A program made the translations under genes and the position numbers. A model generated the notes under the pieces. That model did no database searches. It was given only the letters and a program-made list of their open reading frames with translations, and had not been told where the DNA came from. Below, one piece after another: positions 1-36,461 of a stretch of DNA of 36,461 nucleotides. The stretch lies in contig CAJCBL010000339.1 of NCBI GenBank assembly GCA_903960515.1, forward strand, positions 1 through 36,461, read 5' to 3'. This stretch comes from an uncultured Verrucomicrobiota bacterium. GTDB taxonomy: Bacteria; Verrucomicrobiota; Verrucomicrobiia; Opitutales; Opitutaceae. Positions within the stretch are counted from its first letter, which is position 1. Every line of letters starts with the position of its first letter.

Positions 1-135
1 AAGATCCAAGCCATCAAGGCCGACGCTCGAGGCTTTCGGCGCTTTGAGAACTACCGCGCCCGCATCCTGTTTTTCTGCGGCAAACTCGACCTGCTGCCGG
101 ACATTTCCTTCGCCGCTACCCACAACAAACCGTGA
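1..135 (+). CDS. ISL3-family transposase, C-terminal end only (partial at window edge)
   Basis: The reading frame is open from base 1 to a TGA at 133-135 and gives the last 44 residues of a transposase. It contains IKADARGFRRFENYRARI followed by LFFCGKL, the signature C-terminal block of ISL3-type DDE transposases (SKIQ.IK..ARG.R.F.N.R..ILFFCGKL). The catalytic region lies upstream of the window. The stop codon sits almost at the element's edge: the bases after it, GAAGTCCC ending at about 141, would suit an inverted-repeat end beginning GGG on the other strand, but the partner end is not visible. The element is inserted into a secreted BspA-like gene on the opposite strand. Family assignment is from motif recall. 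Confidence 0.8.
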   Translation, partial: KIQAIKADARGFRRFENYRARILFFCGKLDLLPDISFAATHNKP

Positions 136-352
136 AGTCCCTTATGCTGGGTATGGTGATATCTCCACCCTTGCCGTCGTATCCGGTGATGGTGATCGCC
201 GCACCGGTGTCGGTGTACGTGAAATCTCCGGAAGTGGCCGCGTGGAGGCCTGACAGGGCGAGGCTGAGGGCGAAGAGCGGCAGCAGGAGCCGAGCGCAGC
301 GGGGAAACAGCGTGGCGCCGAGGAACGAAAGCACCGTGGCGAGGGTGGACAT
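116..352 (-). pseudogene. BspA-like surface protein, N-terminus only, cut by the IS
   Basis: From an ATG at 350-352 the minus strand encodes a signal peptide (hydrophobic run LLLPLFALSLALSGLHA) followed by TSGDFTYTDTGAAITITGYD and GKGGDITIPS. That block is typical of the first residues of secreted BspA-like leucine-rich-repeat proteins, in which the text normally goes on with a conserved repeat. Here sense stops after ITIPS, at about base 148, and the frame runs into the transposase end and terminates at 116-118. The gene is therefore a fragment of some 65-70 native residues. The remainder should lie beyond the other end of the IS, outside the window, unless deleted. Intact members of this family are cell-surface or secreted proteins of mostly unknown ligand. 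Confidence 0.65.
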
Positions 353-1076
353 GTGAACTGTTGGGTGAGGGGTTGCAGGTACGTTGATGGCTGGTGCGGC
401 CGCGGACGCGTGCCGGGAAATCGCTCTGCTTTTCCAGCGCCACCGATACCGTTGCCCGAGAGCCAACCGGGGCTTTGTAGGGAGAGCAAGAATATGCGTC
501 GCGCCGGATGGCAGGGGTTGCTGGAGGCGCTGAGGTGTGCGATCCCGAGCGCCGAACAGCGCACGGCCAAGACTTGAGGGCGCAGGGCCAGTTCGTAGCT
601 GACCTGCCCCGGGGCGGCAGTCGGGAGTACCGACAGGCTGCTGAGGGCTGGCAGATCAGCCCCAGCTCGAAACACTGGGGCCTGATTTCGCAGCGCCACT
701 GCGTACGCGTTCCAGGGAATGCCGCTTCGGGCAGGAACGCTCTTTGACCGGTTCCCCAGAAAGCCGGGCAGATAGGGGCCCTACGGATTCGGAATCTGGA
801 CGCGGTGGCGTGTCTGAGCGCCGGTCGCGGCGGTGGCGGTGAAGATGAGGTATCCCCCGGCACCGGTTAGCGTGGTTGAGAAACAGCGATACAGCCCATC
901 GCCTTGGCTACTGTAGCCCGATACGCCGTGAGGTTGCGGAGTTGCGAGCGGAGGGGCTGGCCGTTGAGGTTCTTCTGGTGGTTGCCGGTGCTTCTGCCTC
1001 CGGTTGTGCTTGGCTATCGCGATACAGCGCAACCGGCGTTTTTCCGGGGCGGGATTGAAGGGGGATTTGACCGCCG
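353..1076. other. 0.7 kb without a convincing gene; one dispersed hairpin repeat
   Basis: This gap separates the broken BspA-like gene from tRNA-Leu. Open frames exist on both strands, but none has recognisable protein character and they overlap each other heavily. A possible remnant lies at the minus-strand end near 781-920: the frame ending at 781 reads LTGAGGYLIFTATAATGAQ before its stop and could be the tail of a decayed secreted protein, but homology is not recognisable. Bases 741-783 match a hairpin repeat found again at 24956-25000. The promoter of the BspA-like gene should also lie here, but no clear box is visible. Confidence 0.5.
741..783. repeat. Dispersed hairpin repeat, copy 1 (TCTTTGACCGGTT family)
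   Basis: The sequence begins TCTTTGACCGGTT, continues through a GAAAG core and ends GGGGCCCTA. It aligns along its whole length with 24956-25000, with several substitutions and a two-base length difference. The second copy forms a better hairpin. The locus is intergenic. Confidence 0.6.
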
Positions 1077-1121
1077 AAAAAAAGGCCACACGGGCTGCCT
1101 TTTGGAGGCATCTGTGTGGCG
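1077..1121 (-). terminator. Rho-independent terminator of tRNA-Leu(CAA)
   Basis: Read on the minus strand, GCCACAC (1120-1114) pairs with GTGTGGC (1091-1085) around an inner stem GCCT/AGGC, and is followed by a run of seven T (1083-1077). It lies about 20 bases beyond the tRNA 3' end, the expected position for a monocistronic tRNA terminator. Confidence 0.85.
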
Positions 1122-1142
1122 ACTTTTCCTCTATAGGAGAGA

Positions 1143-1229
1143 TGGTGCCCAGAGTGGGGGTCGAACCCACACTCCCTTGCGGGAACAGGATTTTGAGTCC
1201 AGCGCGTCTGCCAATTCCGCCATCCGGGC
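1143..1229 (-). tRNA. tRNA-Leu (anticodon CAA)
   Basis: This is an 87-nt class II tRNA on the minus strand. The acceptor stem is GCCCGGA/TCTGGGC with discriminator A, and the 3' CCA is encoded. The anticodon loop CTCAAAA carries CAA, which reads the leucine codon UUG. A long variable arm (TGTTCCCGCAAGGGAGTG) and the T-loop TTCGACC are present. A T-rich terminator follows directly. Short apparent ORFs across it are spurious. Confidence 0.97.
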
Positions 1230-1477
1230 ATCTCCTAGATGGCCAAACAAAACGATGCCCGGAGTGAAGTCCATCGGATTTTCCGAATCACTGAAAATGC
1301 CACGGTGTTTCCGTACAGCGCGGGCCACTTGTGTTGGCTAGTCAGGACGGACCAATTCTCTCCCGACGCCGGCGAAGGTGGCGAAATGAGCCGGCCCGTA
1401 ATCGCGGTCCAATCTCAGGCCGGGCGCAAGGCGCGGCGGGTCATTGGGCCGGGAGCCGAGCACGGCAACCGTGTTGG

Positions 1478-3430
1478 TTACGGCGGGGTAGCCGAGTTCA
1501 CTGGCAATCCCAGCCGGGCAGTTACACGGCGATAGACCGACTCCGGGTCGAGGCCGTGGGCGGCGCGCAGAATCTCCACGCTGCTGCCGTGCTCTACGAA
1601 ATCGTCGGGCCAGGCAATGCGTACCACCGGGGTGGCGACGGCGGCGTCGGCAAGAGTCTCCAGTACGGCGCTACCAAAGCCGCCAGCTGCGACATTGTCC
1701 TCCATCGTCACGAGCAGGCGGCTGGCGCGGGCGTGGGAGAGCAGGAGCTCGCGGTCGAGGGGTTTCACCCAGCGGGCGTTGACCACGGCAGCCTGCACTC
1801 CGTGCTCGCGCTGGAGGCGGTCGGCGAGTGCGAGTGCGTCCTGCACCCATGGGCCCAGTGCCCAGAGGGCGAGGTCGGAGCCTTCGCGAAGCACCTCGGC
1901 CTTGCCTACGGGCAGCACGGTGGGCACGGGCTTGGGCTGCACCCCGGGGCCGGCGCCGCGAGGGTAGCGCAGGAAGGTGGGCAGCGGGTGCTGGAGGGCG
2001 GTGTGCAGCAGGTCGGCCAGTTCGTCCTCGTCCTTTGGTTGCGCGATGGCGGCGTAGGGCACGTTGCGCAGGTACGAGAGGTCGAAGAGCCCGTGGTGGG
2101 TGGGGCCGTCGTTGGGCGAGAGGCCGGCGCGGTCGAGGCAGAACACCACGGGCAATTTCTGGAGACAGACGTCGTGGACGATCTGGTCGTAGGCGCGCTG
2201 CAGGAAGGTGGAGTAGATCGCCACTACGGGCTTGAGGCCCTGGGCTGCGAGCCCGGCGGCGAAGAGCGCGGCGTGTTCCTCGGCGATGCCCACATCGAAG
2301 AACTGCCGGGGCAGTTCCTTGGCGAGTATCCCGAGTCCGGTGCCGCCGGGCATTGCCCCGGTGATACCCACAACGCGGTTGTCCAGCTGGGCCTCACGCA
2401 GGAGAGCGCGGCCGAAGATGTCCTGATACGCTGGTTTCGCGCCCGGGGCGGTGTGGCCGTTGCCCGTGGCGATATCGAAGGGGCTGGTGCCGTGGAAACG
2501 CTCCGCCTGCTCGATGGCGGCCTCGTAGCCCTTGCCCTTCTTGGTGAGCACGTGCACGACCACCGGGCAGTCGGCCTGCTTGGCGAACTCGAGGTTCTTG
2601 ATCAGCAGCGGAAGGTCGTGGCCGTCGATCGGGCCGAGGTAGCGCAGGCCGTATTTCTCGAAGAGCGACGACTCGACAAAGAAATCCTTGGTCTCGCGCT
2701 TCCACTTCATCCAGATCTGGTGCAGCCGCTCGCCGCGCGGGGTGCTGCGGAAGAACTCCTCGATGTCGTGGTAGATTCGGTTGTAGGTGGCGCTGGTGGA
2801 GAGCTCGTTGAGGTATTTGGAAAGCGCACCCACGTTGCGGGCGATGGACCACTCGTTGTCGTTGAGGACCACTACGAGGCGCTTGGTCGAATGGGCGATG
2901 TTGTTGAGCGCCTCCATCGAGATGCCGCAGGTGAAGGCGGCGTCGCCGCAGAGGGCTACGACGTGCTCGCTGGTGCCGAGCAGATCGCGGGCGGTGGCCA
3001 GGCCCAGGGCGGCGGAAAGGGCGGTGCCGGCGTGACCGGCCCCGAAGCTGTCGTGCGGGCTCTCGGCGCGATTAAGGAAGCCGGAGAGGCCGCCTGTCTT
3101 GCGGATGAGGCGGAAGCCCTCGCCTCCTCGCCCGGTGAGCAGTTTGTGGACATAACCCTGGTGGGCCACGTCGAAGACAAACTTGTCGTGCGGTGTGTCG
3201 AAAACCCGGTGCAGCGCGATTGTGAGTTCAACTACGCCGAGGTTCGGACCTAGGTGGCCGCCGTTGCGGGCGGTGACGGCGATGAGCTCGTCGCGAATTT
3301 CCTGAGCCAGCAGCGGCAACTGGTCGACAGGGAGAGCCTTGACGTCGGCCGGGCCGTGCACCCCGGGGAGAAGCGGTGCGCTCCGGGGGGCTGGGACCGG
3401 TTTCCCGGCGGGAGAGGGTGCGGGGATCAT
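1478..3430 (-). CDS. dxs: 1-deoxy-D-xylulose-5-phosphate synthase
   Basis: This is the thiamine-diphosphate enzyme that condenses pyruvate with glyceraldehyde 3-phosphate, the entry step of the MEP isoprenoid pathway and a source of thiamine and pyridoxal precursors. The 650-residue length is normal. Visible landmarks are GGHLGPNLGVVELTIALH near the N-terminus, DVAHQGYVHKLLTGR, the ThDP/metal segment GDAAFTCG (about residue 161) with NDNEWSIARNVGALS, and the pyrimidine-domain FDVGIAEEHAALFAAGLA with its catalytic Glu. GDGA and DVGHQ of well-studied enzymes read GDAA and DVAHQ here. The start at 3430 lies 10 bp after the xseB stop; the frame is open further upstream, but that part only shadows xseB. 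It is probably co-transcribed with xseB. Confidence 0.95.
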   Translation of the reverse strand: MIPAPSPAGKPVPAPRSAPLLPGVHGPADVKALPVDQLPLLAQEIRDELIAVTARNGGHLGPNLGVVELTIALHRVFDTPHDKFVFDVAHQGYVHKLLTGRGGEGFRLIRKTGGLSGFLNRAESPHDSFGAGHAGTALSAALGLATARDLLGTSEHVVALCGDAAFTCGISMEALNNIAHSTKRLVVVLNDNEWSIARNVGALSKYLNELSTSATYNRIYHDIEEFFRSTPRGERLHQIWMKWKRETKDFFVESSLFEKYGLRYLGPIDGHDLPLLIKNLEFAKQADCPVVVHVLTKKGKGYEAAIEQAERFHGTSPFDIATGNGHTAPGAKPAYQDIFGRALLREAQLDNRVVGITGAMPGGTGLGILAKELPRQFFDVGIAEEHAALFAAGLAAQGLKPVVAIYSTFLQRAYDQIVHDVCLQKLPVVFCLDRAGLSPNDGPTHHGLFDLSYLRNVPYAAIAQPKDEDELADLLHTALQHPLPTFLRYPRGAGPGVQPKPVPTVLPVGKAEVLREGSDLALWALGPWVQDALALADRLQREHGVQAAVVNARWVKPLDRELLLSHARASRLLVTMEDNVAAGGFGSAVLETLADAAVATPVVRIAWPDDFVEHGSSVEILRAAHGLDPESVYRRVTARLGLPVNSATPP

Positions 3431-3440
3431 CGGCGGGCGA

Positions 3441-3692
3441 TCAGTTGCCCGCACGTTCGGGGGCGAACGGCTCCAGTGCGGCGGTGTCGCGCACTTTTTT
3501 GAGTTGGTCGATCTTGAGCTCGGCGTCCTTGAGCCGGGCCTCGCAAACTTTGAGCAACTTGGTGCCCTCCTCGTAGTGGATGAGCAACGCGGCAAGCGGC
3601 ACCTCGCCCTGCTCCATCGACTCGACGATGGCTTCGAGACGGTTGAGTGCGTCCTCGAAACTGGGCGGGCTGGGCTGTTTGGTCGCGGGCAT
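3441..3692 (-). CDS. xseB: Exodeoxyribonuclease VII small subunit
   Basis: XseB is the small, non-catalytic subunit that binds in several copies to XseA to make exonuclease VII, which degrades single-stranded DNA from both ends. The 83-residue product has the family core SFEDALNRLEAIVESMEQGE followed by PLAALLIHYEEGTKLLKVCE, a helical hairpin expected to form a coiled coil. The C-terminus is charged and variable. The gene precedes dxs by 10 bp, a pairing seen in many bacteria, where xseB, ispA and dxs are neighbours; no ispA is present here. xseA is not in the window. Confidence 0.92.
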   Translation of the reverse strand: MPATKQPSPPSFEDALNRLEAIVESMEQGEVPLAALLIHYEEGTKLLKVCEARLKDAELKIDQLKKVRDTAALEPFAPERAGN

Positions 3693-3794
3693 TGCGAGCG
3701 CACGATTGGGCGGCGTCGCCGGCTTTTCAACCTAGTTTGCGCGAGGGGAGCGATGCGGCCGGTCCCCGTCGGTAGCGCCGGCTATTGCTGGGCT

Positions 3795-5309
3795 TTACGG
3801 TGCGGGCCCACTTGGGACCGGCGCAGTGGCCGCATCGAGTGCGTGGGCCTTTTTGACAAGGCCCACGAATTCCTTGCGGTAGCCTCCCTCGTCGGCGCCC
3901 ATCCCGGATACGGCCAGCTTCTCGACCATGTCCCAGGACATGCCGCCCTTGAAAGGGCTGCCCTGCAGGAGCATCCCGAAACCGGCGACAGCGGCGGCGA
4001 ACTGGAAGTCGGGGTCGGTGGCCTTCTCGTCGTCGTAGCGGCCGGCGTGCAGCGGCACGATGGCCGCCTGTGGGACCTCGCTGCCCGGTGTGTGGTAGCG
4101 GAGTTTCACGGTGAGCCACTCGTTGGTGGCGGCTGCGGAGCCGGCTGCTGGATGTTGAGACTTTGGGGATGCTACGGTGGCGGGCAGCGCGGCCTTTGTT
4201 CCTGCGGGGATGATCTCGTAGAGCGCGGTAACTGCGTGGCTAGCACCGATGGCGCGCCCGTCGCCGGGTTGCGCGAAGTCGTCGCCCTTGAGCAGGCGGT
4301 TTTCGTAACCGATGAGGCGGTACGCCAGCACCTTCGCCGGGTTGAACTCCACCTGGACGCGCACGTCGCTGGCGATGGTCTGGATGGCGGCGCCGGCCTG
4401 CTCGGTGAGCAACTGGCGCGCCTCGGCCTGGGCCAGCGGAGTGGGGTGGAGTAGTGGCCGGGTTACTGCACCCGGCTCCTGAGGGGATTCCGCCCCTGAG
4501 GATGTCGCCGGTGTTGGGTGCTCGCGGCCCTGGAGTGCGATGCGCACCAGTTTGTGCTCGGCCGCCCAGGGGGCCGGTCGCAGGTCTGCGGAGATGGAGA
4601 AGGGCTCGGCGCCGGCCGGCTGCGGGTAGCGGTAGCGGAAGGCGTTCACCAGTTCCTCGATGCGTACCAGGCCGGAGGGCGGGAGTTCGCCCGCTTCGAG
4701 GAACCGGCGCACGTCGGTGTAGGCGGTGGTTTCCACCTCAAGCGCGAAGGTCGAGAGCGGGTTCTGCTGCGCTGTGAGGAAATAGTTGGGCTGGATCGAG
4801 CTGAGCGCACCGGCGTTGAATCCGGGGCCGGGGGTGGGGATGGCGGCGCGCTCGCTGGGCGCGGCGGCGGAGGTGGCCGTGGCCGCAGGCTCGCCGGGGG
4901 CGAGTTGGGAGAATTGGTTGGCGGTGACAACGCGGTCGTGGCGCGCGCGCTCGGCGGAGCGGAAGGCGGTGTCGAGATCCCGGTTATGAGCGGGCAGATA
5001 GACACCCCAGAAGAAGAGAGCGAAGCAGGCGGATACGCCCAGCGGCACCCAGATGGTCCACTGCTCGGCGAAGAGGCGGCGCAGCCAGTGGCGGCGGGCA
5101 GCGGAGGGCAACACGGTGGCCCGAGCCGGCAGGGGTTCCTGAGCGAGTGCTTCGTCGAGTACTGCCATTGTGAGGCGGATATCGTCGACGCTGGCCCGTG
5201 CGGCGGGATCGCTGCGTAGAAGGTTTTCGAACTCGGCGCGCTCGGCGGCGGGCAGCTCGTCGAGTGCGTAGGCGGTGAGCCTTGGGTCGTTTGGGTCGAT
5301 CATGGGCAT
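3795..5309 (-). CDS. YfbK-like membrane protein with anti-sigma-like N-terminus, lacking the VWA domain
   Basis: The 504-residue product follows an ECF sigma gene by 23 bp. Residues 1-60 (DPRLTAYALDELPAAERAEF) resemble the N-terminal region of anti-sigma factors; a membrane segment, IWVPLGVSACFALFFWGVYL, lies near 85-106. A YfbK-type N-terminal domain (STFALEVETTAYTDVRRFLE, VRIEELVNAFRYRYP) covers about 185-260. The C-terminal half (DVRVQVEFNPAKVLAYRLIG, YENRLL, HAVTALYEIIP) matches the DUF3520 domain. In family members a von Willebrand A domain of roughly 200 residues with a DxSxS metal site lies between these two parts; here only about 30 Pro/Ala-rich residues remain, in frame. A GGAGGA site 7 bp upstream fixes the start. 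Function is unknown; a role in controlling the sigma factor is inferred. Confidence 0.85.
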   Translation of the reverse strand: MPMIDPNDPRLTAYALDELPAAERAEFENLLRSDPAARASVDDIRLTMAVLDEALAQEPLPARATVLPSAARRHWLRRLFAEQWTIWVPLGVSACFALFFWGVYLPAHNRDLDTAFRSAERARHDRVVTANQFSQLAPGEPAATATSAAAPSERAAIPTPGPGFNAGALSSIQPNYFLTAQQNPLSTFALEVETTAYTDVRRFLEAGELPPSGLVRIEELVNAFRYRYPQPAGAEPFSISADLRPAPWAAEHKLVRIALQGREHPTPATSSGAESPQEPGAVTRPLLHPTPLAQAEARQLLTEQAGAAIQTIASDVRVQVEFNPAKVLAYRLIGYENRLLKGDDFAQPGDGRAIGASHAVTALYEIIPAGTKAALPATVASPKSQHPAAGSAAATNEWLTVKLRYHTPGSEVPQAAIVPLHAGRYDDEKATDPDFQFAAAVAGFGMLLQGSPFKGGMSWDMVEKLAVSGMGADEGGYRKEFVGLVKKAHALDAATAPVPSGPAP

Positions 5310-5316
5310 GGCTGGG

Positions 5317-5322
5317 TCCTCC
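5317..5322 (-). promoter_or_regulatory. Ribosome binding site of the YfbK-like gene
   Basis: GGAGGA on the minus strand, 7 bases before the ATG at 5309. It decides the start: the frame is open far upstream, but only as a shadow of the sigma gene. Confidence 0.8.
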
Positions 5323-5332
5323 GGGTGGCGGG

Positions 5333-5854
5333 CTAGGCGGCGCTGGGCCGGGTGAGTTCGCGGCGCAGCGCGGCGAGGGCGGTATGGAGCAGGAAACCGA
5401 CGTTGCCCACGGAGAGGCGGGTGATGGCGGCGATCTCCTTGTAACTGAAACCCTCCTGGAATTTCAACCGCACTACCTCCTGCTGGTTGGGCGGCAGGAG
5501 GTCGAGTTGGGCGAGCACCATGCGCCACGATTCGAGGTGCTCGGTCTGGGCGGCCGGTGTTGGATCGGCGGAGACGAGGCGCTCGGCTTGCCCCTCGGCG
5601 AAGCGGCTCATGCGGCCCTCCTTGCGGAGCACGTCGAGGGCGGCGCGACGCGCGACGGTGAAGAGCCATTCCGCGGCGTGCCCGTCCACCGCGGATACGG
5701 GTTGGCGGCAGAGTTTGACGAAGGTGTCCTGCACGATGTCGCGGGCGCGGTCGGCATCGCCGAGCAGGTGGGCGGCGTAGCGCAGCAACGGGCGTTCGTG
5801 GTCGCGCAGGGCGGAGCGCACAAAGGCATCGTGGTCATCGGAGTGCGGGCTCAT
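5333..5854 (-). CDS. ECF-type RNA polymerase sigma factor
   Basis: The 173-residue protein has the two-domain layout of extracytoplasmic-function sigma factors. Sigma region 2 covers about residues 13-80: LLRYAAHLLGDADRARDIVQ, then DTFVKLCRQ and AAEWLFTVARRAALDVLRKE. Region 4 covers about 115-165: LDLLPPNQQEVVRLKFQEGF, then SYKEIAAITRLSVGNVGFLL, the helix-turn-helix that binds the -35 element. It directs RNA polymerase to a small regulon, usually under control of a cognate anti-sigma factor. The next gene has an anti-sigma-like N-terminus and one membrane helix, so the two probably form a regulatory pair. The target promoter motif is not evident from this window. Confidence 0.93.
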   Translation of the reverse strand: MSPHSDDHDAFVRSALRDHERPLLRYAAHLLGDADRARDIVQDTFVKLCRQPVSAVDGHAAEWLFTVARRAALDVLRKEGRMSRFAEGQAERLVSADPTPAAQTEHLESWRMVLAQLDLLPPNQQEVVRLKFQEGFSYKEIAAITRLSVGNVGFLLHTALAALRRELTRPSAA

Positions 5855-6062
5855 GCCGGGTTGGAGGTTGGAGGAGACGGGTGCCAGGCGGCGGTGCTGC
5901 AGAGGAAACGCGCGAGGGACGGAGTTCTTAGGAAGAATTCATGCGGCGGCGACGAAAAGGTGAGGAGCGGCAGGGCGTGCCCTCCGTTGGGACGAGGTAT
6001 GCCAGTGATTCCACGGGGTCGGGGCGTCCGAAACCGGCGCTTTCTTTTCCGCAGGCCACCGC

Positions 6063-6068
6063 TAGTAT
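6063..6068 (+). promoter_or_regulatory. Possible -10 element of the toxin-antitoxin pair
   Basis: TAGTAT ends 6 bases before the ATG of the antitoxin at 6075, and no Shine-Dalgarno sequence lies between. A transcript starting at the usual distance would begin at or next to the start codon, that is, be leaderless. No good -35 box is seen (CTTTCT at the right distance), so this is tentative. Confidence 0.35.
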
Positions 6069-6074
6069 CCGGTC

Positions 6075-6302
6075 ATGAGCACGCTTCTCTCCCGAATCAC
6101 AGTCGAGCCCGGAAAATGTGGCGGACGCCCGTGTATTCGAGGCTACCGGTTGCGGGTGAAGGACGTGCTTGAACTCTTGGCACACGATGCAACCTGGGAC
6201 GAGATTTTGGCGGACTATCCATTCCTAGAGGCTGATGATATTCGCGCATGCTTGGAGTTTGCCGCCTCCCAAAATGACCGCGTGATCTTGCGCGCGTCGT
6301 GA
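6075..6302 (+). CDS. DUF433 family antitoxin
   Basis: The 75-residue protein carries the DUF433 core: RITVEPGKCGGRPCIRGYRL, then VKDVLELLAHDATWDEILAD and YPFLEADDIRACLEFA. The fold is a small winged-helix/HTH-like module; members are antitoxins of type II systems that pair with PIN-like DUF5615 toxins. The downstream toxin gene overlaps it by 4 bases (GTGA), so the two are translationally coupled. It should neutralise the toxin and probably represses its own promoter, but no operator repeat is obvious upstream. The pair sits alone on the plus strand between minus-strand operons, consistent with independent acquisition. Confidence 0.88.
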   Translation: MSTLLSRITVEPGKCGGRPCIRGYRLRVKDVLELLAHDATWDEILADYPFLEADDIRACLEFAASQNDRVILRAS

Positions 6303-6631
6303 CCCGATTCCTCGTTGATAACCAGTTGCCGGTGACCCTAGCCCGTTGGCTCTGCGCACATGGGCATATTGCCGAGCATGCGCTGGAGTTGAATTTGGCT
6401 CAGGCCGCCGACCGGCTTCTCTGGCACTATGCGGCAGAGCATGATGCGGTGATCGTTACGAAAGACGAAGACTTCGCGCAGATGGTGACGCTCCGTCCCG
6501 AACCCGTTCGCGTTGTCTGGCTACGCATCGGCAACTGTCGCACGGCCGCTCTGCTTGCTGTGTTTGAATCCGCGCTCCCTGCGATCACCGAGCAACTCGC
6601 CCACGGCATCCGCTTGATCGAGGTTCACTGA
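6299..6631 (+). CDS. DUF5615 PIN-like toxin
   Basis: The 110-residue protein starts at a GTG that overlaps the antitoxin stop. Family landmarks are FLVDNQLPVTLARWLCAHGH at the N-terminus, whose Asp is one acidic metal ligand, and AAEHDAVIVTKDEDFAQM in the middle with the TKDxDF motif. The C-terminal part, VRVVWLRIGNCRTAAL, matches the family's V.WLR.GN. segment. DUF5615 proteins are PIN-like and are predicted RNases; the acidic residues expected for metal binding are present, so it is probably intact. The cleavage target is unknown. Confidence 0.88.
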   Translation: MTRFLVDNQLPVTLARWLCAHGHIAEHALELNLAQAADRLLWHYAAEHDAVIVTKDEDFAQMVTLRPEPVRVVWLRIGNCRTAALLAVFESALPAITEQLAHGIRLIEVH

Positions 6632-6785
6632 GGACTAGGGGCGGAGCGGCAATAGTGGCATGGGACTGGACTAGCGCTGTTCCGAATGCCACGCCATGGG
6701 CACCGGCCGGTCTCCGGTTTTGCCGTGCGCACGACTTCACTCGCGCAGCGTTTGTTGCCGCCCTGGCGCTCCGGCGCAGGCGAGA

Positions 6786-9335
6786 TCACAGCAGGCTCAA
6801 TTGGCCGTCGTCGATGGGGGCCACGTGGAGCTTGCGGCGGGGACGAGTCTGCGGCGCGGGTACGGTGACGCTCGTGTCGTCGGACTCGAGTTGGGTGAGG
6901 ATCACCTTGGCGCGGTCGATCACGGTGAGCGGCAGGCCGGCGAGGCGGGCAACCTGGATACCGTAGCTGCGGTCCGCAGCGCCGGGCACCACGCGGCGCA
7001 CAAAGAGGATCTCCTCGTTCCACTCCTTCACCGCCACGGAGAAGTTGCGCAGGCGCGGCAGGAATTTGTCGAGCTGGGTGAGTTCCTGGTAGTGCGTGGC
7101 AAAGAGTGTGCGCGGGCCGGCGGCGGGAGCGCGGTGCAGGTGCTCGACCACTGCCCAGGCGATGCTCAGGCCGTCGTAGGTGGAGGTCCCGCGGCCGACT
7201 TCGTCGAGGATGATGAGGCTGCGGTCTGTGGCGTTGTTGAGGATGTTGGCGGTCTCGTTCATCTCGACCATGAAGGTCGAATTGCCGCGCGCCAAGTCGT
7301 CGCTGGCTCCCACCCGGGAGAATACGCGGTCCACCCAGCCCAGGCGGCAGCGCCGGGCCGGCACCCAGCAGCCGATGTGCGCCATGAGCACGATGAGCGC
7401 GACCTGCCGGATGTAGGTGGATTTACCGGCCATGTTCGGCCCGGTCAGCAGCATGATCTGCGCGTCGCTGCCGGCTAGTGCGGAGTCGTTGGGGACAAAG
7501 GCCTGGGTGCCGGCGATGCCTGCGGGGCTGTTGCGCAGCATCTGCTCGACCACGGGGTGGCGGCCCTCGTCGATCTCCAGGACGTCGCTGTCGTCGACGA
7601 CCGGCCGCACGTAGTCGTTCTCCCGTGCGAGCACGGACCACCCGGCGTAGACGTCGAGCTCGGCCAGGGCGTCGGCGGTCTGATGGAGGGACACGGCATC
7701 GTCGAGGACTTTGGCGACGAGGTCGGCGAAGAGGGACTGTTCGCGGGAGAGCGCGTTCTCCTCGGCGTTGAAGATCTCCTTCTCCTTCTGGCGGAGGGCC
7801 TCGGTGATGAAGCGCTCCCCGTTCACCGTGGTTTGGCGGCGGATATAGTCGGCGGGGACCAGTGCGAGGTTGGCCTTGGTGACCTCGATGTAGTAGCCGA
7901 AAGCGTTGTTGAATTTCACCTTCAGGCTGCGGATGCCGCTGCGCTCCTGCTCGGCGCGTTCGAGTTCGGCGAGCCAGGTTTTGTTGCCGGAGGTGAGGGA
8001 TTGGAGACGGTCGAGCTCGGCGTCGAATCCCGGGCGGATGTAGCCGCCCTCGGCGAGGTCGTTGGGCAACTCGTCGCGCAAGCCGGCGCGCAGGAGATCG
8101 CGCAGCGTGGGCAGGTCGGTCATACGGGCGCGAAGTGCGTCCAGACCCGGTGCGGCCGCCTGCTCGAGGGCCGCGAGGATGGCGGGCAACTGCTCCAGTG
8201 TCTCGCGCACCGCTGCGAGTTCGCGCGGGTTGCGCAGGCGGTTCTGTAGGCGCCCGAGGATACGAGGGATGTCGCGCACGTGCTTGAGGGCGTCGCGCAG
8301 CTCGGCCAGAAGCGCGGGGCGATCGAGCAGCGCGCCTACGCAGGACTGGCGGCGCTCGATCTCGGCGAGGTCCAGCGGCGGCGCGGCGAGGAAACGTTCC
8401 AGCAGGCGCGCGCCGGCGGGGGTGTGTGTGCGGTCGAGTGAGGCGAGCAGGCTGCCGGTGCGGGCGCCGGATACGGAGGCGAAGATCTCGAGGTTGCGCA
8501 GCGTGGCGGGGTCGAGCAGCAGGGCGCGGCGGCTGGAGTACTCGCGCAGGGTGCGCAGGTTCTCGGGTTTGGCGCGGAGGTTCTCAGTGGCGTAGTGGAC
8601 GAGTGCACCCGCCGGCCCGAGACCGGGATGGTCGTCGGCTAGGCCGAAACCCTGGAGATTGAGTACGCCGAGGGCGGTGCGCACCGCGTGGGCGCCGGCG
8701 GAGGTTTCGAAATGGTATCCCGGGAGTTCGGAGACGACACGCTCCTCTGCGAAGCGGACGAGCGCGTGGAGGGTGGTCTCGTGGTGGGGGGCGGCGCGCC
8801 AGACTTCGAGTGCACCCTCGGAGAGTACGATCTCGGTAGGCGCGAGGGCGTGGAGCACGGGGAGCAGGTTTTCCGGCTTCGGGTCGCTCGCCAGGCGGAA
8901 CTCGCCGGTGGAGAGATCCATCCAGGCGGCGTGCAGGCCGCGGCTATCGCGGGCGAGGGCGGCGAGGTAGCGGTTGCGCCCGGCATCGAGCTGGGCGGCG
9001 TCGAGCGTGGTGCCGGGGCTAAGGATACGGGTGACGGCGCGGCGCACGAGTTTGCCGGCCTGGGCGGCCTCGGTCTGGTCGCACATGGCAACCTTGCGGC
9101 CGGCTGCCAGGAGCTTGCCCACGTAGTTGTCGGCGGCGTGGAAGGGGATGCCGGCCATGGGGTGGCCGTTGCGCCCGGTGAGGGTGATGCCCAGAAGCTT
9201 GGAGGCGACCTCGGCGTCCTCGAAAAACATTTCGTAGAAGTCGCCCAGGCGGAAGAGCAGAATGATGTTGGGCGCGAGGCTGCGTTTAACCTCGAAGTAC
9301 TGCTGCAACATCGGAGTGAGCTTCTCGTCGGCCAT
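6786..9335 (-). CDS. mutS: DNA mismatch repair protein MutS
   Basis: MutS recognises base mismatches and small loops and, with ATP, recruits MutL. The 849-residue length is that of a full MutS1. The N-terminal mismatch-reading motif RLGDFYEMFFEDAEVAS is intact (Phe-Tyr-Glu). The connector, core and clamp segments follow. The ATPase shows TGPNMAGKSTYIRQVAL (Walker A), DEVGRGTSTYDGLSIAWAVV (Walker B and signature) and FATHYQELTQL. The start at 9335 (MADEKLTPMLQQYFEVKRSL) fits the family; the frame extends upstream only through tandem repeats. No Shine-Dalgarno sequence is visible. MutL is not in the window. A heptamer repeat block touches the 5' end of the gene. Confidence 0.97.
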   Translation of the reverse strand: MADEKLTPMLQQYFEVKRSLAPNIILLFRLGDFYEMFFEDAEVASKLLGITLTGRNGHPMAGIPFHAADNYVGKLLAAGRKVAMCDQTEAAQAGKLVRRAVTRILSPGTTLDAAQLDAGRNRYLAALARDSRGLHAAWMDLSTGEFRLASDPKPENLLPVLHALAPTEIVLSEGALEVWRAAPHHETTLHALVRFAEERVVSELPGYHFETSAGAHAVRTALGVLNLQGFGLADDHPGLGPAGALVHYATENLRAKPENLRTLREYSSRRALLLDPATLRNLEIFASVSGARTGSLLASLDRTHTPAGARLLERFLAAPPLDLAEIERRQSCVGALLDRPALLAELRDALKHVRDIPRILGRLQNRLRNPRELAAVRETLEQLPAILAALEQAAAPGLDALRARMTDLPTLRDLLRAGLRDELPNDLAEGGYIRPGFDAELDRLQSLTSGNKTWLAELERAEQERSGIRSLKVKFNNAFGYYIEVTKANLALVPADYIRRQTTVNGERFITEALRQKEKEIFNAEENALSREQSLFADLVAKVLDDAVSLHQTADALAELDVYAGWSVLARENDYVRPVVDDSDVLEIDEGRHPVVEQMLRNSPAGIAGTQAFVPNDSALAGSDAQIMLLTGPNMAGKSTYIRQVALIVLMAHIGCWVPARRCRLGWVDRVFSRVGASDDLARGNSTFMVEMNETANILNNATDRSLIILDEVGRGTSTYDGLSIAWAVVEHLHRAPAAGPRTLFATHYQELTQLDKFLPRLRNFSVAVKEWNEEILFVRRVVPGAADRSYGIQVARLAGLPLTVIDRAKVILTQLESDDTSVTVPAPQTRPRRKLHVAPIDDGQLSLL

Positions 9336-9340
9336 AGGGG

Positions 9341-9403
9341 AGGCGAAGGCTGGAGGCGGAAGCCCGGAGGCGGAAGAAGGAAATCGGGGATCGGTGGGCG
9401 GTG
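9341..9403. repeat. Heptamer tandem repeat block upstream of mutS
   Basis: Nine consecutive 7-base units in unbroken register, for example GGCGGAA (9355 and 9369), GCCCGGA, GAAGGAA, ATCGGTG and GGCGGTG. Units share GG in the middle but vary otherwise. The block begins 6 bases upstream of the mutS start codon. Confidence 0.6.
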
Positions 9404-9423
9404 GACAGCCCGTGGTTTGGCAA

Positions 9424-9468
9424 ATAGGTCCTATGGGACGCATAGGACCTATAGCACCTATGGTTTGG
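9424..9468. repeat. 9-bp-period repeat with strong hairpin
   Basis: Successive 9-mers ATAGGTCCT, ATGGGACGC, ATAGGACCT, ATAGCACCT and ATGGTTTGG. Within it ATAGGTCCTATG (9424-9435) and CATAGGACCTAT (9441-9452) are perfect 12-base inverted arms around a 5-base loop. It lies between the divergent mutS and hydrolase genes. No T-run follows, so it is not a standard terminator. Confidence 0.8.
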
Positions 9469-9520
9469 CGTGGCCCACTCGGGGCTTGGCGGGCGGGGCG
9501 CTGGGCGGTTTCGTGCCGGG

Positions 9521-10297
9521 GTGCTGCAACTTTTCCATCGGGACTTCGGCGGGGCGGGCAAACCGCCACTGGTGATCATCCACGGCCTGCTGGGCTCGTC
9601 GCGCAACTGGCAGACGGTGGGCACCGAGCTCAGCGCCCAGCGCCATGTGCTCGCCCTCGACCTGCGCAACCATGGTATGTCGCCACACGCCGAGGACCAC
9701 GACTTCGCCGCCCTGGAGGCCGACGTGATCCGCTGGCTGGATGCGCAGGGCTTGGCGCGCGTGGCGTTGATGGGGCACAGCATGGGCGGCAAGCTGGCGA
9801 TGGCGCTGGCCTGCCACCGGCCGGAGCGGGTGGAGCGGCTGGTATCTGTGGACATCGCACCGCGCGACTACGACGCCTCGAAGTTCGGGGGGATCCTCGA
9901 CGCGATGCTGGCGATCGACACGGAGAAGCTCGCTACGCGCGCTGAGGCGGAGGTGCAGCTCGAGGGCGTGGTGAAGGACTGGGCGATGATCAAGTTTCTC
10001 ACCACAAACCTGGAGCGCGGGGAGGACGGGCGTTTCCAGTGGCGGGTGAATGTGGCCACGCTGCGCGCCGAGCTCGACGAGATCGCTCGCACCTCGCTGC
10101 TTCCCGACGACCGCTATGACGGGCCTACGCTGTTTGTGATCGGCGGATACTCACGGCATGTGCGCGAGGAGGATCGGCCGGAGATCGCGGCGCGTTTCCC
10201 GCAGTCGAGCATCGTGACGGTGGCCGAGAGCGGTCACAACCCGCACATCGAGGCGCGTGAGGCGTTTGTGGAGGCGGTGAGGGGATTTCTCCGGTGA
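9521..10297 (+). CDS. Alpha/beta hydrolase (YbfF/ABHD11-like esterase)
   Basis: The 258-residue product has a complete alpha/beta-hydrolase core. PLVIIHGLLGSSRNW supplies the oxyanion-hole region, VALMGHSMGGKLAMALA carries the nucleophilic Ser in GHSMGG, LVSVDIAPRDYD supplies the probable acidic residue, and VAESGHNPHIEA the catalytic His near the C-terminus. The closest recognisable group is YbfF/ABHD11, small acyl-esterases with short-chain ester or acyl-CoA activity in vitro; the physiological substrate is unknown. The start is uncertain: GTG at 9521 gives VLQLFHRDFGGAGKPP and fits the family, while GTG at 9470 would add 17 low-complexity residues. There is no clear ribosome site. It is transcribed divergently from mutS. 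Confidence 0.88.
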   Translation: MLQLFHRDFGGAGKPPLVIIHGLLGSSRNWQTVGTELSAQRHVLALDLRNHGMSPHAEDHDFAALEADVIRWLDAQGLARVALMGHSMGGKLAMALACHRPERVERLVSVDIAPRDYDASKFGGILDAMLAIDTEKLATRAEAEVQLEGVVKDWAMIKFLTTNLERGEDGRFQWRVNVATLRAELDEIARTSLLPDDRYDGPTLFVIGGYSRHVREEDRPEIAARFPQSSIVTVAESGHNPHIEAREAFVEAVRGFLR

Positions 10298-10330
10298 TTT
10301 TCGATTTGGGATTGCCGATTTGCGATTTGG
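10296..10330. repeat. Heptamer tandem repeat block overlapping a stop codon
   Basis: Five 7-base units, GATTTTC, GATTTGG, GATTGCC, GATTTGC and GATTTGG. The first unit includes the last two bases of the TGA stop of the hydrolase gene. Confidence 0.7.
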
Positions 10331-10350
10331 CGGGAGGAACGATTGCGCAG

Positions 10351-10378
10351 TGCGGAATGCGGAATGCGGAGTGCGGAA
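10351..10378. repeat. Heptamer tandem repeat block, TGCGGAA type
   Basis: Four units in register: TGCGGAA twice, TGCGGAG, TGCGGAA. The same unit builds a longer block at 14502-14557, in the same orientation. Confidence 0.8.
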
Positions 10379-10413
10379 TGGCCGGAGGGCGCGATTGCGG
10401 CCGGAGATTGATG

Positions 10414-10458
10414 GGATCGGGCCGATCAGACGGGTTCGACCGATCAGACTGGTCCGGC
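10414..10458. repeat. 9-bp-period repeat between the hydrolase gene and holB
   Basis: Five 9-mers: GGATCGGGC, CGATCAGAC, GGGTTCGAC, CGATCAGAC and TGGTCCGGC. CGATCAGAC is repeated exactly. It resembles the blocks at 9424 and 15412 in period and in GGTCC/CGAT content but does not form a long palindrome. The rest of the gap at 10298-10504, between two convergent genes, holds heptamer blocks and no obvious terminator. Confidence 0.65.
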
Positions 10459-10504
10459 GCCTCGTACCGAGCGGGAACGGGAAACGAAACTCTAGCGAGT
10501 TTCG

Positions 10505-11506
10505 CTACGAATTAGCCCCGGCGCGGCGGGCGATGCCCACTTGCGCCCAGAGGCGCAGCGCGGTGAGAAAATACTCCTCTAGAGCCGCTGTCGTGCTTAG
10601 GTTGGCACGCAGCAGGCCGGCGCATTCCTCCAGCTTGCGAATCGCACCGATGAAGGGCGGGCGCAGCACGGCGGCGCTCTCGGCCTGCCCAGCGACGAAG
10701 GCGCGGGTGGCGAACTCGATCTGGGCCAGCAGCGATTGGCGCACGCCCACGGCGATGCCGGCCTCGATGGCTTCGAGCTCATCGTCGGTCATCGAATCCT
10801 TGGTGGCCGCGGTCTCCTGCTTGAGCGTGGTGGAAGCGGTTTCATCCAGGATACGTTCGAAGCGGGCGATGAGCGCGTAGAGCGTGAAGACTTGGGTGGC
10901 GGCACCCTTCTTGTCGGATACGCCCTCGGTGAGTTTCTGCAGCCACTCGCGGTAGAGCTCCAGCCACGCGGGGAGATCTGGATGCACGAGGGGCGTGGCA
11001 GCGGCGGGGAAGCGGAAGTGCAGGCAGCGGCTGCGGATGGTCGCGAGCAGCGAATACGGATGCGTGGTGAGCAGGATGAGCGTGGTGTCGCGCGGCGGCT
11101 CCTCGAGCGTCTTGAGGAAGGCGTTGGAGGTGGCGGCGTTCATCCGGTCGGCCTCGAAGACGACGCCCACCTTGTGCCGGCCCACCTGCGGGGTGAGGTC
11201 GATGCGCGAGAGGAAGCCGCGCATGGTGTTCTCGGCGGCGCCGCCGCCGGATTCGCCGATCTTGATCTGGCGCATCTTGCCCTCGGGGCGCAGGGCGATG
11301 AAGTCGGGGTGTTTGAGCGGCGGGTACGTCTGAGGCGTATCGGAGGGGTTGAGCAGCCGGTCGGCCAGCGCGAGCGCGGCAGTCTCGAGAAGGGCGAAGT
11401 TGTCGCCCTGGAAGATGAGGCTGTGCGCGAGGCGGCCGTTGCCCAGGGCGCGGTCGAGCACCTTCACGGCGGAGGCGGTGGCTACGGTGTCAGGCCAGGC
11501 GTTCAT
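10505..11506 (-). CDS. holB: DNA polymerase III delta' subunit
   Basis: Delta' is the stator of the clamp loader that places the sliding clamp on DNA. The 333-residue product shows the AAA+ clamp-loader layout: LGNGRLAHSLIFQGDNFALL, where a P-loop would be but is degenerate as expected for delta'; DKVGVVFEADRMN-like KVGVVFEADRMNAATSNAFL; then KTLEEPPRDTTLILLTTHPY and the clamp-loader SRC motif in LLATIRSRCLHFRFP. The four-Cys zinc module of E. coli delta' is absent. The C-terminal helical collar domain is poorly conserved. The ATG at 11506 overlaps the end of tmk by 17 bp; tmk-holB is a widespread pair. Part of the upstream frame is a shadow of tmk. Confidence 0.93.
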   Translation of the reverse strand: MNAWPDTVATASAVKVLDRALGNGRLAHSLIFQGDNFALLETAALALADRLLNPSDTPQTYPPLKHPDFIALRPEGKMRQIKIGESGGGAAENTMRGFLSRIDLTPQVGRHKVGVVFEADRMNAATSNAFLKTLEEPPRDTTLILLTTHPYSLLATIRSRCLHFRFPAAATPLVHPDLPAWLELYREWLQKLTEGVSDKKGAATQVFTLYALIARFERILDETASTTLKQETAATKDSMTDDELEAIEAGIAVGVRQSLLAQIEFATRAFVAGQAESAAVLRPPFIGAIRKLEECAGLLRANLSTTAALEEYFLTALRLWAQVGIARRAGANS

Positions 11507-12125
11507 GGACGATGTTCCAGATGGCGGATTCGACCTCGGTGGTCGGGCGGGTGCTGTCGAGCACGGCGATGCGGCGTGGCTCGGCCTGGGCGAGTGAGAG
11601 GTAGCCTTCGCGCACGCGGCGGAAGAAGTCGCCGTCCTCTCGCTCGATGCGGTCGGCCTTGCCCTCGCCGCGGTTGCGCACGCGGGACTGGCTGACTTCG
11701 ACGGGTACGTCGAGGACGAGGGTGAGGTCGGGCCGGCATTCGCCCACGGCAAACCGGTTGATGGCGGCCACGGCCTCGGGGGCGAGGCGGCGGGCGGCCC
11801 CTTGGTAGACTGTGGTCGAGTCGAGGAAGCGGTCGCAGACGACGACTTGGCCGGAGGCTAGCGCCGGGGCGATCCGCTCGCGGACGAGTTCGGCTCGGGC
11901 GGCGGTGAAAAGGAGCAGCTCGGCTTCGGGGCTCATGATACCGCCGGAGCGGTGGTGCAGGAGCAGGTGGCGGATCTCCTCGCCCAGCGGGGTGCCGCCG
12001 GGTTCGCGGGTGACGAAAGTCTCCGCGCCCGCGGCATGCAGGCGGCGCACGAGGCGCTGGATGTGCGTGCTCTTGCCGCTGCCCTCGGAACCTTCGAACG
12101 TGATGAATTTGCCGCGCAGGTTCAC
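11490..12125 (-). CDS. tmk: Thymidylate kinase
   Basis: Tmk phosphorylates dTMP to dTDP, an essential step of dTTP synthesis. The 211-residue length is typical. Motifs are ITFEGSEGSGKSTHIQRL (P-loop GSEGSGKS), VTREPGGTPLGEEIRHLLL (TREPGG), VVVCDRFLDSTTVYQGAAR (the DRx motif that binds dTMP and magnesium), and a lid-like DRIEREDGDFFRRVREGYL. The gene overlaps holB by 17 bp, supplying nucleotide synthesis and a replication subunit from one transcript. It is divergent from tolQ across a 345-bp gap. Confidence 0.97.
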   Translation of the reverse strand: MNLRGKFITFEGSEGSGKSTHIQRLVRRLHAAGAETFVTREPGGTPLGEEIRHLLLHHRSGGIMSPEAELLLFTAARAELVRERIAPALASGQVVVCDRFLDSTTVYQGAARRLAPEAVAAINRFAVGECRPDLTLVLDVPVEVSQSRVRNRGEGKADRIEREDGDFFRRVREGYLSLAQAEPRRIAVLDSTRPTTEVESAIWNIVHERLA

Positions 12126-12470
12126 GAGTGATTAGGGTCGGTGTGGGGGGCGAGGTGCAGGGAAGCTAGGCAAAGGGCGGTGAAATCGTGCCGCAAACGA
12201 AAACGCCGGCATCCGCCGCACTTCGGCCGGCATCAAACCAGCAGGACCTCCGGTTTATCGCAGTCGGAATCTGGAGATGCGCCGCGCCGCCCTTTCCCGC
12301 GATTGCTGGGGAGGGTTGTGCAGCCCCCCCAGTTTGACCGGGCCTTAGGGCATGCTCACCTGGGTGAGGGACCGAGTGGGGCTGCTTGTGGTCGGGAGTT
12401 TGGCCCGTGCGCTGCGGTTGGTGGGAAATTCCGTTGAAGCGCCGCCGCAAACGTCCCAACACTGCGCCCA
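12126..12470. other. Divergent intergenic region between tmk and tolQ
   Basis: These 345 bp must hold the promoters of both tmk (minus) and the tol operon (plus). Overlapping short frames on both strands look like chance. A GC-rich inverted segment, GCCGGC at about 12206 and 12228, and a C-run near 12324-12330 are visible, but no confident promoter, riboswitch or terminator can be assigned. Confidence 0.4.
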
Positions 12471-13205
12471 ATGTCAGGTCCACTTTCCTCCTCCGTGTTC
12501 CTCGCCGCCAACGTCAACATCATCGAGATCTTCGTTGGCACCGACAGCGTCGGCCAGGCTATTACCTGCCTGCTCGGGCTGTTTAGCGTCTTTGCCTGGT
12601 CGGTAATGATCGGAAAATACTTCGAGCTTAAGAAGCTTAAGCGCTTCAACGAGGACTTTGAATACCGCCTGCGCGAGGAGCGCCGCCTCTTCGATCTGCC
12701 TGCGCTCTTCCGCGAGAAGCGCACCATCCCCTACGGCGACCTGTTTGCCGATGCGATGGAGGCCTACGCCCGCGCCGCGCAGATCGGGCAGGAGAGGGGC
12801 GAGCAGAACATCCGCTCGCGTATCGAACACGCCGAGAACGCCCTGCAGCGCGCGCTTGGGCGCCAGGTGCTGCGCTACGAGACCAGCATGATCTTCCTCG
12901 CCTCGATCGTATCCGGAGCCCCGTTCCTCGGGCTGCTCGGCACGGTGTGGGGCGTGATGGTGGCGTTCAGCTCGGTGGCCACGGCGCAGTCGGCCTCGAT
13001 CCAGACCCTGGCCCCCGGTGTATCGGCGGCGTTGATCACCACGATCGCCGGCCTGATCGTCGCCATCCCCTCGGTGTTCGGCTACAACTTCCTGCTCAAC
13101 CAGGTGAAGGTGCTCATCACCGAGCTGGAGAACTACGCCAGCAGTCTCGCCGACCGCATCGAGCTCGAGACCGCCGCGAGCACCACTCCGACCAATCAGG
13201 ACTGA
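12471..13205 (+). CDS. tolQ: TolQ/ExbB/MotA-family proton channel
   Basis: This inner-membrane protein forms, with TolR/ExbD, a proton-driven motor that energises envelope processes. The 244 residues show three membrane segments: AITCLLGLFSVFAWSVMIGK near 30-50, FLASIVSGAPFLGLLGTVWG near 142-162 and LAPGVSAALITTIAGLIVAI near 180-200, with a large cytoplasmic loop between the first two. GLLGTVWGVMVAF and SAALITTIAGLIVAIPS are the classic MotA/TolQ/ExbB signatures. TolR follows by 8 bp and a TonB/TolA-like gene after that. TolQ is preferred to ExbB from the operon order and length, but the two cannot be separated firmly. Confidence 0.9.
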   Translation: MSGPLSSSVFLAANVNIIEIFVGTDSVGQAITCLLGLFSVFAWSVMIGKYFELKKLKRFNEDFEYRLREERRLFDLPALFREKRTIPYGDLFADAMEAYARAAQIGQERGEQNIRSRIEHAENALQRALGRQVLRYETSMIFLASIVSGAPFLGLLGTVWGVMVAFSSVATAQSASIQTLAPGVSAALITTIAGLIVAIPSVFGYNFLLNQVKVLITELENYASSLADRIELETAASTTPTNQD

Positions 13206-13213
13206 AGCTGGCC

Positions 13214-13636
13214 ATGGCACGCACCTTCAAACGTCAGCGCGGTCTGCATCCGGTGGCGGAGCTCAACATCACCAACATGGTCGATCTGGGTTTCACTCTG
13301 CTGATCATCTTCATGATCGCCACGCCGCTGATACAGCAGAACCAGTCGATTCCCCTCGATCTACCGGTGGTTCATGGCACTTCACAGCAGAAGAAGCCGG
13401 AGGAGGCCCAGCTCGTCACTGTTGATCGCAACGGCAACTACTACTGGAGCGGGCGCCGCACCAACCTCGCCCAGATGCGGGTAAACTTGGCGGCGCTGGC
13501 GGAGATGCCCAAGCCGCCCGTGATCCGGATCGAAGCCGATTTCACCCTTCAGTATCAGCAGGTGGTCAGTGTGCTCGACGAGGTGAAGCGGGTAGGCCTG
13601 AGCCGTATCAGCCTGGATACCCAGGTGTCGAAATAG
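13214..13636 (+). CDS. tolR: TolR/ExbD-family transport protein
   Basis: The 140-residue partner of the upstream channel has a short cytoplasmic N-terminus, one membrane helix (NMVDLGFTLLIIFMIATPLI) with the conserved proton-carrying Asp at about residue 24, and a periplasmic domain ending VLDEVKRVGLSRISLDTQ. In TolR/ExbD proteins this Asp is essential for coupling proton flow to force. The start at 13214 gives the expected positively charged leader MARTFKRQ; the frame is open upstream only as a shadow of tolQ. Confidence 0.9.
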   Translation: MARTFKRQRGLHPVAELNITNMVDLGFTLLIIFMIATPLIQQNQSIPLDLPVVHGTSQQKKPEEAQLVTVDRNGNYYWSGRRTNLAQMRVNLAALAEMPKPPVIRIEADFTLQYQQVVSVLDEVKRVGLSRISLDTQVSK

Positions 13637-13664
13637 GCTTCCCCGGCCTAGCTTTCCGCCATCC

Positions 13665-14495
13665 ATGCGAGCCAGTTCACCAGGCGCCATAGCCCTCTCG
13701 GCCACCTTCCATGCCGCAGCCATCGCTGTGGTCGTGGCAACGTCGATGTGGGTGCAGAAGGCGACGGAGATCAACCCGAAGGTCTTCGACCTCGTGAACG
13801 CCGAGGACATTGAGATCGGCGACCATTTCGAGATGCCGGGGGCGATTTCGAAGAATCCCGGAGTGAAGGACCCCGCCGTGAAATTCAAGAAGTCGAAAGT
13901 GAAGCCGGTGAAGATTCCGTCAGCGCAGGAGATCGCAGCGGCCGAGGCCAAGGAGGAGAAGGAGGCGGCCAAGGAGGCGGCGAAAGCCGCAAAGGATAGG
14001 CCGTCGAAAAACGCGCCGGCTCTCAAAAACAAGGCGACCAGCTATGCCGATTTCCAAAAGCAGAATTCCAAACAGCTCGCCAGCAACCAGAAGGTTCGCA
14101 GCGGCGGGGCGAAGGGATCGTCAGCCCCCGGTATCGATTCCAAGGGGATAGTGGACGATCTCATGAAGTCGGCCGCCGGGCCCCGCGGCGACGGCGGCGG
14201 CACGGGCGGTACCAAGGCCATGATCGTAGCGCTCGATGCCTACTTCGGCCGGTTGATAAGTGCGCTGCGCGCGGCCCATGAGATGCCCGATTCGGTGAAC
14301 GACCTGCTTGTCGCCAAAGTTTCCTTCTATCTGGCTTCCGACGGGTCGATCTCGGCGGTGGTGATCACCAAGTCGTCCGGGGATGCCGACTATGACCAGT
14401 CGGTGATCGAGGCCTTCCACAAGGTACGCTCCATCGGGGCGGTGCCCGGGGCGAAGAGCGGCAAGTACGAGATCAACTTCAAGATGACGGAGTAG
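13665..14495 (+). CDS. TonB/TolA-like energy transducer
   Basis: The 276-residue product has the three-part design of TolA and TonB. An N-terminal membrane anchor (IALSATFHAAAIAVVVATSM, residues 9-28) is followed by a long, charged Lys/Ala/Glu-rich helical region (about 85-115, EAKEEKEAAKEAAKAAKDR). The C-terminal periplasmic domain (about 185-276: ALDAYFGRLISALRAAHEMP, VAKVSFYLASDGSISAVVIT, YDQSVIEAFHKV) is of TonB/TolA C-terminal type. It should span the periplasm and pass force from TolQR to outer-membrane partners. The KEA-rich helix favours TolA; tolB and pal, usual followers, are absent, so a specific symbol is withheld. A heptamer repeat begins 6 bp after its stop. Confidence 0.82.
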   Translation: MRASSPGAIALSATFHAAAIAVVVATSMWVQKATEINPKVFDLVNAEDIEIGDHFEMPGAISKNPGVKDPAVKFKKSKVKPVKIPSAQEIAAAEAKEEKEAAKEAAKAAKDRPSKNAPALKNKATSYADFQKQNSKQLASNQKVRSGGAKGSSAPGIDSKGIVDDLMKSAAGPRGDGGGTGGTKAMIVALDAYFGRLISALRAAHEMPDSVNDLLVAKVSFYLASDGSISAVVITKSSGDADYDQSVIEAFHKVRSIGAVPGAKSGKYEINFKMTE

Positions 14496-14501
14496 GGGAA
14501 C

Positions 14502-14557
14502 TGCGGAATGCGGAGTGCGGAATTCGGAACTCGGAATGGGGAACGCGGAGTGCGGAG
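14502..14557. repeat. Heptamer tandem repeat block, TGCGGAA type, eight units
   Basis: Eight 7-base units in unbroken register: TGCGGAA, TGCGGAG, TGCGGAA, TTCGGAA, CTCGGAA, TGGGGAA, CGCGGAG, TGCGGAG. It starts 6 bases after the TonB-like gene's stop. Confidence 0.85.
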
Positions 14558-14843
14558 TGGGCGGAGGGACCAGGCGCGGGATTCGGATCGCGAAATGGCG
14601 GAGGAGCCAACCCGGTGGTTGAACTTCGATGACGGCTGGCCGGTTGCGTGGGCGTGGGCCCTTTGGCAGCGGCGGTTAGGTTTGCCGTGCGCGGGACCCC
14701 GTGCTGAAACAGCGGGTACGGTAGGCGCAGCGCCCGGCGAATTCCCCTGCTGTGTGCAGGGCCCAGTTGCCTTGGGATTTCGCGTGGCGGAGCGGAGCGC
14801 GGGAGGAGAATCACACTAAATGACGATTTTTCAAAAATGCGTG
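14558..14843. other. Intergenic stretch with no gene seen
   Basis: Between the heptamer block and the tRNA-Gly promoter, I see no credible gene, hairpin with T-run, or known RNA motif. Together with the flanking repeat and promoter it makes a gap of 391 bp. Confidence 0.4.
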
Positions 14844-14872
14844 TTGACGGGGTGGTGGTGGCACCACTTACT
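14844..14872 (+). promoter_or_regulatory. Likely promoter of tRNA-Gly
   Basis: TTGACG (14844-14849), a 17-base spacer, then CTTACT (14867-14872), ending 14 bases before the tRNA. The -35 matches consensus at five of six positions; the -10 is weak. Confidence 0.55.
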
Positions 14873-14886
14873 CGCCTCTCTGTTTC

Positions 14887-14962
<76 letters not shown>

Positions 14963-14970
14963 TTTGAAAG

Positions 14971-14999
14971 CGGCCAGTAGCAATACTGGCCGTTTTTTA
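14971..14999 (+). terminator. Rho-independent terminator of tRNA-Gly
   Basis: CGGCCAGTA (14971-14979) pairs with TACTGGCCG (14984-14992) around a short loop and is followed by six T. Confidence 0.9.
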
Positions 15000-15002
15000 T
15001 GT

Positions 15003-15211
15003 GCAGTTTTTCGGACGGCTGCCGGAGCGGCCACTCCGCTCTTCCACTCGCCGGGCTCGCGCACATCCACGAGCACTGCGGTGCCCGCGGCCAGTTTGCC
15101 CTGGGCGTCTGCCACAGAAAGGCGTTTTCCGCCGAAGAGCAGCGGCCGCATCATGAGATAGGCCCCGATGGCAGCGACGAAGAGGAAGCAGCGTACCGGG
15201 CTAGCGGGCAC
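15003..15211 (-). pseudogene. Rhodanese-like membrane-anchored protein, truncated at tRNA-Gly
   Basis: From a GTG at 15211 the minus strand reads an N-terminal membrane helix (FLFVAAIGAYLMMRPLLFG) then the start of a rhodanese domain, LSVADAQGKLAAGTAVLVDV followed by REPGEWKSGVAAPA. Rhodanese domains need another 50-60 residues, including the loop with the sulfur-carrying Cys. Here recognisable sequence ends at about 15015 and the frame continues antisense through the tRNA-Gly terminator and tRNA itself, stopping at 14831. The active-site Cys is therefore missing and the gene is probably dead. The break point at the 3' flank of a tRNA suggests an old insertion or deletion there. Confidence 0.7.
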
Positions 15212-15235
15212 GTCGGTGCTCCGGCGTAGCGGACG

Positions 15236-15263
15236 GCCTTGCCTTCCGGGCGGAAAGCAAGGC
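15236..15263. repeat. Intergenic inverted repeat
   Basis: GCCTTGCCTTCCG (15236-15248) pairs with CGGAAAGCAAGGC (15251-15263) with one mismatch and a 2-base gap. It has no T-run on either side and lies upstream of the rhodanese remnant. Confidence 0.6.
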
Positions 15264-15411
15264 TACGGAGAGCCAAACTGGCGTTGATGGGAGGGCCAGA
15301 CTATCTGCCGCAGTTCCGAATGGGGCTGCGGCGGTTCCTCTCTTTGGAATCAGGAGCGTGCGAGCCTGTGCGAGGCGATGCTTCGTGCTGCGCTTTGGCT
15401 CTGAAGACGAA

Positions 15412-15447
15412 TAGGTCCGATAGATCGTATACGATCTATCGGACCCA
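15412..15447. repeat. 9-bp-period repeat forming a perfect 32-bp palindrome
   Basis: Bases 15414-15445 equal their own reverse complement; the left half is GGTCCGATAGATCGTA. The block also reads as four 9-mers, TAGGTCCGA, TAGATCGTA, TACGATCTA and TCGGACCCA. It lies about 60 bp beyond the prfC stop codon, so it could form a strong cruciform or RNA hairpin, but no T-run follows. Confidence 0.9.
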
Positions 15448-15506
15448 TTTGGAAAACGAGGACTGCCGGTGTGGTGTCGCTGGCGGACGGCCCACCCCGG
15501 CGCTGG

Positions 15507-17120
15507 CTATTTCTTCGCGTGGAAGGCGGCGTCGTCGGGCAGATCGAGCAGGGTGAGCTGCGGGTTCTTCTCTTTGAAGTAGTGCAGTGTCCACTCGTTG
15601 GGGAAGAGCGCGCAGAGGTCGCCGTTCTTGTCGGTGGCGAAGTTCACTCCGCTGGCGACAACCAGCGAGTGCAGGTCGGCCAGCGAGGGGTGAGGGGCCA
15701 GCCACTTGAGGAAGGCGAAGGGCGCGGCTTCCAGCTTCGACTCGGCGCCGTATTCGCTCTGCAACCGGTACTGCACGACTTCGAACTGCAGCGGGCCCAC
15801 CGCGGCCAGGAAGGTGGCACCGGTGGGGCAGTTGCGGACGGTGAACGTCTGCACCACGCCCTCCTGCAGGAGCTGCTCGACGCCGGAGCGGTACTTTTTG
15901 GAGTCGGCGGGTGAGGGATTGAAGATGTACGCGAAGCACTCCGGTGGGAAGCGCGGGATCTCGTTGAAGACAATCGAGCCGTCGGAGGCGAGGGTGTCGC
16001 CGATGCCGAATTCGTTGTGCCCGACCAGGCCGAGGATGTCGCCGGGATAGGCGTGGTCCACGGTCTCGCGGTCCTGGGCGAAGAGCTTGGAGGAGTTGGA
16101 GAGGCGGATCGTCTTCCCGGAGCGGCTGTGGCGGGCGAGCATGTCGCGGGAAAACTTGCCGGAGCACACGCGCAGGAAGGCGATGCGGTCGCGGTGTTTT
16201 GGATCCATGTTGGCCTGGATCTTGAAGACGAAACCCGAGAATTTCTCGCCGTCGATGGGCAGGAGCTCGTCGCCCACGTAGCGCGGAGCGGGGCCCACCG
16301 AGTACTTCAGGAAGCTGTCGAGCATGAGCTGCACGCCGAAGTTGTTTACGGCGCTGCCGAAGAAGACGGGGGTGAGCTTGCCGGCGTGGACGGCTGGCAG
16401 GTCGAAGGCGTGGCCGGCCAGGTCGAGCACCTCGAGCTGTTCGCGCACCTCGCCGTAGGTGTAAGGATCGAGCTTTTCGGAGACGGCGGTGTCGTCGAGC
16501 CCGGCGACCTGCACGGGAGCGCGGTAGGCGCCGCCCGGGACGCGCTCGAAAAGGTGGACGTCGCGCGTCTGGCGGTCGAATACGCCCTTGAAGGCGGGGC
16601 CGTTGCCCAGCGGCCAGGCCATGGCGCAGGCGCCGATGCCCAGTACGTTCTCCAGCTCATCCATGAGGTTGAGCGGGTTGAGCGTGGGCCGGTCGCACTT
16701 GTTCATGAACGTGAAGATCGGCACGCCGCGGCGCCGGCAGATCTCGAAGAGCTTGCGCGTCTGGGCCTCGATGCCCTTGGCGGCGTCGATGACCATGAGC
16801 ACGGAGTCTACGGCGGTGAGCACGCGGTAGGTGTCCTCGGAGAAGTCCTTGTGGCCGGGGGTATCCAGGAGGTTGACCGAGCAGCCGGCGTAGTCGAATT
16901 GCAGGACGGTGGAGGTGACGGAGATGCCGCGCTTGCGCTCGAGCTCCATCCAGTCGGAGGTGACGGCGCGCTGGTTCTTGCGGGCGGATACGGAGCCGGC
17001 GAGATGGAGGGCGCCACCGTAGAGGAGGAACTTCTCGGTGAGCGTGGTCTTGCCGGCGTCGGGGTGCGAGATGATCGCAAAGGTGCGGCGGCGCGCGGAC
17101 TCTCGGGCGATTTCGTTCAT
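15507..17120 (-). CDS. prfC: Peptide chain release factor 3
   Basis: RF3 is the translational GTPase that removes RF1/RF2 from the ribosome after termination. The 537-residue length is typical. The G domain shows SHPDAGKTTLTEKFLLYGGA (G1), the switch region with RGISVTSTVLQFDY, LLDTPGHKDFSEDTYRVL (G3) and FMNKCDRPTLNP (G4). RF3-specific text includes KNQRAVTSDWMELERKRG and the C-terminal VGPLQFEVVQYRLQSEYGAE. The start at 17120 (MNEIARESARRRTFAIISHP) fits the family; the extra upstream frame passes through tandem repeats and the divergent gene. No Shine-Dalgarno sequence is seen. It appears monocistronic. Confidence 0.97.
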   Translation of the reverse strand: MNEIARESARRRTFAIISHPDAGKTTLTEKFLLYGGALHLAGSVSARKNQRAVTSDWMELERKRGISVTSTVLQFDYAGCSVNLLDTPGHKDFSEDTYRVLTAVDSVLMVIDAAKGIEAQTRKLFEICRRRGVPIFTFMNKCDRPTLNPLNLMDELENVLGIGACAMAWPLGNGPAFKGVFDRQTRDVHLFERVPGGAYRAPVQVAGLDDTAVSEKLDPYTYGEVREQLEVLDLAGHAFDLPAVHAGKLTPVFFGSAVNNFGVQLMLDSFLKYSVGPAPRYVGDELLPIDGEKFSGFVFKIQANMDPKHRDRIAFLRVCSGKFSRDMLARHSRSGKTIRLSNSSKLFAQDRETVDHAYPGDILGLVGHNEFGIGDTLASDGSIVFNEIPRFPPECFAYIFNPSPADSKKYRSGVEQLLQEGVVQTFTVRNCPTGATFLAAVGPLQFEVVQYRLQSEYGAESKLEAAPFAFLKWLAPHPSLADLHSLVVASGVNFATDKNGDLCALFPNEWTLHYFKEKNPQLTLLDLPDDAAFHAKK

Positions 17121-17168
17121 GGCGGAGAGGTGAGCATCCGGGCCGGGGGACGGGGGGCAAGGAGGAAG

Positions 17169-17196
17169 GCTGAAAGCTGAACGCTGAAGGCTGAAG
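17169..17196. repeat. Heptamer tandem repeat block, GCTGAAG type
   Basis: Four units in register, GCTGAAA, GCTGAAC, GCTGAAG and GCTGAAG. It lies between the divergent starts of prfC and the leucine-rich-repeat gene. Confidence 0.8.
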
Positions 17197-17270
17197 GCGT
17201 AGGAGGGGCGAAAGCCGAGAGTTGACGTGGCCGTTTTGACACAGCGGTGGGGTTCCGTTGATTCAACGCG

Positions 17271-17275
17271 GGAGG
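17271..17275 (+). promoter_or_regulatory. Ribosome binding site of the leucine-rich-repeat gene
   Basis: GGAGG, 8 bases before the ATG at 17284. It favours this start over the upstream start at 17227. Confidence 0.75.
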
Positions 17276-17283
17276 GTTTGCTC

Positions 17284-19092
17284 ATGACTATGATGGAATC
17301 CTTTTGTGCTTGGGCGGCTGATCCGGCTCGAACCGGCGACCAGTTGTACACGGCGGAACTTCTCATCGAGGCGTCGGAACAGCTATGGGCCTACCGTCAC
17401 CGGGAGGCCGATGACGAGTGGCGAGAGCGACGGTCGGTGGTTCGCCATCGGCGCAGGATAGATGCGGGATATCGGGCCAAGCTTGGCCGCGAGCGCTTCG
17501 AGCGAGCCGCCGAGTATTGGGCGGAGGTTACGGATCTGCGGAATAGCTGCGTGGACGATCCGCCGGTTCGGAACCTGGATGCGTTGCAATTTTGTCCGCA
17601 ACTCAAGGATATCTCGGTCACTTCCGAGCTGACGGATCTGACGCCGCTGGCGCGGTTGCCGCTCCTGGTGTCGCTGTCGCTGAGCGACGCGACGTTGGTG
17701 GATTTGGCACCGCTAGGGGAGTTGGCCGCTTTGCAAAGCTTGAGCCTTCGGCTGGAGTGGCCGTGGCCGGAGGGACTGGCTGTGCTGGCCCGGATGCCGA
17801 CGCTGAAGACGATCGACTATTCGGGCAACCTGTTGTTGTGGGTTGGAGTCGCCGAGTTGCCGGCGGTGGAGACGCTGCAATTGGGCTTCAGTTATAGGGT
17901 GAGTATGCCGCTGCGCGATCTACGGGGGCTGCCGTCGATGCCCCGGCTGCGGAAATTTCGGGGGCCTACGACGGCGTTGGCGGGAATCGAACGTTATCCC
18001 TCGCTGGTCGAGCTAGATCTGCAAGGGCCGTTTATCGACCTGGGGCCGCTGGCCGGGTTGCTGGCTGTGCGGAAGCTGGAGCTACACGGTGAGCGGTTCA
18101 TGGATCTCGCCCCAGTGGCTCGGATGCCGGAGTTGCGGGAGTTCGTGCTGGCGCGCGAACACGGCATCGATCTCGATCCGCTGGTCGAGGCGCCTCGGCT
18201 TCGGCGGGTGTCGGCGCCTCGTTGCAAGGTGCTGGCCACGGAGCTCGCCACGCTCAACGCCGCACTGGGTTTGGTGGATGAATCCAAGTTTGCTCGTACG
18301 GTGCCCCGCGACCGGCCGGCCTTGCGGTTGATCGCCTGCGAATTCTACGGGAAGAGAATGCGCTCGCTGCCACCACCGCCGGAGGATGATGAATACGCCA
18401 GCGCTGAGCGCACCCGCAGGGAGCTTTGCGAGGATGATCCGCTCTTTGCCGAAGCCGAGGCTCGCTGGTTTGAGCGCGAGTTGAGGGCGAGGCTTGGTGA
18501 CATGGTGACGAAGGAGAGCGGCCGTGTTTCCACCTATTCGGGTCAGGTCGATCTTTTCCTCTTTCGCGAACGGGAGGCGAAGCTGATCCGCGAGGTTGTC
18601 GAGGCGTTGGCGGAGGTCATGGCCCGGGCGCGGTTCCACTGGAAGGCTTTGATCAGCGTCTCTCCGCCCGATGAAGACGAACTGCGTATTGGAGAGTCGG
18701 GTTCGGAATCCAGCGAAGATGAGTTCGATGTGGAGCAGGAGCGGGAGGAGTGGGAGTCGGGCCGGCGGTATCAGCGGGAGCGGCGGGAACTTCTGGAGAG
18801 TGAGCATCGCCAGCGCTTGCGCGAACAGCAGGGCCTGGCACCGGAGCCGGCCGCCGAGGACGCGCCGGAGTTGGAAGCCGAGGAGACAGACGATGAAGAT
18901 GAAGCAGAAGAGCCGATTGGCCCGGACTTGGGTTGGCTCGATGAAGACCGGTCTTTCGCTTTCTTCTTCGATGGAGCGTTTGTGTGGCTGCATCCCAGCT
19001 ATGTGGAGAACCTGAGCTACTATTTCTCCGAGGCTCCGGAGAACTGGGACGATTTGCCCGGACCGCCCGAGCGCCGTCCACGCTTGCGGTGA
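17284..19092 (+). CDS. Uncharacterised leucine-rich-repeat protein with acidic C-terminal region
   Basis: The 602-residue protein has no signal peptide or membrane helix, so it is probably cytoplasmic. The first 85 residues are helical and charged. Residues of about 90-340 form irregular leucine-rich repeats of the type LTPLARLPLLVSLSLSDA, DLAPLGELAALQSLSL, MPTLKTIDYSG, YPSLVELDL and DLAPVARMPELREFVL. The rest is charged, with a strongly acidic stretch near 530-560 (EDAPELEAEETDDEDEAEE) and a short aromatic C-terminal segment, RSFAFFFDGAFVWLHPSY, that may be a folded module. GGAGG 8 bp upstream fixes the start; the frame is open 57 bases further. I do not recognise the family. LRRs usually bind proteins, so a scaffold or ligand-binding role is possible but not shown. 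Confidence 0.8.
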   Translation: MTMMESFCAWAADPARTGDQLYTAELLIEASEQLWAYRHREADDEWRERRSVVRHRRRIDAGYRAKLGRERFERAAEYWAEVTDLRNSCVDDPPVRNLDALQFCPQLKDISVTSELTDLTPLARLPLLVSLSLSDATLVDLAPLGELAALQSLSLRLEWPWPEGLAVLARMPTLKTIDYSGNLLLWVGVAELPAVETLQLGFSYRVSMPLRDLRGLPSMPRLRKFRGPTTALAGIERYPSLVELDLQGPFIDLGPLAGLLAVRKLELHGERFMDLAPVARMPELREFVLAREHGIDLDPLVEAPRLRRVSAPRCKVLATELATLNAALGLVDESKFARTVPRDRPALRLIACEFYGKRMRSLPPPPEDDEYASAERTRRELCEDDPLFAEAEARWFERELRARLGDMVTKESGRVSTYSGQVDLFLFREREAKLIREVVEALAEVMARARFHWKALISVSPPDEDELRIGESGSESSEDEFDVEQEREEWESGRRYQRERRELLESEHRQRLREQQGLAPEPAAEDAPELEAEETDDEDEAEEPIGPDLGWLDEDRSFAFFFDGAFVWLHPSYVENLSYYFSEAPENWDDLPGPPERRPRLR

Positions 19093-19206
19093 GGGCTGGG
19101 CTCGCCAGCGGGAAGGCAGGCGGTGCAGCAGCGCAGCTCCAGCGCGGCAGCGCAGGCTGGACTGACGCGCCGGGCGAGGGACGACACTCGGACGCGGCGC
19201 AGGCCA

Positions 19207-19250
19207 CTGCGGTTAAGTGGCCAATGCTTGGCTACGCCACATAACCGCAG
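19207..19250. repeat. Long inverted repeat between convergent genes
   Basis: CTGCGGTTAAGTGGC (19207-19221) pairs with GCCACATAACCGCAG (19236-19250) with a single A/A mismatch and a 14-base loop. It lies between the convergent leucine-rich-repeat gene and topB and could end transcription from both sides, but lacks a T-run. Confidence 0.65.
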
Positions 19251-19298
19251 CCGCATCACGAAGCACCGGGCTTCGCTGCGACGGACGCCGAACCGGCT

Positions 19299-22103
19299 CT
19301 AGCGCTCGGGGAACTCGAACTCGCTGCGGTCCTTCTTCTTCGAGAGCACCAGGTAGGCGGAGAACTCGGAGCCTCGCTTGGAGATGAAGCCGTCGAGTTG
19401 CTCGCTGCGGCCGTCGGTAAGCAGGCGCTTGAGCTCGTCCACCGGGATCTCCTTCTTGCAGATCGAGCGCGCCATCTTGAATACCACCCGCGGAGCCTCG
19501 GAGCCGGGCTTGGTTACGTAGTAGGTGTCGGCGGTCTGCAGAATCTCGGCACCGCCGTGGACGGCGCTCTTGCCCAGCGACACTGCGCCGGTGAGGTCCA
19601 CGGGCACCTTCGGGGCGCGGGTGCCCTTCTTGCCGGCCTCGCCCTCGGCGCGGGGCTTGCGCGGCGGGAACTCGAAGCGCACGCGCCGGCCGGGATTCTC
19701 CTCCTTCATGTCGAGCATGAGGAAGGCGGAGAAGGGCCGGCTGAAGCGGGAGGTGAAGTCCTCGAAGAGGTCGGTCTTACCGACTTCGGCGATCTTGATG
19801 ACCTGCTCGAGGGGAAGTTCCTTGCGGCAGAGCAGGCGATTCACGCGGAAAATCTCCTCGTAGGCCCCGGTATCCGTCTTCTTGCGGCAGACGAAGTGCG
19901 TGGCGGTCTCGCAGAGCTCGCGGCCGGTTTCGGCGGAGGTCCAGACCGGGGTGAGGTCGCCCACCTCGACCTTGTTGCCCAGGTCGAGCTTGGCTTTGGT
20001 CTTGCCGGTCTCCTCGTCCTTCTCGAGGACGATCTTGGCGGCGAAGCGCTTGCCCGACTTTTCGGAGACAAAGTCGTCGAACGGCCCGATCTCCCGGTTG
20101 GCGATGAGCTGCTTCGCGTCGTCGAGCGTGAAGCGCCGGTTGTTCATCACCTTGTAGATACGCAGGTTCTCGTCCTGCGACTGCCACCAGCGGTTGAATT
20201 CGAGCAGCGGCTGGTTGTCGGTGGTCGAGACGGCGTCGGTGGGCACACCGGTCTCCTCGTGCTCCTTGATGTTGGCCACGATCTTCTTGGTGAGATCGGT
20301 GATGCTCTCCATGAAAGACTCGCGGGAGAGCTTGGCCTGTTCGACTTTGCGGAGACGAAATTCCCACTCGCCGGTGAGGGCGGGCGAGGTGAGCTCGTCG
20401 CACTTGGTGTGACCGAGGAAATCCAGGACAGTCTCGGCCTTGGTGGTGGGGATGAGCTCGCGGCCCTCGCGGGAGACGTACTTTTCGCCGATGAGATGCT
20501 CGATGGTGGAGGCGCGGGTGGCGGGCGTGCCCAGGCCGCGCTCGCTCATGGCGTCGGCGAGATCCTCGTCGCCGATCAACTTGCCGGCGTTCTCCATGGC
20601 GGAGAGCAGCGTGGCTTCGGTGTAGCGGGCGGGCGGCTTGGTGGCCTCGTCGGTTACCTCGATCTTGGTCACGGCGGCGTGGGGCGGGGTGCCGTCGGGT
20701 TTGGTGAGGGCGGGGAGACTCTTGGCGTCGTCCTCGAAACCGGTCTTGCCGGCCACTGCGAGGAAGCCGGGCTCGATGAGCACCTTGCCCTCGCTCTTGA
20801 ACTTGTGCGGGCCCACGCGGCTGGTGCGAGTGGTTACGTCGATCTGAGCGGGAGGGAAGAATACGGCCACGAAGCGGCGTGCGATGAGGTCGAAGATCTT
20901 GGCCTCGTCGCCTTCGAGGTGGCCGTGCTCCTCGGCGGTGGGGATGATGGCAAAATGGTCCGTGACCTCGGCGTTGTTGAAGATGCGTTTGTTGGGGCGT
21001 ACCCAACCGTTCTTGATCACCGTCGCGGCATGGGGGGCGAGATCGCCGTGGAGGCGGGCGAGGGTGGCGTTCACCGTGGGCACGTAGTCCTCGGGCAGGG
21101 CGCGCGAGTCGGTACGGGGGTAGGTGATCATCTTGTGCTTCTCGTAGAGGCTCTGCGCGATCTGCAGGGTGCGGCGCGCGGAGAAGGAGAAGCGGTTGTT
21201 GGCCTCGCGCTGGAGCGAGGTGAGGTCGAAGAGGCGCTGGGAGATCTGGGTGGTGCGCTTGCCTTCGTCGGATACGACGGCCTTCACGCCGGGCTTGGTG
21301 GCGGCGGCCACGGCCTCGGCGGCGGCGCGCTGCCAGAGGCGGTCGGCGCGATCGTGTTCGTCGCCGGCCTTCTTGAAATCGGGTTTCTCGTACACGCCCT
21401 CGTATTCGCCGGCGGCAACCTGGAGGGTGGCCACAACACGGTGGAATTTGCGCGACCTGAAGGCGCGGATATCGCGCTCGCGCTGCATGAGGATGGCGAG
21501 GGTGGGGGTCTGCACGCGGCCTACCGTAGCCATGGAACCCTTGCGCGAGCCGAAGAGGCGCTTGGTTACGGCGCGGGTGCCGTTGAGGCCGATGAGCCAG
21601 TCGGCCTCGGAGCGGCAGCGGGCGGCGTCCTGGAGCGGCTGCATCTCGGCGGAGGGGCGCAGCTTGGAGAATGCTTCGAGGATGCCGGTGTTGGTCATCG
21701 ACGACATCCAGAGGCGCTGCACGGGTTTCTTGGAGCCTACGGCCTGGAGGATGTAGCCAAAGATCAGTTCGCCCTCGCGGCCGGCGTCGCAGGCGTTGAT
21801 TACGGAGGTGATGTCCTTGCGGGCCAACAGCTTCTTGAGCTGTGAGAAGCGGTCCTTGGTCTTCTCGATGGGCTTCACCCCGAACTTGGCCGGGATGATC
21901 GGCAGGGTTTCCAGGCGCCAGTAGCTGTACTTTTTGGCGTCGATATCCTCGGGCATCTCCAGCTCCACGAGGTGTCCGACAGCCGAACTGATGACGTACT
22001 CGTCGTTCTCGAAAGCGTCGCCGACCTTGGGCACTTTGCCCAGGGCCCGCGCGATGTCGGCGGCGACACTCGGTTTCTCGGCGATGACGAGGGTTTTGGT
22101 CAT
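19299..22103 (-). CDS. topB: DNA topoisomerase III (type IA)
   Basis: The enzyme cuts and passes single DNA strands to relax or decatenate DNA. The 934-residue product starts with the Toprim domain (TKTLVIAEKPSVAADIARAL; later INACDAGREGELIFGYILQA). The active-site Tyr lies in KMITYPRTDSRALPEDYV, and the central domains include DWLIGLNGTRAVTKRLFGSR and MSERGLGTPATRASTIEHLI. The C-terminal third holds three copies of the Toprim C-terminal repeat, each with a form of F..F.S......A.L.L (FDDFVSEKSGKRFAAKIVL, FEDFTSRFSRPFSAFLML, LDGFISKRGSEFSAYLVL), instead of zinc fingers. E. coli TopB is shorter (about 650 aa), so the long repeat tail is notable. It is probably accessory to TopA, which is not in the window. 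Confidence 0.95.
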   Translation of the reverse strand: MTKTLVIAEKPSVAADIARALGKVPKVGDAFENDEYVISSAVGHLVELEMPEDIDAKKYSYWRLETLPIIPAKFGVKPIEKTKDRFSQLKKLLARKDITSVINACDAGREGELIFGYILQAVGSKKPVQRLWMSSMTNTGILEAFSKLRPSAEMQPLQDAARCRSEADWLIGLNGTRAVTKRLFGSRKGSMATVGRVQTPTLAILMQRERDIRAFRSRKFHRVVATLQVAAGEYEGVYEKPDFKKAGDEHDRADRLWQRAAAEAVAAATKPGVKAVVSDEGKRTTQISQRLFDLTSLQREANNRFSFSARRTLQIAQSLYEKHKMITYPRTDSRALPEDYVPTVNATLARLHGDLAPHAATVIKNGWVRPNKRIFNNAEVTDHFAIIPTAEEHGHLEGDEAKIFDLIARRFVAVFFPPAQIDVTTRTSRVGPHKFKSEGKVLIEPGFLAVAGKTGFEDDAKSLPALTKPDGTPPHAAVTKIEVTDEATKPPARYTEATLLSAMENAGKLIGDEDLADAMSERGLGTPATRASTIEHLIGEKYVSREGRELIPTTKAETVLDFLGHTKCDELTSPALTGEWEFRLRKVEQAKLSRESFMESITDLTKKIVANIKEHEETGVPTDAVSTTDNQPLLEFNRWWQSQDENLRIYKVMNNRRFTLDDAKQLIANREIGPFDDFVSEKSGKRFAAKIVLEKDEETGKTKAKLDLGNKVEVGDLTPVWTSAETGRELCETATHFVCRKKTDTGAYEEIFRVNRLLCRKELPLEQVIKIAEVGKTDLFEDFTSRFSRPFSAFLMLDMKEENPGRRVRFEFPPRKPRAEGEAGKKGTRAPKVPVDLTGAVSLGKSAVHGGAEILQTADTYYVTKPGSEAPRVVFKMARSICKKEIPVDELKRLLTDGRSEQLDGFISKRGSEFSAYLVLSKKKDRSEFEFPER

Positions 22104-22300
22104 GAAGGGTTTGTTCGCTAGGCTGCTGCGAGAATTTATCAAGCCCGGGTTTTCAAGCCGGTGAAGTTAGCCTTGTTTCCTCCGATTGGTTACGGGCACC
22201 CAAACTGCCGGTACGAAGGCCCAATCGCGGTGCGGCGTGGGCCGGGGGGGCTGGGGGCGGAGGCACGGGGGAGGTCAAGCGGTTATCCCCCTCGGGTAGG

Positions 22301-23458
22301 CTAGAAATCGGGCAACATCCGGTAGGCTGCGTGCAGGGCGCAGGCGTTGCCCAGCGCGAAGCGCCACCAAAATCCCCGGCCGGAGGGCAGGGTAAGGTTG
22401 AAAGCGAGCGTGAGCGGCAGGCAGGTGCGCGCCACCGCCCAGTAGCCGTTCCAGACGAAACCTCCCAGTACCCAGAAGAGCAGCGCAAATCCGATGGTGC
22501 TGCGCAACCAAGGGTTGTTCGGGGTGCGGCGCCACAGCAGCAGCAGGCGCGTGGACTGGTAGGCGAGGCCCGCCGCTCCCAGCAGGCCGAAGAGGAAGCG
22601 CGAGTCGAGGTTGCCGTGCGCGAGTTCCCAACTACAGCGCACCAGGTGCTCGGCCAGAGCGCAGCCGGGCCAGCCAAAGTTGCCTGTGAAACCGGCCGCG
22701 CCGCCATTGGGCAGTTGCCAGCGCAACCAGGCAAACCACGCGACCGCCGGCAGGGCGGCCAGCCCGCGGACCAACCAGCGTCGCCAGAAAACGGGGTGGC
22801 CAGCCAGCGGGCAGGCGAGCAGCACGGTTTCGCGGGTGAGCCCCGCGAGGGCGAGCCAGATGCCGGCGCGGGCGGTGCCGCCCCGGCGAGCGGCGCGGAT
22901 GGCGAGGAGAATGAGCAGCGTAGCCGGCAGATCGACCAGGCACAGGCGTACGCTGTCGAGGGCACCCAGCGCGAGCACGCCGGCCAGCCAGAGCAGCGGA
23001 GCCCGGTCGGGCGCGAGCTCGCGCACCTCCGCCCACCAGATACGAGCGAAGAGCAGCCAGGCTGCGACATTGAGCAACGCGAACGCCTGGAGAATCCACC
23101 ATGGACTCACCGCCAGGTGTGCGATGAGCGGCAGCAGTATGCGCTGTGCGCGGTAGCCCGGGACGTCCAGCGCGGCCCGCACCTGCGGCAGCCGCACATC
23201 GGGGTCGACCGCGAGTTGCGCGTAGAACTGGCCGTCGTAGCCGGCGCCCGCCACGCTCGCCAAGGGCAGGGCGCGGATCGCCGGCAGCCGGCGCTCGGTG
23301 AAAGTGTCGCCGAAGCGGATCAGCGCAGTGAATCCTGTATGCGGCGACCAGCGGCTGGCCACCATCGCCAGCACGAATACCACCACCGCCCAGCGCGTCC
23401 AGCGCGCGGCGCGGCCGGGCGGAGGAAGAGGCTGTGGCTTGGTTTGGTGGGCGGCCAT
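22301..23458 (-). CDS. Multi-pass membrane protein, possible polymer or glycosyl-transfer role
   Basis: The 385-residue protein has about nine or ten hydrophobic segments, for example WTRWAVVVFVLAMVASRW at the N-terminus, then SPWWILQAFALLNVAAWLLF, LLWLAGVLALGALDSV and IGFALLFWVLGGFVW. An early loop holds AGAGYDGQFYAQLAVDP and PGYRAQRILLPLIAHL. That YDGQFY...P.YR.QRI pattern recurs in a group of uncharacterised membrane proteins linked in some annotations to cell-surface glycopolymer formation; a glycosyltransferase-like GT-C fold is possible. An LTRETVLLACPL segment also recurs in this group. It is divergent from lpxK, 225 bp away. Function is not established; start chosen at the last Met before the first helix. 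Confidence 0.7.
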   Translation of the reverse strand: MAAHQTKPQPLPPPGRAARWTRWAVVVFVLAMVASRWSPHTGFTALIRFGDTFTERRLPAIRALPLASVAGAGYDGQFYAQLAVDPDVRLPQVRAALDVPGYRAQRILLPLIAHLAVSPWWILQAFALLNVAAWLLFARIWWAEVRELAPDRAPLLWLAGVLALGALDSVRLCLVDLPATLLILLAIRAARRGGTARAGIWLALAGLTRETVLLACPLAGHPVFWRRWLVRGLAALPAVAWFAWLRWQLPNGGAAGFTGNFGWPGCALAEHLVRCSWELAHGNLDSRFLFGLLGAAGLAYQSTRLLLLWRRTPNNPWLRSTIGFALLFWVLGGFVWNGYWAVARTCLPLTLAFNLTLPSGRGFWWRFALGNACALHAAYRMLPDF

Positions 23459-23683
23459 GGAAGGAGCGGAGTTGGCGGCCACGTGGCGGCGGCGCGAAGG
23501 GCGAGACACTCGGGAACGCGGGGCGGCGTCAAACCTCCTTTCCGGCCGGACTGGGCGCGGGGCGGGTTGTTGCAGTAAGGGTGGGCATGGCGGAGTGACC
23601 GTTTGAAGTCTGCCTCCGCTCCCGGCTTGGAAAATGCCGCGGCTCTGCCCACAGTCGCCCCGCCGTGACCTTCCTCCCCACCG

Positions 23684-24892
23684 ATGACCCGCTGGTTCAA
23701 GCATAAGCTCAACGAACTCGAGCAGTTCTCCGTGGACGTCATCTACGGCCGGCGCGACGACCGCGCCGCCTTGGCTTGGTCGATCTTTCTGCATGTGCTG
23801 TCCTGGGGGTGGAATTTCGGGGCGCAGCTGAAGGTGTGGCTCTATGAGCAGCGTATCCTGCGCGACCAGCCGCTGGGCTGCCTGGTGGTGGTGGTGGGCA
23901 ACCTCACCTGGGGCGGCACGGGCAAGACCCCGGTGGTGGAGAAGTTCGGACGCGCACTCTCCGAGCGGGGCCGCAGGGTCGCGATTCTGAGCCGTGGATA
24001 CCGCAGCCGGCCCAATCCCCTCTGGAAACGCGCCCTGCGCTGGCTCTACAGCCGCAAGGAGCCGCCGCCCAAGATCGTGAGCGACGGCCACCGCGTGCTG
24101 CTCGACTCCGAACACGCCGGCGACGAGCCCTACATGCTCGCCCGCAACCTGCCCGGCGTGGTCGTGCTGGTGGACAAGAACCGCGTAAAGAGCGGCGCCT
24201 ACGCGATCCGCCGCTTCGGCTGCGACACCCTGCTGCTCGACGACGGTTTCCAGTACATGCCCCTCAAGGGCAGGCTCAACCTGCTGCTGGTCGACAAGAC
24301 CAATCCCTTCGGCAACGGCCAGCTCATCCCCCGCGGCATCCTGCGCGAGCCCATCAAGCACCTGCGGCGCGCCTCCTATGTGTTCATGACCAAGTCCGAC
24401 GGCCAGCGCGACCGCGAACTCGAGGAGACCATACGCGCGCACAATCCCACCGCCGAGATCATCGAGTGCGCCCACGTGCCCAAATACCTCCAACGGGTGA
24501 ACGACGGCAACGAGCGCCACGAACTCTCGCACCTGAAGGGCCGGCGCGTGGGCGCTTTCAGCGGCATCGCCACCCCGGACAGCTTCGAGGCGTTCCTGCG
24601 CAAGTTCGGTGCGAATATTCTCTATACCAAGCGCTTCGTTGACCACTACCGCTTCAACTCCGACGACCTCGACATGATCTTCGAGGAGGCGCTCAACGCG
24701 GGTCTGGATTATGTGGTGACCACGGAGAAGGACGCGGTGCGCATTGATCCGGGCACGAAGTTTCCGCTGCCCCTCTACTACCTGAGGCTGGAGATCGAGA
24801 TCTTGCGCGGCGCGGCCGACTTCAATGAGGCCGTGGACCGGATCTGCTTTCCGGAGAATCGCCCCGCCGGCGAGATGGTTACCGCGCCTTGA
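23684..24892 (+). CDS. lpxK: Tetraacyldisaccharide 4'-kinase (lipid A biosynthesis)
   Basis: LpxK phosphorylates the 4' position of the lipid A disaccharide precursor at the inner membrane, so the organism makes lipopolysaccharide of Raetz-pathway type. The 402-residue product has an N-terminal hydrophobic helix ([20 protein letters not shown]), the P-loop [49 protein letters not shown], and [20 protein letters not shown] with the conserved DDGFQ catalytic motif. The C-terminal part includes [15 protein letters not shown] and [11 protein letters not shown]. No other lpx genes are nearby. No Shine-Dalgarno sequence is visible before the ATG. Confidence 0.96.
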
Positions 24893-24946
24893 GCGGGGGG
24901 GCAGAGCCGGCGTAGGGGGGCGTGGTCTTGCGAACGCGGTTGCGAG

Positions 24947-25000
24947 TAGGACCGGTCTTTGACCGGTTTCCTGGAAAGGCCGGTACACAGACCGGCCCTA
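24947..25000. repeat. Dispersed hairpin repeat, copy 2 (TCTTTGACCGGTT family)
   Basis: Outer arms TAGGACCGGTCT (24947-24958) and AGACCGGCCCTA (24989-25000) pair with one mismatch, and an inner TCTTTGACCGGTT is shared with copy 1 at 741. It lies between the convergent lpxK and HDOD genes, in a 273-bp gap without a gene, and has no T-run. Confidence 0.75.
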
Positions 25001-25165
25001 CTTCGGATCGGCCCTGAGGCTACGCCGAGCGATACTGATTCCAGCGCTCTGGCGAACGCGGCTACTTCGCCCGGCAGGCCTCCGCCCAAGCGAAACTCGG
25101 CACTCCAAAATCGAAAAGGCTCCGAATCGCGTGCAAGCCGGGGCGAGCAACGGCTTGGCCCCGGC

Positions 25166-26038
25166 TCAGAACTGGTGGCCTTCGATGGCGAGGATCTTCT
25201 CGGCGATTGATACGCGCCACTCGTCGCCCAGCAGCTTGGACAGGGGCATCGGCAGGTCGTGGCCGGGGGGCGGCAACTTCGCGGCCAACTCTGCGGCCAC
25301 CGAGCGAGCCTCGGCCAGCAGCGAGGCCATGGCACGGTGCTTGAGCGCGGTTCCGGGGCTGAACTGGTGTTGGATCGGCTCGATGATCTCATCGGAGAAG
25401 CCCCAGGCGTGCAGCACGAAGGCGGCTGCACGGGCGTGGTTCATTCCGGTGAGCGACACCTCCGCCTTGGGCAGCATGCCCGGGGCCATGGGGCCGAAGC
25501 GCAGATTCGGGGCACCCACACAGCGCAGGTGCCGGTCTATGAATACCATGCCCAGCGCGTGCAGCAGGCCCACTGTGTAGGCCACCCTTTCGTCGAGGCC
25601 GCTGGCGGGGGCCAGGTCGACCATGGCCAGGGCGCAGGCAAGTGAGCGCCGCCAGTACTCGGTGGGGCTCACACCGTAGGAGCGCAGAGGGCGGTTGAGG
25701 AATTTGCTCAGGGCGAAGGCGGCTGTGACGCGATAGACCTCGTCGGCGCCCAGGCGGGCGAGCGCCTCGCCCAGGCTGGTAACCGGGGGGCGGCCGTAGA
25801 CCGAGCTGCTGGCCGACTGGATCATGCGCGCGGCCAAGCCGGGATCGAGCATCACCAAATCGACGATGTCGCTGATGCTTGTCTTCTCCGAGAGGAGCAG
25901 GGACTGGAGCCGGGGCAGCACCACCGAGGCGATGGGCATTTCTCGCGCATAGGCTTCCAGGTCGGCGGGGCGCAGCAGAGTATCGATGGGCTGCGACGTC
26001 GGAAAGGAAAAGAGGGGCGTTGGGAGGGAGGCGGTCAT
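25166..26038 (-). CDS. HDOD-domain protein
   Basis: The 290-residue protein has the HDOD domain, a relative of the HD phosphohydrolases that has usually lost the metal-binding His-Asp set. Visible text is VVLPRLQSLLLSEKTSISDI, VDLVMLDPGLAARMIQSASS, VTSLGEALARLGADEVYRV, and VGLLHALGMVFIDRH. Where HD enzymes have HD(I/L)G, this sequence has LLHALG, so no phosphodiesterase activity is expected. HDOD proteins take part in bacterial signalling, with roles in chemotaxis, secretion or second-messenger response; the partner here is unknown. An AAGGA 7 bp before the ATG at 26038 supports this start over one 57 bases upstream. Confidence 0.88.
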   Translation of the reverse strand: MTASLPTPLFSFPTSQPIDTLLRPADLEAYAREMPIASVVLPRLQSLLLSEKTSISDIVDLVMLDPGLAARMIQSASSSVYGRPPVTSLGEALARLGADEVYRVTAAFALSKFLNRPLRSYGVSPTEYWRRSLACALAMVDLAPASGLDERVAYTVGLLHALGMVFIDRHLRCVGAPNLRFGPMAPGMLPKAEVSLTGMNHARAAAFVLHAWGFSDEIIEPIQHQFSPGTALKHRAMASLLAEARSVAAELAAKLPPPGHDLPMPLSKLLGDEWRVSIAEKILAIEGHQF

Positions 26039-26234
26039 GGCTTGATCCTTACGGGGGGCGATAGGGGATACCGGCCTGGCTAATAGGGATACCACCTTGG
26101 TGGAGCTTCGCCTCTACGCGATAGGCGTTTGGCGGGCGGGGACTTTTTTAGAGCTTCGTGACAATTGGCCTCTGGCGGCCCGGCGCGGGTTTTTCTCTGG
26201 CCTGCCCATGCGGCCGGGGGAAACTGCCGGGGTG

Positions 26235-27488
26235 ATGTTGCACCCGGTCGAGATTCTGGCGGCGAGTTTGATGGTGGCGAAATGGGCCGGAGAAACCGTG
26301 CTCTCCGCCCTGAACCGGCGGGAGATCCGCCGCCATGCCGGGGCACTGCCGCCGGCGCTGGCCGGGGTGATGGATGCGACCACCTACGCCAAGGCGGTGG
26401 ACTACAGCCTGGCGCGCAATGCTTTCACCCGCTTGGAGGACGGCTTCGGGCTGCTGCTGCTGGCCGCGGTGGTATTCAGCGGGGTGTTGCCATGGTCGCA
26501 CTCCGCCTGGAGCGCGCTGGCGGGCGCGGGCCACTGGAGCGAGGCGGCCTGGCTGGTGCTGGTCGGCGTGGCGCTGGCGCTGCCGGGGCTGCCGCTGGAC
26601 TGGTGGAGCACCTTCCGGCTGGAGGCTCGCTTCGGCTTCAACAAGAGCAGCCCGGCCCTGTGGCTGGCCGACAAGCTCAAGGGCGGGGCGGTCGCCGTGG
26701 TGCTGGGCTTCCCAATATTATGGCTGGTGCTGGCGCTGGTGGGCTGGACGGGCCGCTGGTGGTGGGTGTGGGGCGGGGCCTCCGTGCTGGTTTTCCAACT
26801 GCTCATGCTCGTGCTCTACCCCAAGCTCATCCTGCCGCTGTTCAACACGCTCACCCCGCTGCCCGAGGGCGAGCTGCGCACCGCGCTGCTGGCCCTGGCC
26901 GAGCGGGCGGGTTTCCGGGCCCGCACCATCGAGGTGATGGACGGCTCCAAGCGCTCCGGGCATTCCAACGCGTTTTTCACCGGCTTTGGCCGGTTCCGCC
27001 GCATCGTGCTTTTCGACACCCTCATCGCCCAGCTCGATGCCGAGGAGCTGGGGGCGGTGCTTGCGCATGAGATCGGCCACTACAAGTGCGGCCATGTGCC
27101 CAAGCTGCTGGCGGTGTCGGCGGGGTTCACAGTGGCCGGCTTTGGCGTGATCGCCTGGCTGGCGCTCAGCCCGGGCTTTCTGGCCGGCTTCGGTTTCGGG
27201 CCGGCCGCCGGGGTGGCTCCGGCGCTGCTGCTCTTCGCGCTGCTGGGCGGGCTGGCGACCTTCTGGCTGTCGCCGCTGCTCAACGGCCTTTCCCGCCGGC
27301 ATGAATACGAGGCCGACGCCTTTGCCCGCGCGGCGGTGGGCTCCGCCGCCCCGCTGGTGGGGGCGCTGCGCAAACTCTCCGAGAAGAACCTCACTAACCT
27401 GACACCACACCCGTGGTACAGCACCTTCCACTATTCGCACCCCACTCTGCTCGAGCGAGAGCGGGCGCTGACGGCGCCGCAGGGCTGA
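26235..27488 (+). CDS. M48-family membrane metalloprotease (Ste24-like)
   Basis: The 417-residue protein is a membrane zinc protease of the Ste24/CAAX-protease group. The zinc site HEIGHYKCGH (HExxH) is in LGAVLAHEIGHYKCGHVPKL; the third ligand Glu is in RRHEYEADAFAR. RSGHSNAFFTGFGRFRRIVL with FDTLI is the conserved segment ahead of the active site. Several hydrophobic helices flank it (FGLLLLAAVVFSGVLPW, VVLGFPILWLVLALVG, ALLLFALLGGLATFWLSPL). The C-terminus has HPWYSTFHYSHPTLLERERA, typical of Ste24 proteins. Bacteria have no prenylated substrates; a role in membrane protein quality control is inferred. The start could instead be ATG 26208. It precedes a nuclease-family gene by 170 bp. Confidence 0.93.
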   Translation: MLHPVEILAASLMVAKWAGETVLSALNRREIRRHAGALPPALAGVMDATTYAKAVDYSLARNAFTRLEDGFGLLLLAAVVFSGVLPWSHSAWSALAGAGHWSEAAWLVLVGVALALPGLPLDWWSTFRLEARFGFNKSSPALWLADKLKGGAVAVVLGFPILWLVLALVGWTGRWWWVWGGASVLVFQLLMLVLYPKLILPLFNTLTPLPEGELRTALLALAERAGFRARTIEVMDGSKRSGHSNAFFTGFGRFRRIVLFDTLIAQLDAEELGAVLAHEIGHYKCGHVPKLLAVSAGFTVAGFGVIAWLALSPGFLAGFGFGPAAGVAPALLLFALLGGLATFWLSPLLNGLSRRHEYEADAFARAAVGSAAPLVGALRKLSEKNLTNLTPHPWYSTFHYSHPTLLERERALTAPQG

Positions 27489-27532
27489 GCGGCGGCGCAG
27501 CGGGGCGGCGGGGCCGCAGCCCTTCCGTTGCA

Positions 27533-27646
27533 GCAGGAGCGTGCTTGCACGCGATGGATTGCTGGCCGGCGGGCTCGCTCGGTCGCGTAACGGGAACTTG
27601 CTTGCACGCGATCTCCGCTCGGAGTCCCGTGCCGGTACGCTCCTGC
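27533..27646. repeat. Paired GTGCTTGCACGC repeat with long-range inverted ends
   Basis: Two units contain TTGCACGCGAT: GGAGCGTGCTTGCACGCGAT at 27537-27556 and GAACTTGCTTGCACGCGAT at 27592-27612. The block is bounded by GCAGGAGCGT (27533-27542) and its exact reverse complement ACGCTCCTGC (27637-27646). Another copy of the first unit appears at 36430. It fills the gap between the protease and nuclease genes. Confidence 0.75.
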
Positions 27647-27658
27647 GCCGGAGGACCG

Positions 27659-28597
27659 ATGGTTGCCGCGCGGGTCTTCGCTCTTGTGTTGCTGGCGGTG
27701 CTCACCGCTGCGCCCGCCCTGGCCGGGGCAACCGCCGGCGGTGTGGGCGTCGATATGCTCACGCTGATGAGTTGGAATGTGGAGAACTATCTGGCCGAGG
27801 ACCGGATGGTAGAGGGTGAATACCGCACCGCCTATCCCAAGCCCGAGAAGGCCAAGGCGGCGCTGCGGGCGGCGATCCGCGAGGTGCGCCCCGAGGTGCT
27901 CGCGCTCCAGGAAATGGGGCCGGCTCCGTACCTGGAGGAGTTGCAGCGCGATCTCGCCGCCGAGGGCCTGGCGTACGAATGGCGGGCGTTGCTCGACGGG
28001 CCCGACCCGGCGCGCCACCTCGCCGTGCTGGCGCGTGTGCCGCTGTTGCGGGTGGTGCCGCATGCGGAGCTGCCCACCCGGGGCCGGGAGTTGGTGCGCC
28101 GCGGGGTGCTGGAGGTGGTGGTGGCGCTGGGCGCACGGGAGGTGACCCTCTTTCTGGTGCACCTGAAAAGCAGGTACACCGGGGACCCGGCGGACCCGTT
28201 CTCGGCGGCGCAGCGAGAAGGGGAGGCTGAGGCGGTGCGCGACCTGGTGTTGAGGCGTCTCCCAGATCCGAACACGTCGAGGTTTGTCATCCTGGGCGAC
28301 TGCAACGACACCCCCCAGAGCCGGCCGCTGCGGGCGCTGGCGCGCCGGGGCGACACCCAGATCGCCACCGTTTTGCCCGTCACCGATGAGAGGGGCGACG
28401 GCTGGACGCATTATTACCGCAAGGAAGAGGTTTTCAGCCGGGTGGACTACCTGATGGTCTCGCCCGGGCTGCGGCTAGTGGTCGAGAAAGCCTGGATTCA
28501 CGACTCGCCGGCCGTGAGGGCCGCCAGCGATCACCGGCCGGTGCTGGTGCGGCTGGGGGCGGAGGAGCCGAAGCCTCCGGCCGCCGGGCCCAAGTGA
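27659..28597 (+). CDS. Secreted endonuclease/exonuclease/phosphatase-family protein
   Basis: The 312-residue protein begins with a signal peptide (FALVLLAVLTAAPALAGA). The rest is an endonuclease/exonuclease/phosphatase (DNase I-like) domain. In order: LMSWNVENYLAED (Asn), ALQEMGPAPYLEEL (metal Glu), LFLVHLKSRYTGDP (His), FVILGDCNDTPQS (GDxND, Asp and Asn), and RAASDHRPVLVRL (SDH, catalytic His). All catalytic residues of the family are present. Members cleave nucleic acids, phosphoesters or sphingomyelin; the substrate cannot be told from sequence. Export suggests use of environmental nucleic acid or phosphoesters. A GGAGG lies 4 bp before the ATG, which fixes the start. Confidence 0.88.
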   Translation: MVAARVFALVLLAVLTAAPALAGATAGGVGVDMLTLMSWNVENYLAEDRMVEGEYRTAYPKPEKAKAALRAAIREVRPEVLALQEMGPAPYLEELQRDLAAEGLAYEWRALLDGPDPARHLAVLARVPLLRVVPHAELPTRGRELVRRGVLEVVVALGAREVTLFLVHLKSRYTGDPADPFSAAQREGEAEAVRDLVLRRLPDPNTSRFVILGDCNDTPQSRPLRALARRGDTQIATVLPVTDERGDGWTHYYRKEEVFSRVDYLMVSPGLRLVVEKAWIHDSPAVRAASDHRPVLVRLGAEEPKPPAAGPK

Positions 28598-28720
28598 CGG
28601 TGGGCTGAGGACGGATTGCCCCGGCTCGCCGCCCTCTGGGACTCAGCGAGCCGGAGCGGGGCCGGAGCGGTCGGGGCGCCGCAGAAACCTTTTTTTCTCA
28701 ACCGGAAGCCGCTGGAGCCG

Positions 28721-30697
28721 ATGCTAGGGCTCATGCGCTGGCGCGATCTCAACCTACAAAGTAAGCTCGTCCTTGTGATCTTGGTGCCGCTTTCGGGTTG
28801 TGTTGCTCTGGGCGGATTGGAGCTCTTCCGGGTCCACCGGCGCGTCACCGAGATCCGCCAACTCGGCCAGTTGTCCCAGTTGGCAGGGCGGTTGGGTGAG
28901 TTGGAAAGCCGGGTCGATAGCGAGGAAAGCAACTGGTACATCTTCATCATCGGGCGCCCTTGTCCTCCGGATGAGTTCGCGGTTGAGCGGGGCAGGCAGG
29001 ACGAGCGCCGCAAGGAGACCGACAAGGCCACCGCCATCTACAAGGAGGCGTTGTCACAGATTCCCCAGGATGGGCTCACCCCGCCAATCCGGCGTGCACT
29101 GGACGTTATCGATCAGGACCTGTCCAACCTGCCAAAATTTCGGGAGTTGATGGACAATCTCCAGGGCAGCAGATGCAGCGACCTCACCGGTTTCTACGAC
29201 GATTTCCGCCGCAACCTCGGCCAACTCCTCCCGCAGCTTGTCGACGCCACGACCTCCGATGTGATTGCCCGCAAGCTGATTGTCATGAACAAGATGATCC
29301 AGTTGAGGGGCGTATCCATGTCGGGCGGCGGACCGATATTTGACTATCACCAAATGCGCCAGAGCGGGAAGGTCGTTCCTGAACGCTCAGCGGAGCGCAT
29401 GCGGCTCAATTCCGAGGCGGCCAAGGCCATGTGGGCCGAGGTCATCGGCCTCAGCCAGGGTACAATGCGCGTGCACATGGAGGCTCTGTATCAATCGGAG
29501 CCCTGCCAGACCGCGTATGCGCTGATGTTGGGCCATGCCAAGGCGATCTTCGAGAATACCGAGCCTCCCATTCAGAATCAGGAAGGCTGGGCGCCTTCGT
29601 GGAGTTTCATTACCGAAGCCCTGTCCAAGGAAAACGCCTTTCTGCGTGAGGATTTCGCGCAGACCTGCAGCGGCATCGAGCGCCAGCTCAGACAGCTTCG
29701 GCTGTGGACGGCGGTGGGCCTGTGCCTGTCCACTATCTTGATCTTGGCGGCGGCTATTCGGCTTGGGAAGGGTATCACCGGCCCGGTGGCGGCCCTGTGC
29801 GATCGTTTGCTCCAGCATGTGGAGCACACCGCCGCCAAATCCACTTCCCTGAGCGGTTCCGCTACTGCAGTCGCCGACGGCGCTTCCCAGCAAGCCGCCG
29901 CGCTCGAAGAGACCAGCGCCACGCTGGAGGAGATCGCCGGCATGGCCCGCAGCAATTCCGAGAACGCCCAACAGGCCAGCGAATCCGCCGATGGGGTTCG
30001 TGCCGCAGCGGATACCGGGCACCAGCAGATGGCCCGCCTCAAGGCGGCCATGGATGCGCTCCAACAGTCTAGTACGGATGTGTCGCGCATCATCCGCACC
30101 ATCGACGAGATCGCTTTCCAGACCAACATCCTGGCCCTCAATGCCGCCATCGAGGCGGCCCGCGCCGGTGAGGCCGGTGCGGGGTTCTCGGTGGTCGCCG
30201 AGGAGGTCCGGGCCTTGGCCCATCGCAGCGCCCAGGCGGCCCAGGAAACTGCGAGCAAGATTTCCGCCAGCCAGGAGTGCACCAAATCCGGCGCCAAGAT
30301 CGCGGTGGATGTGGCCGCAACCCTCGAAAGCATCCTGGCCAAGGCGCGCAACGCCGAAGGCTTCGTGCGCCAGATCGCCGATGCGACCAAGGAGCAGAAC
30401 CTGGGTATCGGCCAGATTTCTACGTCGGTGCATCAGGTCGACCAGGTGACCCAGAGCAACGCCTCGTCGGCCCAGGATGCCGCCGATGTCGCTCGGGACT
30501 TGGAGGTGGATGCGGCCATCATGCGCGACGACGTCTACGAACTGCGGCGCGCGGTTTGCGGCCGGCAGGCGATGGAAGACGAAGTGCCCGTCCAGGATGT
30601 GGCCGTCGAGGAGAGCGAGGAGTCCGCTCCCGCTCCGGCTCCTTCCTCCGATTTTACGAACTCCCACGACTCCGAGATGTTTCCGCGCCGGCGGTGA
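28721..30697 (+). CDS. Methyl-accepting chemotaxis protein
   Basis: The 658-residue receptor has an N-terminal membrane helix ([20 protein letters not shown]), a periplasmic sensor domain of about 290 residues, a second helix near 325-347 ([19 protein letters not shown]), a short linker and a signalling domain. The hairpin tip is [20 protein letters not shown] followed by [20 protein letters not shown], the sequence that binds CheA and CheW. The flanks carry the usual [17 protein letters not shown] helices with methylation-type Glu/Gln pairs. The sensor ligand is unknown; [15 protein letters not shown] has a helical-bundle look. No HAMP domain of normal length is clear. The C-terminus ([11 protein letters not shown]) is not the NWETF CheR site. 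No other chemotaxis gene is in the window. ATG 28721 follows GGAG; ATG 28733 is possible. Confidence 0.93.
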
Positions 30698-30854
30698 TGG
30701 CGGGCGGCGCGTCCGGCGGTTCGGCCCCGGATGTCCCCATGGTTGCGGCACGGCCTATGCCGGGAGATTCCCCCTCCCACCGGCGACGGCGTCGCTACTA
30801 CTTGAGGACAGCCGCTGGGGAGGCCCCCTTGTCTAGGGGCTGTGCGGGGCGAGA

Positions 30855-30940
30855 TGGTGCCCGGGACCGGACTCGAACCGGTACTTCCTTTCGGAAAGCT
30901 GATTTTAAGTCAGAAGCGTCTGCCATTTCGCCACCCGGGC
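30855..30940 (-). tRNA. tRNA-Leu (anticodon TAA)
   Basis: An 86-nt class II tRNA on the minus strand. Acceptor stem GCCCGGG/CCCGGGC, discriminator A and encoded CCA. The anticodon loop CTTAAAA carries TAA, reading UUA and UUG. A long variable arm (CTTTCCGAAAGGAAG) and the T-loop TTCGAGT are present. No clear terminator is seen beyond it. The 157 bp between the chemoreceptor stop and this tRNA hold no gene. Confidence 0.97.
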
Positions 30941-31295
30941 GCATCGACTCGTTTTCATAGCAGGGCGGCGCACGCCGACGCCAGCGGGAATGTCCGCAAA
31001 GAATCGGCTCGCCTACTGTCTCCGATTCGTAGTGACTGTTTTCAACGGCCGAGACCATCCTCGCAGTTGCGCCTCGGCCTTCCCCCGCTTTGCCCCCCAC
31101 AAAGGACTGGCGGGGGTTCTCTTTTTAAGAGGGCGGCAGGGCTCGGACGCTTGCAGCGGTTGGGGCCGTGAGCCCCGCAGGCGATGGTGTTTCTCCTCTA
31201 GCCCCGGCACCGCCGGAGCTTGTACTGCGCAGGCGGGTGTTGTCGCGCCGGGATGGTTGCAGCCCCGACACCGTTCGCCGCGCCGGCTGCCCTTG

Positions 31296-31334
31296 AAAAC
31301 AGAAAACCCGCTACCGTTTTACGGGTAGCGGGTT
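31296..31334 (-). terminator. Rho-independent terminator of tRNA-Phe
   Basis: On the minus strand ACCCGCTACC (31333-31324) pairs with GGTAGCGGGT (31315-31306) around an 8-base loop and is followed by TTTCTGTTTT. Confidence 0.9.
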
Positions 31335-31339
31335 CAAAG

Positions 31340-31415
<76 letters not shown>

Positions 31416-31432
31416 GTAGCTGCGAGGGGGCA

Positions 31433-31461
31433 AATGAATGGGGCACTTTCCCGCTGGTCAA
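31433..31461 (-). promoter_or_regulatory. Likely promoter of tRNA-Phe
   Basis: On the minus strand TTGACC (31461-31456), a 17-base spacer and TTCATT (31438-31433), ending 17 bases before the tRNA. The -35 matches consensus well, the -10 weakly. Confidence 0.5.
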
Positions 31462-31626
31462 TGGGAATTTTCCGAAACCAACTGATGCTGAACCTAGTTA
31501 TCTGCCGGAGCGGGTTCCACAGAGCGAAGCCTGGAGGCGATCGGCAATCCAAGCGTGGCCATTGGCGGGGGCGCGGTTCGGGGCGGAGACTCGCCGCCCG
31601 GGGATAGCATCACATTCGCCCAGCGT

Positions 31627-32235
31627 TCATGCTCCGGAGGCCATCGCACTGAGGATTGCCGAAAGGACGACCATCGGCGCCCCCACCAGAATCGAAACGA
31701 GGAACGGCTTCTTCACCTGGTCCCAGTGAAGAAACAGGAAGACGAGCGACACAAGGGGGACGAAGAGCACTCCTAATCCCCAGAGAATGGACTCGGTGAA
31801 GGCTGCGATGATGAAGATCACGTGGCAGACCACGATCACCAAGATTCCGACTACGAGGAAGAACAGCCCCGCCCCGGAATGCGAATTTGTGTCAGCGGTG
31901 AGGTGTTGCCGTGTCCTCGTTCCCTGGCTCTGGCTCGAGCGCGCGGTGCTATCCTGGCGTTCCCGGCTCGGTCGTTCGCTTTCAAGCGCCCGGCGCGAGG
32001 GGGTGTTCCTTGCGCCTGTTGACGGCGCTGTCGACTCTACGACCACTCCCGCCTCAAGAACCACCTTGGTGCCGTCCGGATACATCCAAATCTTCCGCTC
32101 GCCCACCTCCCGTTTCATGTTCGGTTCGCCCAAGACGCGTAGAATCGTCTCTTCCGAGTCGCCCTCGGTCTGGGCGAGGCCGGTGCTGGTGTTTAGGGAG
32201 GCGAGGAGTGCGAGGAGTAGAAACAGCCGGAGCAT
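31627..32235 (-). CDS. Small exported membrane protein with an SmpA-like N-terminal module
   Basis: The 202-residue product has a signal peptide (MLRLFLLLALLASLNTSTG, cleaved near GLAQ) followed by a 45-residue beta module, ETILRVLGEPNMKREVGERK then IWMYPDGTKVVLEAGVVVES. Short modules of this form (VLG.P......G....W.Y..GT.V.L..G.V) resemble SmpA/BamE-like domains in exported proteins. A Ser/Arg/Thr-rich linker of about 50 residues leads to hydrophobic segments near 117-195 (LFFLVVGILVIVVCHVIFII, LWGLGVLFVPLVSLVFLFLH, FLVSILVGAPMVVLSAILSA). The linker GARNTPSRRALESERPSRER is likely disordered. Family and function are not recognised. It is a single gene between tRNA-Phe and the SNF2 gene. Confidence 0.75.
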   Translation of the reverse strand: MLRLFLLLALLASLNTSTGLAQTEGDSEETILRVLGEPNMKREVGERKIWMYPDGTKVVLEAGVVVESTAPSTGARNTPSRRALESERPSRERQDSTARSSQSQGTRTRQHLTADTNSHSGAGLFFLVVGILVIVVCHVIFIIAAFTESILWGLGVLFVPLVSLVFLFLHWDQVKKPFLVSILVGAPMVVLSAILSAMASGA

Positions 32236-32512
32236 GATCGAAGGGATGTGGTTTGGTATGCGGATCCGCGTGGCACGCGGCGGGAGCCCCATGCTCTCGG
32301 GCGATCCCAGATCGCTCCGCCGCAGTTTCTGCATACGCGATGGCGAAGACATGTCGAGCCGGCGAAATGGCGACGGGGCGGTCGCTGGTGCCGCTCGCGG
32401 GGCCGCCTCTCGGGCCACAGTACCGAAATCCCTGTTTAGCGGAGGCTCGGGCCGGGGCGAAGCGAGGATTTGCCGTCAGCGGAAGGGGGAGGGCGCAATA
32501 CCGGGGTATCGG

Positions 32513-35317
32513 TCAGCCGACCAGTGCGCGCAGGTCGGAGAGCTCCAGACGGGAGTTGAGCGCGTCGCTGGCGTCGAAGACCTCGGCGAGGAGCTGGCGC
32601 TTGGTATCCTGCAACTGGAGCACCTTCTCCTCCACCGTGCCGGTGACCACGAGCTTGTAGCTGGTGACCACCCGAGTCTGGCCGATGCGGTGCGCGCGGT
32701 CCGTGGCCTGCGCCTCGGCGGCGGGGTTCCACCACGGGTCGAGGTGGATCACCACGTCGGCCCCGGTGAGGTTGAGGCCGGTGCCGCCGGCTTTCAGCGA
32801 GATGAGGAAAACGGGTATGGCGGCATCGCCTTGGAATCGGTCGACCTGGGCCTGGCGGGCCTTGGGCGTGAGTGAGCCGTCGAGGTAGCAGTGCGCGATC
32901 TCCTGGGCGGCGAGCTCCTCGCGCACCATGCCCAGCAGGCGGGTGAACTGGGAGAATACGAGCAGGCGGTGGCCGTCGTCGAGGGCCTCGGCCAGGAGCT
33001 CGCGGAAGACTGCGAGCTTGGCGGAGTCGGCCGCGGTGTAGCGGGAGGGCTGCTCGGGCTTTTCGATGAGGCGCGGGTCGCAGCAGACCTGGCGCAGGCG
33101 CAGCAACTGGGTGAGCACGGCCAGGCGCACTTGAGCCTCGGGCTGGCGCTCGTAGGCGAGGGCGTCGATCTCGCGGTCGGTGGACACGCGGACCTCGTCG
33201 TAGCAGGCGCGCTGCTTGTCGGTGAGTTCGCACCACAGCACCTGCTCGATCTTGGCCGGGAGCTCGGGGGCGACCTGGATCTTGGTGCGCCGCAGGATGT
33301 AGGGGGCGGTCTGGCGGTGGAGGCGCTTCTCGTGCCAGAGGCGTTCGTCTCCGCGGGCGTCGGTGGGGATTGGCGACACTGCACCGGGCAGGACGATGTC
33401 GAAGAGCGAACGCAGGTCGTCGAGGCTGTTCTCCACGGGGGTGCCGGTGAGGCAGAAACGGGCCTTGGCGCGGAGGGAGCGCAGCGCAGCGGCGGCCTGG
33501 CTGCGGCGGTTCTTGGCGTGCTGGGCCTCGTCGGCGATGAGGCAGCGCAACTCGGCTCCGGCGAACATTTCCAGGTCGCGCACGAGAGTGCCGTAGGAGG
33601 TGATTACGACGTCGAGGGAGCGGCCGTCGGGCGCGGTGGCGAGCCGGGTGGCCCCGTGGTGGACAAACACCCGCAACAGCGGGGCGAAGCGCGCGAGCTC
33701 GCGTCGCCAGTTTTCCGTGAGTGAGGCGGGGCAGACCACGAGCGAGGTGCCGGGTTGCGCCGCGGCGTTGCCGGGTTTGGCTCGGGCCGAGCCAGCCGCT
33801 CCGGGCGGAGCGACCGAGCTGTCGGAGGATTCCGGCAACGGCCCGCCGGCCCTCGCATGCAGCACGCTCAGCAGGGCCACCGCCTGGGCGGTCTTGCCCA
33901 GGCCCATCTCGTCGGCAAGCACCCCGCCCAGGCTGTGGAGCCAGAGGTGGTGGAGCCAGGCGACACCGAGATTCTGGTACGACCGGAGGGTGGCCGCGAG
34001 GGAGGGATCGAGCGGGGCGGGCGGCAGGCTGGTGAGGTGGCGCAGCGCGTCGCTGTGCTGGCGCCAGGCCTCCGGCGGCTGGAAATTCGGGGAGAGTTGC
34101 TCCAACTCCTCCTGCAGTTCGGCGGCGCGATGGCGGGGGACGCGTTGGCGGGCTCCGGGCAGCAGCGGGGTGCCGGGCGAACCGGACAGTGCCTGCTGGG
34201 CGCGGTGGAGTTGGTCCAGGGTGGCGGCGGGCACGAGGTAGACGGCCCCCGAGTGCTCGATGTATCCGCGGCCTTGGGCGAGTTGGGTCTTGAGCAGGTC
34301 GGCGGGCGCGCCGCCGGCATCCAGCGAGAGGGACACATCGAAGCCGCCGCCAGCCTCGGTGATGGAGGTGGAAATTGTGGCGACGCGCAGCTTGGCGGTG
34401 TTGGCGCGGAAGTTGTCGGTGAACTGGGCACCCCAGCCCTTCTCAAGGCGTTCCCAATGGGTGGCCAGAAAGGTGAGGGTGCGGTGGCGGTCGCGCAGCC
34501 ACCACTTGCGGGTGGAGGGTTCGAGGGTGAAGCCGGCGTTTTTCACGGCTTCGAGGATGGCGGAGTAGGAGTGGCTCTCTCGCGAGGGGAGGATGATCGC
34601 GAGGAAGTGCTCTGAGCCGTCGACTTGGAGGTTGCTCGGCACGGGCACGGTGGGGCTCGCGCTGGTGCCGGGCGCCATCGGTGGTATCCGGAAGCTGCGT
34701 TGTTTGCCGGGGCTGGGCGGGATCGAGGGGCGGGGGGCGCCGAGGTTGGGGCGGCGCGCCGCGATATGAGCGATGAGGGTGCTGCGGTCCGCGCCGGCGG
34801 GGGGCGGGTTGGTGGGCCCGGGTTTCGGGACCTGCGCTTCGGGTTTGGAGTTGCGGGTGGCAGCCTCCCTCGCAGCAGCCTTGGCAAAAGAGTCGAGCCG
34901 CAGGGGGCGAGTTTCCTCCTTGGCGGGAACTGCGGTGGATACTCCGGGTCCGGCGGTCTCAGTTTCCGTTCGGACCGATTGGGGTGGGGGACCCGGACTG
35001 ATGGATACCTGCTCGGTTTCAGCCAAGTGCTCGCTCACGCCCGCGAGCGCCTCGCCCCGCCAGGGCAGGGGCTCGAAGGGGTAGTTGACCCAACGGAACA
35101 CGGGCTGGCCCTGGAGCAGAAACAGGAGGGCGCGCAGCTCGGCGCGCTTCATCGGCAGCAGCCACGGGCCTCCCCCTGTGCAGGCGGCCTGGAGCACGGC
35201 AGGCAGATTCGACGGCGAGCCCTCGATCTTGAGCGGGATGGCGTTTCGCGGGGCGGCGGCGGCGAGGTTGGGCGGGAGCAGGATGCGCAGCGGCCTGGTG
35301 GGGATCGGGGCAGCCAT
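32513..35317 (-). CDS. SNF2-family DNA-dependent ATPase/helicase
   Basis: The 934-residue protein is a SWI2/SNF2-type ATPase, a DNA translocase. The core runs from about residue 445 (ATLRSYQNLGVAWLHHLWLH) with GGVLADEMGLGKTAQAVALL (motif I, near 470), VVCPASLTENWRRELARF, VVITSYGTLVRDLEMF, LIADEAQHAKNRRSQAA (motif II, DEAQ, near 594) and FCLTGTPVENSLDDLRSLFD. The C-terminal lobe has RLLVFSQFTRLLGMV, ISLKAGGTGLNLTGADVVIH and WWNPAAEAQATDRAHRIGQT. The first 440 residues are variable, with Pro-rich linkers. Bacterial proteins like this (RapA, HepA relatives) act in transcription recycling or repair; the exact role here is unknown. The gene is followed by 95 bp with no gene and preceded by the acyltransferase (15 bp), probably one operon. 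Confidence 0.93.
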   Translation of the reverse strand: MAAPIPTRPLRILLPPNLAAAAPRNAIPLKIEGSPSNLPAVLQAACTGGGPWLLPMKRAELRALLFLLQGQPVFRWVNYPFEPLPWRGEALAGVSEHLAETEQVSISPGPPPQSVRTETETAGPGVSTAVPAKEETRPLRLDSFAKAAAREAATRNSKPEAQVPKPGPTNPPPAGADRSTLIAHIAARRPNLGAPRPSIPPSPGKQRSFRIPPMAPGTSASPTVPVPSNLQVDGSEHFLAIILPSRESHSYSAILEAVKNAGFTLEPSTRKWWLRDRHRTLTFLATHWERLEKGWGAQFTDNFRANTAKLRVATISTSITEAGGGFDVSLSLDAGGAPADLLKTQLAQGRGYIEHSGAVYLVPAATLDQLHRAQQALSGSPGTPLLPGARQRVPRHRAAELQEELEQLSPNFQPPEAWRQHSDALRHLTSLPPAPLDPSLAATLRSYQNLGVAWLHHLWLHSLGGVLADEMGLGKTAQAVALLSVLHARAGGPLPESSDSSVAPPGAAGSARAKPGNAAAQPGTSLVVCPASLTENWRRELARFAPLLRVFVHHGATRLATAPDGRSLDVVITSYGTLVRDLEMFAGAELRCLIADEAQHAKNRRSQAAAALRSLRAKARFCLTGTPVENSLDDLRSLFDIVLPGAVSPIPTDARGDERLWHEKRLHRQTAPYILRRTKIQVAPELPAKIEQVLWCELTDKQRACYDEVRVSTDREIDALAYERQPEAQVRLAVLTQLLRLRQVCCDPRLIEKPEQPSRYTAADSAKLAVFRELLAEALDDGHRLLVFSQFTRLLGMVREELAAQEIAHCYLDGSLTPKARQAQVDRFQGDAAIPVFLISLKAGGTGLNLTGADVVIHLDPWWNPAAEAQATDRAHRIGQTRVVTSYKLVVTGTVEEKVLQLQDTKRQLLAEVFDASDALNSRLELSDLRALVG

Positions 35318-35332
35318 GGGGACGCGCGGGAA

Positions 35333-36175
35333 TCAGGCCAGCGGAGAAGCCAGGGCCGTGGCTTCCGCGGAACGGGCTTTCAGTGCGGAGACTTCGCCGT
35401 GGAGGTGCTCGGCCAGCGCCTTGCGTTCCTCGGCCGAGGCCACGGCGTGCCCGAAACGCAGATGCGCGGTAATGGTGTCCACTTGCACGAGACGAAAGAG
35501 GTGTTCGAAGAACCCCATCTCGCCCCACCAGCACACGTCCTGAGCTACATCGCCGCCGCTGCAGGTATAGTGCATCGCAGCAGTGGTGACCGGCCAGCCG
35601 TGCTCAACTGCGGGCTCAAGCAAGGAGGAGCGGAAGGGGCGCACGGTGGAGCCGTCGGTGCTGGTGCCTTCGAGGAAGAGGGTGAGCACTGCGTCGTGTT
35701 CGACGATGTGCACGAAGTCGGCGTTTTGGCGGGCTACATCGCCGCGGCGCTTGCGGTCGATGAACTGGGTGCCGGCCACGCGGGCGAACCAGCCGATCAC
35801 TGGCCAGTCGCGCACCTCGGATTTGGCGAGGAAGACTTGGGGGGTTGTGGCCGCGAGCACGGGGATGTCGAGGTAGCTCACGTGGTTGCTGGCCACCACG
35901 CCGGTGCGTGGGCGCGGCTCACCCACGACTACAATACGCACGGCCAAGGCCCTCAAAACCAGGCGGCTGGTGCGGTGCAGCCAGAGCGAGCGGCGCCGGA
36001 AACCGGACCACGGGCCGGCGGTGACAAAGAAAAGTGCCGCTGACCATACGAGGACGGCTACAAGTGCTGCCAGGCGCCAGGCCGAGCGCAGGCGGCGGCG
36101 GATCGTGGCCGGTGGGCGGTGACCCGTGGACGGTGGGCTGTCGGTGGTGGGCGGTGGGCGGTGGGCGGTCGTCAT
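35333..36175 (-). CDS. PlsC-type lysophospholipid acyltransferase
   Basis: The 280-residue membrane protein belongs to the glycerolipid acyltransferase superfamily. A membrane helix (LAALVAVLVWSAALFFVTAG) is followed by the HX4D motif in VVASNHVSYLDIPVLAATT. The later motif LTLFLEGTSTDGSTVRPFRS corresponds to the (F/L)PEGTRS block that binds the phosphate of the acceptor. Such enzymes transfer an acyl chain to the sn-2 hydroxyl of lysophosphatidic acid or a related lipid; lipid A or ornithine-lipid acyltransferases are related alternatives. The first 30 residues (AHRPPPTTDSPPSTGHRPPA) are encoded by a heptamer tandem repeat. No downstream start is available, so the repeat is probably translated, but the true start is uncertain. 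It overlaps no neighbour and lies 15 bp before the SNF2 gene. Confidence 0.85.
   Translation of the reverse strand: MTTAHRPPPTTDSPPSTGHRPPATIRRRLRSAWRLAALVAVLVWSAALFFVTAGPWSGFRRRSLWLHRTSRLVLRALAVRIVVVGEPRPRTGVVASNHVSYLDIPVLAATTPQVFLAKSEVRDWPVIGWFARVAGTQFIDRKRRGDVARQNADFVHIVEHDAVLTLFLEGTSTDGSTVRPFRSSLLEPAVEHGWPVTTAAMHYTCSGGDVAQDVCWWGEMGFFEHLFRLVQVDTITAHLRFGHAVASAEERKALAEHLHGEVSALKARSAEATALASPLA
36111..36166. repeat. Heptamer tandem repeat block, GGTGGGC type
   Basis: Eight units in unbroken 7-base register on the plus strand, five of them GGTGGGC, the others GGTGACC, CGTGGAC and TGTCGGT. It encodes the N-terminal residues of the acyltransferase on the minus strand. Confidence 0.85.
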
Positions 36176-36461
36176 CAAGAGGGCGGGGATAACTTCGTGG
36201 AGGTGGAAGCGGGCTGCGGCAAGGCGCAACGACCGGTGGGCGATGCACGCGAGAAGGGAGGCATCGCCGCAGCGCCCGTGGGGATTGTGCCGGCCCCGGG
36301 CTTCGCTCTTTGTCGCTGCTGTTGCGGAGTTCCCAGCGCAGGAGCTGCGGTAGGAGGCTGGTTCAGCCGTAACCATTGCCTTGGGGCGGCTGTCCACTTT
36401 CCCGTGGGCAAATGCCTCTCATCCGTCGTCGGAGCGTGCTTGCACGCGATCTGTGCTCTGG
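36176..36461. other. Upstream region of the acyltransferase gene; no gene seen
   Basis: The region to the window edge holds no credible gene. It ends with a copy of the GGAGCGTGCTTGCACGCGAT repeat (36430-36449), which continues out of the window. No promoter for the acyltransferase-SNF2 operon could be assigned. Confidence 0.5.
36430..36449. repeat. GGAGCGTGCTTGCACGCGAT repeat, copy at the window edge
   Basis: Identical over 20 bases to 27537-27556. It contains GCGTGCTTGCACGC, a palindrome except for its two central bases. Confidence 0.8.

Follow-up and report, generated by a model that had tools for sequence, protein, structure and literature searches.

YfbK proteins, of which E. coli YfbK is an example, are widespread and consist of the N-terminal family PF12450, a von Willebrand factor A (VWA) domain and the C-terminal family PF12034; no characterisation of these proteins was found in the literature that we searched. 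ArnB, a phosphorylation-controlled archaeal regulator, has an eight-stranded beta-sandwich that is split by a VWA domain and has been likened to Sec23/24, and an ArnB-like arrangement has been predicted for E. coli YfbK (PMC12852372); the accessible part of that paper does not mention a link to sigma factors. A third group of described proteins, the transmembrane anti-sigma factors RslA and RskA, combines an N-terminal anti-sigma domain with one transmembrane segment and is encoded next to an ECF sigma factor. Finally, the accessible part of a further paper describes IutY-type fusions of sigma and anti-sigma factor in one protein (ECF243; PMC8999054). A YfbK-type or VWA-less anti-sigma factor was not described in the literature searched, and a mention in the re-classification of ECF sigma factors (10.1093/nar/gkaa1229) is possible.

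The protein considered here shares both flanking families with YfbK, in the same order, and differs from it in that it has no VWA domain and is fused to a predicted anti-sigma domain and a transmembrane segment. Among the best 80 loci of our genome-wide scan, many YfbK proteins start, as judged by eye, with a signal-peptide-like sequence, unlike the protein studied. With ArnB and the Sec23/Sec24 core it has a beta-sandwich and a helical domain in common, whereas ArnB contains a VWA domain. With RslA and RskA it shares one transmembrane segment and the adjacent ECF sigma gene. Its N-terminal domain resembles that of RslA in a structural comparison and scores below cut-off against both RskA_N and the NCBIfam anti-sigma family, and its predicted periplasmic part is a YfbK/Sec23-core module. 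Judged by the accessible part of the paper, IutY-type proteins represent a different system; the sigma and anti-sigma genes of the window are unfused. To what an earlier note on this DNA had claimed, our analysis adds that the loss of the VWA domain is recurrent, that this domain is predicted to lie within one beta-sandwich, and that a promoter-like motif with a candidate regulon is attached to the gene pair.

Architecture of the gene pair and fold of the YfbK module

The window, that is the whole stretch of 36,461 nucleotides analysed here (contig CAJCBL010000339.1 of assembly GCA_903960515.1, an uncultured member of the Opitutaceae), carries at 3795..5309 on the minus strand a gene for a VWA-less, YfbK-type candidate anti-sigma factor of 504 amino acids, identified by translation, Pfam and NCBIfam NF052375. 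The earlier note had placed the gene at these positions and had claimed that the VWA domain was lost while the frame stayed intact, and on both points it was correct. The translated frame runs from an ATG at 5309 to 3795 with no internal stop; PF12450 (vWF_A, the YfbK N-terminal family) matches residues 170-256 with 98.6 bits and PF12034 (YfbK_C) matches residues 308-490 with 183.4 bits, against a Pfam cut-off of 25 in each case, and no VWA family of Pfam matched the protein up to E = 1. In place of a VWA core with its DxSxS metal site, a low-complexity linker of 30 residues without DxSxS, EHPTPATSSGAESPQEPGAVTRPLLHPTPL, lies between residue 262 and residue 293 (residues 263-292, 4434..4523 on the minus strand, assigned by comparison with relatives and low pLDDT); the corresponding stretch of VWA-bearing relatives spans about 172 residues and mostly contains DVSGS. 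On its sequence, the protein is best described as a derived VWA-less relative of YfbK rather than a full YfbK.

All further segments of the protein are likewise encoded on the minus strand. Residues 1-60 (5130..5309) constitute the predicted cytoplasmic anti-sigma domain, an assignment based on a structural match to RslA; RskA_N scored 15 bits against the N-terminus, below its Pfam cut-off of 27, and NCBIfam NF052375 'antisigma' matched the protein with E 7e-12 but reached only 45.8 of the 100 bits that its cut-off demands. The hydrophobic stretch at residues 84-105 (4995..5060), WTIWVPLGVSACFALFFWGVYL, with RR residues ahead of it, was judged from the sequence by eye to be a single transmembrane segment following the anti-sigma domain, and a helix predicted by AlphaFold at residues 84-132 covers it. 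The YfbK N-terminal domain occupies residues 170-262 (4524..4802), and its last part supplies strands one and two of the beta-sandwich according to PF12450 and the model; residues 293-495 (3825..4433) hold a retained helix, the remaining beta-sandwich and the C-terminal helical domain (YfbK_C), as assigned from PF12034 and a match to ArnB.

The neighbouring gene at 5333..5854 on the minus strand encodes a protein of 173 amino acids that matches Sigma70_r2 (45.9 bits) and Sigma70_r4_2 (48.8 bits) above the Pfam cut-offs, which bears out the earlier claim of an ECF sigma factor next door. The stop codon of the sigma gene and the start codon of the anti-sigma gene are 23 nt apart on the same strand, and this adjacency is kept in congeners and relatives. 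On the other side of the anti-sigma gene, downstream of it, lies a gene for 1-deoxy-D-xylulose-5-phosphate synthase (1478-3730, minus strand), and upstream of the sigma gene, on the opposite strand, a DUF5615 (PIN-like) gene (6299-6631, plus strand, 92.8 bits).

AlphaFold models were obtained for the window protein (mean pLDDT 79) and for a VWA-bearing relative, L226 (76.8). In the window model, strands are predicted at residues 237-246 and 249-261, in a block with pLDDT 87-96, and the linker falls below 50 at residues 270-289. The best match of this model was ArnB (8s05_A; Z 8.5, 166 residues aligned, rmsd 4.5), with a Z only just above the level that the tool calls common, so that we weigh it alongside the protein's homology to VWA-bearing family members; Foldseek returned 8s05_B with E 3.6e-4, and Sec23/24 entries reached about Z 5. 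The aligned range, residues 235-500 of the window model against residues 2-362 of 8s05_A, suggests that the alignment skips over the VWA domain of ArnB. A beta-sandwich with a C-terminal helical domain, as in ArnB and the Sec23-24 core, was found in the window model, and a VWA domain that splits the sandwich is absent from the window protein and present in L226, the model of which matched 8s05_A with Z 19.5 and inter-alpha-inhibitor heavy chain 1 with Z 20.7. Taken together with the published description of ArnB, these fold matches lead us to view the VWA domain as an insert, the removal of which would rejoin two neighbouring strands of one sandwich. The models thereby suggest an explanation for why its loss was tolerated, and if they hold, the protein would offer a clear case of an inserted domain that was removed without harm to the host fold. 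For residues 1-60 the match was RslA (3hug_F), with 56 residues aligned at an rmsd of 3.3 and 30% identity; its Z of 6.4 is at a level that the tool calls common for helical parts.

Recurrence of VWA loss in the Opitutaceae

Orthologues of the sigma factor were detected in 127 of 252 genomes of the family (E <= 1e-25). From 135 loci fetched, we kept the 113 that contained the sigma gene and both YfbK flanks, hereafter N and C (110 from the family and three from order-level relatives); the 22 loci left out lacked sigma, N or C, were cut by a contig end or represented a paralogue, and VWA loss is unscored there. The census also goes without the sigma place of G248, which lies at a contig end, and without G131, which has YfbK hits and no sigma match at the threshold; negative linker lengths in it are an artefact of YfbK_C matching as two pieces. 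The VWA domain was present in 90 of the 113 loci and absent from 23. All of the latter belong to the 110 Opitutaceae loci, and the three order-level relatives are VWA-bearing throughout. The VWA-less loci span 12 genera, nine of which also contain VWA-bearing members, and 22 of the 23 encode the anti-sigma domain, N and C in one frame. In the remaining one (L180, G097:C2:7580-13180) the anti-sigma domain lies in another frame than N and C, owing to a frameshift or an assembly error; the anti-sigma domain of a VWA-bearing locus (L144 in G278) likewise occupies a separate frame.

Parsimony on a concatenated tree of the sigma, anti-sigma, N and C domains required 11 changes of VWA state, nine of them forced by well-supported branches. 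Removal of five rows that were long or odd, including two VWA-less ones, left nine changes, eight of which were forced, and a tree of the sigma factor only gave 13 changes with six forced. A single ancient loss was rejected: a tree that unites the VWA-less rows in one clade had a p-AU of 2.15e-6 in a comparison of two trees from a quick search, in which the groups were set by the VWA states and not chosen from the tree. The VWA domain has thus been lost independently in several lineages of the Opitutaceae. The number of changes alone cannot separate loss from gain; since the order-level relatives are VWA-bearing and 77 of the best 80 loci in the genome-wide scan hold a YfbK frame with a VWA domain, the sequences indicate that loss is the likely direction. 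As for the other three of these 80 loci, L245 has its VWA domain in a second frame, and the domain is missing from L201 and L202; one of the 77, L206, entered the set through a VWA-less gene adjoining a VWA-bearing one.

Several loci show further variation. In G137, one frame (L200, G137:C634:5400-7439) retains the opening strand of the VWA domain, including DVSGSM, but lacks the rest of it and continues directly into the beginning of YfbK_C; judged by this sequence it is likely an intermediate of VWA loss, and the locus ends at a contig edge, with no sigma gene seen there. The DxSxS motif of the metal site is degenerate in three VWA-bearing members (L062, L070 and L184 in G044, G058 and G096). 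In three of the loci left out of the census (L191, L194 and L198), the sigma gene occurs without a detected anti-sigma part. Two loci, L199 (G123:C6:60180-62950) and L084 (G041:C1:1802500-1810000), appear to encode the sigma factor and a VWA-bearing YfbK anti-sigma factor in one ORF of about 930 amino acids, comparable to the IutY-type fusions, and in G123 this fusion directly precedes a VWA-less pair.

Function of the VWA-less protein and competing explanations

We regard it as probable that the window protein spans the membrane once and works as an anti-sigma factor for the neighbouring ECF sigma factor, and that the VWA domain is a dispensable plug-in. Residues 1-60 would sequester the sigma factor in the cytoplasm, residues 84-105 would cross the membrane, and the periplasmic part would be a Sec23/24-core-like YfbK module made of the beta-sandwich and the helical domain. 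The ancestor would have carried its VWA domain inserted between two strands of the sandwich. Upon in-frame loss of this domain, in the genus of the window and in several other lineages of the family, a short linker would have taken its place, the sandwich would still close and the anti-sigma unit would stay usable, with periplasmic input then read by the sandwich and the helical domain alone. The earlier note had proposed a sigma-control module that no longer needs the VWA part, and the anti-sigma-like N-terminus, the kept sigma linkage and promoter-like motif, and dN/dS values below 1 in the flanks favour this proposal. If it is right, a group of YfbK proteins would act as anti-sigma factors for which a promoter and target genes are predicted, and the repeated clean loss of the VWA domain would amount to a natural deletion series showing which part of the sensor is needed.

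Selection on the remaining domains bears on this directly. Within the genus, dN/dS (NG86) was 0.24-0.45 for N, 0.38-0.56 for C and about 0.25 for the sigma factor, and five other VWA-less pairs gave 0.10-0.57 for N and C, most dS values being from NG86 only since YN00 often failed. The ratio was below 1 in all eight VWA-less pairs tested; two VWA-bearing pairs had values of 0.05 and 0.25 for N and of 0.17 and 0.28 for C, lower than most of the pairs within the genus. We also compared rates with the nearest VWA-bearing row by path, a partner that is no proven sister, and with rows that are not independent: N was faster in 23/23 VWA-less rows (1.6-17.8 fold) and C in 22/23 (0.7-20.3 fold), with the sigma factor at 0.6-4.7 fold. 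In the window's own genus the sigma factor was faster too (2.8-3.4 fold, compared with 3.8-4.4 for N and 3.5-3.7 for C), so the acceleration there is not specific to the YfbK part. Relaxed selection, which the earlier note had counted as a sign of a deletion allele, may be reflected in the faster flanks of nearly all rows, and is opposed by the dN/dS values. Constraint on the flanks may have loosened or changed, yet by these measures it is not gone.

The faster flanks are also a reason to consider that VWA loss inactivated the sensor, such that the anti-sigma domain alone, as a constitutive inhibitor, is under selection and the periplasmic remnant is drifting. The frame split in G097 would fit this explanation, as would six sigma-linked frames from genera g6 and g44 (L077, L189, L193, L195, L196 and L197), which show the anti-sigma domain only, with no YfbK part detected. 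We nevertheless consider it unlikely: each of the 23 VWA-less loci encodes N and C in one frame, the only four loci with N and no C are at contig ends, the eight VWA-less pairs keep dN/dS below 1, and the model of the window protein is confident for the YfbK domains.

A little less likely still is that the missing domain is supplied in trans by a VWA-bearing YfbK paralogue of the same genome. Such a paralogue exists in all three genomes of the genus (240-276 bits, with a profile that includes the paralogue of the window genome), and G123 has the VWA-bearing fusion beside its VWA-less pair. However, a search with the YfbK VWA profile found nothing at E <= 1e-8 in four of the 23 VWA-less genomes (G028, G097, G103 and G202, the last a single-contig genome listed as 100% complete), which rules out supply in trans as a general rule, and gave no match above 106 bits in six more (G006, G017, G138, G155, G257 and G280).

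The earlier note had also raised the possibility that the gene is a deletion paralogue of recent origin, with an intact copy located elsewhere in the genome. A search of the genome did reveal a full-length VWA-bearing YfbK paralogue on contig C247 (L036, G000:C247:4500-12000), a frame of 898 amino acids with a YfbK-type VWA domain and an ECF sigma gene of its own (35% identical) just upstream; with 36-39% identity over the matched parts it is so distant, and its sigma neighbour so different, that a recent origin from it is ruled out. An artefact of assembly or sequencing, or a recent deletion allele at strain level, is extremely improbable, because, although the window genome is fragmented (379 contigs), the orthologues in two congeners, G001 and G002, are also VWA-less at 54-55% identity and have linkers of 17 and 26 residues that differ from that of the window, which refutes an assembly error, and the same architecture recurs in the single-contig genomes G006 and G202. 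To the earlier note's question of whether close relatives all carry the VWA domain, the answer is mixed: the domain is absent from the window's own genus and mostly present in related genera.

Promoter-like motif and candidate target genes

For the working anti-sigma factor favoured above, candidate targets of the sigma factor can be proposed from a promoter-like motif, CTAAGAACTCCGTCCCTCGCGCGT (CTAAGAA-N14-CGT), located at 5908..5931 on the minus strand, 53 nt upstream of the sigma start codon. This is the only exact match in the window, and any match was obtained in 3 of 100 shuffles. The underlying dyad came out of an unplanned comparison of upstream regions, in which one exact form was common to 40 of the 113 loci; in five shuffled sets, no dyad occurred in more than five loci. 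Upstream of the sigma gene, scores of a motif matrix exceeded the 99% shuffled level in 112 of the 113 loci, with 23/23 VWA-less ones among them, in a test that is partly circular since 81 of these 113 loci had served to build the matrix. The lowest score of a VWA-less locus (15.8) exceeded the highest score of a shuffled region (11.3), and 17 of the 23 VWA-less loci have the exact motif and six a form with one base changed.

In 34 genomes of our choice there were 112 exact matches to the motif, 85 of which were examined. The genes that follow these 85 sites encode the sigma factor (18), TonB (15), ExbD (8), DUF4139 proteins (7) and peptidase S55 (2), whereas none of 30 control sites preceded a gene of these families, the control being 30 of 56 matches to the reversed pattern from the first ten genomes only. 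Eight of the 50 gene-family hits are loci that had supplied the queries, and without them the count is 42/77. An ORF of at least 120 amino acids that starts no more than 45 nt downstream was found at 41/85 motif sites and at 4/30 control sites (p = 0.0009), and one that in addition has a hydrophobic N-terminus at 30/85 and 0/30, respectively (p = 2.5e-5). The bare motif is not enriched, as the reversed pattern was commoner in the first ten genomes (56 matches against 25). Abundance of the motif was for this reason dropped as evidence for a regulon, and the case rests on where the matches fall, namely at start codons and before particular gene families.

Pfam confirmed the gene families for representatives, and 6 of the 20 proteins checked had no Pfam family. 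At five loci inspected, the motif precedes one of the two exbD copies, either the first or the second, in a row of exbB-like, exbD-like, exbD-like and tonB-like genes, the row being judged by eye except for the exbD of L304. In the window's genus, the tonB orthologues of G001 and G002 are preceded by the exact motif and that of the window genome, G000, by a one-base variant, which scored 18.2 compared with a maximum of 10.9 in 900 random genomic windows; the remaining two exact matches of G000 lie ahead of frames to which Pfam assigns no family. The targets recur in VWA-less genomes, for instance exbD in G017, G155 and G202 and tonB in G128, G155 and G280. The position of these matches predicts an autoregulated promoter and an envelope regulon centred on TonB/ExbBD, with the sigma operon itself, tonB/exbD and DUF4139 envelope genes as probable targets that the sigma factor transcribes from CTAAGAA-N14-CGT.

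We tentatively extend this to a pathway in which the ECF sigma factor might tune energy transduction by TonB/ExbBD together with envelope proteins, under a periplasmic, Sec23/24-core-like YfbK sensor whose metal-site VWA domain would be optional and may have been excised independently around ten times (9-13 changes by parsimony) with the switch still intact. If so, the YfbK family would gain an assigned role, and its sensor core would be seen in a form that nature has reduced to the essential part. VWA proteins have been linked to motors of the TolQ/ExbB type, in Verrucomicrobia among others, and the accessible part of that work proposes them as force transducers (PMC12204202). By analogy this proposal would fit TonB/ExbBD targets, and it is not evidence for the window protein. 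The window itself contains MotA_ExbB, ExbD and TonB_2 genes in a row at 12471-14492 on the plus strand, where the exact motif is absent. In the VWA-less genome G202, one motif match (L296, G202:C1:2840255-2840278) lies 9 nt before the gene of a separate, secreted-looking VWA protein (PF25106).
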